Positions 1-64,000 of a DNA stretch of 64,000 nucleotides are shown here, piece after piece. The translations under genes were made by a program, and so were the position numbers. Origin of the DNA: Mesorhizobium sp. ORS 3324 (GTDB lineage Bacteria; Pseudomonadota; Alphaproteobacteria; Rhizobiales; Rhizobiaceae); contig LM655170.1 of assembly GCA_000824825.2 (NCBI GenBank), positions 252,679 to 316,678 on the forward strand, written 5' to 3'. Position 1 is the first letter of the stretch, and every line of letters starts with the position of its first letter. The notes beneath the pieces were generated by a model, which was not told the DNA's origin, made no database searches, and saw only the letters and a list, made by a program, of their open reading frames with translations.

Positions 1-82
1 GACGGGGAGAAGGGGGATGGCCGCAACGCCGGCGACCCCCTCTCCCCGTCCTTCACGGGGAGAGGATGAGGGTGAGGGGCAG
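1..82. repeat. Dispersed palindromic repeat (CCCCTCTCCCC type)
   Basis: An imperfect inverted repeat in which CTCCCCGT is followed closely by ACGGGGAG, with flanking CCCCT and AGGGG blocks. It lies just beyond the stop of the GMC oxidoreductase gene. Elements of this look are common between genes in Mesorhizobium-like genomes. It may also act as a transcript end for the long minus-strand operon, but there is no U-run. Confidence 0.5.
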
Positions 83-92
83 CTCCGACCTG

Positions 93-1607
93 TCATGCGG
101 CAAGCTCCGTCTTGCGGATGTGATCGGCGACGCGCAGGGCCTGGGCTGCGATCGACAGCGCCGGGTTGACCGCGGCCGAGGTCGGCAGGAAGCCGGCGTC
201 GACGACGAACAGGTTGTTGTGATCGTAGGCGCGGCAGAACGTATCGAGGGGCGCCGTCGCCGGGTCGTTGCCCATGCGCACGGTGCCGCACTGGTGCGAA
301 GGTGTGCGCTTGTCGAAGGGACGCGACAGCACGATCGGATAACCGCAGGCGCGAAAATTCTCGCGCATCACCCTGGTCAGGCCTTCGAGCGACTGCATGT
401 TGGAACGCCGCCATTGCATGACGATCTCCTTGCCGTCGACCATGATCCGGCTTTCAGGATCGGGCAGGTCCTCGCACATCAGGTACCAGTCGACGGCGTG
501 GCCGGCCATGAAATCGAGCGCGAATTTCGGCGCCAGCTTCACATTGGCCCGGAGGATGTTGCCGTCGATCTTGCCGAGAAGCTGGACATTGCCCAGCGGC
601 TTGCCGCCCTTGCCGTCCGACAGATAATAGTCGTTGAGCATCAGCGTTTTCTGGTAGACGGCATCGTTGCGGCGGCGCAGGTCGATCGCCAGCATCGCGC
701 TCGAATTGTGGTTCATGAAATTGCGGCCGACCTGGTCGGAGCTGTTGGCGAGGCCCTTGCCGCCTTTCTTGCCAGCATCGGCAGAAGGCGAACGCAGCAG
801 GATGGCGGCCGAGTTGATCGCGCCGGCCGACAGGATCACCAGCTTCGGCGACAGCGTCTTCTGCGAGCCGTTCTGGGTGTAGTGGATGGCGGCGATCGAC
901 TTGCCGTCGGGCGAGGCTTCGAGCCAGTCGACATGGGCACCGGTGTCGAGTCGGATATTCGCATCGCCGAGCGCCGCTGCCAGCGGTCCGGTCTGGGCAT
1001 CGACCTTGCCCTGTCCGGTGTTCGGGAAGGCATCCCAACCGGTCTTGCCTTCCTTCAGCCAGGCTTCGATGTCGACGCCGAGCGGCAGCGATGCCGGATG
1101 CAGGCCGAGGCCCTTCAGTTCGGCGCGGGCACGCGCGATCGAAGGCTCGTCGGGCACCGGCTTGAAAGCATAAGGGAGCGAGTGGAATGGCTCGGTCGGG
1201 TCCTCGCCGAGACAGCCGCGCACGCGAAAAAGCTGCTCGGCCTTCGAATACCAAGGTTCGAATTCGTCATAGGAAAACGGCCAGGCCGGCGACACGCCGC
1301 CGAAGTGTTCGAGCTCTGAAAAATCTTCCTTGCGGTAGCGGATCAGCACCGCGCCGAAGAATTTCGAGTTGCCGCCGACACAATAATAGTTGCCGGGGTT
1401 GAAGACCGGGCCGCCGGCCTCGCGCCACATTTCCTTCGGCCGGTAATGTCCGTCGACGAAGATCGATTGCGTCGAGCGTGCATGCGGCGTCGCGGGCAGG
1501 TGCTCGCCGCGCTCCAGGATCAGGATCGAGGCGCCGCTGCCGGCCAAGCCGGAGGCGATCGTGGCGCCGCCGATACCGGAGCCGATGATGACGATATCCG
1601 GGTTCAT
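93..1607 (-). CDS. GMC-family FAD-dependent oxidoreductase
   Basis: A 504-residue glucose-methanol-choline (GMC) family flavoprotein. The FAD-binding motif GSGIGGATIASG begins near residue 8. The C-terminal region carries SHQCGTVRMG and VNPALSIAAQAL, which supply the His and Asn expected at the flavin active site. Members oxidise hydroxyl groups of sugars, polyols or alcohols. The ATG at 1607 follows the transporter ATPase gene by 5 bases; the open frame runs further upstream, but only from here does the protein look like the family. It is the last gene of the LacI-headed operon, so it probably oxidises the imported sugar or a product of it. The substrate cannot be told from sequence. Confidence 0.88.
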   Translation of the reverse strand: MNPDIVIIGSGIGGATIASGLAGSGASILILERGEHLPATPHARSTQSIFVDGHYRPKEMWREAGGPVFNPGNYYCVGGNSKFFGAVLIRYRKEDFSELEHFGGVSPAWPFSYDEFEPWYSKAEQLFRVRGCLGEDPTEPFHSLPYAFKPVPDEPSIARARAELKGLGLHPASLPLGVDIEAWLKEGKTGWDAFPNTGQGKVDAQTGPLAAALGDANIRLDTGAHVDWLEASPDGKSIAAIHYTQNGSQKTLSPKLVILSAGAINSAAILLRSPSADAGKKGGKGLANSSDQVGRNFMNHNSSAMLAIDLRRRNDAVYQKTLMLNDYYLSDGKGGKPLGNVQLLGKIDGNILRANVKLAPKFALDFMAGHAVDWYLMCEDLPDPESRIMVDGKEIVMQWRRSNMQSLEGLTRVMRENFRACGYPIVLSRPFDKRTPSHQCGTVRMGNDPATAPLDTFCRAYDHNNLFVVDAGFLPTSAAVNPALSIAAQALRVADHIRKTELAA

Positions 1608-1612
1608 GGCCG

Positions 1613-2728
1613 TCAGAGAATGCGCTTCTCGGTCGCCGGATCGAAGAACACGGCCTTGCTGAGGTTGAAGGCCAGTGGCGTGCTGGTGCCGGGCTGGATC
1701 CTGGCATCGGCGCGCAGCCGCGCCACCACACCCTTGCCGCCGAGATTGGTGACGGCGAAGGTGTCCGAGCCAGCCGGCTCGACCACTTCGATGTGGCAAT
1801 CGGCGGTGGCGATCTCGGATCCATTGCGCTCGGCGCCCTCCGGATCGGTCAGCGCTTCCGGGCGGACGCCGAAGATGACCTGCTTGTCCTTGAATGCCGC
1901 AAGGCCGGCCGGCGCGCCGGGAAGCGAGAGCGTGATCGGCTGGCGCGCCTCGCGATCGAGCACCACGGAGAGCCCGCTGCCATTGGCGCCGATCTTGGCC
2001 GGGATCAGATTCATCGCCGGCGAACCCATGAAGTCGGCGACGAACACGTTGGTCGGGTTGTTGTAGACCTCCGCCGGCGTGCCGAACTGTTGCACCTCGC
2101 CATCGCGCATCACGGCGATCTTGGTCGCCAGCGTCATCGCCTCGATCTGGTCATGCGTGACATAGACGATGGTCGTGCCGGTGGTCGCGTGCAGGCGCTT
2201 GATCTCGATGCGCATGTCGACGCGCAGCTTGGCATCGAGGTTGGAAAGCGGCTCGTCGAACAGGAAGAGCTTCGGGTCGCGTACCAGCGCCCGACCCATG
2301 GCGACGCGCTGGCGCTGGCCGCCGGAGAGCTGGCTGGGCTTGCGCTGCAAGAGGTGGCCGATCTGCAGGATCTTGGCCACCTTGTCGATCGCCGCCTGCC
2401 GCTCGGCCACCGGCACGCCGCGCATCTCCATGCCGAAGGCAATGTTGCCGGCCACGGTCATGTTCGGATAGAGCGCGTAGCTCTGGAAGACCATGGCGAT
2501 GTCGCGCTTCGACGGATGCAGATCGTTGATGGCGCGGCCGTCGACGCGGATCTGGCCTTCGGTGATGGTCTCCAGGCCGGCGATGGTGTTGAGCAGCGTG
2601 GACTTGCCGCAGCCGGACGGACCGACCAGCACAAGGAAGCCGCCCTTTTCGAGCTCGACATTGATGCCCTTCAGGATCTCGACATTCCCGAAGCGCTTCT
2701 TCAGCCCATCAATTTCCAGAAAAGCCAT
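1613..2728 (-). CDS. Sugar ABC transporter ATP-binding protein (UgpC/MalK type)
   Basis: A 371-residue ATPase of the CUT1 class of carbohydrate importers. Visible motifs are Walker A GPSGCGKST (about residues 36-44), signature LSGGQRQR, Walker B LFLFDEP followed by the D-loop SNLD, and the switch His in VTHDQ. The last 130 or so residues form the MalK/UgpC-type regulatory extension. It would energise the two permeases encoded just upstream. The gene starts 23 bases after the second permease gene and is followed 5 bases later by the GMC oxidoreductase gene. Confidence 0.93.
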   Translation of the reverse strand: MAFLEIDGLKKRFGNVEILKGINVELEKGGFLVLVGPSGCGKSTLLNTIAGLETITEGQIRVDGRAINDLHPSKRDIAMVFQSYALYPNMTVAGNIAFGMEMRGVPVAERQAAIDKVAKILQIGHLLQRKPSQLSGGQRQRVAMGRALVRDPKLFLFDEPLSNLDAKLRVDMRIEIKRLHATTGTTIVYVTHDQIEAMTLATKIAVMRDGEVQQFGTPAEVYNNPTNVFVADFMGSPAMNLIPAKIGANGSGLSVVLDREARQPITLSLPGAPAGLAAFKDKQVIFGVRPEALTDPEGAERNGSEIATADCHIEVVEPAGSDTFAVTNLGGKGVVARLRADARIQPGTSTPLAFNLSKAVFFDPATEKRIL

Positions 2729-2751
2729 GGTCGTTCCTTAAAGAAAAGAGG

Positions 2752-3696
2752 TCAGCCCTTGACCGCGCCTGCCATCAGCCCGCGCACGAAATAGCGGCCT
2801 GCGACGATATAGACGATCAGGGTGGGGAGCGCGGCGATCATCGCCGCCGCCATGTTGACGTTGTACTCTACGACGCCGGTCGAGGTGTTGACGACATTGT
2901 TCAGCGCCACCGTCATCGGCATCACGTCGCCGGTGCCGGCGTAGGCGGAAGCGAACAGGAAGTCGTTCCAGATGTTGGTGAACTGGTAGATGACGGTGAC
3001 GACGAAAATCGGCATCGAGTTCGGCAGCATGATGCGGCGGAAGATCTGGAAGAACGAGGCGCCGTCGACCTGCGCCGCCTTGATCAGCTCGGTCGGGAAG
3101 GCCTCGTAATAGTTGCGGAAGAACAGCGTGGTGAAGCCAAGGCCATAGACGACATGAACGAAGACGAGGTTCACCGTCGAATTGCCGAGGCCGAACGAGA
3201 AGCCGATCGAGTTTCGCAGGTTGGCGCCGAAGCGGCCGATGCTGCCGAGGATCGTCGCCATCGGCAAAAGCACCGACTGGAACGGGATGAAGCAGGCAAA
3301 CAGCATCATCGCGAAGACCAGCGTGTGGCCGCGGAAGCGCCATTTGGTCAGCACATAGCCATTGAGCGCGCCGAGCAGCGTCGAGATCAGCACCGCCGGA
3401 ACCACCATCTTGATGGAGTTCCAGAAGTAGCCCTTGATGCCGGCGCAGGTCAGACCGACGCAGGCCTCGCCCCAGGCCTTGCCCCAGGGCTCGAAAGTCG
3501 GCGCCTGCGGCAGCGACAGCATGTTGCCGTTCTGGATCTCGTCCATGGTCTTGAACGAGGTGACCAGCATGACGAAGAGCGGCATCAGGTAGAACAGCGC
3601 GAACAGCGCGAGCAGGCCGTAGATGACGATGCGGTTGAGCGTCCTGGCGCTGAGGCCGCTCGAGGCCTGCCTTGCCGGTGAGGTGATGGCGCTCAT
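2752..3696 (-). CDS. Sugar ABC transporter permease 2 (MalG type)
   Basis: A 314-residue inner-membrane permease with six predicted hydrophobic segments. The EAA loop that docks the ATPase is visible as ELIKAAQVDGASFFQIFRR. The ATG overlaps the stop of the first permease gene (ATGA), so the two are translationally coupled. An open frame reaches much further upstream, but that part is a shadow of permease 1. It is the MalG-position subunit of a CUT1 importer. Confidence 0.92.
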   Translation of the reverse strand: MSAITSPARQASSGLSARTLNRIVIYGLLALFALFYLMPLFVMLVTSFKTMDEIQNGNMLSLPQAPTFEPWGKAWGEACVGLTCAGIKGYFWNSIKMVVPAVLISTLLGALNGYVLTKWRFRGHTLVFAMMLFACFIPFQSVLLPMATILGSIGRFGANLRNSIGFSFGLGNSTVNLVFVHVVYGLGFTTLFFRNYYEAFPTELIKAAQVDGASFFQIFRRIMLPNSMPIFVVTVIYQFTNIWNDFLFASAYAGTGDVMPMTVALNNVVNTSTGVVEYNVNMAAAMIAALPTLIVYIVAGRYFVRGLMAGAVKG

Positions 3697-4652
3697 CGCG
3701 GCTTCTCCCTGAGCTCGGAATAGAGGTAAGGCACGATGATCGCGGTCAGCGTCATCAGCATGATCACCGCGCTGGCGGAGCCGACCGCCATCTCGTTGCG
3801 CTTGAAGGTGAACTCGTACATGAAGTTGGACGGCAGCCAGGCCGAGCCGCCAGGCCCGCCACTGGTCAGCGCCACGACCAGGTCGTAGGACTTGATGGCG
3901 AGGTGTGCGAGCACGATGAAGGCCGAAAGGAACACCGGCCGCAGCAGCGGGATGACGATGCGGCGATAGAGCTGGAAAGTGGAGGCGCCGTCGATCTGCG
4001 CCGCCTTCATGATCTCGCCGTCGATGCCGCGCAAACCGGCCAGGAACATCGCCATGATGAATCCGGAAGCCTGCCAGACGCCGGCAATTACCACCGTGTA
4101 GATGACGAAATCCTTGTTCTTGATCCAGTCGAAATGGAAGCTCGTCCAGCCCCATTGATGCAGCGTCTGCTCGAGGCCGAGGCCGGGGTCGAGGAACCAT
4201 TTCCAGGCGACGCCGGTGACGATGAAGGAGAGCGCCATCGGGTAGAGGTAGATCGGCCGCAGCATGCCTTCGCCGCGGATCTTCTGGTCGAGCAGGATGG
4301 CCAGGAACAGGCCGAGCGCCAGGCAGATCAGGATGTAGAGAAAGCCGAAAATGCCCATGTTGGTGATCGAGGTGTACCAGCTCGACGGCGGGTCGCTCTC
4401 GAAGGTCCAGCGCCACAGCCGCTGATAGGCGCGCGCGCCGGTAATGTCATAGGAGGGGAAGGTCTTGGAGTTGGTGAACGACAGATAGATCGTCCACAGG
4501 ATGAAGCCATAGACGAAGACGATCGTCGCCGCGAAGCTCGGCGCCAGAACGATCTTCGGCAGCAGGTCCTGCAGGCGCGAGCGGACGGTCGCGCTAGGGC
4601 GGGTGTCTGGCCCCCGTGTCAGCTTGATGGTGGTTTCGGCGACTGTGCTCAT
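3693..4652 (-). CDS. Sugar ABC transporter permease 1 (MalF type)
   Basis: A 319-residue inner-membrane permease. It has an N-terminal membrane segment (IVLAPSFAATIVFVYGFILW), further helices, and the EAA loop EIMKAAQIDGASTFQLYRR. I chose ATG 4652 (MSTVAETT); a GTG at 4691 would add 13 residues. About 130 bases with a GC-rich hairpin separate it from the binding-protein gene. It pairs with the MalG-type permease whose start overlaps its stop. Confidence 0.9.
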   Translation of the reverse strand: MSTVAETTIKLTRGPDTRPSATVRSRLQDLLPKIVLAPSFAATIVFVYGFILWTIYLSFTNSKTFPSYDITGARAYQRLWRWTFESDPPSSWYTSITNMGIFGFLYILICLALGLFLAILLDQKIRGEGMLRPIYLYPMALSFIVTGVAWKWFLDPGLGLEQTLHQWGWTSFHFDWIKNKDFVIYTVVIAGVWQASGFIMAMFLAGLRGIDGEIMKAAQIDGASTFQLYRRIVIPLLRPVFLSAFIVLAHLAIKSYDLVVALTSGGPGGSAWLPSNFMYEFTFKRNEMAVGSASAVIMLMTLTAIIVPYLYSELREKPR

Positions 4653-4738
4653 CGGCTCATCCAGTACCGGTTGGTCGGGACTGCCCGGCACGAAGCGCGC
4701 CAGGGTGCGTCCCGGACCTTGTGATGGTAGGAGACCTT

Positions 4739-4754
4739 CCCCGCCGGGGCGGGG
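4739..4754 (-). other. GC-rich hairpin between binding-protein and permease genes
   Basis: CCCCGC pairs with GCGGGG across a short loop, in the 128-base gap after the solute-binding-protein gene. Such hairpins often stabilise the binding-protein part of the transcript so that it is made in excess over the permeases. There is no U-run, so full termination is unlikely. Confidence 0.4.
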
Positions 4755-4780
4755 GAGGCTCGGTTTAACGCGGCTACGTC

Positions 4781-6034
4781 TTACTTCGCGTCGTCGATGG
4801 CCTTGACCAGCTCGGTCACTGCCTCGTCCGAAGACTTGATCTGGCCGTGGACGAACTTCGAGATGACGTCCTTGTAGGCGTTGGCGACGGCCGGAGGCGC
4901 GCCATAGCCCTGGGCCAGCGAGCCGAACAGCGTGCCGCCCTCGTTGGCCTTCTTCAGATCGGCGATGCCCTTCTTGCCGCAGGCGTCGAAGTCGGTGTCA
5001 GGCACGTCGGTGCGGGCGGGAACCGAACCCTTCACGACGTTGAAGGCCGACTGGAAGCTCTTCGACAGGGTGGCGGTGGCCAAAGCGACCTGGGCGGCCT
5101 TGCGGTCGTCCGGAACGTTGAACATGCCGAACATGTCGGAGTTGTAGATCACGGTGCCGTCAGTGCCGGGGAAGCGGTAGCACAGGAAGTCGGTGCCAGG
5201 GGTCTTCTTGGCGGCGTGGAACTCGCCCTTGGCCCAGTCGCCCATCACCTGAACCAGCGCATCGCCCTTGATGACCATGGCTGTGGCGAGGTTCCAGTCG
5301 CGGCCCGAGAAGTTCGGATCGACGTATTTGATAAGCTTGGCGAGGTTGTCGAACGATTTCTTCATCGTGTCGGACTTGAGCGACTCGTCATCGAGGTCGT
5401 TCATAGCCTTCTTGTAGAACTCCGGCCCGCCGGTCGACATCACGACGGAGTCGAACATGGTGGCTTCCTGCCAGTTCTGGCCGCCGAGCGCGAGCGGGAT
5501 GACGCCGGCCGCCTTCGCCTTGTCGAGCAGGGCGATGAAGTCGTCGAAGGTCTTCGGCTCGGTACCGCCGATCTTGTCCATCACCGCCTTGTTGATCCAC
5601 AGCCAGTTGACGGAGTGAACGTTGACCGGAGCCGCGACCCACTTGCCGTCATAGACGGAGAATTTCTGCAGGGCGGCCGGAACCGATTTGTCCCAGCCTT
5701 CCTTCTTGGCGGTTTCGGTGAGGTCGCCCATGACGCCGGCGGCGGCATAGTCGAGCACGGTGTAGCCCAGCATCTGCGAGGCGGTCGGATAGTTGCCGGC
5801 CGCGACCATCGCCTTCAGCGCGGTCATGGCGGCGTCGCCGCCGCCGCCGGCCACCGGCACGTCCTTCCAGGCATAGCCTTCCTTGGCCAGGTCCTGCTTC
5901 AGCACGTTCAGCGCGGCCGCTTCACCGCCCGACGTCCACCAATGCAGCATCTGCACTTCCTTGACGTCCGCGGCATGCGCCGAAAACGCAAAGCTCGTCG
6001 CAAGAGCCGTTCCGATAAGCAGTTTGCGCAACAT
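4781..6034 (-). CDS. Sugar ABC transporter periplasmic substrate-binding protein
   Basis: A 417-residue family-1 extracellular solute-binding protein. The signal peptide [21 protein letters not shown] is predicted to be cut after AHA (residue 21), with no lipobox. The mature start [16 protein letters not shown] is typical of glucose/mannose-type binding proteins of CUT1 systems. The ATG at 6034 is preceded by a strong GGGAGGAAG ribosome site. It lies 59 bases after the aldehyde dehydrogenase gene on the same strand and starts the transporter block. The ligand is probably a sugar, sugar acid or polyol; sequence alone does not say which. Confidence 0.92.
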
Positions 6035-6093
6035 TACACTTCCTCCCTTGTTGCATTCACATGACCGGCGGATGTCCGCCGGGGTCTCCCAAC

Positions 6094-7605
6094 TCAGCCG
6101 ACCCACCATCCGGTGCGCTGGCCGCGATGAAACTGAATGGTCTTTTCCTCGGTATAGTCCTCGACGGCCCGTTTGCCGAGTTCGCGTCCGAGACCGGACT
6201 GCTTGTAGCCGCCGAAGGGCAGTTCGGGATAACCTTCCATGAACGTGTTCACCCAAACCGTCCCCGAACGCACTCCGCGCGCCACCGACATGCATGTGTC
6301 GATGCTGGCGCTCCACACACCCGCAGACAAACCATAGGGCGTGTTGTTGGCGATGTGCAATGCCTGTTCAATCGTTTCAAAAGTGAGCACGGACAGCACC
6401 GGTCCGAACACTTCCTCGCGGGCGATGGCCATGTCCTCGGTGACGCCCCGCACGATGGTCGGGTCGAGATATTGGCCGGCGTTGGAGGCGAGCTGCCCGC
6501 CGCCGCTGAAAATGCTGCCGCCGTCGGTTTTCGCGGCCGTCACATAGCCGGCTACCTTTGCCATGTGATCGGCCGAGATCATGGCGCCGACCTTGGTGCG
6601 GTCGTCAAGCGGATCGCCGACCCTGACCTTCTCGGCCAGCGCCTTGACTGTTCCGAGGAAGTCGTCGGCGATCGCCTCGTGGACGATCAGCCGGCTGCCG
6701 GCATTGCAGCATTCGCCGGCGTTGAAGAAGCCGCCGAACACCGCGGCATCCGCCGCCGCTTCGAGGTCGGCGTCGGGGAAGATGATCTGGCCGTTCTTGC
6801 CGCCGAGCTCCATCGAGACCTTCTTCAGCGAACCGGACGCAGCCGCCATGGTCATCTTGCCGACGCGCGTCGAGCCGGTGAAGGATACCATCTCGACCAG
6901 CGGGTGGCTGACCATCGGCGCGCCGACATCGGCGCCGAAGCCGGCGAGCATGTTGACGACACCGGCCGGCAGGCCGGCCTCGAGCAGGATGTCGCCGAGC
7001 ACGAAGGTCGAGGCCGAGGTCATCTCGCTCGGCTTGACCACCGCCGTGCAGCCGGCGGCGAGCGCGAAGGGCAGTTTCTGGCTGACGATCAGGAAGGGGA
7101 AATTCCATGGCGTGATGATCGAGACGACCCCGATCGGCTCGCGCAGCACCACGCCCAGCATGGTGTCGCCGAGATTGGCGTAGCTCTCGCCATGCAGCGT
7201 GCGGGCGAGCGAGGCGGCATAGCGCCAGATGTCGACGGCGCCGCCGATCTCGCCGCGCGCCTGGGCGATCGGCTTGCCCGATTCCAGCGCGTCGAGCCGG
7301 GCGATCTCTTCCAGCCGGGTTTCGATCAGGTCGGCCGCCTCGAGCAGCACGGCGGCGCGTTCGGAGGCTTTCATGCGCGGCCACGGGCCGGTCTTGAAAG
7401 CCTTGTGCGCGGCCTGCACCGCAGCTTCCACCTCCGCGGCACCCGCCTGGGCATAACGCGAAACGGCAAAACCGTGGCCTGGACTGCTGCGCTCGATGGT
7501 GCGGCCGTCGCGGGCATCGACATGCTTGCCGTCGATCAGGAGTTTGTAGCTCTTCGGCGCCTGGGACGCCTCGGCCGGCATTGCAATGTTGAGCGGTGCG
7601 TTCAT
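6094..7605 (-). CDS. NAD(P)-dependent aldehyde dehydrogenase
   Basis: A 503-residue member of the aldehyde dehydrogenase superfamily. The key residues are all visible: Asn168 in PWNFP, the cofactor loop FTGSTRVG, Glu266 in MELGGKN, and catalytic Cys300 in NAGECCNAG. It would oxidise an aldehyde to a carboxylate. The gene follows the crotonase gene by 10 bases. In this operon it could make the acid that the CoA-transferase then activates; this is inference. Confidence 0.92.
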
Positions 7606-7615
7606 CGTGCTTTCT

Positions 7616-8384
7616 CTAGGATCTCGAAAAGGTCGGCTTCTGCTTGGCCTTGAAGGCGCCGACGCCGGCCTTGAGATCGCCGGTCAGCGCGATGAAGCCG
7701 CTGGCCAGCGCCTCGGTCGCTGCAGCAACCTCCTCCCCCTCGGCAATGCCGATCATCAGCTTGGCGGCCTCGGTCGCCAGCGGACCGCGCTCGGCGATTT
7801 TTTCGGCCCAGGCCTTGGCTTCTTCCAACGCCTTGCCGGTCTCGACGACGCGGTCGACGATGGCGAGCGCAAGCGCGTCGGCCGCCAGGAAAATCTCGCC
7901 GCCGAGCGCCATGCGCCGGACCGCCTGCGAGCCGAAGCGGCGCACGGCGCGCTGCGTGCCGGACCAGCCGGGCACGACGCCGATCGAGGTTTCGGGGAAG
8001 CCGAGCTTCACCTGCGTCTCGGCGACGCGAAAATCGCAGGCGGCGGCTAGCTCCAGCCCGCCGCCCAGCGCATGACCGGACAGCACAGCGATGGTCGGCT
8101 GCCGAAGCCGCGCCAGCCGGTCGAAGACGCGGTGGCCATAGCGGACCCATTGCACCTGGAAATCGGCGGCGCTCAATTGTGCCCACGCCTCGACGTCGCC
8201 GCCGGCACAGAAGCCCTTGCCTTCGCCGCGGACCAGCACGACGCGGACACCTTCCGCCAGTTCCGCCTCGTCGAGCGCTGCTTCGAGCGCGCGCAGCATC
8301 GGGATGTCGAGCGCGTTGAATTTCTCCGGACGTCGCAACGTGACGGTGCCGATCAAGCCGTCCTGCTCGAAGGTGACGAGGCGC

Positions 8385-8392
<8 letters not shown>
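7616..8392 (-). CDS. Enoyl-CoA hydratase/isomerase family protein (crotonase)
   Basis: A 258-residue crotonase-fold protein. The oxyanion-hole segments FCAGGDV (about 61-67) and GHALGGGLELA (about 106-116) are present. Both acidic positions used by true hydratases are filled, Glu114 and Glu134 (in GFPETSIG). ATG 8392 overlaps the CoA-transferase stop by 8 bases. It acts on an acyl-CoA thioester, which is unusual next to a sugar ABC transporter and argues for a CoA-dependent late step in the pathway. Confidence 0.9.
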
Positions 8393-12048
<3,656 letters not shown>

Positions 12049-12084
12049 ATCCCTGCGTTCCTCCGCGTCTGGCGCCAAATTTAT

Positions 12085-12120
12085 TGGAACGTTCTAATCA
12101 CCATGCCTAGGTGGAGTCAA
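12085..12120 (-). promoter_or_regulatory. Promoter and LacI operator of the catabolic operon
   Basis: Read on the minus strand: -35 TTGACT (12120-12115), a 17-base spacer, and -10 TTAGAA (12097-12092). The operator TGGAACGTTCTA (12085-12096) overlaps the -10 and the start point. It is one base short of a perfect palindrome and shares the 14-base block TTATTGGAACGTTC with the second site near 12240. A bound repressor would block polymerase. Confidence 0.72.
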
Positions 12121-12227
12121 CCGGGAATCGCGCGGAATTCGAAAAATCGATGACTCGCCTGAAAATACTAGACCTTACGCCGCAGTGCAGCATTAAATCG
12201 CTTCAGCTATCAGAATCATAAAGGTCC

Positions 12228-12256
12228 TTGATTTATTGGAACGTTCCATCTATAGG
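12228..12256 (+). promoter_or_regulatory. Promoter and LacI operator of the DUF993 gene
   Basis: -35 TTGATT (12228-12233), a 17-base spacer, and -10 TATAGG (12251-12256). The perfect 12-base palindrome TGGAACGTTCCA (12237-12248) fills most of the spacer, the classic position for a LacI-type repressor site. The transcript would start near 12263, leaving a short leader before the ATG at 12278. Confidence 0.75.
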
Positions 12257-12277
12257 CTGCCGCGAAGGGAGATTTCC

Positions 12278-13432
12278 ATGGACATCATCCTGCCTGCGGA
12301 AAACGGCGAGCGTGTCGGCTACCGGCTGGTCGGCCAGCCGGCGGAGCCCGTCATCGGCGCGGATTTCCCACGCGTCGCCTATGCCGCTGCCCATGTCGTC
12401 GCCAACCCCTTCGCCATGACCAATCCCTGGTCGCGGCCGGCGGTCGACTGGGACAGGACGATGGCCTTTCGCCATCATCTGTGGCGGCTCGGCTTCCGCA
12501 TCGCCGAGGCGATGGACACCTCGCAGCGCGGCATGGGTTTTGACTGGGCAAGCGCCAAGGAACTGATCCGACGCTCCATCGCCGAAGCGCGCACGGTGCA
12601 CGGCGCCGACCTCGCGTCGGGCGCCGGCACCGACCATCTGGCGCCGTCGGCGGCAAGGACGCTGGACGACGTGATCCGCGCCTATGAGGAGCAGTTCGCC
12701 TTCATCGAAGGCGAGGGCGGCAAGGCGATCATGATGGCGAGCCGCGCGCTGGCGGCTGTGGCCAAGGGGCCGGAGGACTATGCCCGCGTCTACGACCGCA
12801 TCCTCAGCCAGGCTTCCGGCAAGGTCATCCTGCACTGGCTGGGCGACATGTTCGATCCGGCGCTCGAGGGCTATTGGGGCAGCAGGGATTTCGAGCCCGC
12901 GCTGGAGACGGTCGTAGCCATCATCGAGCGGCATGCCGACAAGGTCGAAGGCATCAAGATATCGCTGCTCGACGCCGGCAAGGAGGTGCAGCTGCGCGAC
13001 CGGCTGCCAGAAGGCGTCGTGATGTTCACAGGCGACGATTTCAACTACCCCGAACTGATTGCCGGCGACGGCAAGCGGCATTCGCATGCGCTGCTCGGCA
13101 TCTTCGATGCCATCGCGCCGGTGGCCAACGCCGCGCTGGTGAGGCTCGGCGAGGGCGACCGGGCCGCCTACGACGCGCTGATGGCGCCGACCGTGCCGCT
13201 ATCGCGAAAAATCTTCGAGGCGCCGACAGAATATTACAAGGCGGGCATCGTCTTCATGGCCTGGCTGAACGGGCACCAGGATCATTTCGCGATGGTCGGC
13301 GGCATGCAGTCGGCGCGCGGCATCTGCCATTACGCGGATGTGTTTCGCCTTGCCGATCAGGCCGGCTTGCTGGCCGATCCCGAACGCGCCGTCACCAGGA
13401 TGAAAGCCCTCTGCGCGGTCGCGGGCGTCTAA
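12278..13432 (+). CDS. DUF993 family protein (dihydrodipicolinate-synthase-like aldolase)
   Basis: A 384-residue protein of the DUF993 family, which is related to the dihydrodipicolinate synthase/N-acetylneuraminate lyase barrel enzymes. Lys227 in VEGIKISLLDAGKE matches the position of the Schiff-base lysine motif of that superfamily. A retro-aldol or dehydratase step on a keto-acid is therefore likely. The ATG at 12278 is preceded by AAGGGAG. It is transcribed away from the operon but shares its operator sequence, so it should be induced together with the transporter and other enzymes. The exact reaction is unknown to me. Confidence 0.82.
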   Translation: MDIILPAENGERVGYRLVGQPAEPVIGADFPRVAYAAAHVVANPFAMTNPWSRPAVDWDRTMAFRHHLWRLGFRIAEAMDTSQRGMGFDWASAKELIRRSIAEARTVHGADLASGAGTDHLAPSAARTLDDVIRAYEEQFAFIEGEGGKAIMMASRALAAVAKGPEDYARVYDRILSQASGKVILHWLGDMFDPALEGYWGSRDFEPALETVVAIIERHADKVEGIKISLLDAGKEVQLRDRLPEGVVMFTGDDFNYPELIAGDGKRHSHALLGIFDAIAPVANAALVRLGEGDRAAYDALMAPTVPLSRKIFEAPTEYYKAGIVFMAWLNGHQDHFAMVGGMQSARGICHYADVFRLADQAGLLADPERAVTRMKALCAVAGV

Positions 13433-13433
13433 A

Positions 13434-13520
13434 GGAGAGTAGGGGGGAGTAGGGCCGTAGGGAGAATCAGGTCGCGCAGCAGCGGCGAAGCTCTACTGCC
13501 GTATTGCCCTATTCCCTAGA
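13434..13520. repeat. Imperfect inverted repeat beside the tRNA
   Basis: An AGTAGGGCCGTAGGG-like arm near 13448 faces a CCGTATTGCCCTATTCCC arm ending near 13517, with several mismatches. It lies between the DUF993 stop and the 3' end of tRNA-Val. It could be a dispersed repeat or a weak transcript end for DUF993; no U-run is seen. Confidence 0.35.
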
Positions 13521-13530
13521 TTTGGTTGGA

Positions 13531-13605
13531 TGGTGGGCGTGACAAGGATTGAACTTGTGACCCCTGCAATGTCAATGCAGTGCTCTCCCGCTGAGCTACA
13601 CGCCC
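13531..13605 (-). tRNA. tRNA-Val (anticodon GAC)
   Basis: A 75-base tRNA on the minus strand. The acceptor stem GGGCGTG pairs with CACGCCC, the D arm contains AGCTCAGCGGGAGAGC, the anticodon stem-loop reads CTGCATTGACATTGCAG with anticodon GAC, the T arm contains GTTCAATCC, and CCA is encoded at 13533-13531. The 3' end faces the catabolic locus. Confidence 0.97.
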
Positions 13606-13710
13606 ATCCGAAGCCGCGCATACACCATTTTTGGTTCGGCGCGTCAATAGCGGGAATGCGAAAAGAAAGCTTCGCTTTGCCGCACCGGCGGGGGCCCGCC
13701 GGAAAATCCC

Positions 13711-14073
13711 TCAGGCCGCCTGCAGCATCTTCTCGACCTCGTTGACGAGGTCGCGCAAATGGAACGGTTTGGACAGCACCTTGGCGTCCTTGGGCGCCTT
13801 GGAATCCGGATTGAGCGCGACGGCGGCGAAGCCGGTGATGAACATCACCTTCAAGTCCGGATCGATCTCGGTGGCGCGGCGGGCGAGCTCGATGCCGTCC
13901 ATCTCGGGCATGACGATATCGGTCAGAAGCAGCGAGAAAGGCTCCTCGCGCAGCCGCTCGTAGGCGCTCGCGCCATTGTCGAAATCGCTTACCTGGTAAC
14001 CTGCTCGTTCCAGCGCCTTGACGAGGAAGCGGCGCATATCGTCGTCGTCTTCCGCCAGCAGTATGCGTGCCAT
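13711..14073 (-). CDS. cpdR: CpdR-type single-domain response regulator
   Basis: A 120-residue receiver with no output domain. The acidic pocket is in LLAEDDDD, the phospho-acceptor Asp52 is in LLLTDIVMPEMDG, and the conserved Lys is in VLSKPF. Length and the N-terminus MARILLAEDDDDMRRFLVKA match CpdR. In alphaproteobacteria, unphosphorylated CpdR brings ClpXP to substrates such as CtrA during the cell cycle, and CckA/ChpT phosphorylation switches it off. The divergent N-formylglutamate amidohydrolase gene is a usual neighbour in related genomes. A CtrA-type box is seen elsewhere in this window, near 53.86 kb. Confidence 0.92.
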   Translation of the reverse strand: MARILLAEDDDDMRRFLVKALERAGYQVSDFDNGASAYERLREEPFSLLLTDIVMPEMDGIELARRATEIDPDLKVMFITGFAAVALNPDSKAPKDAKVLSKPFHLRDLVNEVEKMLQAA

Positions 14074-14237
14074 CTTGTCCCGTCCGAATCACCCGCTCCA
14101 AGCCTGCCGCCGTGCAGGCCCGTTAACCATCCTGTATATGCGGATGAGACGGTAAACATCAAGTGAACGGTGGCCCCGCCACGCCAATTCAGCCAGCCGT
14201 TTCGTGCGGCTGAAATGCTGGACATGCCGGGCGCAAG

Positions 14238-15179
14238 ATGGCAGTTTTGCGTCATGACGCAGTGCTTCTTCCTGGTTCGTTCAAATTGAAGACGGCAGCC
14301 GAGGATTTTTCGGTCGTACCACCCTTCGAAATCCGATCGGGCGCCGAGCAGCGCGTACCTTTCCTCTTCAGTTCGCCGCATAGCGGCCGCCACTATCCCG
14401 AGCGCTTCCTCGCCATGGCGCGGCTCGACCGCAACGCCATACGCCGGTCGGAGGATTGCTATGTCGAGGAGCTGTTTGGCGGCGCCGTCGCGCTCGGCGC
14501 GCCGCTGCTGGCGGCGAATTTTCCGCGCGCTTATCTCGACGTCAACCGCGAGCCTTGGGAGCTCGATCCGCGCATGTTCGCGGAGCCGGTGCCGTCCTTC
14601 TGCAACATCCGCTCGGCCCGCGTCGCGGGCGGGCTGGGCACGGTGCCCAAGCTGGTGGGCGAGGGGCTCGACATCTATCCCGGGCGCCTGCCTTTGGCAG
14701 AAGCCGTGGGGCGCATTGAGGCCGTCTACAAGCCATATCACGAGACGCTGAAGCGGCTATTGACCAGAACCCATGCCCGGTTCGGCTATGCGGTGCTGAT
14801 CGACTGCCATTCGATGCCGGCCAGCATCCGCGTCGGCGACAACGGCGCGCGGCCGGATTTCATCATCGGCGATCGCTTCGGCATTTCCGCCAGCGCGGCT
14901 CTTACCGAAAGGGCGATCGGCCTACTCGCCGGCATGGGCTACGCGGTCGCGCACAACAAGCCGTATGCCGGCGGCTTCATCACCGAGCATTACGGCCGGC
15001 CGGCGCGCCAACTGCATGCGCTGCAGATCGAGGTCAATCGCGGCCTTTACATGAATGAGCGGACGTTCCAGAAAACAGCCGGCTTCGACGCGCTTACGGA
15101 CGACCTGACGCGATTTTCGGCCGAACTGATGTCGATGCCCGACCATCATTTCGTCGATCTGCCGCTTGCCGCGGAATGA
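14238..15179 (+). CDS. N-formylglutamate amidohydrolase family protein
   Basis: A 313-residue zinc hydrolase of the N-formylglutamate amidohydrolase (HutG/FGase) family. The metal-site segments are FSSPHSGRHYP, DCYVEELF, VLIDCHSMP and ALQIEVNRGLYM. The family hydrolyses N-formyl-L-glutamate to glutamate and formate at the end of one histidine degradation route. No other hut genes are nearby, so the true substrate may differ. The ribosome site before ATG 14238 is weak, so a start a few codons downstream is possible. Confidence 0.85.
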   Translation: MAVLRHDAVLLPGSFKLKTAAEDFSVVPPFEIRSGAEQRVPFLFSSPHSGRHYPERFLAMARLDRNAIRRSEDCYVEELFGGAVALGAPLLAANFPRAYLDVNREPWELDPRMFAEPVPSFCNIRSARVAGGLGTVPKLVGEGLDIYPGRLPLAEAVGRIEAVYKPYHETLKRLLTRTHARFGYAVLIDCHSMPASIRVGDNGARPDFIIGDRFGISASAALTERAIGLLAGMGYAVAHNKPYAGGFITEHYGRPARQLHALQIEVNRGLYMNERTFQKTAGFDALTDDLTRFSAELMSMPDHHFVDLPLAAE

Positions 15180-15203
15180 TGCCCGCGTTGCGGTTCGCGG
15201 CTG

Positions 15204-15289
15204 AAAAAAAGACCGCATCGTTTTCACGACACGGTCGAAGTCTAGGGAGGAAACGCCCAAGGAGGGCATGGACAGGATAAGCTGTCCGA
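15204..15289 (-). ncRNA. mmgR: mmgR/suhB-type trans-acting small RNA
   Basis: About 85 nt on the minus strand. It has a 5' hairpin GGACAG/CTGTCC, a second hairpin GCCC-TCCTT-GGGC, then the unpaired motif TTTCCTCCCT that marks the mmgR (Rfam suhB) family. A Rho-independent terminator follows: GACCG..TCGT-GAAA-ACGA..CGGTC and seven Us (15236-15204). In Sinorhizobium meliloti, MmgR limits polyhydroxybutyrate storage. As in other alphaproteobacteria, it lies next to an inositol-monophosphatase-family gene, which gave the Rfam family its name. Ends are estimated from the promoter and terminator. Confidence 0.85.
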
Positions 15290-15294
15290 TGACA

Positions 15295-15322
15295 AAACTA
15301 TTGTGCGATGCACAAATGTCAA
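15295..15322 (-). promoter_or_regulatory. mmgR promoter with palindromic operator in the spacer
   Basis: Minus strand: -35 TTGACA (15322-15317), a 16-base spacer, and -10 TAGTTT (15300-15295). The spacer contains TTGTGC-GAT-GCACAA (15301-15315 on the plus strand), a perfect 6+6 inverted repeat. A regulator bound there would contact polymerase directly. I cannot name the protein. Confidence 0.68.
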
Positions 15323-15479
15323 TCGACTTCGGGCTTTTTTAATTCAATATGATGTGCAAATTCCGTTTCGGCGGCTGAAGTGTGACATCAAGGCAACAGG
15401 AGACGGCGCCAGATGGCTTCGCGCCTCTCGTCCGGCAAGAACAGCGGCTGCCGACGGCTGCCGCAATGGGGAGAATGAT

Positions 15480-16253
15480 TTGGATATCAGCATCGACTTC
15501 ATGCGGCGCATCGCGCGTGCCGCCGCCGCCGAGACCTTGCCGCGCTTCCGCAGCCAGGGCGCCGTCGCCAACAAGCAGGCGGAAAGCTTCGACCCGGTGA
15601 CGGAGGCCGATCGCGAGGCGGAGCGGGCGATCCGGACGCTGATAGCGGCGGAATACCCCGATCACGGCATTCTCGGCGAAGAGCATGGCAGCGAGAACAT
15701 TTCGAACCGGCATGTCTGGGTCATCGATCCGATCGACGGCACGCGTGCCTTCATTTCCGGCCTGCCGGTCTGGGGAACTCTGGTCGGGCTCACGGTCGAC
15801 GGCGACGCCGTCGCCGGCCTGATGTCGCAGCCTTTCACCGGCGAGCTGTTCTATGCCAACGCTTCCGGCTCGCACTACGAAGGGCCGGGCGGCCCGCGCA
15901 AGCTTGCGACCCGCAAGACGACGGAGCTCGCCAAGGCGACGCTATTCACCACCACGCCGGCTCTCTACAAGGGCGAGGCGCGCAATCGCTACGACGAGTT
16001 CGAGAAGCAGGTGCAGCTCGCCCGCTACGGCACCGACTGCTACGCCTTCGCCATGGTGGCGGCGGGCAATGTCGACATCGTCGCCGATCCGGGCCTGAAG
16101 CCCTACGACATCGTGGCGCTGATCCCGATCATCGAAAAGGCGGGCGGCGTCGTCACCACCTTCGAAGGCGGGCCGGCGGAAAAGGGCGGCGACATACTGG
16201 CGGCGGCGACGCCGGAACTGCACGCGGCCGCGATGGCGGCGCTGCGCGGCTGA
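15480..16253 (+). CDS. hisN: Inositol monophosphatase family protein, probable histidinol-phosphatase
   Basis: A 257-residue Mg-dependent phosphatase. Metal-binding motifs are GEEHGSEN, WVIDPIDGTRAF and LKPYDIVALIPI. I chose a TTG start at 15480 because GGGGAG lies at a good distance upstream; an ATG at 15501 is the alternative. Rhizobial proteins of this subgroup (FMRRIA...AETLPRFR) are usually called HisN, which dephosphorylates histidinol phosphate in histidine synthesis. Inositol or nucleotide phosphates are possible alternative substrates. The mmgR sRNA is divergent, and a terminator overlaps the gene's end. Confidence 0.8.
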   Translation: MDISIDFMRRIARAAAAETLPRFRSQGAVANKQAESFDPVTEADREAERAIRTLIAAEYPDHGILGEEHGSENISNRHVWVIDPIDGTRAFISGLPVWGTLVGLTVDGDAVAGLMSQPFTGELFYANASGSHYEGPGGPRKLATRKTTELAKATLFTTTPALYKGEARNRYDEFEKQVQLARYGTDCYAFAMVAAGNVDIVADPGLKPYDIVALIPIIEKAGGVVTTFEGGPAEKGGDILAAATPELHAAAMAALRG

Positions 16254-16273
16254 GCAACGCTGCGCCGTTTTTT
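16238..16273 (+). terminator. Rho-independent terminator of the hisN-like gene
   Basis: GGCGCTGCG (16238-16246) pairs with CGCTGCGCC (16258-16266) with one mismatch, and is followed by six Ts (16268-16273). The left arm lies inside the last codons of the gene. Confidence 0.65.
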
Positions 16274-16283
16274 GGGACTGCTC

Positions 16284-16742
16284 TCAGCTGTCGGCGGGGC
16301 GGGCGTCGGTGAGACGCAGGCCCCAGAAAATGAGCGCGAAAGCGGTGAGGCCGGTCGGCGCGGACGAATACCCTACGACCTTGATCGCGGCTTCCTGAAA
16401 GGCGCTCCCGTGGAAGGCTCCGGCCGCCAACGGCATTGTCTCGTTGCCGGCCCCCCAGGCGCTGGCGATCACGTAGGCTGCCAGGATGGCCAAAGCCGAG
16501 TAGATCAGCAGCCAGAACGCAAACCGTGACATCGCCATGCCGAGATTGAGCCTTGGCCACACGAGACCCAGCGCCAAAAGCAGAACGCCCTGCAACGCGC
16601 TCAGCGTGTGCGCGGACAGTCCGAGCCGCGGCGCGGCGAGGTACGGTATTGCAAAGCCTTCGAATGATGAAAACAGCAGCAGGGCGACGCCGATCTGCAA
16701 CAGGCGATGCCCCTGACGTGGCAGTGTGTTCGATGCGTTCAT
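16284..16742 (-). CDS. Hydroxylaminobenzene-mutase-like membrane protein
   Basis: A 152-residue protein with four hydrophobic segments. The sequence GLSAHTLSALQGVLLLALGL and VWPRLNLG resembles (hydroxyamino)benzene mutases (HabA/HabB), which rearrange hydroxylaminobenzene to 2-aminophenol in nitrobenzene degradation. ATG 16742 has GGGAGAAACGGCC upstream. No nitroaromatic degradation genes are nearby, so the family name may not reflect its job here. Confidence 0.65.
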   Translation of the reverse strand: MNASNTLPRQGHRLLQIGVALLLFSSFEGFAIPYLAAPRLGLSAHTLSALQGVLLLALGLVWPRLNLGMAMSRFAFWLLIYSALAILAAYVIASAWGAGNETMPLAAGAFHGSAFQEAAIKVVGYSSAPTGLTAFALIFWGLRLTDARPADS

Positions 16743-16935
16743 GGCCGTTTCTCCCGATCTCTGTCGACTGGCGTCTGACCTCTTTGGGCAGCAACCTAGC
16801 GCTCGACGCCTGAACGGGAATAAGAGGCTCAAGGCGCACCCGGCACGGCCTGGAGAGCCGGGAAGCCGGCCGGGTCGCGAGGTTTGCGCTAGTCGGGGCT
16901 GGCCTGGCCCGCATCACCTGTGTGCGGCGAAGCGG

Positions 16936-17892
16936 TCAAACGGCGTCGCCGGTTCCGGGAATGAACGCGTCGAAGGCAGCTAGCAGCTGCTCGCGGAAAA
17001 GATCCCTTTCCTGCAGGATCTCGTGATGCGCGCCGTCGATCATCAGGAGCGAGCCGACGCGCAGCCGCCTGGCATAGGATTCCACGGCCTTGGTCGAGAC
17101 GACCTGGTCGGCGCCGGCAGCGACGATCAGCATCGGCACCTGGATCCTGGCCATGAAGTCGGGATCGCTGACTGCCTCGGACGCCTCGGCGGCGGCCTTA
17201 AGCCAGCGGATGGTCGGACCACCGAGACCGAGCTGCGGCCAGGCTTCATAGATGCCGGTATTGCGCCGGTAGCGCTGCGGATCCGAGGTCACCTTGTTGG
17301 CTTCGAAGGGCGGCGGCAATTTCGGCCGCGGTCCCCAGGCGGCATAGAGCCGGCCGAGACCCAGCGCGCAGAACACCGCACAGACGCGCCGGACCGAGGT
17401 TATCGAAACCGGCAGATCGGGCACGGCCAGGAAGGGCGCGATCAGCACCATGCGCCGCACCCGGTTGACCATCGATGGCGAGGCAAGCAGCGCGATCACC
17501 GCCCCGGTCGAGTGGGCGAGGATGTAATAGGGGCCGCGGCAGTCCGGCAGCACGATCTCCTCGAAGAACTGCTCTAGGTCGCGGGTGTAGTCCCGGAAGC
17601 TGCGGACATAGCCGCGCTGGCGGTTGCGCAGCAGGCGGCTAGAATCGCCCTGACCGCGCCAGTCGAGGATGGCGACGCCGAAGCCGCGGTCGGCGAGATT
17701 GCGGATGGTCTCGAAATATTTCTCGATGCACTCGTTGCGGCCGGTCAGCAGCACCACCGTGCCTTGCAGCGGGCGGGCGACCGCGGCGAAGACGCCATAG
17801 CGGATCTTCTTGCCGTCGCGGGTGGTGAAGAAGCCGCCGGCGGCATTCTGCGGCGGCGGATTGCCCTCGGTCAGATAGAAAAGATCCGTCAT
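16936..17892 (-). CDS. Alpha/beta hydrolase (lysophospholipase-like)
   Basis: A 318-residue alpha/beta hydrolase of the serine aminopeptidase S33/Hydrolase_4 group, resembling PldB lysophospholipases. The nucleophile elbow is AHSTGA, a variant of GHSxG. The His of the triad is probably in DGAHHEI, and the likely Asp is in AAGADQVVS. No signal peptide is seen, so it should be cytoplasmic. Start ATG 17892 (MTDLFYLT) has a weak ribosome site. The substrate may be a lysophospholipid or monoacylglycerol. Confidence 0.82.
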   Translation of the reverse strand: MTDLFYLTEGNPPPQNAAGGFFTTRDGKKIRYGVFAAVARPLQGTVVLLTGRNECIEKYFETIRNLADRGFGVAILDWRGQGDSSRLLRNRQRGYVRSFRDYTRDLEQFFEEIVLPDCRGPYYILAHSTGAVIALLASPSMVNRVRRMVLIAPFLAVPDLPVSITSVRRVCAVFCALGLGRLYAAWGPRPKLPPPFEANKVTSDPQRYRRNTGIYEAWPQLGLGGPTIRWLKAAAEASEAVSDPDFMARIQVPMLIVAAGADQVVSTKAVESYARRLRVGSLLMIDGAHHEILQERDLFREQLLAAFDAFIPGTGDAV

Positions 17893-18005
17893 TCGGCGCT
17901 TCGTTGACTGTTCTTTGCCCGAACGGGCCAGGCGTCGCCATGGTGATAGACGGCCATGCGGCAAAAGCAAAGGCGTCCGGGGATTTGCGCGCTCTCATAA
18001 ACAGG

Positions 18006-18040
18006 GAGGCCGGAAGCGCTTGCGGCGCGCTTCCGGCCTC
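18006..18040. repeat. Perfect 14-bp hairpin in a divergent intergenic region
   Basis: GAGGCCGGAAGCGC (18006-18019) and GCGCTTCCGGCCTC (18027-18040) are exact reverse complements around a 7-base loop. It lies between the divergent hydrolase and hsp20 genes, where no transcript end is expected. There is no U-run on either side. It may mark an unseen small transcript or be a dispersed palindrome. Confidence 0.6.
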
Positions 18041-18217
18041 TGTCGATCCGGGAGGAAGGGACGTTGCACCCGGTTCGGCCTCGTAGCGGCGCGGGGATAG
18101 AGGCGCCGCTCGTCTGTCATGTTGGCCGCAGCTTAGCGACCCGCGGCTGAACGGATGCCGAAGCCGCGGTTCATCTGCCGTTCATCGTTGAGGGGGTGTC
18201 TCCCGCTCGCCGCGACC

Positions 18218-18246
18218 CTTGAAATGACTTTTTCCGTTTCCCAAAT
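18218..18246 (+). promoter_or_regulatory. RpoH (sigma-32) heat-shock promoter of hsp20
   Basis: -35 CTTGAAA (18218-18224), a 15-base spacer, and -10 CCCAAAT (18240-18246). This fits the sigma-32 consensus CTTGAAA/CCCATnT with one mismatch at the -10. It would start the transcript near 18254, about 100 bases before the hsp20 ATG. Confidence 0.78.
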
Positions 18247-18253
18247 GATGGTT

Positions 18254-18354
18254 GCGGCCGCCGATTGTCGGGGCCGCTGGCCCATCCGGGACGCCTTTCG
18301 AGGGTTTCGCACCGGGTCAAACGCAAACCATGTTGCTCAACAGGAGAACACATC
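18254..18354 (+). promoter_or_regulatory. ROSE-like RNA thermometer before hsp20
   Basis: The 5' leader ends in a hairpin: GTT-G-CTC (18332-18338) pairs with GAGAAC (18344-18349), with one bulged G and the loop AACAG. The UUGCU anti-Shine-Dalgarno motif and bulged G opposite AGGAG are the signature of ROSE thermometers in rhizobial small heat-shock genes. The hairpin would hide the AGGAG ribosome site at low temperature. The 5' limit is estimated from the promoter. Confidence 0.72.
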
Positions 18355-18822
18355 ATGCGTCACGTTGATTTTTCCCCGCTTTATCGTTCGACCGTCGGCT
18401 TCGACCGGCTGTTCACCATGCTCGATTCGCTCGGCCAGCCCGAGAGCGCGCAGACCTATCCGCCCTATAACATCGAGCGCACCGGCGAGAACGCCTATCG
18501 CATCTCGATGGCGGTCGCCGGCTTCTCGGAAGACGAGATTGCGATCGAGGCGCACCGCAACGTGCTGACCGTCAAGGGTGAGCGCAAGGATGAGAACAAC
18601 AGCGAGGGTTCCGAGCTGCTCTATCGCGGCATCGCCTCGCGCGCCTTTGAGCGCCGCTTCCAGCTCGCCGACCATGTCGAGGTCGAGGGCGCGACGCTGA
18701 AGAACGGCCTGCTCTACGTCGACCTCAAGCGCAACATCCCCGAGGAGCTCAAGCCGCGCAAGATCGCGATCACCACGTCTTCGGACAAGGCCAAGCAGAT
18801 CGAGGCCAAGGTGGCCGCGTAA
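18355..18822 (+). CDS. Small heat-shock protein Hsp20 (IbpA-like)
   Basis: A 155-residue alpha-crystallin-domain chaperone. The domain runs from about residue 36 (PPYNIERTGENAYRI) to about 140. The GxL-type region is LKNGLLYVDL, and a C-terminal PRKIAI supplies the I-x-I-like motif used in oligomer assembly. It holds unfolded proteins during heat stress. Control appears double, with an RpoH promoter and a ROSE-type leader, and a strong terminator follows. Confidence 0.93.
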   Translation: MRHVDFSPLYRSTVGFDRLFTMLDSLGQPESAQTYPPYNIERTGENAYRISMAVAGFSEDEIAIEAHRNVLTVKGERKDENNSEGSELLYRGIASRAFERRFQLADHVEVEGATLKNGLLYVDLKRNIPEELKPRKIAITTSSDKAKQIEAKVAA

Positions 18823-18865
18823 TCGCGGGCTCCATCCACAGAATACGTCTCCCTCCCGAGACGAA

Positions 18866-18894
18866 AGCGGCGCCGAGAGGCGCCGCTTTTTTTT
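18866..18894 (+). terminator. Rho-independent terminator of hsp20
   Basis: AGCGGCGCC (18866-18874), loop GAGA, GGCGCCGCT (18879-18887), then a run of Ts to 18894. A 9-bp perfect stem with a long U-tail. Confidence 0.9.
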
Positions 18895-18914
18895 GTGGAG
18901 CGGTTCAGTGACAG

Positions 18915-19967
18915 CTACCCGGCGAGCAGGGCGCCGAGGCGGTCAACCTCCTCGGTCGCGGTGGCGAAGCTGGCGACGAAGCGGTAGATCGCTTCATTGT
19001 CGCCGAGATGGCCGTCAAAACCCTGCGGCACGCCCCATTCATAAAATTTGGCGCCAGCGGCCTGCAGCCTTTCGGCAACGCCGCGGTCGAGGATCGCGAA
19101 CACCTCATTGGCCTGCGGCAGCCAGGCCAGCCTGCCTGCCGGCGCATCCTCGATCGTCTCGGCCAGGTGCGCCGCCATCGCATTGGCGTGGCGCGCCATC
19201 CTCAGCCACAGGCCGTCGGTGAGATAGGCCTGGAACTGGGCCGAGATGAAGCGCGCCTTGGAGAAGGTCTGTCCGGCGCGCTGGCGCAGCAAGCGGAGAT
19301 CGCGGCCGACATCCGGATTGAGGATCACGACCGCGTCCGCCATCCAGCAGCCATTCTTGGTGCCGCCGAAGGAGACGAGGTCGACGCCGCTCTTCCAGGT
19401 CATCTCTGCCGGCGTCACGTCGGTCGCGGCAATCGCGTTGGCAAAGCGCGCGCCGTCCATGTGGAGTGGCAGGCCGTGGCGGCGGCTGACCTCGGCGATC
19501 GCCTTGACGTCGTCGACGGTATAGACCGTGCCCACTTCGGTCGCCTGGGTGATGGTCACAGCCATCGGCTGGCCGGCAGGCGCAAGGTCCTGCGAATAAC
19601 GCTTGATGGCGTTGTCGAGGGCCTGCGGGTTCATGCGCCCCAGCGGCCCCGGAACCGACGCCATGCGCGCGCCGCCGGTGTAGAAACCCATCGCGCCGAA
19701 TTCATCGACATTCATATGCGCTTCGGAGTGGCAAAGCGTGATGCCGCCGATACGGTTCAACGCGGCCATCGACAGTGCGTTGGCAGCGGTGCCGGTCGCG
19801 ACGAAGAACACCTGGACGTCCCGCTCGAAGATCTCGTTGAAGCGCTGGTAGACGGCGCGGTCGAGGTCTCCGTCGCCATAGGCGGTCGCGATGCCGGCTG
19901 CGTGCTTGGAGAGATTTGCCGAAATGTCGGGATGGACGCCCGCCCAGTTGTCGGATGCAAAGAACAT
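18915..19967 (-). CDS. ltaE: Low-specificity L-threonine aldolase
   Basis: A 350-residue fold-type I PLP enzyme. The cofactor lysine is in VSFGGTKNGCW, and the HMDGARFANA segment binds PLP. The family cleaves L-threonine or allo-threonine to glycine and acetaldehyde. ATG 19967 (MFFASDNWAG) matches the usual family start; the frame open further upstream has no family similarity. The gene is divergent from gltB, with an AT-rich region carrying a 21-base inverted repeat between them. Confidence 0.88.
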   Translation of the reverse strand: MFFASDNWAGVHPDISANLSKHAAGIATAYGDGDLDRAVYQRFNEIFERDVQVFFVATGTAANALSMAALNRIGGITLCHSEAHMNVDEFGAMGFYTGGARMASVPGPLGRMNPQALDNAIKRYSQDLAPAGQPMAVTITQATEVGTVYTVDDVKAIAEVSRRHGLPLHMDGARFANAIAATDVTPAEMTWKSGVDLVSFGGTKNGCWMADAVVILNPDVGRDLRLLRQRAGQTFSKARFISAQFQAYLTDGLWLRMARHANAMAAHLAETIEDAPAGRLAWLPQANEVFAILDRGVAERLQAAGAKFYEWGVPQGFDGHLGDNEAIYRFVASFATATEEVDRLGALLAG

Positions 19968-20192
19968 CGAAAGGCTCGCAGCTGATTTGTGGAAGCGGCG
20001 CGACTTGAACGCTTTGATCTCCCATGCGCAAGGGCCAAATGTCGCTAAAGCGGTAAAGCCAGCGGACAGCCGGAAAGGGCTGAGACCGAAGCTTACGTTT
20101 TGCAGGGGTGTCACGAAATTTTGTGTCGCACCGCGGCCAAGATTTTTGTGAATCGGTCTTGTGCAGCCCCCTGAATTCTGTCATAAAAAATT

Positions 20193-20213
20193 TAGGACAG
20201 TAGTGCTGTCTTA
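20193..20213. promoter_or_regulatory. Inverted-repeat candidate operator between ltaE and gltB
   Basis: TAGGACAG and CTGTCTTA flank the 5-base centre TAGTG and match as reverse complements at 7 of 8 positions, inside an AT-rich tract. The position suits control of gltBD or of the divergent threonine aldolase gene. An Lrp/AsnC-type regulator is a guess based on E. coli gltBD. I could not define a clear -35/-10 pair here. The rest of the 494-base gap holds nothing I recognise. Confidence 0.45.
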
Positions 20214-20461
20214 TTTTGTCGCACAAAGCAAGCTGGATTGGCATATCATCCCTGCCATTCCGGCCATTGTCGCGAGCGGCGGGTAGACGGCTCCGCTCTG
20301 GCCTGTACGATACCGGATGCGAACCGGGCGTATGGCCGTATGGTTCGGCAAGAATTTCGCGAGACGTGCAGCAAGGATGAAGGGGAAGCCTTGTGCTTCC
20401 CAAGGCAAACCAGCGCCCAAGGCAAAGCAGCGCCAAGCGGGCGGAAACGGAGGACAGGACG

Positions 20462-25195
<4,734 letters not shown>

Positions 25196-25338
25196 GCTTG
25201 GGGCATGGCCGGGGAGACAATGTCCCGGCCGGCCTCCTCACCAATAATCCTGACCTCGGAACGAAGGTTGCCACGGCTGCCTTATGGGGTTAACGGGTGC
25301 GCGGCAAAAGCGTGCCTTCGGACAGCAGGGACTGGACT

Positions 25339-26793
25339 ATGGGCAAGGTAACAGGGTTTCTCGAGATCGATCGGCAGGTGCACAAGTACCAGCCTGCCTC
25401 GGACCGCATCCGGCATTTTCGCGAATTCACGCTGCCGATGTCGGACAAGGAGGTCGAGAAACAAGCCGCGCGCTGCATGGATTGCGGCATCCCGTACTGC
25501 CATGGGCCGACCGGCTGCCCGATCCACAACCAGATCCCGGACTGGAACGACCTTGTCTACAACGGCGACTGGGACAGCGCGATCCGCAACCTGCACTCGA
25601 CCAATAATTTCCCGGAGTTCACCGGCCGCATCTGCCCGGCGCCGTGCGAGGAAGCCTGCACGCTGAACCTCGAGGACATTCCGGTCGCCATCAAGACGGT
25701 CGAGCAGGCGATCGCCGACAAGGCCTATGAGACCGGGCACATCCGACCCTATCCGCCGGAGAAGAAGACCGGCAAGCGCGTCGCGATCATCGGCTCCGGG
25801 CCTGCCGGCATGTCGGCGGCGCAGCAGCTCGGCCGCGCCGGCCATGACGTGCATGTCTATGAGCGCGAAAGCCGGCCGGGCGGACTGATGCGTTACGGCA
25901 TTCCCGACTTCAAGATCGAGAAGCATTACATCGATCGCCGCATCGAGCAGATGCAGGGCGAGGGCGTAACCTTCCATTGCGGCGTCAATGTCGGCGTCGA
26001 CAAGAAGGTCTCGGAACTGCTCGCCGAGTATGATGCGGTGCTCTATTGCGGCGGCTCCGAAACGCCGCGCCCGGCCAACATTCCGGGCGACGAGCTCGGC
26101 GGCGTCTACGACGCCATGCCCTATCTGGTGCAGCAGAACCGCCGCGTCGGCGGCGAGCCGATCCAGTCGGTGGCCTGGCCCTCGCACCCGATCATCGCCG
26201 GCGGCCAGCATGTCGTCGTGGTCGGTGGCGGCGACACCGCATCCGATTGCATCGGCACCGCCTTCCGGCAGGGCGCGGTGCGCGTCACGCAGCTCGACAT
26301 CCGCCCGCAGCCGCCCGAGAAGGAAGACAAGCTCGCGGTCTGGCCTTACTGGGCGACGAAGATGCGCACGTCCTCCTCGCAGGCCGAAGGCGCCGAACGC
26401 GAATTCCAAGTGGCGACGCTCGAGTTCATCGGCGAGGACGGCCAGCTGACCGGCGTCCGGTGCTGCGAGGTCGACGAGAAGCGCAAGCCGATCCCCGGCA
26501 CCGAATTCGTCATCCGCGCCGATCTCGCCTTCATCGCCATCGGCTTTGCCGGTCCGGCGAGCGACAGCGTGATGAAGGAGCTCGACGGCCAGATAAAGGT
26601 CGTCACCGACAGCCGGCGCTCGAAGAATGTCGAGGCCAACGACCGCGACTACAAGACCAGCGTCGACAAGCTCTATGCTGCGGGCGACGTGCGCCGCGGC
26701 CAGTCGCTGGTGGTGTGGGCGATCCGCGAGGGCCGCCAGGCGGCGCGTTCGATCGACGAGGCGCTGATGGGATCGACAGTGCTGCCGCGCTGA
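25339..26793 (+). CDS. gltD: Glutamate synthase [NADPH] small subunit
   Basis: A 484-residue beta subunit. An N-terminal cysteine-rich domain ([24 protein letters not shown]) binds 4Fe-4S clusters. The FAD motif is [14 protein letters not shown] and the NADPH motif is [13 protein letters not shown]. It passes electrons from NADPH to GltB. Start ATG 25339 (MGKVTGFLE) is the usual family start; a GTG at 25297 is also open. The 143-base gap after gltB contains a GGCCGGG/CCCGGCC stem-loop near 25215, but the pair is almost surely one operon. Confidence 0.96.
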
Positions 26794-26808
26794 GACGGTC
26801 GAGACCTC

Positions 26809-26834
26809 CACGCCTGCTGCCGACGGCAGGCGTG
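26809..26834. terminator. Hairpin between convergent gltD and DUF459 genes
   Basis: CACGCCTGC (26809-26817) pairs with GCAGGCGTG (26826-26834). It sits between two convergent genes, where a shared transcript end is expected, but neither side has a U-run. Confidence 0.4.
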
Positions 26835-26848
26835 TCCACGCCGCCGGG

Positions 26849-28057
26849 CTACCGACTTATCGCTGTCGTCGTGTCCGACGAAGCGGTCGGTGTCTTCGGC
26901 GGCCAGGAAAAATCGTCGGCGCGGCCGGGCGAGGCCGCCGGCGCCTTGCCCTCGACGGTCAGCTTCTCACCCGGCAGGTTCGGATCGGCCTTGGCGGGCT
27001 GAGCATCGCCCAGCAGTTCCGTGCCGCCGTCGAGCGCGGGGTCGCTGAGCAGCATCGGCGGCGTGCGGTCGACGACGACCGGGGCCGCGGCAGGCTTCGG
27101 CGCCTCGACCGGCGCGCCGGCCGGCGCGGAGACCGTCGTGACGCTTCCCGGTGCCGCCAGTCCAAGAATCTTGGCCAGCGGCTTTTCGGTATAGAAGGCC
27201 AGCTTGCGCTTGCCGGCCTTGGTCACGTTGATGCCGTCGTCGGAGCGCAGGCGCACCGGCTGGCCGTTGATGTCGGGGCCGGAGGTGACGAAGGCGCCGT
27301 TCTCGTCGACGAAACCGTCCCAGACATCGACGAACTCGCCGCCATGGCTCTGCGCCGCCGAATGGTAGATGTCGTTGAAGGCCAGCATGTCCGAGGTCAT
27401 CTTCGCCACCCGGAACGCCGGCATGCCGACCCACAGGAACGGCACCTTGGCGTCCTGGATGGCCTTGCCCAGCGCATCGGTGCGGCGCTCGTATTCCTTG
27501 GTCCAGTTCTCCGAGCGCGGCTGCTCGCGCACGTCGCCGACACGCATCTGCTGGCGGTCGTTGGAGCCAAGCATGACCACCACGACGGAGGGCTTCTCCG
27601 TCTCGATCAGCGACTTGATCTCGACCGGCCAGTTGTAGAAATCGTCGCGCACAAAGCCGGACGAACCGTTGCTGCGGGAAACAATTCTGACGGCGGGATT
27701 GTCAGCGAAGGCGTCGTCGAGGCCTTCGGCAAGGCCGCCCGCCAGGAAATCGCCGACCACAAGCACGACGCGAGCATCGGGTGCCTTTTCGACGATCGGC
27801 GTCTCCGGTTCGGCCGGGGGGCGCGGCTTCGGTTTCTTCTTGGGCTTCGGCCTCGCCTGCTGGATATCGGCAGGCGGCTCGATGCGCTCGCTGCGGCGCG
27901 GGAACAGAAGATCGCGCAGCGACCAGCCATGGCTTTCTTCCTGCGCGAAAGCAGGCGAATGGAAGGCGCTGGAGCCGGCGACGGCAAGCACGACGGCGGC
28001 CACAACGAGGATAGGCAGGCGGCGAACGATCAGCCGGATACGGGCAACCGTAACCAA
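26849..28057 (-). CDS. DUF459 (SGNH/GDSL-like) exported protein with altered catalytic residues
   Basis: A 402-residue protein with an N-terminal membrane/signal segment ([17 protein letters not shown]), a Pro/Lys-rich linker, and a DUF459 SGNH-hydrolase fold. Block III is present (MLGSNDRQ). Block I reads GDFLAGG where active members have GDS, and block V reads DGINVTKAG where active members have DxxH. The usual Ser and His therefore appear missing. The C-terminus is a disordered Ala/Pro tail. The TTG start at 28057 follows a GGAG site. It sits downstream of a lytic transglycosylase gene, suggesting a cell-wall role. Confidence 0.75.
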
Positions 28058-28166
28058 TCAGGTCTCCATCCCTTGGCGCATGACATGCAAACACGGGACG
28101 TCATGCGCAAGCCGAAGCGCTACAGCATCCTTTCCGTATTGGAAAGGATTCACGCCATGGGCGGCT

Positions 28167-29387
28167 CTATTGCTTGCGGAGCCATTTCAACACTTCCAGG
28201 CTCGGATAGCCATCCTGGGTCAGGCCGACCTTCGCCTGGTAGGCCATGATGGCGGCCTTCGACCCATCGCCGATCTTGCCGTCGAACTTGCCGTCGTAAT
28301 AGCCGTGCTCGGAAAGCCGCTTCTGCAGTTCCTGCCGTTCCTCGAAGGTGAGCTTGGTGAAAGGCCGCTGCCAGTCCTGCACAAGGCCGGTGCCGCCGGC
28401 GATCTCGTCGGCGAGAAGGCCGACGGCCAAAGCGTATTTGTCGGCGTTGTTGTAGGCCTTGATGACCGAGAAATTCCTGATCATCAGGAAGGCCGGGCCG
28501 CCTCTGCCGTCCGGCACCTTCAATGTCGCCTTGTCGGTCAGGTTCCTGAACGGCTTGCCGTTGGCCCTGACGACGCCAAGCGCCTGCCACTGCGCCAGCG
28601 TCTTCGATCCGGCGGGCAGCTTGCCGGCCGGCAGGGTCACCTCATAGCCCCAGGTCTTGCCGGCCTGCCAGCCGTTCTTCTTCAGAAGGTTGGCGGCGGT
28701 CGCCAGCGCATCGGGGATCGAATTCCAGATGTCGCGGCGGCCGTTACCGTCCATGTCGACGGCGTAGCGCTGGTAGCTGGTTGGGATGAACTGCGTCTGG
28801 CCCATCGCGCCGGCCCAGGAGCCCATGAGGTGGCTTTCGTCGATGTCGCCGGTCTGCAGGATCTTCAACGCGGCGATCAACTGGGTGCGGGCATATTGCG
28901 ACCGCTTCGGATCGCCATAGGCGAGGGTTGCCAGCGAACGGATGACGTTGCGCATGATGTCGTCGCGCTTGAGGGTCTCGCCATAGTTCGATTCCATCGA
29001 CCAGATGCCGAGCAGAATGTTGCTGTCGACGCCGAACCTTGCCTCGATGCGATCGAGCCACGGCTTCCATTTGCGGGCCATCGCCTGGCCGTTGGCCACC
29101 GCCTGGTCATGCACGCGGTTGTCGAAATAGTCCCAGGCGGGAGCGGTGAATTCCGGCTGGGTGCGGGCCTTTTCCAGCACGACCGGGTCGGGCTCGATGC
29201 CCTTCAGGGCCTTGTCGTAAACGGCACCCGAGACGCCGCCTTCGACGGCCGTGGCGCGGAAGCCTGCGACCCACTGGCGGAACCCGGCATCGGCGAAAGC
29301 GGGTCCGGCGGGCACCAGCAGGGCGAGGGTGAGGCCGGCGGCCGTCGCCAATGCCGTCAGGCGCCCTGCGCTGTTGCGAACCGACAT
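28167..29387 (-). CDS. Lytic murein transglycosylase (MltB family) with peptidoglycan-binding domain
   Basis: A 406-residue exported protein. A signal peptide ends near AFADAG. The catalytic Glu is in IWSMESNYGE, and GAMGQTQFIPTSY is the usual MltB motif. The last 60 residues form a PG_binding_1 domain (ELQKRLSEHGYYDGKFDGKI). It cleaves glycan strands of murein with formation of 1,6-anhydro ends. ATG 29387 has AAGGAGGAAAAG upstream. The DUF459 gene lies about 110 bases downstream on the same strand. Confidence 0.92.
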   Translation of the reverse strand: MSVRNSAGRLTALATAAGLTLALLVPAGPAFADAGFRQWVAGFRATAVEGGVSGAVYDKALKGIEPDPVVLEKARTQPEFTAPAWDYFDNRVHDQAVANGQAMARKWKPWLDRIEARFGVDSNILLGIWSMESNYGETLKRDDIMRNVIRSLATLAYGDPKRSQYARTQLIAALKILQTGDIDESHLMGSWAGAMGQTQFIPTSYQRYAVDMDGNGRRDIWNSIPDALATAANLLKKNGWQAGKTWGYEVTLPAGKLPAGSKTLAQWQALGVVRANGKPFRNLTDKATLKVPDGRGGPAFLMIRNFSVIKAYNNADKYALAVGLLADEIAGGTGLVQDWQRPFTKLTFEERQELQKRLSEHGYYDGKFDGKIGDGSKAAIMAYQAKVGLTQDGYPSLEVLKWLRKQ

Positions 29388-29612
29388 CTTTTCCTCCTTC
29401 GTCAAATCAGGAAGAATCATTCAACGCCGAACCCGGTTAGCATTTGGTTTACCATAGGCGCCGCCCGGAACGAAAAGAAAGGTCGCGGCTTTAGGCCGGC
29501 ATGTTCAGCTCGGCCGTTCGGTAGGTCAACATTCCGGCGCGAAAATGTTCAGGGGGATTGCGGAGCAGGTGGTCGAGCGGATAATTGGCCCAAAACAGGT
29601 GGGTGACGCAGC

Positions 29613-30518
29613 ATGAAGCGAGTTCGCAAGGCAGTTTTCCCGGTCGCAGGCCTCGGCACGCGGTTTCTTCCGGCCACCAAGGCCATTCCAAAGGAGATGC
29701 TGACCGTCGTTGACCGGCCGGTCATCCAATATGTGGTCGATGAGGCGCGCGAGGCCGGCATCGAGCATTTCATCTTCGTGACCGGGCGCAACAAGGCGGT
29801 CATCGAGGATCACTTCGACGTCCAGTTCGAGCTCTACGACACGCTCGCCCAGCGCGGCAAGGACGACCAGCTCGCCCGCCTGCAGCGGCTGCAGCCGGCG
29901 CCGGGGCAGACCAGCTTCACCCGCCAGCAGGTGCCGCTCGGCCTCGGCCACGCCGTCTGGTGCGCGCGCGAGCTGGTCGGCGACGAGCCGTTCGCGCTGC
30001 TTCTGCCCGACATGATCATGCAGTCGGAAAAAAGCTGCATGAAGGACATGGTCGACCTTTACGCGGAGACCGGCAACAACATCATCGCCGTGCAGGAATG
30101 CGATCCGGCCGAGGCGCATAAATACGGCATCGTCGGCCGCGGCGAGGACACACATCACGGCTTCCGCATCACCGGGATGGTGGAGAAGCCGAAGCCGGGC
30201 ACGGCGCCGTCCAACCTCTTCATCAACGGACGCTACATCCTGCAGCCGGAGATTTTCGGCATCCTCGAAAGCCAGGAGCGGGGCGCCGGCAACGAGATCC
30301 AGCTGACGGATGCGATGCTGAAGCTGGAAAAGCAGCAGCCCTTCTACGGCTACCATTACAAGGGGCGCACCTTCGACTGCGGCTCGCCGGAAGGCTTCGT
30401 CGAGGCCAATGTCGCCTTCGCGCTCTGGCGCAACGACATGAACGAGAGCATGGCCGGCGTCATCCGCACGCTGCTGGATGAAGTGCGGCCAGCGGAGCGG
30501 CGCGGTACTGCCTCTTAG
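29613..30518 (+). CDS. galU: UTP-glucose-1-phosphate uridylyltransferase
   Basis: A 301-residue nucleotidyltransferase of full family length. The signature [18 protein letters not shown] is at the N-terminus, and [12 protein letters not shown] and the substrate segment [16 protein letters not shown] follow. It makes UDP-glucose for exopolysaccharide, lipopolysaccharide and cyclic glucan synthesis; ExoN is the S. meliloti equivalent. It is divergent from the transglycosylase gene and convergent with the outer-membrane gene. Confidence 0.95.
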
Positions 30519-30581
30519 CACCCACCCGACGCTCGAGACGAGGCCGTCCGGCCGGGGCTCAACGCCTCGGTCGGTAAAGCG

Positions 30582-32384
30582 CTATCGCTGCACCTTCAGG
30601 CCGAGATAGACGCTGTTGGCGACATAGTCGCGGCCAGCCAGGTTGCTGGTGAGCTTCTCCGTCCTGACGCGTGTGGTGAGGCCGGCATAGCGGTTCAGCC
30701 ACCATGTCAGGCCGGCTTCGGCGCTCAGGATCAGATCGTGGCCGTCAGAGCCGGTATAGTCCCGCCAATCCAGTCCAAGCGCCGAATTCGCCGTCAGGTT
30801 GGCGCGCACCTGCCGTTCGCCGGTGAGCCGCCCCGAGTAGAGGAGATCGCCGCTCTGGCCGGCGGTGGTCGTGCTCTCGACCGTGGTCCTTCCGGTGAGG
30901 CCGATGATGGTGCCGCGCTCGGGCGACCATTTGAGATCGGCATTGACGTATGGTCCCGCGTTGGCCGGCAAGCGGTCATCGTCGATCGCTTCGCGCAGCC
31001 AGCCGACGGAGAATTCGCCGGAGAGCTTTTCGTCCATGTCGAGTTCGAGACCGGCGCGCGCGCCGAGCCGCGTCGAGGAGCGCTCGAAGCCGTTGCTGTC
31101 GAAGCGCAGGTCATAGATCCGCCGGCCGGCCTCCACCTCGGCGAAGGGCGTGATGGCCGGCGAGACTTGGTAGCCGGTGCGCAGGGTCGCGGAGTAGAGC
31201 GTGGAGTCGCGATCCTTCTGCGACAGCACCGTGCCGTCCGAGAGCTTGGCGTCGCCGTAGAAATCATGCGTGACCGCGCCGGTCAGCGTATAGCGCATCT
31301 TGCCGACATCCTTCTCTATGCCGAGGCTGCCGTCCACCGTCTGCCGCAACGGCTGCGAGGTGACGCCGGCAATCGCATCCGGTGAGGACGCCGATTCAGG
31401 CGCCGCTTCATAGCCGAGCTTGGCGATGGCGCGCAGCTCGTGATCGAGGTCGACATTGAGCTGACCCTCGATCCGGCCCCGCGCGTCGTTGATCTTCTGG
31501 CCCGACAAGGTGTTGCGGAAGAGGCCGTAGCCGTCGATGACGGCCGAATTCTCCCGCCAATCCGAGGTGGCGGAAAAACGCAGCGCCGTCTCGGACAGCA
31601 CCGCCGGCCTGCCGCCGCTGCTGCCGTCGGCGTTGGATGTCGCGGTGAAGCCCTGCTCCAGCGTCGGCCGGAAGACAAAGGTGCCGACCTTGATGCCGGG
31701 GGCGGCGAAAGGATCGTCTTCCGGCTTCACTTTCTGGCCGTCGATCGACCCTGTGCGCTCGGCGCCGGGATCGAGCTTCTGCCGGTCGACGCTGTCGATG
31801 GTGACGGCGCGGCGGTTGGCGCCGTCGTCGTCGGTGGCCGCGGGAGCGGCCTTGTCGCCGGTGGCGGCCGTGCTGGCGGTGCTGACTGTGCTGTCGGTCG
31901 CGTGGCCGGGCTTCTTCTTGACCTTTTGCTTGTCGGCCGCCTTGGTGTCGCTTTTCGTCTTGGCATCGGCTGCGCGCAGCCTGGCGGTCGAAGGCCGGCG
32001 CGGCCGGGCCGGCGTCTGATTGTCGGCGAAGGGGTCGTCGGCTGCCTGCGGCTGGTCAAAGATGCTCGCCGCCGCGCCCGCTGGCTGGTCGTCGTCCGGA
32101 ACGGCGCCCGGGCTTTCGGGCTGGTAGGGGTTTGCGAGGGTCTGGTCGTCAGCGGCTTGTGCCGTCTGGGCTGCCTGGTCCTGCGATCCCTGCGCGCGCA
32201 ATTGCCTCGCCTTGCGCTGCTGGTCGGCGAGAATCGCCGACTCGGAGACCTCGCCGCGCAGCTCGGTTTCCTGCGCGAAGACCGGCGCGGGGCGCAGCAA
32301 GGCAAGAACGCTCGCCGCCATCAGCAGCGTGCCGACGGCTATGCCCTTTCGACCTCTCTTCGTTTCAGGCTGGGGCCCCGACAT
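30582..32384 (-). CDS. Outer-membrane beta-barrel protein with long disordered N-terminal region
   Basis: A 600-residue protein. A signal peptide ends near PVFAQ, then about 190 residues are low complexity, rich in Ala, Asp, Gln, Lys and Thr. The rest consists of alternating strands (FRPTLEQGFTATSNADG onward) typical of the rhizobial outer-membrane beta-barrel family BBP2_2. Its function is not known to me; a role in polysaccharide export or envelope structure is possible since galU and kdsD flank it. ATG 32384 is the likeliest start; GTG codons lie just upstream. Confidence 0.75.
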   Translation of the reverse strand: MSGPQPETKRGRKGIAVGTLLMAASVLALLRPAPVFAQETELRGEVSESAILADQQRKARQLRAQGSQDQAAQTAQAADDQTLANPYQPESPGAVPDDDQPAGAAASIFDQPQAADDPFADNQTPARPRRPSTARLRAADAKTKSDTKAADKQKVKKKPGHATDSTVSTASTAATGDKAAPAATDDDGANRRAVTIDSVDRQKLDPGAERTGSIDGQKVKPEDDPFAAPGIKVGTFVFRPTLEQGFTATSNADGSSGGRPAVLSETALRFSATSDWRENSAVIDGYGLFRNTLSGQKINDARGRIEGQLNVDLDHELRAIAKLGYEAAPESASSPDAIAGVTSQPLRQTVDGSLGIEKDVGKMRYTLTGAVTHDFYGDAKLSDGTVLSQKDRDSTLYSATLRTGYQVSPAITPFAEVEAGRRIYDLRFDSNGFERSSTRLGARAGLELDMDEKLSGEFSVGWLREAIDDDRLPANAGPYVNADLKWSPERGTIIGLTGRTTVESTTTAGQSGDLLYSGRLTGERQVRANLTANSALGLDWRDYTGSDGHDLILSAEAGLTWWLNRYAGLTTRVRTEKLTSNLAGRDYVANSVYLGLKVQR

Positions 32385-32523
32385 AGTCACCACTGCTCGC
32401 GCGGCGCAGGCGCGCCATACTTACCGGACCGTAAATGGGGATGGTTAACGGAGGGTTGAAACGGGCCGGTTCGACTGCCTCCGACGCACGCGAAACGGGA
32501 ATTCCGTTGGACAGGCGGACGAC

Positions 32524-33546
32524 ATGGCGCTAATGGCATCTGCCATGCATGCGGGGTCCCCAGAAAGAAAGCGGCCGGACAGTCAGGCTGCAATCGAATC
32601 GGCGCTGAGAACGGTGGCGACGGAACAGGCCGGCGTCGCCGCGCTTGCCGCTGCGCTCGGCAACAGCCTGGCGCAGCCCTTCGCGGCCGCCATCGATCTC
32701 ATTGCGCGGATCGAGGGCCGCGTCATCGTCACCGGCGTCGGCAAGAGCGGCCATATCGGCTCCAAGATCGCCGCCACGCTCGCTTCGACCGGCACGCCCG
32801 CCTTCTTTGTCCATCCGGCCGAGGCCAATCACGGCGATCTCGGCATGATCGCCAAGGATGACGCCATCATCGCCATGTCGTGGTCGGGCGAGAGCAAGGA
32901 ACTGATGGGCATCGTCGCCTATTCCAGGCGGTTCTCCATCCCGCTGATCGCCATCACCTCCGGCGAGAACTCGGCGCTGGCGCGGGCGGCCGACGTGGTG
33001 GTGCTGCTGCCGCCGGCGCCGGAGGCCTGCCCGCACGGGCTGGCGCCAACGACGTCGACGCTGCTGCAACTGGTCATGGGCGACGCGCTGGCCATCGCGC
33101 TGCTCGAGGCGCGCGGCTTCACACCCGATCACTTTCGCACCTTCCACCCCGGTGGCCAGCTCGGCGCCAATCTGACGCAACTGCGCGAGATCATGCATGT
33201 CGGCGAGCGGCTGCCGCTGGTGCCATCGGGCACCGGCATGCGCGAAGCGATCGTCGAGCTGTCGCGCAAAGGTTTTGGCTGCGTGGCGATCACCGGCGGC
33301 GACGGCGCGCTGATCGGCATCATCACCGACGGCGATATCCGCCGCCACATCGCCGACGATCTCCTGTCGATGAGCGTCGATCAGGTGATGACGAAGAAGC
33401 CGAAGACGGCTGCCCCCGACACGCTGGTGGCGACGGCGCTGCAAACGATCAACACCTCCGCCATCACCAGCCTGATGGTGGTGGAAGGCGGCCGCCCCGT
33501 AGGGCTCGTGCATCTGCACGATCTGCTGCGCATCGGCGCCGCTTAG
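32524..33546 (+). CDS. kdsD: Arabinose-5-phosphate isomerase (KpsF/GutQ family)
   Basis: A 340-residue protein. The SIS sugar-isomerase domain contains VTGVGKSGHIGSKIA, the HGDLGM segment and SWSGESKEL; two CBS domains follow (about 215-275 and 285-340). It converts ribulose-5-phosphate to arabinose-5-phosphate, the first step to Kdo for lipid A-core. The N-terminal 20 residues are variable, and ATG codons at residues 4 and 8 are alternative starts. Confidence 0.92.
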   Translation: MALMASAMHAGSPERKRPDSQAAIESALRTVATEQAGVAALAAALGNSLAQPFAAAIDLIARIEGRVIVTGVGKSGHIGSKIAATLASTGTPAFFVHPAEANHGDLGMIAKDDAIIAMSWSGESKELMGIVAYSRRFSIPLIAITSGENSALARAADVVVLLPPAPEACPHGLAPTTSTLLQLVMGDALAIALLEARGFTPDHFRTFHPGGQLGANLTQLREIMHVGERLPLVPSGTGMREAIVELSRKGFGCVAITGGDGALIGIITDGDIRRHIADDLLSMSVDQVMTKKPKTAAPDTLVATALQTINTSAITSLMVVEGGRPVGLVHLHDLLRIGAA

Positions 33547-33649
33547 GATCTGTCGATATTCAGATGATGGTAGCCTGACTTGAATCTCAACAGGCACCGG
33601 CCGCTAGCGCAGTTCAGCGCTTCTTGGAATCGCTGATCTGCGCTAACCG

Positions 33650-33709
33650 TTTGTTTTCACGCAATTCCGGATGGAAAACCGCTGCGCACTTTTCCTGGAA
33701 TTGCTCTAG
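33650..33709. repeat. Dispersed palindromic repeat, copy 1
   Basis: Begins TTTGTTTT; GCAATTCCGGA and TGGAATTGC form terminal inverted arms around a core with AAAACCG and CACTTTTC. A near-identical copy lies at 34266-34326 in the same orientation, with the NfeD gene between them. Such elements recur in intergenic DNA of related genomes. Confidence 0.75.
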
Positions 33710-33710
33710 A

Positions 33711-34208
33711 TCAAACAGCCTCTACCGTCAGCTCCAGATCGGTATCCGCAGCCCCTGTCACACGCACGTGCGTGCCCGCCGGAAGATCGGGGCCGGAGAC
33801 GCGCCACAGCGTGTCGCCCAGCCTGATGCGGCCGCGGCCGTCCTTGATAGGCTCGGTGAGCGTTGCCGTGCGGCCGACCATCTGCGCGCCGCGGCGGTTG
33901 AGCAGCGGCTGGTCGACCTCGCCGGCGCGCGCGGCCGTCAGCCTCTTGCCGATGAAGGCCGAGATCACGGACAGGACGAGAAAGGTGAGAACCTGAACCT
34001 GCCATGTCCAGATGGCACTATTCAACTCGGCCTGCCACGGCCAGATGGCGGCATAGCCGATGAGCAGCGACACCGCGCCGATGATGAGGGCCGCGATGCC
34101 GATCCAGAGCATGAACACGCCGGGCGCCACGACTTCCATCACCAGGAGCACGAAGCCGAGGACCATCCAGTTCCACGGACCGAGTTCCGAAACGATGCGC
34201 TCGATCAT
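33711..34208 (-). CDS. NfeD family membrane protein
   Basis: A 165-residue protein of the short NfeD class: two or three N-terminal membrane helices, then a C-terminal OB-fold domain (about 105-165; MVGRTATLTEPIKDGRGRIR). NfeD proteins work with SPFH/stomatin proteins in membrane microdomains, and the SPFH gene lies directly upstream on the same strand. ATG 34208 (MIERIVSE) follows GGGAGAACGTCG. The stop almost touches repeat copy 1. Confidence 0.88.
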   Translation of the reverse strand: MIERIVSELGPWNWMVLGFVLLVMEVVAPGVFMLWIGIAALIIGAVSLLIGYAAIWPWQAELNSAIWTWQVQVLTFLVLSVISAFIGKRLTAARAGEVDQPLLNRRGAQMVGRTATLTEPIKDGRGRIRLGDTLWRVSGPDLPAGTHVRVTGAADTDLELTVEAV

Positions 34209-34265
34209 CGACGTTCTCCCACCAGAGCGGTTCACCGTTCACGGAAACGCAGAACCGCTCTATCT

Positions 34266-34326
34266 CTTTGTTTTGGCGCAATTCCGGACGAAAAACCGTT
34301 TCACACTTTTCGTGGAATTGCGCCAG
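34266..34326. repeat. Dispersed palindromic repeat, copy 2
   Basis: The second copy of the GCAATTCC/GGAATTGC element, sitting between the SPFH and NfeD genes. It differs from copy 1 at scattered positions. Inserted inside an apparent operon, it may form an mRNA hairpin between the two partners. Confidence 0.75.
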
Positions 34327-34337
34327 ACAAGGTCACA

Positions 34338-35288
<951 letters not shown>

Positions 35289-35425
35289 TTCGTTTCTCCC
35301 CTCAAAAAGGCGGCGACCTCGCGGAATCACTTAAGTGTGTTTCCGTGACGTTACAATCAGGTGATCGCGAATATCGGTCAGCGAAGGCTTTCGCGTACCG
35401 GTTCAAGACCTGTCGGTGAAGCCCG

Positions 35426-36490
35426 TCACACCCAGCCGGAAAGCTCGCGCCGTACCAGCGCTTCGATCACCGCCATGCCCTCGGCGCTGTCGTTGAGGCA
35501 GGGGATGTGGGCGAAATTCCTGCCGCCGGCATGGTGGAAGGTCTCGGCCGCCTCGCGGCCGATCTCGTCCAGCGTCTCGACGCAGTCGACGGAAAATCCC
35601 GGATTGACGATGGCGATCGACTTCACGCCGTCCTTCGCCAGCTTCTCGACGGTGACGTCGGTGTAGGGCTGCAGCCATTCCTGGGCGCCGAAGCGCGACT
35701 GGAAGCTGGTGATGAGCTTCTTCTCGTCCCATCCCAGCCTTGCCCGCAGCAGCCGCGTCGTCTCCAGGCAATGCGCCTGGTAAGGGTCGCCTTTGTCGGA
35801 ATAGGGTTTAGGGATGCCGTGATAGGAGGTGATCACCACCTCCGGCTCGAAGTCGAGCGTCGCCAGATGCTTCTCTATCGAACGGGCGAGCGCCTCGATA
35901 TAGACCGGCTCGTCGTAATAGGGGGGCACGCTGCGGATTGCCGGGGCGTGCCTGATCTTCATCAGCGCGCGGAACAGCTGGTCGTTGGCGGTCGCCGTCG
36001 TCGTCGCCGAATATTGCGGATAGATGGGAAAGGTGAGGATGCGCTCGCAGCCCTGCTCGACGAGCCGGCGGGCCACGCTTGCCGTCGAGGGGCTGCCGTA
36101 GCGCATCGCCCAGTCGACGACGACGTTCGGCAGGTCGCCGAGCATGGCGGCCAGCTTCTCGGCTTGCGAACGGGTGAAGGTGCGGAGCGGCGACTCGTTC
36201 TTTTCGGTGTTCCAGATCCTGGCGTAGTTGGCGCCGGATTTCTTCGGCCTCGTGGTGAGCACGAGCCCATAAAGGATCGGATACCATATCGCCTTATTTA
36301 ACTCGATAACGCGCGGATCGGAGAGGAATTCCCTCAGATAACGCCACATCGGCTTGAAATCGGTGCCATCGGGCGTGCCGAGATTGATCAGCATGAGGCC
36401 GATCTTGCCCTGCTTCACCGGCGCGGCACCTGCCGGCGCCGGACCGGCGGTCTTGGCGGCTTTCGCATCGGCAGGGCTGGCAAGCGTCAT
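35426..36490 (-). CDS. hemH: Ferrochelatase
   Basis: A 354-residue ferrochelatase. The active-site His is in ITSYHGIPKPY, with the metal-site region NPGFSVDCVETLDEI near the C-terminus. It inserts ferrous iron into protoporphyrin IX, the last step of heme synthesis. The first 28 residues are Ala/Pro-rich and absent from most relatives. ATG 36490 is used; a TTG lies just upstream. Confidence 0.95.
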   Translation of the reverse strand: MTLASPADAKAAKTAGPAPAGAAPVKQGKIGLMLINLGTPDGTDFKPMWRYLREFLSDPRVIELNKAIWYPILYGLVLTTRPKKSGANYARIWNTEKNESPLRTFTRSQAEKLAAMLGDLPNVVVDWAMRYGSPSTASVARRLVEQGCERILTFPIYPQYSATTTATANDQLFRALMKIRHAPAIRSVPPYYDEPVYIEALARSIEKHLATLDFEPEVVITSYHGIPKPYSDKGDPYQAHCLETTRLLRARLGWDEKKLITSFQSRFGAQEWLQPYTDVTVEKLAKDGVKSIAIVNPGFSVDCVETLDEIGREAAETFHHAGGRNFAHIPCLNDSAEGMAVIEALVRRELSGWV

Positions 36491-36575
36491 CAACGGTCTC
36501 CGGGCAGGCGCCGCAAAACTAGCGACGCCCTGCGGCTTTTCAATGCTGCGTCTGGACGCACCTTATCCCGCTCCC

Positions 36576-36615
36576 GCCTGAAAACGGAACACCCGCCCGG
36601 TTGCCCGGACGGGTG
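36576..36615 (-). terminator. Terminator of the nucleotidase gene
   Basis: On the minus strand CACCCGTCCGG (36615-36605) pairs with CCGGGCGGGTG (36600-36590) with one mismatch, then TTCCGTTTT follows. The tail is only moderately U-rich. Confidence 0.55.
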
Positions 36616-36638
36616 CCCTTGAATTTTCCGGCGAGATA

Positions 36639-38708
36639 TTACTTCGCGGCTGGCGGAATGGTGAGCGTTGCGCCAAGCGGCAGACGGCGCGGCCTGTAAT
36701 CCTTGTTTGCCTCGGAGATCAGCTTCCATTTGGCGCCGTCGCCATAGTTTTTCTTGGCCAGGTCCCAGTAGGTGTCGCCGGCGGCAATCACGTGGCTGGT
36801 TTCTGGGCTGGTCCCGGCCGGCTTGGCTTCCGCCGGTGCCGTTTCGGCCGGCTTTGCCGGTTCGGCCGCAGGAGCGGGCGTCGCCGTCTCCGCAGGCTTC
36901 GCCGGTTCGGCCGCGGCCGGAGCCGTTTCGGTCGAAACAGTCGGCGGCGTTCCGGCTATGTCGCCGGAGTTGGACGGCAAAGCGGGCATTGCGGGCTCGG
37001 CGGGTTTGCCAGGCTCGGCCGTCTGACTGGCGGTGGCGGGTGCAGTCTCAGCCGGCTTCGCAGGTTCGGCGGGCTTTGCCGGCTCGGCAGCCGCGACCGC
37101 GCCAACCTCGGTGATGCGACCATCCAGCTTCGGCGTGTAAGGCCGGTGCGCGGCGAGATAGTCGGCCACCACCTGTTCCAGACCGGGACCGTAGTCATAG
37201 GCGTCCGCGGCCTTTTCGGCGAAGACCTTGTAGCCGTCGCCGCCCTGGCGGACATAATTGTTGGTCGCGACCAGATACTGCTTGTCCGGATTGATCGGCG
37301 TCCAGGCGCCGTTCTCCATCACCTCGACCGATTTGACGCGGCCGGCATTGGGCGCAACCGACTTGTCGAAGGAATATTTCAGGCCCGCCACCTGCGGGAA
37401 ACGGCCGGCGCCGTCCTCGATCTGGCTGAGGCCGCCTTCCAGCCCTGCGACCAGATCCTTGCCGGAGATCTTGAACGTCGCCAGCGTGTTCTGGAACGGC
37501 AGCACGGTCAGCACCTCGCCCATGGTTACGGTGCCCTGGTCGATCGAGGCGCGCAGGCCGCCGCCGTTCGAGATGACGATCTCGACGCCCTGGCCCTTCA
37601 CGCGATCAAGGACGGCGTCGGAGACGAGATTGCCCATCTCGCATTCGCGGGCGCGGCAATTCTCGCGGCTGCCGTCGATCGGCTTGGTGGTCTCGGCGAC
37701 CGCCTTGTTCTTCAGCGCCTCGATCGGCGCGCCGAGCTCCTTGATGCGGGCGAGCACCGCGGGATCGGGCGTGATCGACTTGTCGAGAAAGATCGGGTCG
37801 CCGCTCGCCGCCTTGACGACGCCGTTGTCGTCGAACACGACCTTGAACTCGCCAAGATATTTCGAATAGGACGCCGCCTGCACCACCGGCACCTTGTAGC
37901 CGTCCGGGTTGTCGACCATCGTCGGATAAGGACCCGCCGCCTTCGGGTCGGTGTTGGACAGAAGCGTGTGGCTATGGCCGCCGACCACCACGTCGATGCC
38001 CGGGATCTTGGCGATCACGTCGCGCTCGCGGTTGTAGCCGATATGGGTGACGGCGATGATCTTGTTGATGCCTTCTCCCTTCAGCTTCTCGACCTCGGCG
38101 GTGATCGACCTCACGTCGTCGGCGATGGCGATGTTCGGGCCGGGCGAGGCAAGCTCCGGCGTGTCGTTGGTCACGGCGCCGACGATGCCGATCTTCTGGC
38201 CGCCGACCTCGACCACGATCGACGGCTTGATCTTGCCAGCGGCGCCGGACTTTTCGTTGGGCACGACATTGGCGCTGACGACCGGGAACTTCGCCTTGTC
38301 GAGGTAAGGCACCAGCGCTCTCTCGCCGTCGTCGAATTCGTGGTTGCCGAGCGTCACCGCGTCGGGCTTCATCTGATTGAGAAATTCCTCCTCCGCAGCG
38401 CCCTTGTAAGTGATGTAGAACAGCGATCCCTGGAAGCTGTCGCCCGCATTGAGCAGCAGCACGTTCTGACCCTCGAGCTTCTTGCGCTCCTGCGCGATCG
38501 CGGTGACCAGCCGGCCGGCGCCGCCGATGCATTGGCCCTTGGTCTCCTCCTCGGCCGAACAGGTCGATTCGTATTTGTTGTTGCCTTCGATGCGGCTATG
38601 CCAATCGTTGAAATGCAGGATGTTCAGCGTGTAGTCGGCAAAGGATGTTCCCGCCGACAGGCCAAGTGCTGATGCGGAAAGGGCGGCAATGGCGGCAAAT
38701 TTCTTCAT
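36639..38708 (-). CDS. UshA-like bifunctional nucleotidase/2',3'-cyclic phosphodiesterase with C-terminal LysM
   Basis: A 689-residue periplasmic protein. A signal peptide ends near SFADYT. The metallophosphatase domain has FNDWHSR, NAGDSFQGS, LGNHEFDDG, VTHIGYN and VGGHSHT. The 5'-nucleotidase C-terminal domain has SNGGGLRASI and LPFQNTLATFKISG. A linker of about 100 residues then repeats AEPAKPAETA-like units, followed by a LysM domain (about 640-689). It salvages extracellular nucleotides. The LysM tail should tether it to peptidoglycan, an addition not found in E. coli UshA. Confidence 0.9.
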   Translation of the reverse strand: MKKFAAIAALSASALGLSAGTSFADYTLNILHFNDWHSRIEGNNKYESTCSAEEETKGQCIGGAGRLVTAIAQERKKLEGQNVLLLNAGDSFQGSLFYITYKGAAEEEFLNQMKPDAVTLGNHEFDDGERALVPYLDKAKFPVVSANVVPNEKSGAAGKIKPSIVVEVGGQKIGIVGAVTNDTPELASPGPNIAIADDVRSITAEVEKLKGEGINKIIAVTHIGYNRERDVIAKIPGIDVVVGGHSHTLLSNTDPKAAGPYPTMVDNPDGYKVPVVQAASYSKYLGEFKVVFDDNGVVKAASGDPIFLDKSITPDPAVLARIKELGAPIEALKNKAVAETTKPIDGSRENCRARECEMGNLVSDAVLDRVKGQGVEIVISNGGGLRASIDQGTVTMGEVLTVLPFQNTLATFKISGKDLVAGLEGGLSQIEDGAGRFPQVAGLKYSFDKSVAPNAGRVKSVEVMENGAWTPINPDKQYLVATNNYVRQGGDGYKVFAEKAADAYDYGPGLEQVVADYLAAHRPYTPKLDGRITEVGAVAAAEPAKPAEPAKPAETAPATASQTAEPGKPAEPAMPALPSNSGDIAGTPPTVSTETAPAAAEPAKPAETATPAPAAEPAKPAETAPAEAKPAGTSPETSHVIAAGDTYWDLAKKNYGDGAKWKLISEANKDYRPRRLPLGATLTIPPAAK

Positions 38709-38843
38709 TCTCGTCTCCCGGATGAGCTGACCTGAAGTGCTTAATCCCCTCGCTTGACCGGAACATAACAGCCAGCTTCGGCGTCATGTTCACATCGCGT
38801 TTTGGTCGATGCAAGCGGAAATCGGGAAGAGCTTTGCCGGCAT

Positions 38844-38873
38844 AAAAAAGGACGGCGGCTTGCGCCGCCGTCC
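38844..38873 (-). terminator. Rho-independent terminator of the Omp10-like gene
   Basis: On the minus strand GGACGGCGGC and GCCGCCGTCC pair around a short loop and are followed by TTTTTT (38849-38844). Confidence 0.88.
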
Positions 38874-38897
38874 TCGAGGAGGTCGATCTTTACCGGC

Positions 38898-39272
38898 TCA
38901 GGCCCGGCGCGTCAGCACGAAGTTCTGACCGCTGGAGCTGGTGCAGTTGAGCTGGCTTGTCGAAACCATCAGGCAGTTGAAGCTGACCGGCGTCTGGCGG
39001 ATCAGCGAGGTGCCGTGGATCTCCACCGAAGTCGGGCCGGTCATGGTGTAGCTGCCCTCCGACAGTTTCTGGCCAGTGTCGGTGGCGACGGTGGTGAAGC
39101 TGCCGGCCGCGAAGGTCGACAGGCCGGTGCCCTTGGCATCGATCCAGTTGCCCTCGACGCCCTTGGGCGCCGCCGACATCGGCGGTTCTGAAGGTCCCGT
39201 GGTGGTGCAGGCGGCAGCGGCCAGAAGGCTTGCCGCCGCGCCTGCCGAAAGCAATTTGCGCGCAATGGTCAT
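38898..39272 (-). CDS. Outer-membrane lipoprotein, Brucella Omp10-like
   Basis: A 124-residue lipoprotein. The lipobox is LAAAACTTTG, with Cys22 as the lipidated residue. The mature part follows the Omp10 pattern: GVEGNWID, TDTGQKLSEGSY, VEIHG, SFNCLMVS, QLNCTSSSGQNF and the end LTRRA. Omp10 is a small surface lipoprotein of Brucella. Its molecular function is unknown. It has its own terminator. Confidence 0.83.
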   Translation of the reverse strand: MTIARKLLSAGAAASLLAAAACTTTGPSEPPMSAAPKGVEGNWIDAKGTGLSTFAAGSFTTVATDTGQKLSEGSYTMTGPTSVEIHGTSLIRQTPVSFNCLMVSTSQLNCTSSSGQNFVLTRRA

Positions 39273-39296
39273 TTGAAAATCCTCTCCTCTCGCATC

Positions 39297-39400
39297 GGCC
39301 CGAAAATCGGTTTCCGATTTTCGGAAAGCACGATGCGTTCATTCAAAGTGCTAGAGCGTACTTTGTGCGTCCGAATGAACGCACGTCGCTCTAGGCCGCA
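39297..39400. repeat. Dispersed palindromic repeat (CCGAAAATCGG type)
   Basis: CCGAAAATCGG and CCGATTTTCGG form one hairpin, and TGCGTTCATTC with GAATGAACGCA form another, ending in CTAG. It lies between the omp10-like gene start and the homospermidine synthase gene end, filling most of that gap. Confidence 0.65.
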
Positions 39401-39460
39401 TCATCTCAATCGCCCGATTTCCGGGCGATTGCAAGGTGGAGACGCCGGTAGGCCTGGCAG

Positions 39461-40906
39461 CTATCGCACCAGGATGTTGCGGAACTGCCACGGATCGTCC
39501 CTGTCGAGATCTTCCGGGAAAAGCCCCGGGCGGTTATCGAGCGGCGTCCAGTCGGTGTAATAGCCCCTGACTGGCCCGAGATAGGGCAGTTGCACTTCCA
39601 GGCAGCGCCTGAAATCCATCTCGTCGGCCTCGACGATGCCGGCGGTCGGATTTTCCAGCGCCCAGACCATGCCGGCGAGCACTGCCGAGGTGACCTGCAG
39701 GCCGGTGGCGTTCTGGTAGGGCGCCAGCTTGCGCGCCTCGGCAAGCGACAGCTGCGAGCCGTACCAGTAGGCGTTCTTGTCGTGGCCGTAGAGCAGCACG
39801 CCGAGCTCGTCGACGCCGTCGACCAACTCGTTCTCGTCGAGCACATGGTGGACAGGCTGCGCCTTGCCGGCGGCGCCGAACATCTCGTGCAGCGACAGCA
39901 CGGCGTCGTTGCAAGGATGATAGGCGTAGTGGCAGGTCGGGCGATACTGCACCTTGCCCTTCTTGCCGCGCACGGTGAAGAAATCGGCGATCGAGATCGA
40001 CTCGTTGTGCGTCACCAGGAAGCCGTATTGCTGGCCGGGCGTCGGGCACCAGCTGCGCACGCGCGTGTTGGCGCCTGGCTGCTCCAGATAGATCGCTGCC
40101 TGCGAGCCGTTCTTGTGCATCCTGCCGTTCTTCGGCATCCAGTTCTCATGCGTGCCCCAGCCGAGCTCGGCCGGCTGCATGCCTTCTGAGATGAAGCCTT
40201 CGACCGACCAGGTGTTCCAGAACACGTCCATCGGCTTCGGCTTCTTGGTGCGCTGGGTGTCGCGCTCGGCGATGTGGATGCCCTTGACGCCGGCCTTCCG
40301 CATCAGCTTCGCCCAGCCCTCGCGGTCGTGCTCCGCCGGCACGGAAAATTCGAGCCCGAGATCGGTGGCGAGGTTGACCAGCGCCTGCTTGACGAACCAC
40401 GAGACCATGCCGGGATTGGCGCCGCAGCAGGAGATCGCCGTGGTGCCGCCGGGGCCCTTTTCTTTCTCCTGGCGCACGCTCTCGCGCAGCGCGTAGTTGG
40501 TGCGCGAGGCATTGTCGGCCTTTTCGTCGAAATAGAAGCCAAGCCAGGGCTCGACCACAGTATCGATGTAAAGCACGCCGAGCTTGCGGCAGAGCTTCAT
40601 CAGTTCGAGCGAGGAGGTGTCGACCGACAGGTTCACGCACATGCCCTGGCCCCCGCCATTGGTGAGAAGCGGGGTCAGCAGCTTCTTGTAGTTCTTCTTG
40701 GTGATGGCATCCTGCATGAAGGTGATGCCGCGCTCGTCGAGCAGCTTGCGGTCGGTGTCGACCGGGTCGATGACCACCATGCGCGACTTGTCGAACTTGA
40801 AATGGCGTTCGATCAGCGGCAGCGTTCCCCGTCCGATCGAGCCGAAGCCGATCATCACGACGGGTCCGGTGATTTCACCGTAAACGGGCCAGTTTTCATT
40901 CGCCAT
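39461..40906 (-). CDS. hss: Homospermidine synthase
   Basis: A 481-residue NAD-dependent homospermidine synthase. The Rossmann motif MIGFGSIGRGTLPLIERHF is at the N-terminus, with further conserved blocks NLSVDTSS, DTVVEPW and CGANPGMVSWF. It joins two putrescines, or putrescine and spermidine, into sym-homospermidine, the typical polyamine of rhizobia. ATG 40906 has GAAGGAG upstream; the open frame beyond it is a shadow. Ornithine decarboxylase, which makes the putrescine, begins at 63.8 kb. Confidence 0.94.
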   Translation of the reverse strand: MANENWPVYGEITGPVVMIGFGSIGRGTLPLIERHFKFDKSRMVVIDPVDTDRKLLDERGITFMQDAITKKNYKKLLTPLLTNGGGQGMCVNLSVDTSSLELMKLCRKLGVLYIDTVVEPWLGFYFDEKADNASRTNYALRESVRQEKEKGPGGTTAISCCGANPGMVSWFVKQALVNLATDLGLEFSVPAEHDREGWAKLMRKAGVKGIHIAERDTQRTKKPKPMDVFWNTWSVEGFISEGMQPAELGWGTHENWMPKNGRMHKNGSQAAIYLEQPGANTRVRSWCPTPGQQYGFLVTHNESISIADFFTVRGKKGKVQYRPTCHYAYHPCNDAVLSLHEMFGAAGKAQPVHHVLDENELVDGVDELGVLLYGHDKNAYWYGSQLSLAEARKLAPYQNATGLQVTSAVLAGMVWALENPTAGIVEADEMDFRRCLEVQLPYLGPVRGYYTDWTPLDNRPGLFPEDLDRDDPWQFRNILVR

Positions 40907-40991
40907 TTTATTGCATACTCCTTCAAAACTCTGGGAAAGCCCCGGCATTTCGCCGGTAGCCCTACACCACAGATCATTGTCACAAACCAGC

Positions 40992-41027
40992 AAAAAGCGC
41001 CAACCGCCGGCAAAGCCGGCTTGGCGT
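40992..41027 (-). terminator. Rho-independent terminator of the DUF3445 gene
   Basis: On the minus strand CGCCAAGCCGGC and GCCGGCGGTTGGCG pair with a small bulge around TTT, then C and TTTTT follow. It separates this gene from homospermidine synthase. Confidence 0.75.
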
Positions 41028-41031
41028 TTGG

Positions 41032-41970
41032 TTAAGCCGCCCTGGCCATGCCGGCGAGGTATGAAACCAGCCGGTCGCGGTCGGCGGTCAGGCCCTTGTA
41101 GTCGAGCTGTGCCTGGTCGAGGGCGTTGAGCTGGTCCGCGAAGGAGGCTGCGAGCGTGGCCCTGTCGGGGTGGCGGACCAACACGGCCAGCGGGTCGAGA
41201 TGGATGCGGATGGTGAAGAGGATGTCGCGCGAGACCGGCAGCTTGCGCAGCGTCTGGCGCTCGACGCGGATGAAAGCGTGGGCGTTGATGTCGCCGTCGG
41301 AAAAGCGCGTCGGGCGGTTGGTGGCGCGGTCGACGCGCTCCCCGTTCGAGAGCGGGTGATAGAGCGCATCGCCGGCCTGGATCGACCAGTTGAAGCGCTC
41401 GACCGCTTGGCCCTGCAGGCCCTCGAACATGCGGTTGATGATGTCGGCGGGTCGCGTGCCGGGGCCGAAGCCGGGCACCGGCGCATGGATCTGCTGCAAC
41501 GGCTTGCCGAATTTTTCCTGGAGCGACCATGACGAGGGGAAGCAGAGCGATCCGGCGGCGAGCCGCCAGCCGTGCTCGTTGCGGCGCATGATGATCAGGT
41601 CTTCCTGGACCAGCAGGGATGCCCGGACAAGCGGCGCTTCGCGCAGCTCGCCAATCGTTCCTTCGAGGTCGACAACCTCGACGCCGGAGCCGGTGCCGCG
41701 GTGGGTCTCGGGATATCTTGCCGGAAGATAGGCGGCGAGAAGGTCCAGCACTTCTTGCTGCGCTTCGCGGGTGCCGTCTTCCTCGACAAAGACCTTCTCC
41801 GGGATCTCCGCGTAAAGCCGCCGCTTCTCGGCAAGATGAGGCAGAAGCAATTGATCGACCTCGATCCAGCGCTCGAGCTCGAGCGGCTTCAGGCCGATGG
41901 TGAAAAGCTTCGACGACCCGTCATAGGGCGTATGGGCTGGGGGCGTCTGGGTCGGCTGGCGAATGGTCAT
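41032..41970 (-). CDS. DUF3445 (heme-dependent oxidative N-demethylase-like) protein
   Basis: A 312-residue soluble protein of the DUF3445 family, some members of which are described as heme-dependent oxidative N-demethylases. Conserved stretches include LCFPSSWSLQEKFGKPLQQIH, the PVPGF segment, and the C-terminal LFTIRIHLDPLAVLVRHP. It lies 37 bases after the pabC-like gene, so it may be the last gene of that operon. The substrate is unknown. Confidence 0.8.
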   Translation of the reverse strand: MTIRQPTQTPPAHTPYDGSSKLFTIGLKPLELERWIEVDQLLLPHLAEKRRLYAEIPEKVFVEEDGTREAQQEVLDLLAAYLPARYPETHRGTGSGVEVVDLEGTIGELREAPLVRASLLVQEDLIIMRRNEHGWRLAAGSLCFPSSWSLQEKFGKPLQQIHAPVPGFGPGTRPADIINRMFEGLQGQAVERFNWSIQAGDALYHPLSNGERVDRATNRPTRFSDGDINAHAFIRVERQTLRKLPVSRDILFTIRIHLDPLAVLVRHPDRATLAASFADQLNALDQAQLDYKGLTADRDRLVSYLAGMARAA

Positions 41971-42007
41971 GTTTCTTTCAAATAGAAAATGGCCGGTGGC
42001 TCCAGTG

Positions 42008-42670
42008 TCAGGCCAATTGCGCCGGGATCAACCCGCGCAGCGAATTGCCGACGAAGATCGCCTTGGCCGACTTCAGATCATCAAAGGTGTAGATGGCTTC
42101 CGCCGCGCGGCCTTCGTCCAGAAGCTCGCCGCGCAATACTCCAGGGAGCAGGCCGCAATCGAGGCGCGGTGTCGCCAGCACGTCGTCGCCGAAGTCGGCG
42201 AAGAGATTGGTGATCGTGCCTTCGCAGAGTTCGCCGCGCTCGTTGGCGAGCAGAACCTCATCGGCTTGCGTGATGAGATATTCGGCACGTGCGTGCGTGT
42301 AGACCTGTCGCCGGCTGGTCTTGTGACGCAACAGCATGTCGCCGGAATCGAGCCGGGTTCGCGCCAGCCGCAGCCGCCAGACCTTGTCGGCGGGGAGTGG
42401 TTCGTAGGGCTGTGCTGACGCTGTCGCCTCGCCATTGCGCTGCAGGGCAAGCCGGGTGCGCAAGGCGATGCGCTGTCCGCCTACAGCGTCATTCAGCACC
42501 TCGCCGATCCGTTGCGGATCGCAGGCAAAGCCGAGTTCCGCCGCCGAAGCGTAAAGCCGCGCAAGATGCCGCTCGAAGCGCAGGAAGCCCGAGCCCGGCT
42601 CCCAGCGCATGGTCTCGATCAGCTCGAAGTCAGCACGGTTCCCGTCGCGAAGCGCGCTTTCAGAAGACAC
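42008..42670 (-). CDS. pabC: Class IV aminotransferase, probable 4-amino-4-deoxychorismate lyase
   Basis: A 220-residue PLP enzyme of fold type IV. The cofactor Lys is in LLRHKTSRRQVY, and LCEGTITNLF and CGLLPGVLR are typical of PabC/branched-chain aminotransferases. The start is a GTG at 42670 with GGAGGAG upstream, giving a 52-base overlap with pabB. That linkage argues for the lyase that releases p-aminobenzoate and pyruvate from aminodeoxychorismate for folate. A general aminotransferase is the alternative. Confidence 0.8.
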   Translation of the reverse strand: MSSESALRDGNRADFELIETMRWEPGSGFLRFERHLARLYASAAELGFACDPQRIGEVLNDAVGGQRIALRTRLALQRNGEATASAQPYEPLPADKVWRLRLARTRLDSGDMLLRHKTSRRQVYTHARAEYLITQADEVLLANERGELCEGTITNLFADFGDDVLATPRLDCGLLPGVLRGELLDEGRAAEAIYTFDDLKSAKAIFVGNSLRGLIPAQLA

Positions 42671-43764
42671 TCCCGATACTCCTCCTCGGCGGTGGAATCG
42701 AAGACGACGCCGCCGCCGACATTGTAGACGGCCTCGCCATTGGCAAAGAGCGAGATGGTGCGGATCGCCACCGAGAAGCGCATCGTGCCGCCGGGCGCGA
42801 CCCAGCCGATAGCGCCGCAATAGACGTCGCGCGGCACGCCTTCCAGATCGTGCAGGATCTCCATGGCACGGATCTTCGGCGCGCCGGTGATCGAGCCGCA
42901 GGGAAACAGCGCGGCGAAGACCTGCCGGATGCCGACATCCGGCAAAAGCTTCGCCCGCACCCGGCTCACCATCTGGTGCACGGTCGGATAGGTTTCGATG
43001 CGGAACAGTTCCGGCACCTCCAGCGTGCCGACCTCGCTGATCAGCGAGATGTCGTTGCGCAAAAGGTCGACGATCATGCGGTTCTCGGCCTGGTTCTTTT
43101 CGTCGTTGCGCAGGAAGGCCTTCAGCCGCGCGTCTTCGGCCTTGGTCGCGCCGCGCGGCGCCGTGCCCTTCATCGGGTGGGTCTCGATCACGCCGTCGGC
43201 ATCGATCTCGAAGAAGAGCTCCGGCGAGCGCGACAGAACGATCGGATCGCCAAGCGAAATCAGCGCGCCGTATTTCACCGGCTGGTGGCCTGTCAACGCG
43301 TCGAAGGCGGCACTCGGATCGCCGGACCATTGCGCGTGGACAGGAAAGGTCAAATTGCCCTGGTAGCAGTCGCCCTTGCGGATGTGGCTGTGCAGGCGTG
43401 CGAAACGGATGGCGTAGTCCTCGGCGGACCAGGTTGCCCTGGCGTCGAAGATCGGGCCATTGCTGGCTGGGCCTGAACTCCGCGGCACAGGTTCTTCGAG
43501 CGGCGCGTCGAAGACGCCGAGACAGATCAGCGGCGCGCGGCGGCCTTCGGGCAGCAGCGGCACCAGTTTTGGTTCGAGCAGGTAGCCGGCCTCGTAGGAG
43601 AAATAGCCGGCCAGCCATTTGCCGGCGTCGGATGCCGCCTGCGCGGCTGCCAGCGCCGGCGTGAACTCGTCCGCGGTTCGCGCAACAATGATTTCATGCG
43701 GCCCGTCGAAGACGAGCTGGCGGCCGGTCTCGTCGTTGCGGAAGATTGCGGAGCGCAGGGACAT
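42619..43764 (-). CDS. pabB: Aminodeoxychorismate synthase component I
   Basis: A 381-residue chorismate-binding enzyme. Family blocks are GDCYQGNLTFP, SPELFFEI, HPMKGTAPRG, NRMIVDLLRNDIS and FPCGSITGAPKIRAMEI. It converts chorismate and ammonia to 4-amino-4-deoxychorismate for folate. It is shorter than E. coli PabB, as in PabB proteins that are elsewhere fused to PabC; here the lyase is a separate overlapping gene. Confidence 0.92.
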   Translation of the reverse strand: MSLRSAIFRNDETGRQLVFDGPHEIIVARTADEFTPALAAAQAASDAGKWLAGYFSYEAGYLLEPKLVPLLPEGRRAPLICLGVFDAPLEEPVPRSSGPASNGPIFDARATWSAEDYAIRFARLHSHIRKGDCYQGNLTFPVHAQWSGDPSAAFDALTGHQPVKYGALISLGDPIVLSRSPELFFEIDADGVIETHPMKGTAPRGATKAEDARLKAFLRNDEKNQAENRMIVDLLRNDISLISEVGTLEVPELFRIETYPTVHQMVSRVRAKLLPDVGIRQVFAALFPCGSITGAPKIRAMEILHDLEGVPRDVYCGAIGWVAPGGTMRFSVAIRTISLFANGEAVYNVGGGVVFDSTAEEEYRECLLKARFATGTVLTSS

Positions 43765-43900
43765 AAGCTTCGGATGCGGTCAATCAAGTCGATCGCTCTA
43801 TATGGGGGTTGCGCCAGGCGCAATCGAGGGAACGGCGTCGGGCGGCGCAAAGGCGTCCTGTTGACACGGAAGCTTCGGTATCTGGCGGAACCCCTCGAAC

Positions 43901-43968
43901 TTCGTCATCCCCGGGCGGAGCGGAAGCGAAGCGGACGCGTAGACCCGAGGATCCATGCCGTGACCTCG
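43901..43968. repeat. Dispersed repeat (CATCCCCGGG type)
   Basis: Contains CATCCCCGGG, a core of repeated GGAGCG/GAAGCG units, CCCGAGGATCCATGCCGTGACC. It is a typical intergenic repeat of alphaproteobacteria. The 383-base gap between the pabB start and the next gene holds this and the following element, and no gene that I can see. Confidence 0.6.
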
Positions 43969-44035
43969 CGCGAAGCATAGGTGGGTGCAGAACGAAGCCC
44001 TTTCTGCACCGCCGCAGCGCTTGTAGGTAACGGAA

Positions 44036-44098
44036 TGGATCATCCTATGGTCTGCGCTGCGTCGCTTCGCTCCTCGCTACGCCATAGGATGACGAAAT
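44036..44098. repeat. Dispersed palindrome (ATCCTATGG/CCATAGGAT)
   Basis: ATCATCCTATGG and CCATAGGATGA are inverted arms around a core made of CGTCGCTTCGCTCCTCGC. It is related in design to the element at 43901. It lies just beyond the stop of the helix-hairpin-helix membrane protein gene. Confidence 0.65.
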
Positions 44099-44147
44099 GG
44101 CGGACGTCTCTGGACAACCTCGGGCGCTGGCGACGCTTGCGGGAGGT

Positions 44148-44885
44148 TCAGCTGTTGCTGGCGGTGCCCGCCGTCGGGAAGCGGCGGGCGAATTCGGCCT
44201 CGTCGCCCGCGGCCAGCAATTTCGCCTGCTCGATCCATTTCTCGCGCGCGATGCGGCCGTCGAAATTGAGCACGTCCTCGATGCGCTTCACGTCGGCCTC
44301 AGTCCAGGCGGCGATCTGGGCGTAAGTCGTGACGCCCTGACCTTTGAGCAGTTTTTCGTTGACCGGACCGATGCCGATCAGGCGGCGCAGATCGTCCGCC
44401 TTGTCGGCGGCCGCTTTCGGGGCGGCTGCTTTCTTCGGGGCCGGGGCGGCCTTCTTCGGCGTCGCGCTTGCCTTCGGTGCAGCGGCTTTGGCCGCGGGCT
44501 TCGGTGCCGCCGCCGTCTTGGCCGCCGCCGGCTTTCTCGCCGCCGCGGGTTTGGTCGAAGCCGATTTTGCTGCGGATGATTTGGCCGCCGCCGGGGCCGA
44601 CGTCAGCGCCGCCGGCGCGGGCGCGGCGGCCTTGCTGGCGCCAGCCTTGGCGGGCGCGGAAGGCGCTTCGCGCAGCTTGCGTTCGAGATCGGCGCGGTCG
44701 CGACCGCTTGCGTCCAGCTCGCCGCTCAGGCGGTTCGTATCGGCGCGCAACCGGTCGCGTTCGCTCCTGGTGCGATCGAGCTCACCACGCAGGCTGTCGA
44801 GCTCGCCGCGCAGGCGGCCCCAGAGGAACCAACCAACCAGGACACCCACAACGAACGCCAGGAGCATGTAGAAGAAAGTGCTCAT
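44148..44885 (-). CDS. Membrane-anchored Ala/Lys/Pro-rich protein with helix-hairpin-helix domain
   Basis: A 245-residue protein. An N-terminal membrane helix (FFYMLLAFVVGVLVGWFLW) is followed by an Arg/Glu/Leu coiled coil (about 25-70), an Ala/Pro/Lys-rich linker with histone-H1-like AAPKAA repeats (about 72-165), and a C-terminal helix-hairpin-helix domain (DDLRRLIGIGPVNEKLLKGQ). This tail resembles the predicted 5' nuclease-like domain often fused to ribosomal or membrane proteins. The basic linker could bind nucleic acid near the membrane. Function unknown. Confidence 0.72.
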   Translation of the reverse strand: MSTFFYMLLAFVVGVLVGWFLWGRLRGELDSLRGELDRTRSERDRLRADTNRLSGELDASGRDRADLERKLREAPSAPAKAGASKAAAPAPAALTSAPAAAKSSAAKSASTKPAAARKPAAAKTAAAPKPAAKAAAPKASATPKKAAPAPKKAAAPKAAADKADDLRRLIGIGPVNEKLLKGQGVTTYAQIAAWTEADVKRIEDVLNFDGRIAREKWIEQAKLLAAGDEAEFARRFPTAGTASNS

Positions 44886-45243
44886 TTCCCTCTCCAGTCC
44901 GATCGGGCGGCCGCGGCCCGGAATGGCGGGCTTGCCGCAGGGATCGTCAATCGTTCCGCGCTCGGCGGAACAGCCGCTTCAATCGAGCTGTCGGCGCTTG
45001 GCTCTCCTCCGGCAATTGCCGACGGCCATCATCGCATTCGCCGAAGCGACACTAGGCCATCTCTGGCCTTGGCATTGCGTCCGGCTGAGCTTGGGGCCGG
45101 ACGCTAACATATGGGTTGCGGAAAGCTAATTGAAAAATGCGGTGTAGAGTTATTGAAGAACAGGTATTTAGGGCAAGAATAGAGCGCCACACATATGCGT
45201 TCCGGCTAAATTGCTCTGGTCTATGCCGCCGGCGAAACGCCGG
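44886..45243. other. Intergenic gap without recognised gene
   Basis: About 360 bases. The part from 45120 to 45220 is clearly more AT-rich than its surroundings. A small hairpin CCGGCG-AAA-CGCCGG (45229-45243) touches the stop of the M3 peptidase gene and may be a weak transcript end. No tRNA, repeat family or ribosome-site-bearing frame was recognised. Confidence 0.4.
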
Positions 45244-47082
45244 TCATTTGTCGAGCGCTTCCAACTCGTCGATCAGCGTGCTGATCACGCCAAGGCCGAT
45301 CTGCCAGAAGGCAGGGTCGGTGGCGTCGAGGCCGAAGGGCGCGAGAAGCTCCGAGTGATGCTTGGTGCCGCCGGCGCGCAGCATCTCGAAATACTTCTCC
45401 TGAAAGCCGCGCTCGGCGTTCTGGTAGACCGCGTAGAGCGAGTTCACCAGGCAGTCGCCGAAGGCATAGGCGTAGACGTAGAAGGGCGAGTGGATGAAAT
45501 GCGGGATGTAGGTCCAGAAGACCTCGTAGCCGTCGCGTAGCTTGATCGCCGGCCCGAGGCTCTCCGCTTGCACTTCCAGCCAGAACTCGCCGAGCCTGTC
45601 CGAGGTGAGCTCGCCATTGCGGCGCTCGGCATGCACCTTGCGCTCGAACTCGTAGAAGGCGATCTGGCGCACGACGGTGTTGATCATATCCTCGACCTTC
45701 TGGGCGAGCATCGCCTTGCGCTCGCGGCGGTCGGCGGTCTGGTCGAGCAGCGAGCGGAAGGTCAGCATCTCGCCGAAGACAGAAGCCGTCTCGGCCAGTG
45801 TCAGCGGCGTGGACGCCATCAGCGCGCCCTGGCCGGCGGCAAGCACCTGGTGCACGCCGTGGCCGAGCTCATGCGCCAGTGTCATCACATCGCGCGGCTT
45901 GCCCATGTAGTTGAGGAGCACGTAAGGGTGCGCCGACGGCACCGTCGGATGGGCGAAGGCGCCGGGCGACTTGCCGGGCCGCACCGGCGCATCGATCCAG
46001 TTGCGGTCGAAGAAGGTGCGCGCGATTTCGGCCATGTTCGGCGAGAAGCGCTGATAGGCCAACAGCACCGTATCCCTGGCGTCGTCCCAGCGGATCACCG
46101 ATTGCGGGGTCTCTGGCAGCGGCGCGTTGCGGTCCCAATGGTTCATGACATCCATGCCGAGCCAGCGCGCCTTCATGGCGTAGTAGCGGTGCGACAGGCG
46201 CGGATAGGCCTCGCGCACTGCGGCCGCCAGCGCGTCGACCACGCCGCGCTCGACGCGGTTGGCGAGATGGCGCGAATCGGCGATGTCCTCGAAGCCGCGC
46301 CAGCGGTCGGAGATCTCCTTGTCCTTGGCCAGCGTGTTGGTGATCAGCGTGAAGGTGCGCAGGTTCTTGCGGAAGGTCGCGGCGAGCGCCTCGGAGGCGC
46401 GGCGACGCACCTCGCCATCCGAGTCCTGCAGCCGGTTCAGCGCCGGCTCCAGCGTCAGCTCCTCGCCGTCGACATCGAAGCGCAGGTCGGTCATCGTCTC
46501 GTCGAACAGGCGGTTCCAGGCGCCGCGTCCGGTGACCGACTTTTCGTGGAAGAGCTGCTCGATCCGGTCCTCGAGCTGGTAGGGCTTGTCCTTCCTGAGG
46601 TCGAGCACCCAGGGCCGGTAGTGGGCAAATGCCGCGTCGGCGGCGAGCGCGTTTTCGATCGCCGCGTCATCGATCAGGTTGAGCTCCAGCGCGAAGAACA
46701 AGAGATGCGCGCTGGCATCGGTCATCTTCTCCTGGATGTCGCCGTAGAGCTTGGCGCGCTGCGGGTCGGCGGTGTTGCCGGCATAGACCAGACCGGCATA
46801 GGAGACGATGCGGCCGATCAATTCCTCCAGCGCCTCATAGGCCTTCAGCGCCTCGCCGAGCTGGCCGGCGGCGCCGCGCCCGGCCTCGGCGGCCAAAGTG
46901 CCCTTCCAGCGGGCCTCGAAGGCGATGGCATCGCTTGCCGCGCGAGCGATGTCGCGCTTCAGCTCCGACGCTTCCATGCCGGCATAAAGATCGGCGAGGT
47001 TCCATTCCGGCAGATCGCCAAGCTCCGCCGCGCCGTGACCAGACGCCGTCGCCGCAAGCCGCCGACCAAACATCATGCGCAT
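45244..47082 (-). CDS. M3 family oligoendopeptidase (PepF-like)
   Basis: A 612-residue cytoplasmic zinc peptidase. The zinc motif HELGH is in MTLAHELGHGVH, with the third ligand Glu in TLAETASVFGEML. Family M3B members cut short peptides of about 5-20 residues. ATG 47082 has GGAAGG at good distance. It is divergent from the response-regulator gene, with about 145 bases between the starts. Confidence 0.93.
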   Translation of the reverse strand: MRMMFGRRLAATASGHGAAELGDLPEWNLADLYAGMEASELKRDIARAASDAIAFEARWKGTLAAEAGRGAAGQLGEALKAYEALEELIGRIVSYAGLVYAGNTADPQRAKLYGDIQEKMTDASAHLLFFALELNLIDDAAIENALAADAAFAHYRPWVLDLRKDKPYQLEDRIEQLFHEKSVTGRGAWNRLFDETMTDLRFDVDGEELTLEPALNRLQDSDGEVRRRASEALAATFRKNLRTFTLITNTLAKDKEISDRWRGFEDIADSRHLANRVERGVVDALAAAVREAYPRLSHRYYAMKARWLGMDVMNHWDRNAPLPETPQSVIRWDDARDTVLLAYQRFSPNMAEIARTFFDRNWIDAPVRPGKSPGAFAHPTVPSAHPYVLLNYMGKPRDVMTLAHELGHGVHQVLAAGQGALMASTPLTLAETASVFGEMLTFRSLLDQTADRRERKAMLAQKVEDMINTVVRQIAFYEFERKVHAERRNGELTSDRLGEFWLEVQAESLGPAIKLRDGYEVFWTYIPHFIHSPFYVYAYAFGDCLVNSLYAVYQNAERGFQEKYFEMLRAGGTKHHSELLAPFGLDATDPAFWQIGLGVISTLIDELEALDK

Positions 47083-47227
47083 CACAATACCTTCCAGGAC
47101 CAATGGGAAAGGAGAAGCCGGTCAAATCCTAAGGAATTCGTTCACCGGGTTTTTTGAAACCTTATTTAGAACCCTGTGCCAAGATGATCCATGGGGATTT
47201 CTTAGGGGCCGGGCAGCCAAAAGAGTC

Positions 47228-48769
47228 ATGACAGGTTCCGTACTGATAGTCGATGATGATCCCGTGCAGCGCAGGCTGCTCGAGGCTGCAGTGACGAAAT
47301 TCGGCCACAGCGCCATCGTCACCGACGGCGGCGAGGCGGGCTTGGATGTGCTCGACGGGCCGGATGCGCGCGAGGTGTCCGTCGTCATCCTCGACCTCGT
47401 CATGCCCGGCCTCGACGGCATCGGCGTGCTGAAGGCGATGCGCGAGCGCGCCATCAACCTTCCGGTCATCGTGCAGACCGCGCAGGGCGGCATCGAGACC
47501 GTTGTCTCGGCGATGCGCCACGGGGCTTTCGATTTCGTCGTCAAGCCGGCGTCTCCCGACCGGCTGCAGACATCGATTTCCAATGCCTTGAAGGTCGAGG
47601 CTGTCGAGGACGAGATGAAGCGCACGTCGCGACGGCGCGGCGGCCATCTCACCTTCAAGGACCTGATCACCCGCAGCCCGGCGATGGACCGGGTCATCCG
47701 TCTCGGGCAGAAGGCGGCGGCCTCCAACATCCCGATCCTCATCGAAGGCGAGTCGGGTGTCGGCAAGGAGCTGGTGGCGCGCGCCATCCAGGGCAGCGGC
47801 GACCGCCGCTCGAAACCCTTCGTCACCGTCAATTGCGGCGCCATCCCCGACAATCTCGTCGAGTCGATCCTGTTCGGGCATGAGAAGGGTTCCTTCACCG
47901 GCGCCACCGACAAGCACACCGGCAAGTTCGTCGAGGCGCATTCGGGCACGCTGTTCCTTGACGAGATCGGCGACCTGCCGCTCGACGTCCAGGTCAAGCT
48001 CTTGCGCGCCGTCCAGGAGGGCGAGGTCGACCCGGTCGGCGGCCGTTCGACCGTCAAGGTCGACATCAGGCTGATCTCGGCGACACACCGCAACCTGTTG
48101 CAGCAGGTCAAGGACGGTAAGTTCCGCGAGGACCTGTTCTACCGGCTGAACGTCTATCCGATCTTCGTGCCGCCGCTGCGCGACCGCCGCGACGATGTCC
48201 CCTATCTTGTCCGCCATTTCATGGAAAAGGTCGCGCCGGCCGATCCGCGCCGCCGTCTCACCGGCATATCGCCCAAGGCGCTCGCGATGCTGCAGGCCTA
48301 TGACTGGCCGGGCAACATCCGCCAGCTCGAAAATGCGGTGTTCAGGGCGTCCGTGCTCGCCGAAGGCGATTTGCTGACCGAAGAGGAATTTCCGCAGATC
48401 CGCGCACAGGTCGAAGGCACGGTCAATCTCGACGCCGAGCCAGCATCGGCAGCCGGGCTGGCCGCGGATGAGCCGCAGCCAGCCGAGCAGGCCGGTTCCA
48501 ACGGGGCGGGGGTTGCCTTGCCCGAGAGCGAGCCTCCTTCGCGGCCGCAGCCCCGCTTCGGCACGCTCAGAGCCCTGGACGAGCGCGGCAACGTGCGGGC
48601 GCTGGCCGATGTCGAACTCGAGATGATCAAGCTTGCGATCGACCATTATAACGGCCAGATGAGCGAAGTGGCGCGCCGCCTCGGCATCGGCCGCTCCACG
48701 CTCTACCGCAAGTTGAAGGAATATGGCATTGACCCCGAAGCGGGTCGGCTCGACCGGCTCGCCTCCTGA
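47228..48769 (+). CDS. Sigma-54-type (NtrC-family) response regulator
   Basis: A 513-residue regulator in three parts. The receiver (about 1-125) has DDDP and acceptor Asp in VVILDLVMPGLDG. The AAA+ domain has Walker A GESGVGKE and Walker B GTLFLDEIGD. The sigma-54 contact loop reads GSFTGA instead of the usual GAFTGA. An Ala/Pro/Glu-rich linker leads to a Fis-type helix-turn-helix (MSEVARRLGIGRSTLYRKL). No partner histidine kinase is adjacent. The ribosome site before ATG 47228 is weak. Confidence 0.88.
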   Translation: MTGSVLIVDDDPVQRRLLEAAVTKFGHSAIVTDGGEAGLDVLDGPDAREVSVVILDLVMPGLDGIGVLKAMRERAINLPVIVQTAQGGIETVVSAMRHGAFDFVVKPASPDRLQTSISNALKVEAVEDEMKRTSRRRGGHLTFKDLITRSPAMDRVIRLGQKAAASNIPILIEGESGVGKELVARAIQGSGDRRSKPFVTVNCGAIPDNLVESILFGHEKGSFTGATDKHTGKFVEAHSGTLFLDEIGDLPLDVQVKLLRAVQEGEVDPVGGRSTVKVDIRLISATHRNLLQQVKDGKFREDLFYRLNVYPIFVPPLRDRRDDVPYLVRHFMEKVAPADPRRRLTGISPKALAMLQAYDWPGNIRQLENAVFRASVLAEGDLLTEEEFPQIRAQVEGTVNLDAEPASAAGLAADEPQPAEQAGSNGAGVALPESEPPSRPQPRFGTLRALDERGNVRALADVELEMIKLAIDHYNGQMSEVARRLGIGRSTLYRKLKEYGIDPEAGRLDRLAS

Positions 48770-49150
48770 TAGGCAAGCCTGAGCCCAGCTTGCCATCCTA
48801 AAATTCGAGTCAAAATGTCGCTCGCCGGCCCGCAAGCCGCTGTTTTTCAGCAGATTGCGGGGCAGCGATCACGTATTTGAGGCAAACGGTAACAGATCGT
48901 GTTCCGGGTCGGGTCGAATTATTGGTCTAAACCAGTGATTTACCACGAAGCACGGTGCATCATTTTTGACGGGATATCGCCACTGTGTTACCGCATTTCG
49001 GCTTCAATAAGCGATGATTAACCATTAGGATCGATATTCGGACGTGAGAACCACACGTCCGTTTGGGCAAATCCGGGGACAAACGGTCAGCCTGCAAGGC
49101 CATTTGATTTGAACCAAGTCGAACGAGACACAAACGGGCGGCATTTTCAC
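48770..49150. other. Intergenic region with one hairpin
   Basis: CCCGCAA (48829-48835) pairs with TTGCGGG (48855-48861), with an inner GCTG/CAGC stem and a TTTTT loop. It lies soon after the response-regulator stop and may be its transcript end, although no U-tail follows. The rest is AT-richer DNA expected to hold the promoter of the DUF882 gene; I could not fix -35/-10 boxes. Confidence 0.4.
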
Positions 49151-50989
49151 ATGAGCGTCTGGCCGAGGTGGCTGACGTTTGTGATTTTGGCCGTAGGGTT
49201 CCTCTCGGCAGCCGCCTCCGGCGCGAACGCCGAAGTCCGCACGCTGAAGCTCTATCATCTGCACACGCACGAGAAGGCCGAGATCGTCTACAAGCGCAAT
49301 GGCCGCTACGATCCGGAAGGCTTGCGCAAGATCAACATCATCCTGCGCGACTGGCGCCGCAACGAGCCGACCAAGATGGATCCGCGGCTGCTCGATCTGG
49401 TGTGGGAAGCCTACCGCGAGAGCGGCGCGACGGACTATATCCAGGTCGTCTGCGGCTATCGCTCGCCGTCCACCAATGCGATGCTGCGCAGCCGCAGCCG
49501 CGGCGTGGCCGAGAAAAGTCAGCACATGCTCGGCAAGGCGATGGACTTCTACATCCCCGGCGTGCCGCTGAAGAAGCTGCGTAACATCGGGCTGAAGATG
49601 CAGGGCGGCGGCGTCGGCTATTATCCGACGTCGGGTTCGCCGTTCGTCCATATGGATGTCGGCAACGTGCGCCACTGGCCGGGCATCAGCCGCCAGGAGC
49701 TGGTCAGCCTGTTCCCGAACGGCAAGACGCTGCATGTGCCGAGCGACGGCCGGCCGTTGCCGGGCTATGAACAGGCTTTGGCCGCCTACAAGGCGCGCAA
49801 GGGCGCCGGCACCCCCAATATCGAACTGGCCAGCGCCGGCGGCTCGACCAAGCGGTCCGGCGGCCTGCTTGCTGTCCTCTTCGGCGGCGGCGGTGCGGAC
49901 GAGGCCGACGACAGCGCCGATGTCGCGAGCGCCGAACCCGCGCCCCAGCCGAAGCCTGTGAAGCAGGTGGCGACGGCCAAGAGCAGCAACCTTCCGGGCA
50001 TCGCGGTCGTCGCGCCGCAGGACGCCAAGCGCGCCAACATCCCGCAGATCGCGGACGACAGCGCCGACGATTCGCAACAGCCGCAGCAGGAAACGCCCGA
50101 GACGATCATCGCCGCGCTGCCGCCGAAGGAGATTCCGCTGCCTGCTTCCGCGCCGCGCCCGAAGGTCGATGTCGGCCAGCAGACGCCTGAGAACGTGCCG
50201 TTCGCCGTGGCGGATGCCTCGGCCACCACCGAGCAGGCGGTGGCGACGGCGCATGCACCGGTCAATGTACCGTTCGGAATGGCCGATGCTGGCGCGGCAA
50301 AGGCTGCGGCCGATCCTGCGCAGCTCGCGCTCAACAATGTTCCGCTGCCGACCTGGCGGCCCGATCTGCCGACCGAACTTGCGCCCAAGGACAAGAACGT
50401 GCTTCTGGCGCTGGCCGAGACGGCCGCGCAGGACAAGAGCGCGACCGATGCCTTCTCGGTGCTGCCGACTGCGCGGCCCGATACGAGCAAGCCGGATGAG
50501 ATCAAGGCTGTGCTTGAACAGGCCAACGCAACCACGACAGCCGGCCCGAGCGAATTTGAGCTCGCTTCTCTGTCGGAGCCGCAGCCTCGCTCCGCGTTCA
50601 ACGATCCGTCAGGCGTCGATGCGGCTTCGCCGCGCCAAGCCATCGCCGCCAGACCGGCCGGCACCGACCCGGCGCAGGCGATCGGCGCCGGTGTGAAGAC
50701 GACCCGTAAGGAGGCGAGGGCTTCCGCCAATGATCTGAAGCCCGGGCCGAAGGCGGTGGTGGTGGCACCGCCGCCGCAGGCCGCCCGCTGGGCGCTGGGC
50801 AGCGGCGAGAATATCGCCACCGTCTCCGACCCGACCACGGCGCCGCGCTATGCCTACAACATCGTGCACACCCCGCCGAGCGAGGTCTACACGGCGGGCT
50901 TCCAGTCGGATGCCGAGACGCCCGATGCCAGCCGGTTCACCGGCAATGCGGTGAAGTTCCTTTCGGTTGCCCGCTTCCAGACGAAATAA
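49151..50989 (+). CDS. DUF882 cell-wall peptidase-like protein (MepK/YcbK fold) with long disordered tail
   Basis: A 612-residue exported protein. A signal peptide ends near GANAEV. The DUF882 domain (about 30-190) has metal-ligand candidates SQHMLGKAMDF (His...Asp) and FVHMDVGNVRHWP, as in the E. coli murein endopeptidase MepK, so it probably cuts peptidoglycan cross-links. The remaining 400 residues are low-complexity and contain repeated NVPF motifs (ENVPFAVADA, VNVPFGMADA, NNVPLPTW). ATG 49151 is chosen; a TTG at 49109 would add 14 residues. Confidence 0.82.
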   Translation: MSVWPRWLTFVILAVGFLSAAASGANAEVRTLKLYHLHTHEKAEIVYKRNGRYDPEGLRKINIILRDWRRNEPTKMDPRLLDLVWEAYRESGATDYIQVVCGYRSPSTNAMLRSRSRGVAEKSQHMLGKAMDFYIPGVPLKKLRNIGLKMQGGGVGYYPTSGSPFVHMDVGNVRHWPGISRQELVSLFPNGKTLHVPSDGRPLPGYEQALAAYKARKGAGTPNIELASAGGSTKRSGGLLAVLFGGGGADEADDSADVASAEPAPQPKPVKQVATAKSSNLPGIAVVAPQDAKRANIPQIADDSADDSQQPQQETPETIIAALPPKEIPLPASAPRPKVDVGQQTPENVPFAVADASATTEQAVATAHAPVNVPFGMADAGAAKAAADPAQLALNNVPLPTWRPDLPTELAPKDKNVLLALAETAAQDKSATDAFSVLPTARPDTSKPDEIKAVLEQANATTTAGPSEFELASLSEPQPRSAFNDPSGVDAASPRQAIAARPAGTDPAQAIGAGVKTTRKEARASANDLKPGPKAVVVAPPPQAARWALGSGENIATVSDPTTAPRYAYNIVHTPPSEVYTAGFQSDAETPDASRFTGNAVKFLSVARFQTK

Positions 50990-51010
50990 CGAAACGAGCC
51001 TGCCGTGATC

Positions 51011-51052
51011 GCAAAAAAGCCGCGTTGGACACCAGCGCGGCTTTTGTTTTTT
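51011..51052. terminator. Bidirectional Rho-independent terminator
   Basis: AGCCGCG (51018-51024) pairs with CGCGGCT (51036-51042) with further TGG/CCA pairing inside. T-rich runs lie on the right and an A-run on the left, so it can end the DUF882 transcript and any leftward transcript through the eda region. Confidence 0.85.
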
Positions 51053-51081
51053 TGATGCATACTTGCCTTGACCGCACGGTC

Positions 51082-51133
51082 TCCCGCTTCGTCCAATGGT
51101 AGGACAGTGGTTGGAGTCCATGAGCGGGAACCA
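51082..51133 (+). other. tRNA-like element without a T arm
   Basis: 52 bases that fold like a tRNA missing the variable loop and T arm. The acceptor stem TCCCGCT (51082-51088) pairs perfectly with AGCGGGA (51123-51129), followed by ACCA. Inside are a D arm GTCC-AATGGTA-GGAC (51091-51105) and an anticodon-like arm AGTGG-TTGGAGT-CCATG (51106-51122) with GGA in the anticodon position and U33. The D-arm sequence is typical of bacterial tRNAs. It may be a decayed tRNA or an unusual tRNA-like RNA. Confidence 0.5.
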
Positions 51134-51258
51134 GTCAGCGGCCGTGAACTCTGTCGGCGCCAGCGCACAATGACACAAGGCTAAACTTGTCGTGGTCCGG
51201 ACCGACTGGCGTCTGTGGCGGCGAGAACAGTCTGCTGCCTTGGTGACCCAGGGCTGAA

Positions 51259-51897
51259 TTATTTGACCAGCTTGCTCGCCTCGCGCGCCAGCGCTTCGAT
51301 CTCGTCCCATTTGCCGGCCTTGATGAGATCGTCGGGCGCGACCCACGAGCCGCCGACGCAGATGACGTTGGGGAGGCTCAGATAGTCGGCGGCATTCTTG
51401 GCCGTTATGCCGCCGGTCGGGCAGAATTTCACGTCGGCGAGCGGCGAAGCGAAGGCCTTCAGCGAGGCGATGCCGCCAGACTGCTCGGCCGGGAAGAATT
51501 TGAGGAAGCGCAGGCCAGCCTCGCGCGCGGCCATAATCTCGCCGGGCGTGATGGCGCCCGGCAGCAGCGGCACGGGACTGTCTTTCGCCGCATCGAGAAG
51601 CTGGCTCGTGATCCCGGGGCTGACGATGAATTTCGAGCCGGCGGCAGCCGCCTCGTCGAATTGCCTGGCATCGAGGATGGTGCCGGCGCCGACAACGGCG
51701 TCCTCGACCTCGGCCGCGACGCGGCGGATCGCTTCCAGCGCGTCGGCGGTGCGCAGCGTGATCTCGATCGCCCTTAAGCCGCCGCGCGACAGCGCGCGGG
51801 CAAGCGGCACCGCGTCGGCCACATTGGCGATCTTGAGCACCGGGATGACCGGCTGGCCGTTGAGGAGCGACAGGAGCTTTTCGGTCTTGCTGGTCAT
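51259..51897 (-). CDS. eda: 2-dehydro-3-deoxy-phosphogluconate (KDPG) aldolase
   Basis: A 212-residue class I aldolase. The Schiff-base Lys is in LKFFPAEQSGG, and the catalytic Glu in AIEITLRT. It splits KDPG to pyruvate and glyceraldehyde-3-phosphate in the Entner-Doudoroff pathway. It stands alone here; edd and zwf are not in the window. ATG 51897, close to a GGAGAGACAAGCC ribosome site. Confidence 0.95.
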   Translation of the reverse strand: MTSKTEKLLSLLNGQPVIPVLKIANVADAVPLARALSRGGLRAIEITLRTADALEAIRRVAAEVEDAVVGAGTILDARQFDEAAAAGSKFIVSPGITSQLLDAAKDSPVPLLPGAITPGEIMAAREAGLRFLKFFPAEQSGGIASLKAFASPLADVKFCPTGGITAKNAADYLSLPNVICVGGSWVAPDDLIKAGKWDEIEALAREASKLVK

Positions 51898-52041
51898 TGG
51901 CTTGTCTCTCCGTTTCGATCGATTTCAACCGATTAGCAGAAGGGGTATTCCAAGTCCACGAAGGCCGGCGTGTCGCAATGTCACGCGGCGGGGCGGTTCT
52001 CCGGCTCTGCCTTGAAACCGCTTTCAGCACGGTCTAGTGGC

Positions 52042-52977
52042 ATGGCCATGGCAACAAACGCAATAATTCAGCCGGTCCGCGTCGCCGCGCTCTACAAGTT
52101 CGCGCGGCTCGATGGCTACGAAGCCCTGCGCACGCCGCTTGCCGCGTTCTGTTGCGGCCGCGGCATCAAGGGCACGCTGCTCTTGGCGCATGAAGGCATC
52201 AACGGCACCGTCGCCGGCAGCGAGGAGGCGATCGCCGCGCTGATCGATCACCTCCAGGCCATCGCGGGCCTTGCCGGCCTGGAAGTCAAATACAGCAGCG
52301 CCGCAGAGATGCCGTTCCACCGCATGAAGGTGCGGCTGAAGCGCGAGATCGTCACCATGGGCATCGAGAATATCGACCCGGCGACCAGCGCCGGCACCTA
52401 TGTCGCGCCGGCCGACTGGAACGCGCTGATCTCGGACGCCGATACGGTGGTGATCGATACGCGCAATGCCTATGAAGTGTCGATCGGCACCTTCAAAGGC
52501 GCGGTCGATCCCAAGACCGCCAGCTTCCGCGAATTTCCGGCCTGGGTCGAACAGCACAAGGGCGACCTCGAAGACCGCAAGCTGGCGATGTTCTGCACCG
52601 GCGGCATACGCTGCGAGAAGGCGACGGCCTATGTGAAGTCGCTGGGCTTCAGCCAAGTCTTCCATCTCAAGGGCGGCATCCTGAAATATCTCGAAGAGGT
52701 GCCGGCCGAAGAGAGCCTGTGGCAGGGCGAATGCTTCGTCTTCGACGAGCGGGTGTCCGTGTCGCATGGACTGGCCGAAGGCGACGCCGAACTCTGCCGT
52801 GCCTGCCGGCATCCGCTCACCGTCGAGGATCGGCTTTCACCGCGCTACACGGCCGGTATCTCATGCCCGCATTGCTTCGAAGCGCGCTCGGATGAAGACC
52901 GGGCCCGGTATGCCGAGCGCCATCGCCAGGTGGAGCTGGCGCAAGTGCGCGGCGGCCGGCGCCACATCGGAAGCTGA
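52042..52977 (+). CDS. trhO: tRNA uridine(34) hydroxylase TrhO (rhodanese family)
   Basis: A 311-residue protein of the YceA/TrhO family. An N-terminal acylphosphatase-like domain (about 1-100) precedes a rhodanese domain with the active-site loop [12 protein letters not shown]; a C-terminal tail has CRACRHPL and CPHCFEA cysteine pairs. TrhO hydroxylates U34 of certain tRNAs using oxygen. ATG 52042 or 52048 is possible. It is divergent from eda. Confidence 0.9.
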
Positions 52978-53097
52978 GGCGCGCCGGTTTCGTCAAAACA
53001 TCCGCCCGTCATTGTAATGTCAACGCGCGGGGCCTACGTCTTGCCGATCCGAAACCCCGCCCGGGCGCATTCGGCCGGGCCAATTCTGGAGGCATTG

Positions 53098-53811
53098 ATG
53101 CTCGACCCCAAGAAGCTGCTCGACGACCTTCTCGGCTCGCAAATTCCTGGCACGGGATCGACCGTTCGCGACAAGGCGGGGCAGGCGGTGCAGATGGCGA
53201 AGGACAATCCGCTTGCCGCCGGCGCGCTGGCCGCGGTGCTGCTCGGCACCGGCACCGGCCGGCAGGTGACGGGCGCCGCCATCAAGCTCGGCGGCCTGGC
53301 GGCCATTGGCGGGCTCGCCTACAAGGCCTACCAGAATTACAAGAACGGCGCCGAGCCTGCGCAGACGCCGGCAGCAAGCGAACCGGAACTTTTGCCGCCG
53401 CCGACCGACACCGCCTTCCATCCCTCGCAGGCGCCGCAAGGCGAGTCCGAATTCACGCTGACCCTGGTGCGGGCGATGATCTCTGCAGCCAAGGCGGACG
53501 GCCATGTCGATGACGAGGAACGGCAGAAGATCGCCGACAAGCTCAAGCTTGCCGGCATCGGCGAGGAAGCGGAAAAGTTCCTGATGGCGGAACTTGAACG
53601 CCCGCTCGATCTCGACACGCTGGTTGCCGGGGCCAAGACCGACGCGCAGAAGCTCGAGCTCTACACCGCCTCGCGCCTCACCATCGATCCCGACACCCGC
53701 ACAGAGCGCGGCTATCTCGACCTGCTTGCCGGCCGCCTCGGCATGCCGGATGCGTTGGTCGATCACGTTGAGGCGACTGTGTCAGCGGCGAAGGCGCCGG
53801 CCGGGACCTAA
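53098..53811 (+). CDS. DUF533 (TerB-fold) membrane-associated protein
   Basis: A 237-residue protein. The N-terminus MLDPKKLLDDLLG is followed by a glycine/alanine-rich hydrophobic stretch (AAGALAAVLLGTGTGRQV). The C-terminal TerB-like helical domain (about 120-235) has the acidic pattern KADGHVDDEERQKI. It resembles E. coli YebE. Function unknown; TerB folds are linked to metal or stress responses. ATG 53098 has CTGGAGG upstream. Confidence 0.85.
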   Translation: MLDPKKLLDDLLGSQIPGTGSTVRDKAGQAVQMAKDNPLAAGALAAVLLGTGTGRQVTGAAIKLGGLAAIGGLAYKAYQNYKNGAEPAQTPAASEPELLPPPTDTAFHPSQAPQGESEFTLTLVRAMISAAKADGHVDDEERQKIADKLKLAGIGEEAEKFLMAELERPLDLDTLVAGAKTDAQKLELYTASRLTIDPDTRTERGYLDLLAGRLGMPDALVDHVEATVSAAKAPAGT

Positions 53812-53851
53812 ACCGGCTGGCAGCGGTAAGGGGCAGGGGGACGAAAGGGCG

Positions 53852-53891
53852 TTAACCTTTCGTTAACCCAGCAAGCGCATGATTCTAATCA
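53852..53891 (+). promoter_or_regulatory. CtrA box and promoter of the anti-SD small RNA
   Basis: TTAACCTTTCGTTAA (53852-53866) is a perfect TTAA-N7-TTAA CtrA site. Its second half overlaps a -35-like TTAACC (53863-53868), 17 bases before a -10-like TAATCA (53886-53891). CtrA boxes overlapping the -35 are typical of CtrA-activated promoters. Confidence 0.7.
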
Positions 53892-53897
53892 GTCGGG

Positions 53898-53958
53898 CCG
53901 GCTTTCCTCCTCCCAAGCACGGTTCAGGCCAGGGCGGTCGCCAATGACCGCCCTTTTT
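53898..53958 (+). ncRNA. Small RNA with anti-Shine-Dalgarno loop, probably CtrA-controlled
   Basis: About 61 nt. Hairpin 1: CCG-GCTT (53898-53904) pairs with AAGC-A-CGG (53915-53922), one A bulged, exposing the 10-base loop TCCTCCTCCC. Hairpin 2 is the terminator AGGGCGGTC-GCCAAT-GACCGCCCT (53931-53954) followed by Us. A loop complementary to ribosome binding sites is the hallmark of rhizobial sRNA families such as alpha-r14 and the cuckoo RNAs. Placement in a named family is uncertain. Targets would be mRNAs with strong GGAGGA sites. Confidence 0.68.
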
Positions 53959-54073
53959 ATCGGGCCTCCCTCTGGTTTCGTCGACTCGCCTTTTTTGTCG
54001 GCGAGAGCCGCTTGCCACGATCCCCATCATTTGCGATGCCACGTCTTCTTCCAGAAATGGGCTGGGGAGAACG

Positions 54074-54838
54074 ATGATGACCGCCATGACAGAGAAAACC
54101 GCCATCGTTACCGGCGCCGGCACCGGCATCGGCAAGAGCGTCGCCACCGCGCTGCTCCAGGCCGGCTGGAACACCGTGTTCTGCGGCCGCCGCAAGGCGC
54201 TGCTTGAGGAGGCGATCGCCGAGGCCGGGAAGACGAGCGCCAAGGCGCTCGCGGTCGGTTGCGATATCAGCAAGGCCGACGAAGTCGACGACATGTTCGA
54301 GACCGTGGTCGAGGCGTTCGGGCGCGTCGACCTGCTCTTCAACAATGCCGGCATGGGCTACAAGTCGACGCTGATCGACGAGATCCCGGTCGAGGTCTGG
54401 AACGACGTCGTCGGCGTCAATCTCACCGGCTCGTTCCTGTGCGCCCGCGCCGCCTTCGGCGTCATGCGCCGGCAAAAGCCGATGGGCGGCCGCATCATCA
54501 ACAACGGCTCGGTGTCGGCCTATGCGCCGCGCCCGGGCTCCGTGCCCTATACGGCGACCAAGCACGCCATCACCGGCCTGACCAAGACGCTGGCGCTCGA
54601 CGGCCGGCCCTACGACATCGCCTGCGGCCAGATCGATATCGGCAATGCGTTGACCGAGATGGCGCAGCCGATGACCGTCGGCGTGCCGCAGGCCAACGGC
54701 TCGATCGCCGCCGAAGCGGTGATGGATGTCCAGCGCGTCGCCGACGCGGTGCTTCACATGGCGAGCCTGCCGCTCGATGCCAATGTGCTGTTCATGACGG
54801 TGATGGCGACGAAGATGCCCTTTGTCGGCCGCGGGTGA
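54074..54838 (+). CDS. Short-chain dehydrogenase/reductase (SDR) family protein
   Basis: A 254-residue classical SDR. The cofactor motif TGAGTGIGKS, NNAGMG, and the catalytic Ser and Tyr-x-x-x-Lys in NGSVSAYA and YTATKHAITG are all present. Arg residues after the first beta strand (CGRRKA) favour NADP. It sits behind the sRNA terminator with a GGGGAGAACG ribosome site and faces the aminotransferase gene, whose stop is 12 bases away. The substrate is unknown. Confidence 0.88.
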   Translation: MMTAMTEKTAIVTGAGTGIGKSVATALLQAGWNTVFCGRRKALLEEAIAEAGKTSAKALAVGCDISKADEVDDMFETVVEAFGRVDLLFNNAGMGYKSTLIDEIPVEVWNDVVGVNLTGSFLCARAAFGVMRRQKPMGGRIINNGSVSAYAPRPGSVPYTATKHAITGLTKTLALDGRPYDIACGQIDIGNALTEMAQPMTVGVPQANGSIAAEAVMDVQRVADAVLHMASLPLDANVLFMTVMATKMPFVGRG

Positions 54839-54850
54839 GGGGCTGAAGCG

Positions 54851-56035
54851 CTACTTCTTCAGGAAGGCCTCGATCCGCTCCAGCGCTCGTAAAATGTTCT
54901 CCTCGGAATTGGCGTAGGAGAGCCGGATGTAGCCTTCGCCGAGCACGCCGAAGTCGGGACCGCCGATCAAGGCGACGCCGGCATCCTCGAGCAGCGCCGA
55001 GGCAAGCTTCTTGGCCTTCCAGCCGGTCTTCGACACGTTGGGGAAAGCATAGAAGGCGCCCTTCGGCGTGATGCAGGAAATACCGGGGAGCGCATTCAGC
55101 CCCTCGACCACGATCTTCCTGCGGTTGTCGAAGGCGCGCATCATCTTCTCGACATCGTCCTGCGGGCCGTCGATCGCGGCAATGCCGGCATATTGGCTCG
55201 GCGCGTTGACGCAGGACCAGCAGTTGACCGCCAGCTTGCGCACCTTGTCGTAGAGATAGGCGCCCTTTTCGCCGTTCGGCCAGATCGACCAGCCCATGCG
55301 CCAGCCGGTCATCGCCCAGGTCTTCGACCAGCCGTTGAGCACGATCAGCCTGTCGCGGATTTCGGGAAAATTGAGCAGCGAGCAGTGCTTCTCGCCGTCA
55401 TAAGTCATCACGTCGTAGATCTCGTCCGAGAGGATCGCGACCTGAGGGTGCTTCTCCAGTCCCTTGACCAGCTTCTCGATCTCCGCGCGCGGGGTGACGC
55501 CACCGGTCGGGTTGGCCGGCGAGTTGAGGATCAGCAGCCTGGTCGCCGGCGTGATCAGCGCCAGCGTCTCCTCGGCCGAGAAGGCAAAGCCGTTCTCCTC
55601 GCGGACCGGCACGGGAACAGGCGCCGCGCCGGTGAACTCGATCATCGAACGATAGATGGGAAAGCCGGGATCGGGGTACAGGATTTCCGCTCCCGGCTCG
55701 CCGAACATCAGGATCGCGGCGAACATGGTCGGCTTGCCGCCGGGCAGGATCATCACGCTCTCGGGCGAAACCTCGACGCCGGTGGTGGTCAGCGTGCGGC
55801 GAACGACCGCCTCGCGGGTGGCGAGCAGGCCGTTGGCGGGCGTGTAGCCATGATGGCCGTCGCGCAGCGCCTTGATCGCCGCCTCGACAATGTGCTGCGG
55901 CGTCTTGAAGTCGGGCTGGCCGATGCCGAGGTTGACGATGTCGCGCCCCTGATGGGCGAGTGCGGTGGCGCGCGCGAGCACCGCGAAGGCATTTTCCTCG
56001 CCGAGACGGTCGAAGGCCGCGATCGTGTGGAGCAT
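54851..56035 (-). CDS. Pyridoxal-phosphate-dependent aminotransferase, class I/II
   Basis: A 394-residue fold-type I aminotransferase. Conserved parts are NLGIGQPDF, NSPANPTGG, SDEIYDVMTY, the PLP Lys in NGWSKTWAMTGWRMG, and the carboxylate Arg in YIRLSYAN. The donor/acceptor pair cannot be fixed; aspartate-type or aromatic substrates are usual in the group. ATG 56035 (MLHTIAAFDRLG) is the likely start. Confidence 0.9.
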   Translation of the reverse strand: MLHTIAAFDRLGEENAFAVLARATALAHQGRDIVNLGIGQPDFKTPQHIVEAAIKALRDGHHGYTPANGLLATREAVVRRTLTTTGVEVSPESVMILPGGKPTMFAAILMFGEPGAEILYPDPGFPIYRSMIEFTGAAPVPVPVREENGFAFSAEETLALITPATRLLILNSPANPTGGVTPRAEIEKLVKGLEKHPQVAILSDEIYDVMTYDGEKHCSLLNFPEIRDRLIVLNGWSKTWAMTGWRMGWSIWPNGEKGAYLYDKVRKLAVNCWSCVNAPSQYAGIAAIDGPQDDVEKMMRAFDNRRKIVVEGLNALPGISCITPKGAFYAFPNVSKTGWKAKKLASALLEDAGVALIGGPDFGVLGEGYIRLSYANSEENILRALERIEAFLKK

Positions 56036-56118
56036 TTTTCCCGTCCCTGTGGTTCTTTCTGTGGGCGAGCGTTTTTGTGAGCGTCTCTTGGCAAAAGTCA
56101 AACGGATTGGAGTTCCCG

Positions 56119-56805
56119 GTGTCGGAAAATCTCAAGGATTGGCGGCCGCGCCCGCGTCCGGAACGCAAGGTGCTCGAAGGCCGCACAGTCAGGCTCGAGC
56201 CGTTGAGCGCGGCCAAGCATGGCGACGGGCTTTACGAGGCCTCGTCGGTGCCCGATGCCGGCGGCCGCTTCGCTTGGCTGCCGGATTATCCGCCGGAAAC
56301 CCGCGCCGCCTTCCAGCCGTGGCTGGACAAGGTCGAGGCGAGCGAGGACCCGCTGTTCTTCGCTGTGATCGACAAGGCGAGCGGCAAGGTCGCCGGGCGC
56401 CAGACGCTGATGCGCATCGATGCCAATAACGGCGTCATCGAGATCGGCAACATCTATTGGGGGCCGCTGATCTCGCGCAGGCCACAGGCGACCGAAGCGC
56501 AGTTCCTGTTCACCAAATATGCCTTCGACGAGCTCGGCTATCGCCGCTACGAGTGGAAATGCAACAACCGCAACGAACCGTCCAAGCGCGCGGCGGAACG
56601 CTTCGGCTTCAAGTTCGAAGGCATTTTCCGCCAGCATCTTGTGGTAAAGGGCGAAAACCGCGATACGGCGTGGTATTCGATCATCGACAAGGAGTGGCCG
56701 GCTTTGCGCAAGGCCTATGAGGCCTGGCTCGATCCGGCGAATTTCGATGGCGAAGGCCGCCAGAAGCGGCGGCTCGAGGAGTTTCGCACCGAGTTCGGCG
56801 CGTAG
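56119..56805 (+). CDS. GNAT family N-acetyltransferase (RimJ/RimL-like)
   Basis: A 228-residue acetyltransferase. The domain begins LEGRTVRLEPLSAAKHGDGL, with the acetyl-CoA-binding region around RRPQATEAQFLF and CNNRNEPSKRAAERFGF. The start is a GTG at 56119 with GGAG upstream; a longer frame is open but runs through the divergent promoter area. The substrate could be a small molecule or a protein N-terminus. Confidence 0.86.
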   Translation: MSENLKDWRPRPRPERKVLEGRTVRLEPLSAAKHGDGLYEASSVPDAGGRFAWLPDYPPETRAAFQPWLDKVEASEDPLFFAVIDKASGKVAGRQTLMRIDANNGVIEIGNIYWGPLISRRPQATEAQFLFTKYAFDELGYRRYEWKCNNRNEPSKRAAERFGFKFEGIFRQHLVVKGENRDTAWYSIIDKEWPALRKAYEAWLDPANFDGEGRQKRRLEEFRTEFGA

Positions 56806-56880
56806 ACCATGATCCCGAAGAGTGGGAACCGGTTTTTGTTGCGCTGACCTTCGGTTCGGACAAGATCATGGTCTGTAAAC
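56806..56880. repeat. Dispersed palindromic repeat (ACCATGATCCCGAA type)
   Basis: ACCATGATC and GATCATGGT are inverted ends around GGGAACCGGTTTTTG and TTCGGTTCGGA. It fills the gap between the acetyltransferase and CDF transporter genes. The form is common in Mesorhizobium-like intergenic DNA. Confidence 0.7.
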
Positions 56881-56892
56881 AGGAGTGCGACG

Positions 56893-57888
56893 ATGGCGCA
56901 TGATCACGGCTCACATGGGCACGGCGCGCATGCGCACAGCCTCGACGCCGGTCACATGCATGGGTCGACCGACAAGAAGCGGGTGCTGATAGCCACCTGT
57001 CTGACTGCCGGCTTCATGGTCGCGGAGGTGCTGGGCGGCCTCATCACCGGATCGCTGGCGCTGCTTGCGGATGCCGGCCACATGCTGGCGGACGCGATCG
57101 CGCTTGGTCTCGCCTGGTATGCCTATCATCTCACCGGACGTCCGGCCACCGGGCGTCTCACCTACGGCTTCGCCCGGGTGAAGACGCTGGTCGCCTACAC
57201 CAACGGCATCGCCATTTTCGTCATCGCGCTCTGGATCGTCTATGAAGCCTGGGGGCGGCTGATGCATCCGGCGCCGGTGCTGGGCGGGCCGATGCTGGTG
57301 GTGGCTGTCGCCGGCCTGCTGATCAACATCACCTGCTTCGTCGTGCTGCATGGCGGCGACCGCGAGAGCCTCAACATGCGCGGCGCCATCCTTCATGTGC
57401 TGGGCGACCTGCTGGGCTCGGCCGCGGCAATCGCGGCCGCGCTGGTCATCCTCGCCAGCGGCTGGACGCCGATCGATCCGATCCTCTCCGTGCTGGTGGC
57501 GCTGCTGATCCTGTCGACGGCCTGGTCGCTGATGCGCGAGGCGGCGCATGTGCTGCTCGAAGGCGTGCCGGCGAGCCTCGACCGCGACCTCATCGCAAGG
57601 GATCTGGAAGCCGCGGTCAAGGGCCTGCGCGAGGTGCATCACATGCATGTCTGGTCGCTCGACGGCACCAGCAACATGGCAACGCTGCATGCCTGCCTGA
57701 GTGAAGGCGTCGATCCGCATGTGGCGGTGAGCGCCATCAAGAAGCGGCTCGCCATGAAGCACGGCATCGATCACGCCACGGTGGAGCCCGAATTCGGGCT
57801 CTGCGCCGACGGCCATCACGAGCACGACCACCATCATGACCACGATCACACCCATGATGCGCCTCGCGATCGCCGCCACTATCACTGA
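56893..57888 (+). CDS. CDF-family metal cation exporter (CzcD/ZitB-like)
   Basis: A 331-residue inner-membrane protein with six helices. The Zn site is formed by HMLAD (in LADAGHMLADA) and HVLGDLLGS. The N-terminus (MAHDHGSHGHGAHAHS) and C-terminus (HHEHDHHHDHDHTHD) are His-rich. The cytoplasmic domain follows at about 215-300. It exports Zn, and possibly Co or Cd, using the proton gradient. AGGAG precedes the ATG. Confidence 0.93.
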   Translation: MAHDHGSHGHGAHAHSLDAGHMHGSTDKKRVLIATCLTAGFMVAEVLGGLITGSLALLADAGHMLADAIALGLAWYAYHLTGRPATGRLTYGFARVKTLVAYTNGIAIFVIALWIVYEAWGRLMHPAPVLGGPMLVVAVAGLLINITCFVVLHGGDRESLNMRGAILHVLGDLLGSAAAIAAALVILASGWTPIDPILSVLVALLILSTAWSLMREAAHVLLEGVPASLDRDLIARDLEAAVKGLREVHHMHVWSLDGTSNMATLHACLSEGVDPHVAVSAIKKRLAMKHGIDHATVEPEFGLCADGHHEHDHHHDHDHTHDAPRDRRHYH

Positions 57889-57933
57889 GCCGGTGATGAG
57901 CTTGAAGAGCCTCGGATCGAGAGACGACGGCTG

Positions 57934-58140
57934 ATGGATCGCGAGACGCGCAACGCGGCGATCGCCGCCGCCTGTATACTGCTGCTCTTCGGGCTCGCCG
58001 CCTATTTCCTGCCCACCATAATGCTGGCCGCCGGCAGCGTTTCGACGGTGCTTGCGGCAATCGTTGCCGCAATCTTCATGGGGGCGCTGTTTGTCGTCTT
58101 CTGGCTGCGCGGACGCAGCCAGCGCAAGAAAGGTCGCTGA
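57934..58140 (+). CDS. Small membrane protein of unknown function
   Basis: A 68-residue protein with two hydrophobic helices (AAIAAACILLLFGLAAYFL and VLAAIVAAIFMGALFVVFWL) and a basic C-terminus GRSQRKKGR. It lies 45 bases after the CDF exporter gene and ends one base before the denD-like start (TGAAATG), so it should be made with both. Hydrophobic periodicity and tight spacing support it being real. Confidence 0.62.
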   Translation: MDRETRNAAIAAACILLLFGLAAYFLPTIMLAAGSVSTVLAAIVAAIFMGALFVVFWLRGRSQRKKGR

Positions 58141-58141
58141 A

Positions 58142-59116
58142 ATGAGAATTCTGATCACCGGCGCCGCTGGCATGGTTGGCCGCAAGCTGATCGCACGGCT
58201 CGTCAGGGACAGTGTGCTCAGCGGGCGCAAAATCACGGCGCTCGATCTGCACGATATCGTGCCGCCGCAGGCGCCGACGCTCGCAGGTACCGATGTCTCC
58301 ATCCACACCGGCGATCTTTCCGCGCCGGGCGCGGCGGCGGGCCTGATCCCCTCGCGCCCCGATGTCATCTTCCATCTGGCCGGCATCGTCTCCGGCGAGG
58401 CGGAGGCCAATTTCGATCTCGGCTATCGCGTCAATCTCGACGGCACGCGCGCGCTGTTCGACGCGGTGCGGTTGGCGGGCTTCGCGCCGCGCCTCGTCTT
58501 CACCTCCTCGATCGCTGTGTTCGGCGCGCCGTTCCCGGACGTCATCCCGGACGAGTTCCACCCGACGCCGCTCACCTCCTACGGCACGCAGAAGCTGATC
58601 AGCGAGGTGCTGCTTGCCGACTATACGCGGCGCGGCTTCTTCGACGGCATCGGCATCCGCTTGCCTACGATCTGCGTGCGCCCGGGAAAGCCGAACAAGG
58701 CGGCGTCGAGCTTCTTCTCGGGCATCATTCGCGAGCCCTTGAGCGGCCAGGAGGCGATCCTGCCGGTGCCGCGCTCGGTGCTGCACACTCATGCCAGCCC
58801 GCGTTCGGCGGTGAATTTCCTGATCCATGCGGCGGAGATCGACGGCGACAAGGTCGGGCCGCGACGCAATCTCACCATGCCCGGCGTTGCCGTCACCGTC
58901 GGCGAGCAGATCGAGGCGCTGGAGCGCATCGCCGGACCCGAGGTGGTGAAGCGGATCCGCGAACAGCCAGACGAGACGATCTGGGCGATCGTCAAAGGCT
59001 GGCCGACGCGCTTCGAGGCGAGACGTTCACGCGAGCTCGGCTTTGTCGCGGAAAAGAGTTTTGACGAGATCATCCGCGCGCATATCGAGGACGAGCTGGG
59101 CGGAAAGATCGCCTGA
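58142..59116 (+). CDS. denD: NAD-dependent epimerase/dehydratase, D-erythronate dehydrogenase-like
   Basis: A 324-residue extended SDR. The NAD motif is TGAAGMVGRKL, and the catalytic pattern is SSIAVFG and YGTQK. The full-length pattern, including IGIRLPTICVRPGKPNKAAS and HTHASPRSAVNFLIHAA, matches DenD-like enzymes that oxidise D-erythronate to 2-keto-erythronate in tetronate catabolism. No other tetronate genes are adjacent, so the substrate is a guess from family. Confidence 0.8.
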   Translation: MRILITGAAGMVGRKLIARLVRDSVLSGRKITALDLHDIVPPQAPTLAGTDVSIHTGDLSAPGAAAGLIPSRPDVIFHLAGIVSGEAEANFDLGYRVNLDGTRALFDAVRLAGFAPRLVFTSSIAVFGAPFPDVIPDEFHPTPLTSYGTQKLISEVLLADYTRRGFFDGIGIRLPTICVRPGKPNKAASSFFSGIIREPLSGQEAILPVPRSVLHTHASPRSAVNFLIHAAEIDGDKVGPRRNLTMPGVAVTVGEQIEALERIAGPEVVKRIREQPDETIWAIVKGWPTRFEARRSRELGFVAEKSFDEIIRAHIEDELGGKIA

Positions 59117-59131
59117 CAGGTTTGGACGGCT

Positions 59132-60361
59132 TCAGGCGCCGCCCGTCACTCCGGCCGAGAGCAGCAGCAGGCCGACCAGGAAGATGAAGGCCGCGCCGCC
59201 GATCTCGACGATGGAGTGGATGCGGTTGCCGAGGCGTCCGTTGCCGGCGAAATAGACCGCCCAGTTCTTGGCCGTCACCGCGAGCGTCGCCAGCGCCGAG
59301 ACGGTGATCGCGGTGCCGATCGACATGGCAAACACCGACAGCAGGCCACCCATCCAGAGCCCGTTGAGCAGCGCGAAGCTCAGCACGATCAGCGCGCCAG
59401 AGCAGGGGCGGATGCCGACGGCGGCAACGGCCGACCACGCCGTGCGCCAATCGAAACGGTCGCCCGAAAGCAGCGCCGGGTCGGGAGCATGCGAATGGCC
59501 GCAAGTCGCGCAGACTTCGCCCGAGCCATGGTCGTGATGATGATGGCCTGCGTGGTCGCGATCATGCGCGACATGATCGTGATGGTGATGATCGTGCGCG
59601 CTATGAGCATGTGCTTCGTGGCTGTGTGCTTGCGAATGCGTCGCATGATCATGGTCGTGATGCGCGTGCGATGCATCGGCATGCGCTGCGTGGGAATGCG
59701 CGTGGGCGTGTGAGTGTCCCGCATGCGAGTGGCTCGCATGCGAGTGCCCGCCATGCGAATGGCCGGCATGGGCGGCCGAAAGGCTGTAGGCCGGACCGGC
59801 GCCGAATAGCCGCAGGATGGCCGGGCCCGCCTTGCGCCAGAGCAGCCAGGCGCCGAACAGGGTCACCAGCACATAGCTCGAGATTTCGAGGAACCACGCG
59901 GCGTCGGTCATCGACACCGCGGTGCCGCGCAGCACGAAATAGGCAAGCATCATGACGACGACCGCGGTGAGGCCCTGCAGCAGCGCCGAGACGAAGGAGA
60001 GCATGATGCCGCGTCTGAGAGCCACTTCGTTGGCGACCATGTAGGACGAGATCACCGCCTTGCCGTGGCCGGGCCCGGCGGCGTGGAAGATGCCATAGGC
60101 GAAGGAGAGGCCGACCAGCAGCCAAAGCTTGCTGCCGTCCTGGCGCATCGCCTTCATCGCAGCTGCCAGCGAATGGTAGAATTCCTGCTGGCGAACGTTG
60201 ATCCACATCAGGATATGGGCGAACGGACCGGAGGTGCTGGGCGCCGTGCCGTCATTGGTGCCGATGCCGAGCGAGCTCTGGGCATGGGCGGCGCCGGGCA
60301 GGTGCGTCATCACCAGTGTGGCGGCCGCGAGGCCGAGCGCCAAGCGCAGCGACGGTTTCAT
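59132..60361 (-). CDS. NicO-family nickel/cobalt (or other metal) transporter with His-rich loop
   Basis: A 409-residue membrane protein. A signal-like N-terminus ends near AHAQ. Conserved NicO/RcnA segments are HAAGPGHGKAVISSY and GIRPCSGALIVLSFAL. Between them is an approximately 100-residue loop made largely of His-x-His and SHAH/HDHD repeats plus CATCGHSH. ATG 60361 is used; a GTG lies just before. The DUF1007 gene is 6 bases upstream on the same strand. Import or export direction is uncertain. Confidence 0.85.
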   Translation of the reverse strand: MKPSLRLALGLAAATLVMTHLPGAAHAQSSLGIGTNDGTAPSTSGPFAHILMWINVRQQEFYHSLAAAMKAMRQDGSKLWLLVGLSFAYGIFHAAGPGHGKAVISSYMVANEVALRRGIMLSFVSALLQGLTAVVVMMLAYFVLRGTAVSMTDAAWFLEISSYVLVTLFGAWLLWRKAGPAILRLFGAGPAYSLSAAHAGHSHGGHSHASHSHAGHSHAHAHSHAAHADASHAHHDHDHATHSQAHSHEAHAHSAHDHHHHDHVAHDRDHAGHHHHDHGSGEVCATCGHSHAPDPALLSGDRFDWRTAWSAVAAVGIRPCSGALIVLSFALLNGLWMGGLLSVFAMSIGTAITVSALATLAVTAKNWAVYFAGNGRLGNRIHSIVEIGGAAFIFLVGLLLLSAGVTGGA

Positions 60362-60367
60362 CACCGG

Positions 60368-61036
60368 TTATCCTTCTGGCGGGCAGTTCAGTTCGAGCTT
60401 GGTGGCGAAGATCTTGCTCATGTTGGTGCCCGTCGGATCGTTGAAGAACGCTTCCGTCAGGGTCTTCTGGTTTTCCTTGATTGCTTCGTCCGGATCGGGA
60501 CGGATCACCTTCTTGGTGCAGTTCGAGGGCAGGCCCTCGACGGTGAGGTTGGCGTCGTCGGTGAAGTCGATCGCCGTATAGAAGGTCGGATCGTAGACGC
60601 CGATGTCGATCTTGCCGGCAAGCTTGATCGGCGTCTTCGGTTCGGATTCGAAGAGGATGATCAGCTGATCGTTTTCGAAATTGGCCATCAGATGCGGCGG
60701 CGGGACCATAGTCACGTCCTTGCCGTCCTGCGTGACCAGCTGGAAGTAGTTGAACTCGGCCAGCGAGGAATGGACGGTGTCGGCCACTTCCTTGAGCTCG
60801 TTGTCGTCGAGCTTCAGATCGGAGTTCTTGTCGAACTCCATCATCACCGTGCTCGAAAAGAGATCGTCGAAGCGCCACAGATGCCGCAGCGCTTTCACAC
60901 TTTGGTGATCCGGAGAGAGGATCACGTCGAGGCGGGCCTCGGCGAAGACATGCGGATGCACCTCGGCCGGCTCGACCGCGGCAAATGTTGCCGCCAAGGC
61001 CGAAGCCAGCATGGTTGCTTGCCGTTTCAGGTGCAT
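60368..61036 (-). CDS. DUF1007 periplasmic protein, partner of the NicO transporter
   Basis: A 222-residue exported protein. It has a short signal segment (ATMLASALAATFAAV) and the typical DUF1007 start HPHVFAEARLD. Members are found next to NicO-type permeases and are thought to be periplasmic metal-transport components. An acidic segment FDKNSDLKLDDNEL resembles a cation-binding loop. ATG 61036 gives the neatest signal peptide; ATG 61054 is also possible. Confidence 0.82.
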   Translation of the reverse strand: MHLKRQATMLASALAATFAAVEPAEVHPHVFAEARLDVILSPDHQSVKALRHLWRFDDLFSSTVMMEFDKNSDLKLDDNELKEVADTVHSSLAEFNYFQLVTQDGKDVTMVPPPHLMANFENDQLIILFESEPKTPIKLAGKIDIGVYDPTFYTAIDFTDDANLTVEGLPSNCTKKVIRPDPDEAIKENQKTLTEAFFNDPTGTNMSKIFATKLELNCPPEG

Positions 61037-61126
61037 TCTGGGCTGCGATTCCATCGACTTCGGGAGTGGGGCCCGAGAGTTACCAGAAAGGGGGCGAAAT
61101 TGGGACGCTTGCCATAGGTTTGTTGA

Positions 61127-62026
61127 CTAGGCCGCGTCGCGAGTCCTGAACCAGTGCACCAGGAAATCGACGAAGACACGAACCTTGGCAGGCAGGTAGC
61201 GACGGTGAGGGTAGACGGCGAAGATGCCGCTGCCGGAGAGAATGCGGTCATCGAGCACGCTCACCAGCCGGCCGTTCGCGAGGTCGGGCGCGGCGATGAA
61301 ATCCGGCAGGATGGTGAAGCCCAGGCCCGACACGGCGGCGGCTCTCGCCGCCATAGGGCTGTTGACTTCGATCGGACCCGACACCGTGACGCTCACCGAA
61401 TCCTCGCCGTCGCCCTTGAAGCGCCAGTTGGCGAGCGAGCGGCCATTGGTGTCGACGATGCACGGCATATTGGAAAGGTCCTGCGGACGCGTCGGCATGC
61501 CGTGCCTGGCAATCAGCTCGGGCGACGCGCAGAGCTTGACCGAAAACGGCGCCAGGCGCCTGGCGATCAGCGAGGAGTTCTCAAGCCGTGAGATGCGCAC
61601 GGCAAGGTCGAAGCCCTCCTCGACCAGATCGACGAAGCGGTCGTCGAGTTGGATGTCAAGCACGATGTCGGGGTGCTGCTTGGCGAAATCGATCAGCGAC
61701 TGGCCGATCGGCGCGTCGGCGAAGGTGCGCGCCGCCGAAAGCTTGATGCGGCCGCGAACGTCGCCGGAGGATTCACGCACGGCGTCGGCCAGGCTGTCGA
61801 CCTCGCGCACGATTTCGGAGGCGCGCTGGTAGTAGGTGTGGCCGGCTTCGGTCAGCGAGAACTGCCGCGTGGTGCGGTTCAGAAGCAGCGCGCCGAGTTC
61901 GTCCTCCAGCTCGCGCACATATTTCGAAAGCAGCGCCTTCGAGCGGCCGATCTTGCGCGCGGCGGCCGAGAAGCCTTCGGCCTCGACCACGTCGATGAAG
62001 GCGCGCATGCGGGTCAATGTGTCCAT
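61127..62026 (-). CDS. LysR-family transcriptional regulator
   Basis: A 299-residue LysR regulator. The N-terminal winged helix-turn-helix (FSAAARKIGRSKALLSKYVR) has the substitution SKALLSKYV seen in the DsdC/PtxR-like subgroup, followed by a two-lobed effector domain. It begins 2 bases after the amidase stop, so it is cotranscribed with that gene, unlike the usual divergent LysR layout. Confidence 0.9.
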   Translation of the reverse strand: MDTLTRMRAFIDVVEAEGFSAAARKIGRSKALLSKYVRELEDELGALLLNRTTRQFSLTEAGHTYYQRASEIVREVDSLADAVRESSGDVRGRIKLSAARTFADAPIGQSLIDFAKQHPDIVLDIQLDDRFVDLVEEGFDLAVRISRLENSSLIARRLAPFSVKLCASPELIARHGMPTRPQDLSNMPCIVDTNGRSLANWRFKGDGEDSVSVTVSGPIEVNSPMAARAAAVSGLGFTILPDFIAAPDLANGRLVSVLDDRILSGSGIFAVYPHRRYLPAKVRVFVDFLVHWFRTRDAA

Positions 62027-62028
62027 GG

Positions 62029-63228
62029 TCAGACCTTTCGTGCCGCGTCGAGAATCTTGCGGCCGAGCCGTATCAGGGCGACGTCGCTGCCGGAAGGGCC
62101 GAGCAGCGACAGGCCGAAGGGCGCGCCGTCGACGCTTCTCAAGGGCAGCGTGATCTGCGGAAAGCCCGACAGACCGGCCAGGCACAACAAATGCAGCGCC
62201 CTTTCTCGATAGGCCTGGAATTGTTGCGGCGTGCTGGTGACAAACGGCGCCGCGCCGGGAACGGTCGGCAGGACGAGGAAGCCGTTGTTGCCGAGCAGGG
62301 CGCCGAGCTCGGAACGGAAGGCTGTCCGGCGCGCCGTTTCGGCCTCGACCGTCTTGGCATCGATCGTGCGTCCGAAGCCGAAACGCTCGTCGACGCCCGG
62401 GCCAAGGCCGTGGTTGCCGGCCGAGATCCAGCTGCCATGCACCTGCCAGGCCTCGAAAGCCTGCAGCCGGCGAAAACACCAATAGAGGTCGTCCGGAAAC
62501 GAGGCGAAAGCATATTCGGTCTCGGTCGGCTCGCCGATGATGGCGGCGGCCAGATTCTTCATCCGGTCAAGCTCGGCAGCCTCGGCCGGGCCGGCGACGA
62601 AAGCGTCCAGCCAGCGGATCGACAGCGGGCGGTTGAGAGGTTGCTGGTGCGGATCGCGGCCGAGCAGCAGCTTGCCGACCGCCTCATAAGTCTCGATGTC
62701 GTCGGCGAACCAGCCGAAAGTGTCGAAGCTCGGCGCCAGCTTCATCGCGCCGTCGAGCGAGATGCGGCCATGCGTGGTGCGCAGCCCGATCAGGCCGCAG
62801 AAGCTTGCCGGCGCGCGGATCGAGCCGCCGGTGTCGGAGCCGACGGCGATGTCGGCAAGACCTCCTGCAACCGCGGATGCCGATCCTGAGGAAGAGCCGC
62901 CGGTCACGCGCTCGGGCGCTGCAGGATTAACCGGGAAAGGGAAATGCGAATTTTGCCCGAACAGCGAGAAGGCGAGTTCGTCGGTCTGCGTCTTGCCGAC
63001 GAATCGCGCGCCGGCTTCGAGAATCGCCCGCACGGCATCGGCCGTCTGCGAGGCGGCATGAGCCTCCTCGAACTTGCGCGGGTTGCCGCAGCCGGTGCGG
63101 TAGCCGGCGACATCGTAGATGTCCTTGACGGCCAGGCGCAGGCCGGCAAGCGGGCCTAATTCCGCATGTGCCACAGGCATTTGGCGCAGGTTGAGGAAGG
63201 CGTTGAGAGGGCCGTGGGTGCCTGGCAT
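62029..63228 (-). CDS. Amidase signature family protein
   Basis: A 399-residue amidase. The Ser-cisSer-Lys triad is visible: Lys in AVKDIYDVAG, Ser in GGSSSGSASAVA and the nucleophile Ser in GSDTGGSIRAP. It is shorter than GatA and has no adjacent gatB/gatC, so it is a catabolic or detoxifying amidase rather than a tRNA amidotransferase subunit. ATG 63228; the gene is followed by a cotranscribed LysR gene. Confidence 0.9.
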   Translation of the reverse strand: MPGTHGPLNAFLNLRQMPVAHAELGPLAGLRLAVKDIYDVAGYRTGCGNPRKFEEAHAASQTADAVRAILEAGARFVGKTQTDELAFSLFGQNSHFPFPVNPAAPERVTGGSSSGSASAVAGGLADIAVGSDTGGSIRAPASFCGLIGLRTTHGRISLDGAMKLAPSFDTFGWFADDIETYEAVGKLLLGRDPHQQPLNRPLSIRWLDAFVAGPAEAAELDRMKNLAAAIIGEPTETEYAFASFPDDLYWCFRRLQAFEAWQVHGSWISAGNHGLGPGVDERFGFGRTIDAKTVEAETARRTAFRSELGALLGNNGFLVLPTVPGAAPFVTSTPQQFQAYRERALHLLCLAGLSGFPQITLPLRSVDGAPFGLSLLGPSGSDVALIRLGRKILDAARKV

Positions 63229-63302
63229 CGTTCGATTTCCGGATACGGTCCACAAACATTGTTCGATGCTGGAAATTTTACAACCGCCGCCTACGATTTT
63301 TA

Positions 63303-63330
63303 TTGATTGTGAAAGTCTTCGCTCTTATAT
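63303..63330 (+). promoter_or_regulatory. Promoter of the ornithine decarboxylase leader
   Basis: -35 TTGATT (63303-63308), a 16-base spacer, and -10 TTATAT (63325-63330). The transcript would begin near 63337, giving a leader of about 430 nt. Confidence 0.6.
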
Positions 63331-63336
63331 CGCGCT

Positions 63337-63766
63337 TGCCCAAAGTCGCACGTGCCTGTGGGTGTCCGCCGATCCTCGAATGGTGAGGGCAATCGGTAAG
63401 GTAACTGGAGCCAACCCCTCCAGTCGGTCTAGTGGCCAACCGCCAGACCGAGGACACCTTGAAGCAACGACGGTGCGGGCCTTTCTGGTGTCTGCCGGTC
63501 GTCCAAAGACCGGGGTTACTGAAGAGGCACACCTTCATTGCCGGCAGTGCGGATGGTTCTCCCATCCAAGCCAAGGCAGACAAAGCGAACCGAGGCCGGG
63601 CAAGGCCAGGTTCACCGCTGCGAGACGGCGATTCATGGTTCCGGGGTCTCCACCGGCTGGTTCCATGGATTTTCCGTCCCGCCTTTGTCCACCGCGGTGT
63701 TCGTGGGGCTGAGTGCCCGCGTCCCGCAGCCTTTGTGCGCGCCGCAAGGCGCAGATGGAGACCTCG
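63337..63766 (+). promoter_or_regulatory. speF-type structured leader RNA
   Basis: A long leader with many paired segments. GGTGTCC (63361-63367) pairs with GGACACC (63452-63458) and closes a multi-stem junction holding CCGAT/ATCGG (63369-63396), ACTGGAG/CTCCAGT (63404-63424) and CGGTCT/AGACCG (63425-63450). Further on is CCGGTC/GACCGG (63495-63513). The Rfam speF motif is found in this position in alphaproteobacteria. It probably controls the decarboxylase in response to polyamines or ornithine. Confidence 0.7.
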
Positions 63767-64000
63767 ATGGCTACCCAGCGCATCCTCGACTTCCTCGCCA
63801 CCCGACGTCCGAACGGCCCTTGCCTCGTCGTCGACCTCGATGTCGTGCGCGACAATTTCCGCGCCTTCGAGAAGGCGTTGCCCGATTCCAAGATCTACTA
63901 TGCGGTGAAAGCAAACCCGGCGCCGGAGATCCTGCGCCTCCTTGCTGCGATGGGCTCGTCCTTCGACACCGCATCGGTTGCCGAAGTCGAGATGGCGATG
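63767..64000 (+). CDS. Ornithine/lysine decarboxylase, PLP fold type III (partial, runs off the end)
   Basis: The first 78 codons only. The N-terminus MATQRILDFLATRR leads to CLVVDLDVVRDNFRAF and the PLP lysine motif YYAVKANPAPEIL, as in alanine-racemase-fold ornithine decarboxylases of rhizobia. It makes putrescine, the substrate of the homospermidine synthase encoded at 39.5-40.9 kb. I chose ATG 63767, with GGAG 7 bases upstream; an in-frame ATG at 63755 would add four residues. Confidence 0.9.
   Translation, partial: MATQRILDFLATRRPNGPCLVVDLDVVRDNFRAFEKALPDSKIYYAVKANPAPEILRLLAAMGSSFDTASVAEVEMAM

Follow-up and report, generated by a model that had tools for sequence, protein, structure and literature searches.

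The polyol 1,5-anhydroglucitol is widespread, and the catabolism of 1,5-anhydrofructose by Sinorhizobium morelense S-30.7.5 was reportedly treated by Kuhn, Yu and Giffhorn in 2006. In the passages of PMC12441222 that concern this strain, 1,5-anhydrofructose is reduced to anhydromannitol, which C1 oxygenation then turns into mannose; those passages name no enzyme for the oxygenation step. The same source outlines, in a further passage, how gut bacteria degrade 1,5-anhydroglucitol anaerobically by way of YbiW/PflD (Ma et al.; PMC12441222). The gut pathway has the same substrates as those proposed below and must likewise deal with a ring that has no anomeric carbon, but it relies on PTS phosphorylation and a glycyl-radical enzyme, whereas the locus described here has ABC import and CoA enzymes. 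Non-phosphorylative Entner-Doudoroff / 2-keto-3-deoxy sugar acid pathways have in common with the scheme proposed here its closing steps (a DHDPS-superfamily aldolase, then oxidation of glyceraldehyde, and glycerate kinase); they use an enolase-superfamily or IlvD-type dehydratase where this operon has a CoA-transferase and a crotonase, and no enolase or IlvD/Edd superfamily dehydratase was found among the 11 window proteins scanned. The matches listed from the open-licence literature include no anhydro-sugar or CoA pathway of this kind.

Gene content of the locus

The window, a 64,000-nucleotide stretch of the Mesorhizobium sp. ORS 3324 genome (contig LM655170.1), contains the following features:

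93..1607, minus strand: GMC1, a GMC-family flavoprotein dehydrogenase; start placed at the first Met ahead of the FAD motif
1613..2728, minus strand: ATPase of a CUT1 ABC importer, UgpC/MalK type
2752..3570, minus strand: permease of the ABC importer, MalG/GlcU type
3693..4691, minus strand: second ABC importer permease
4781..6064, minus strand: periplasmic binding protein, closest to glucose/galactose-binding proteins
6094..7605, minus strand: aldehyde dehydrogenase (ALDH)
7616..8395, minus strand: crotonase-family hydratase; both catalytic Glu present, PGWSGTQR motif conserved
8385..9986, minus strand: fused family I CoA-transferase, ExG glutamate E327
9983..10999, minus strand: Gfo/Idh/MocA protein, a close relative of 1,5-anhydro-D-fructose reductase (AFR)
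10996..12048, minus strand: LacI-family repressor; ATG 12048 favoured over TTG 12078
12083..12098, no strand assigned: operator copy 1, upstream of the LacI gene
12235..12250, no strand assigned: operator copy 2, upstream of DUF993
12278..13432, plus strand: DUF993 (PF06187), divergent, DHDPS/N-acetylneuraminate lyase fold, candidate Schiff-base lysine K241

All genes named in the original prediction are present where it placed them, ten on the minus strand with DUF993 divergent. The operon does not end at position 93: beyond the window edge lie two more of its genes, missed in the original prediction, for a short-chain dehydrogenase (SDR) and a further GMC enzyme (GMC2). The AFR, CoA-transferase and crotonase genes are separated by gaps of -4 and -11 bases. 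Because the listed TTG start of DUF993 at 12236 falls inside the operator, translation most likely begins at ATG 12278, giving 384 aa, the length of most DUF993 relatives among the matches listed; K241 is numbered in the 398-residue frame beginning at 12236.

Conservation of the cluster and its operator

The operon and the divergent DUF993 gene form a conserved unit under one LacI-type operator. Two copies of this operator lie in the divergent gap between the LacI and DUF993 genes, tying DUF993 to the operon, and a whole-genome search at one mismatch or fewer found no third site elsewhere. The original prediction had overlooked the operators common to operon and DUF993. In one genome where the cluster is split, the operator stands on both halves.

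Across the order, the CoA-transferase and crotonase remain grouped with the transporter, the GMC enzymes and, in many cases, DUF993, whereas these partners are missing from all 20 control loci with a paralogous CoA-transferase. The predicted association of the CoA enzymes with the transporter in related genomes therefore survived comparison, and it extends to DUF993. Some results do go against a clean separation: an SDR above the cut-off was present in 2/20 of the control loci, and in five of the 20 a LacI relative (41-44%) accompanies a site that deviates by no more than one mismatch; the same five carry an acyl-CoA dehydrogenase (72-74% alike). Conservation together with the operator counts excludes a random assembly of neighbours. 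Membership does vary: at 15 of 46 places the CoA-transferase does not have DUF993 as a neighbour, and DUF993 is absent from 3 of the 42 genomes having that enzyme. AFR is missing from 11/80 otherwise similar loci, and a search of genome G209 at E <= 1e-60 found no AFR, so the enzyme cannot be obligatory there. At 9 loci this CoA-transferase and crotonase are accompanied by other importers and an acyl-CoA dehydrogenase but no AFR, and the CoA steps are therefore not confined to anhydro sugars. Examination of AFR loci lacking the CoA-transferase gave no clear clue to the substrate. A kinase is absent within the window, as originally noted; in 5/41 related loci, however, a glycerate kinase lies beside the cluster (a count that includes the locus supplying the query), a link that had been missed.

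A second arrangement (type B) is found on pSymA of S. meliloti 1021 and in related clusters (loci L202, L204, L206 and L207), which share an orthologous CoA-transferase (67-70%), crotonase, GMC2-like enzyme and DUF993. Type B clusters differ in having neither AFR, GMC1 nor the operator, a different importer, and additional genes for an acyl-CoA dehydrogenase, two aldo/keto reductases and a sugar isomerase. S. meliloti 1021 also carries the main cluster, numbered SMc04390-SMc04401. The literature passages retrieved by the locus numbers of the S. meliloti cluster contain no description of the pathway.

Family assignments and substrate class

Active sites of the Gfo/Idh/MocA family combine the Lys of an EKP motif with a DxxxHD helix motif. 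The window protein aligns with 2glx at 471 bits over residues 1-327 of 334, and CEKPLA and DITVHDADTLRF are identical between the two proteins in this alignment. A passage of PMC5969746 identifies 2GLX as the S. morelense 1,5-anhydro-D-fructose reductase, which the window protein closely matches and of which it is a close relative. The original prediction had the family right and missed this match along 327 residues. Gene order around an annotated 1,5-anhydro-D-fructose reductase in S. meliloti Ak57 also matches the window locus. Since the Gfo/Idh/MocA protein is an AFR relative, part of this biology is already known. As described, however, the S. morelense route leaves no room for a CoA-transferase, crotonase or DUF993, and it does not explain the genes of this locus.

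Nearest solved relatives of GMC1 are glucose dehydrogenases, fructose dehydrogenases and pyranose oxidases. The binding protein matches 4r2b at 549 bits, and rows 1-7 of its fold list are glucose/galactose-binding proteins. We consider 1,5-anhydrohexoses (1,5-anhydroglucitol, -mannitol or -fructose) the likely substrate class; a glucose-type binding protein could, however, simply indicate glucose or galactose.

In family I CoA-transferases the catalytic Glu belongs to an ExG motif within the second domain; the corresponding E327-Q-G is retained by at least 99% of 37 relatives. Among named families, YdiF and FadX come nearest. A housekeeping acetoacetate or fatty-acid CoA-transferase was considered and rejected, as the enzyme forms its own clade (at least 62% identity, versus at most 44% to paralogs) with its own neighbours. 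Enoyl-CoA hydratases use two catalytic Glu, E144 and E164 in the rat enzyme; both had been predicted for the crotonase and are present there as E115 and E135. At least 95% of 28 relatives retain them, and PGWSGTQR is likewise conserved.

DUF993 has the (beta/alpha)8 fold of the DHDPS/N-acetylneuraminate lyase superfamily, in which the Schiff-base lysine stands at the end of strand 6. K241 lies within strand 237-243 of a poor predicted model (mean pLDDT 59), and a non-significant match to 3flu (E 0.55) pairs it with the lysine region of that protein. Comparison of the DUF993 profile with those of five DHDPS-family proteins from the same genome was uninformative (probability 0.4), three of the five being represented by wrong stretches. 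The open-licence literature searched yielded no mention of 'DUF993' by name.

Candidate pathways and their significance

Our preferred reading, tentative at a probability of roughly 0.35, is that the conserved operon imports 1,5-anhydrohexoses and opens the ring through a CoA thioester to yield pyruvate and glycerate. Gene content, conservation, the shared operator, and family and fold assignments are observed; the CoA chemistry is a proposal. The suggested rationale for CoA activation is that anhydro sugars lack an anomeric carbon and are unable to open by mutarotation. GMC1 and AFR would interconvert C2 epimers through 1,5-anhydrofructose, and oxidation of the primary alcohol by GMC2 and the aldehyde dehydrogenase would yield a 2,6-anhydrohexonic acid. 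Its thioester, formed by the CoA-transferase, would acidify the proton at the carbon carrying the ring oxygen, allowing the crotonase to eliminate the beta-hydroxyl and produce an enol ether; hydration of the latter would open the ring to 2-keto-3-deoxyhexonate, which DUF993 would cleave to pyruvate and glyceraldehyde. The last steps would fall to an aldehyde dehydrogenase and glycerate kinase. Against this reading weigh the loci and genomes without AFR, the recurrence of the CoA enzymes in other settings, the incomplete linkage of DUF993 and the weak placement of its lysine, as well as the described rhizobial route, which could do without these enzymes. The broad outline of the original prediction (import of an unphosphorylated hexose-like compound, oxidation, CoA transfer, aldol cleavage) is possible; that the locus represents a new ring-ether opening, with C6 oxidation, a CoA thioester, crotonase dehydration to an enol ether, hydrolysis and DUF993 cleavage, seems to us unlikely.

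The same genes could be ordered differently. A ring hydroxyl of the 1,5-anhydro sugar might be oxidized to a ketone and, once beta-elimination had opened the ring, AFR would reduce the resulting deoxy-dicarbonyl; GMC2 and ALDH would then yield a 3-oxo or 3-hydroxy acid, which the CoA-transferase, SDR and crotonase would carry to acetyl-CoA and glyceraldehyde. Relatives of the CoA-transferase bear the name acetate/3-ketoacid transferases, the SDR family falls within the 3-ketoacyl reductase model PRK12745 (the member tested, from locus L066, scores 357 bits against a cut-off of 250 bits), and glycerate kinase adjoins some clusters, but thiolase is absent among the operon genes and DUF993, though under the same operator, has no clear task; we regard this scheme as improbable. 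Slightly more doubtful is that the described route accounts for the whole of the sugar metabolism, AFR making anhydromannitol and C1 oxygenation mannose, while the CoA enzymes serve another compound sharing the repressor. The part of PMC12441222 on S. morelense does give reduction followed by C1 oxygenation, and AFR can disappear with the rest retained. Against this, the operon genes include no oxygenase, and AFR, CoA-transferase and crotonase, whose genes overlap or abut, stay together across families.

The originally predicted scheme acting on an ordinary unphosphorylated hexose or polyol, for instance glucose or galactose oxidized to an acid with AFR as a general dehydrogenase, would suit the glucose-type binding protein and the dispensability of AFR. 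Yet the AFR match is close, and an aldonic acid needs no CoA for its dehydration because sugar-acid dehydratases act on it directly; we rate this the least probable of the three alternatives to CoA-assisted ring opening.

The passages of PMC12441222 on 1,5-anhydroglucitol treat an aerobic bacterial route as not described and an aerobic consuming enzyme as wanted. For that question the locus supplies about 13 genes, clearly delimited and belonging to one regulon, in hosts with good genetics. For DUF993, a solved structure without an explained function, it offers a concrete candidate role; were CoA-assisted ring opening true, the domain would gain its first function.

Gene content and operators of the locus

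Ten minus-strand genes within 93-13432 of the window encode GMC1 (a GMC-family flavoprotein dehydrogenase), an ATPase, two permeases, a binding protein, an aldehyde dehydrogenase (ALDH), a crotonase, a CoA-transferase, a Gfo/Idh/MocA protein related to 1,5-anhydro-D-fructose reductase (AFR) and a LacI regulator, with intergenic gaps of -11 to 122 bases. The divergent DUF993 gene begins 157 bases away in its listed frame. Beyond the window's left edge the operon goes on with two more genes, for an SDR and another GMC enzyme (GMC2), 63 and 74% identical, respectively, to their S. meliloti Ak57 counterparts. DUF993 is present once in the genome, and a single CoA-transferase match reaches E <= 1e-60. 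The best DUF993 relative (94% identity) comes from M. silamurunense, which places the host near Mesorhizobium. A tRNA-Val (gac) lies at 13531-13605, just downstream of DUF993, and a 1600-aa open frame at 20393-25195 looks, judged by eye, like the large subunit of glutamate synthase.

Two copies of a LacI-type palindrome (the operator) stand in the divergent gap between the LacI gene and DUF993:

12083-12098, operator copy 1, ATTGGAACGTTCTAAT
12235-12250, operator copy 2, ATTGGAACGTTCCATC

The TTG listed as the DUF993 start falls inside copy 2, and therefore the ATG at 12278 is the likely start. Strand matches with at most two mismatches number 4 in the window against 0.20 expected; genome-wide, matches with at most one mismatch occur only at these two places, and two mismatches at three further places. 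Across the 76 Mesorhizobium-type gaps examined, the two most frequent of such palindromes were counted 63 and 59 times.

Conservation and genomic settings

Among 297 genomes of the order, an orthologous CoA-transferase (at least 62% identity, 46 places; the other 72 rows at most 44%) is found in 42 and DUF993 in 89. The co-occurrence of DUF993, CoA-transferase and crotonase that the original prediction proposed to check is borne out: DUF993 is present in 39 of the 42 CoA-transferase genomes versus 50 of the 255 others (Fisher p 1.6e-20, kinship not corrected for), and the crotonase in 38 of 41 CoA-transferase loci compared. In 31 of the 46 places no more than 20 kb separates DUF993 from the CoA-transferase. 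AFR (E <= 1e-60) is found in 30 genomes, and in 25 of these its best place is within 1 kb of the CoA-transferase. The 41 loci, which include one further place truncated at a contig end, represent 35 of the 46 places and public plasmid records; under identity cut-offs of our own, and with several loci ending at contig or fetch ends, they also contain DUF993 (27), GMC2 (26), ALDH (25), binding protein and LacI (22 each), GMC1 (21), AFR and SDR (19 each), acyl-CoA dehydrogenase (9) and glycerate kinase (5). None of 20 control loci, which carry a paralogous CoA-transferase and were drawn mostly from the top of the 72 paralog rows, has an orthologous crotonase, DUF993, GMC1, GMC2, ALDH, binding protein or AFR; LacI and acyl-CoA dehydrogenase occur in 5 and SDR in 2.

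The best 80 loci of a genome scan, nearly all Mesorhizobium, hold CoA-transferase and crotonase (80), LacI (79), ALDH and binding protein (77), DUF993 and SDR (75), AFR (69) and GMC2 (51). AFR is absent between LacI and CoA-transferase, the other cluster genes being kept, in 11 of them (L113, L120, L121, L123, L124, L131, L133, L134, L143, L145, L148). In one genome (G203) the cluster is split over two contigs, each with an operator: L235 has LacI, AFR and a crotonase, and L068 has DUF993, CoA-transferase, ALDH, GMC1, SDR, GMC2 and glycerate kinase.

Three settings can be distinguished. Type A (19 loci) has the gene arrangement found in the window; S. meliloti Ak57 shows this gene order too, around its annotated 1,5-anhydro-D-fructose reductase. 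Type B (9 loci, including the pSymA plasmid of S. meliloti 1021, Sagittula, Roseateles and Rhizobium sp. TH2) joins CoA-transferase and crotonase to an acyl-CoA dehydrogenase, mostly also to aldo/keto reductases, an isomerase, GMC2 and DUF993, with no AFR, GMC1 or operator in any of the nine. Type C (21 loci) has DUF993 without the CoA enzymes, a different Gfo/Idh/MocA protein in 19, a recurrent sugar-isomerase-like family beside DUF993 and, in 10, an enolase-superfamily-like protein whose match is weak (26.6 bits, under Pfam's cut-off). On a Sagittula sp. P11 plasmid (L204), the genes next to type B bear the annotations degradative HMG-CoA reductase, TRAP transporter and 3-keto-5-aminohexanoate cleavage protein; on a Paraburkholderia caribensis plasmid (L205), DUF993 adjoins a different CoA-transferase, a ThiF-type protein and a sugar isomerase.

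An operator site (at most one mismatch, no more than 400 bases from a cluster gene) is present at 18 of the 19 AFR-bearing loci, 4 of the 13 remaining CoA-transferase loci (neither AFR-bearing nor type B) and 5 of 20 control loci, and at none of the 9 type B loci or the 21 DUF993 loci without CoA-transferase. The locus is real, conserved and one regulon. A related second cluster (L208, L209, L210, L212, L213) has a paralogous CoA-transferase (41-42%), a related LacI, an acyl-CoA dehydrogenase and an operator variant, e.g. TTAGATCGTTCTAA.

Protein relationships and the S. meliloti genes

AFR scores 471 bits to 2glx and 454 to 4koa. The binding protein scores 549 bits to 4r2b, titled 'with bound glucose', and glucose/galactose-binding proteins fill the first seven rows of its fold comparison. 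GMC1 is nearest to glucose and fructose dehydrogenases and also to pyranose oxidases, an enzyme type that converts 1,5-anhydroglucitol (1,5-AG) to 1,5-anhydrofructose. For DUF993 the first match, at 501 bits, is 4dnh (title: SMc04132 of S. meliloti), followed by DHDPS and N-acetylneuraminate lyases. The crotonase retains both glutamates. Its conserved PGWSGTQR corresponds to PGAGGTQR in the rat enzyme.

We take SMc04396 and SMc04400 to be the binding protein and AFR of the S. meliloti version of the cluster. In published work, dextrin induces smc04396 (PMC4960864); SMc04401 is a regulator with a small predicted regulon (PMC4560400); and SMc04390 (sorbose dehydrogenase), SMc04391 (SDR) and SMc04392 (dehydrogenase), which follow one another as GMC2, SDR and GMC1 do in the operon, are lower in a phbC phaR mutant than in phbC, as are SMc04132-04133 (PMC12542648). 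A review (PMC12441222) has aerobic Rhizobiaceae turn 1,5-anhydrofructose into anhydromannitol by a specific reductase, then into mannose by C1 hydroxylation through an unidentified enzyme, and gives an oxidative pathway for 1,5-AG as not described.

A possible route through 1,5-anhydrohexoses

We infer that 1,5-anhydrohexoses are the one compound class fitting the reductase, a glucose-type importer and a locus with no sugar kinase. In these compounds an ether closes the ring, which cannot open spontaneously. Oxidation at C6 would give a 2,6-anhydrohexonate, whose CoA ester would combine a beta hydroxyl with an acidic proton next to the ring oxygen, the arrangement a crotonase handles. Loss of water would yield an enol ether; addition of water would open the ring to 2-keto-3-deoxyhexonate, a typical substrate of the DUF993 superfamily. 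Glyceraldehyde oxidation and glycerate kinase would complete the route, and a 70% identical glycerate kinase is encoded on another contig of this genome. The loss of AFR from 11 of 80 loci fits a role for AFR as a side entrance for 1,5-anhydrofructose, and fits equally a pathway that needs no anhydro sugars.

The original prediction knew no described pathway of this composition. Through its reductase the locus is known in part (PMC12441222); the described rhizobial route does not account for the CoA enzymes, whose role is testable.
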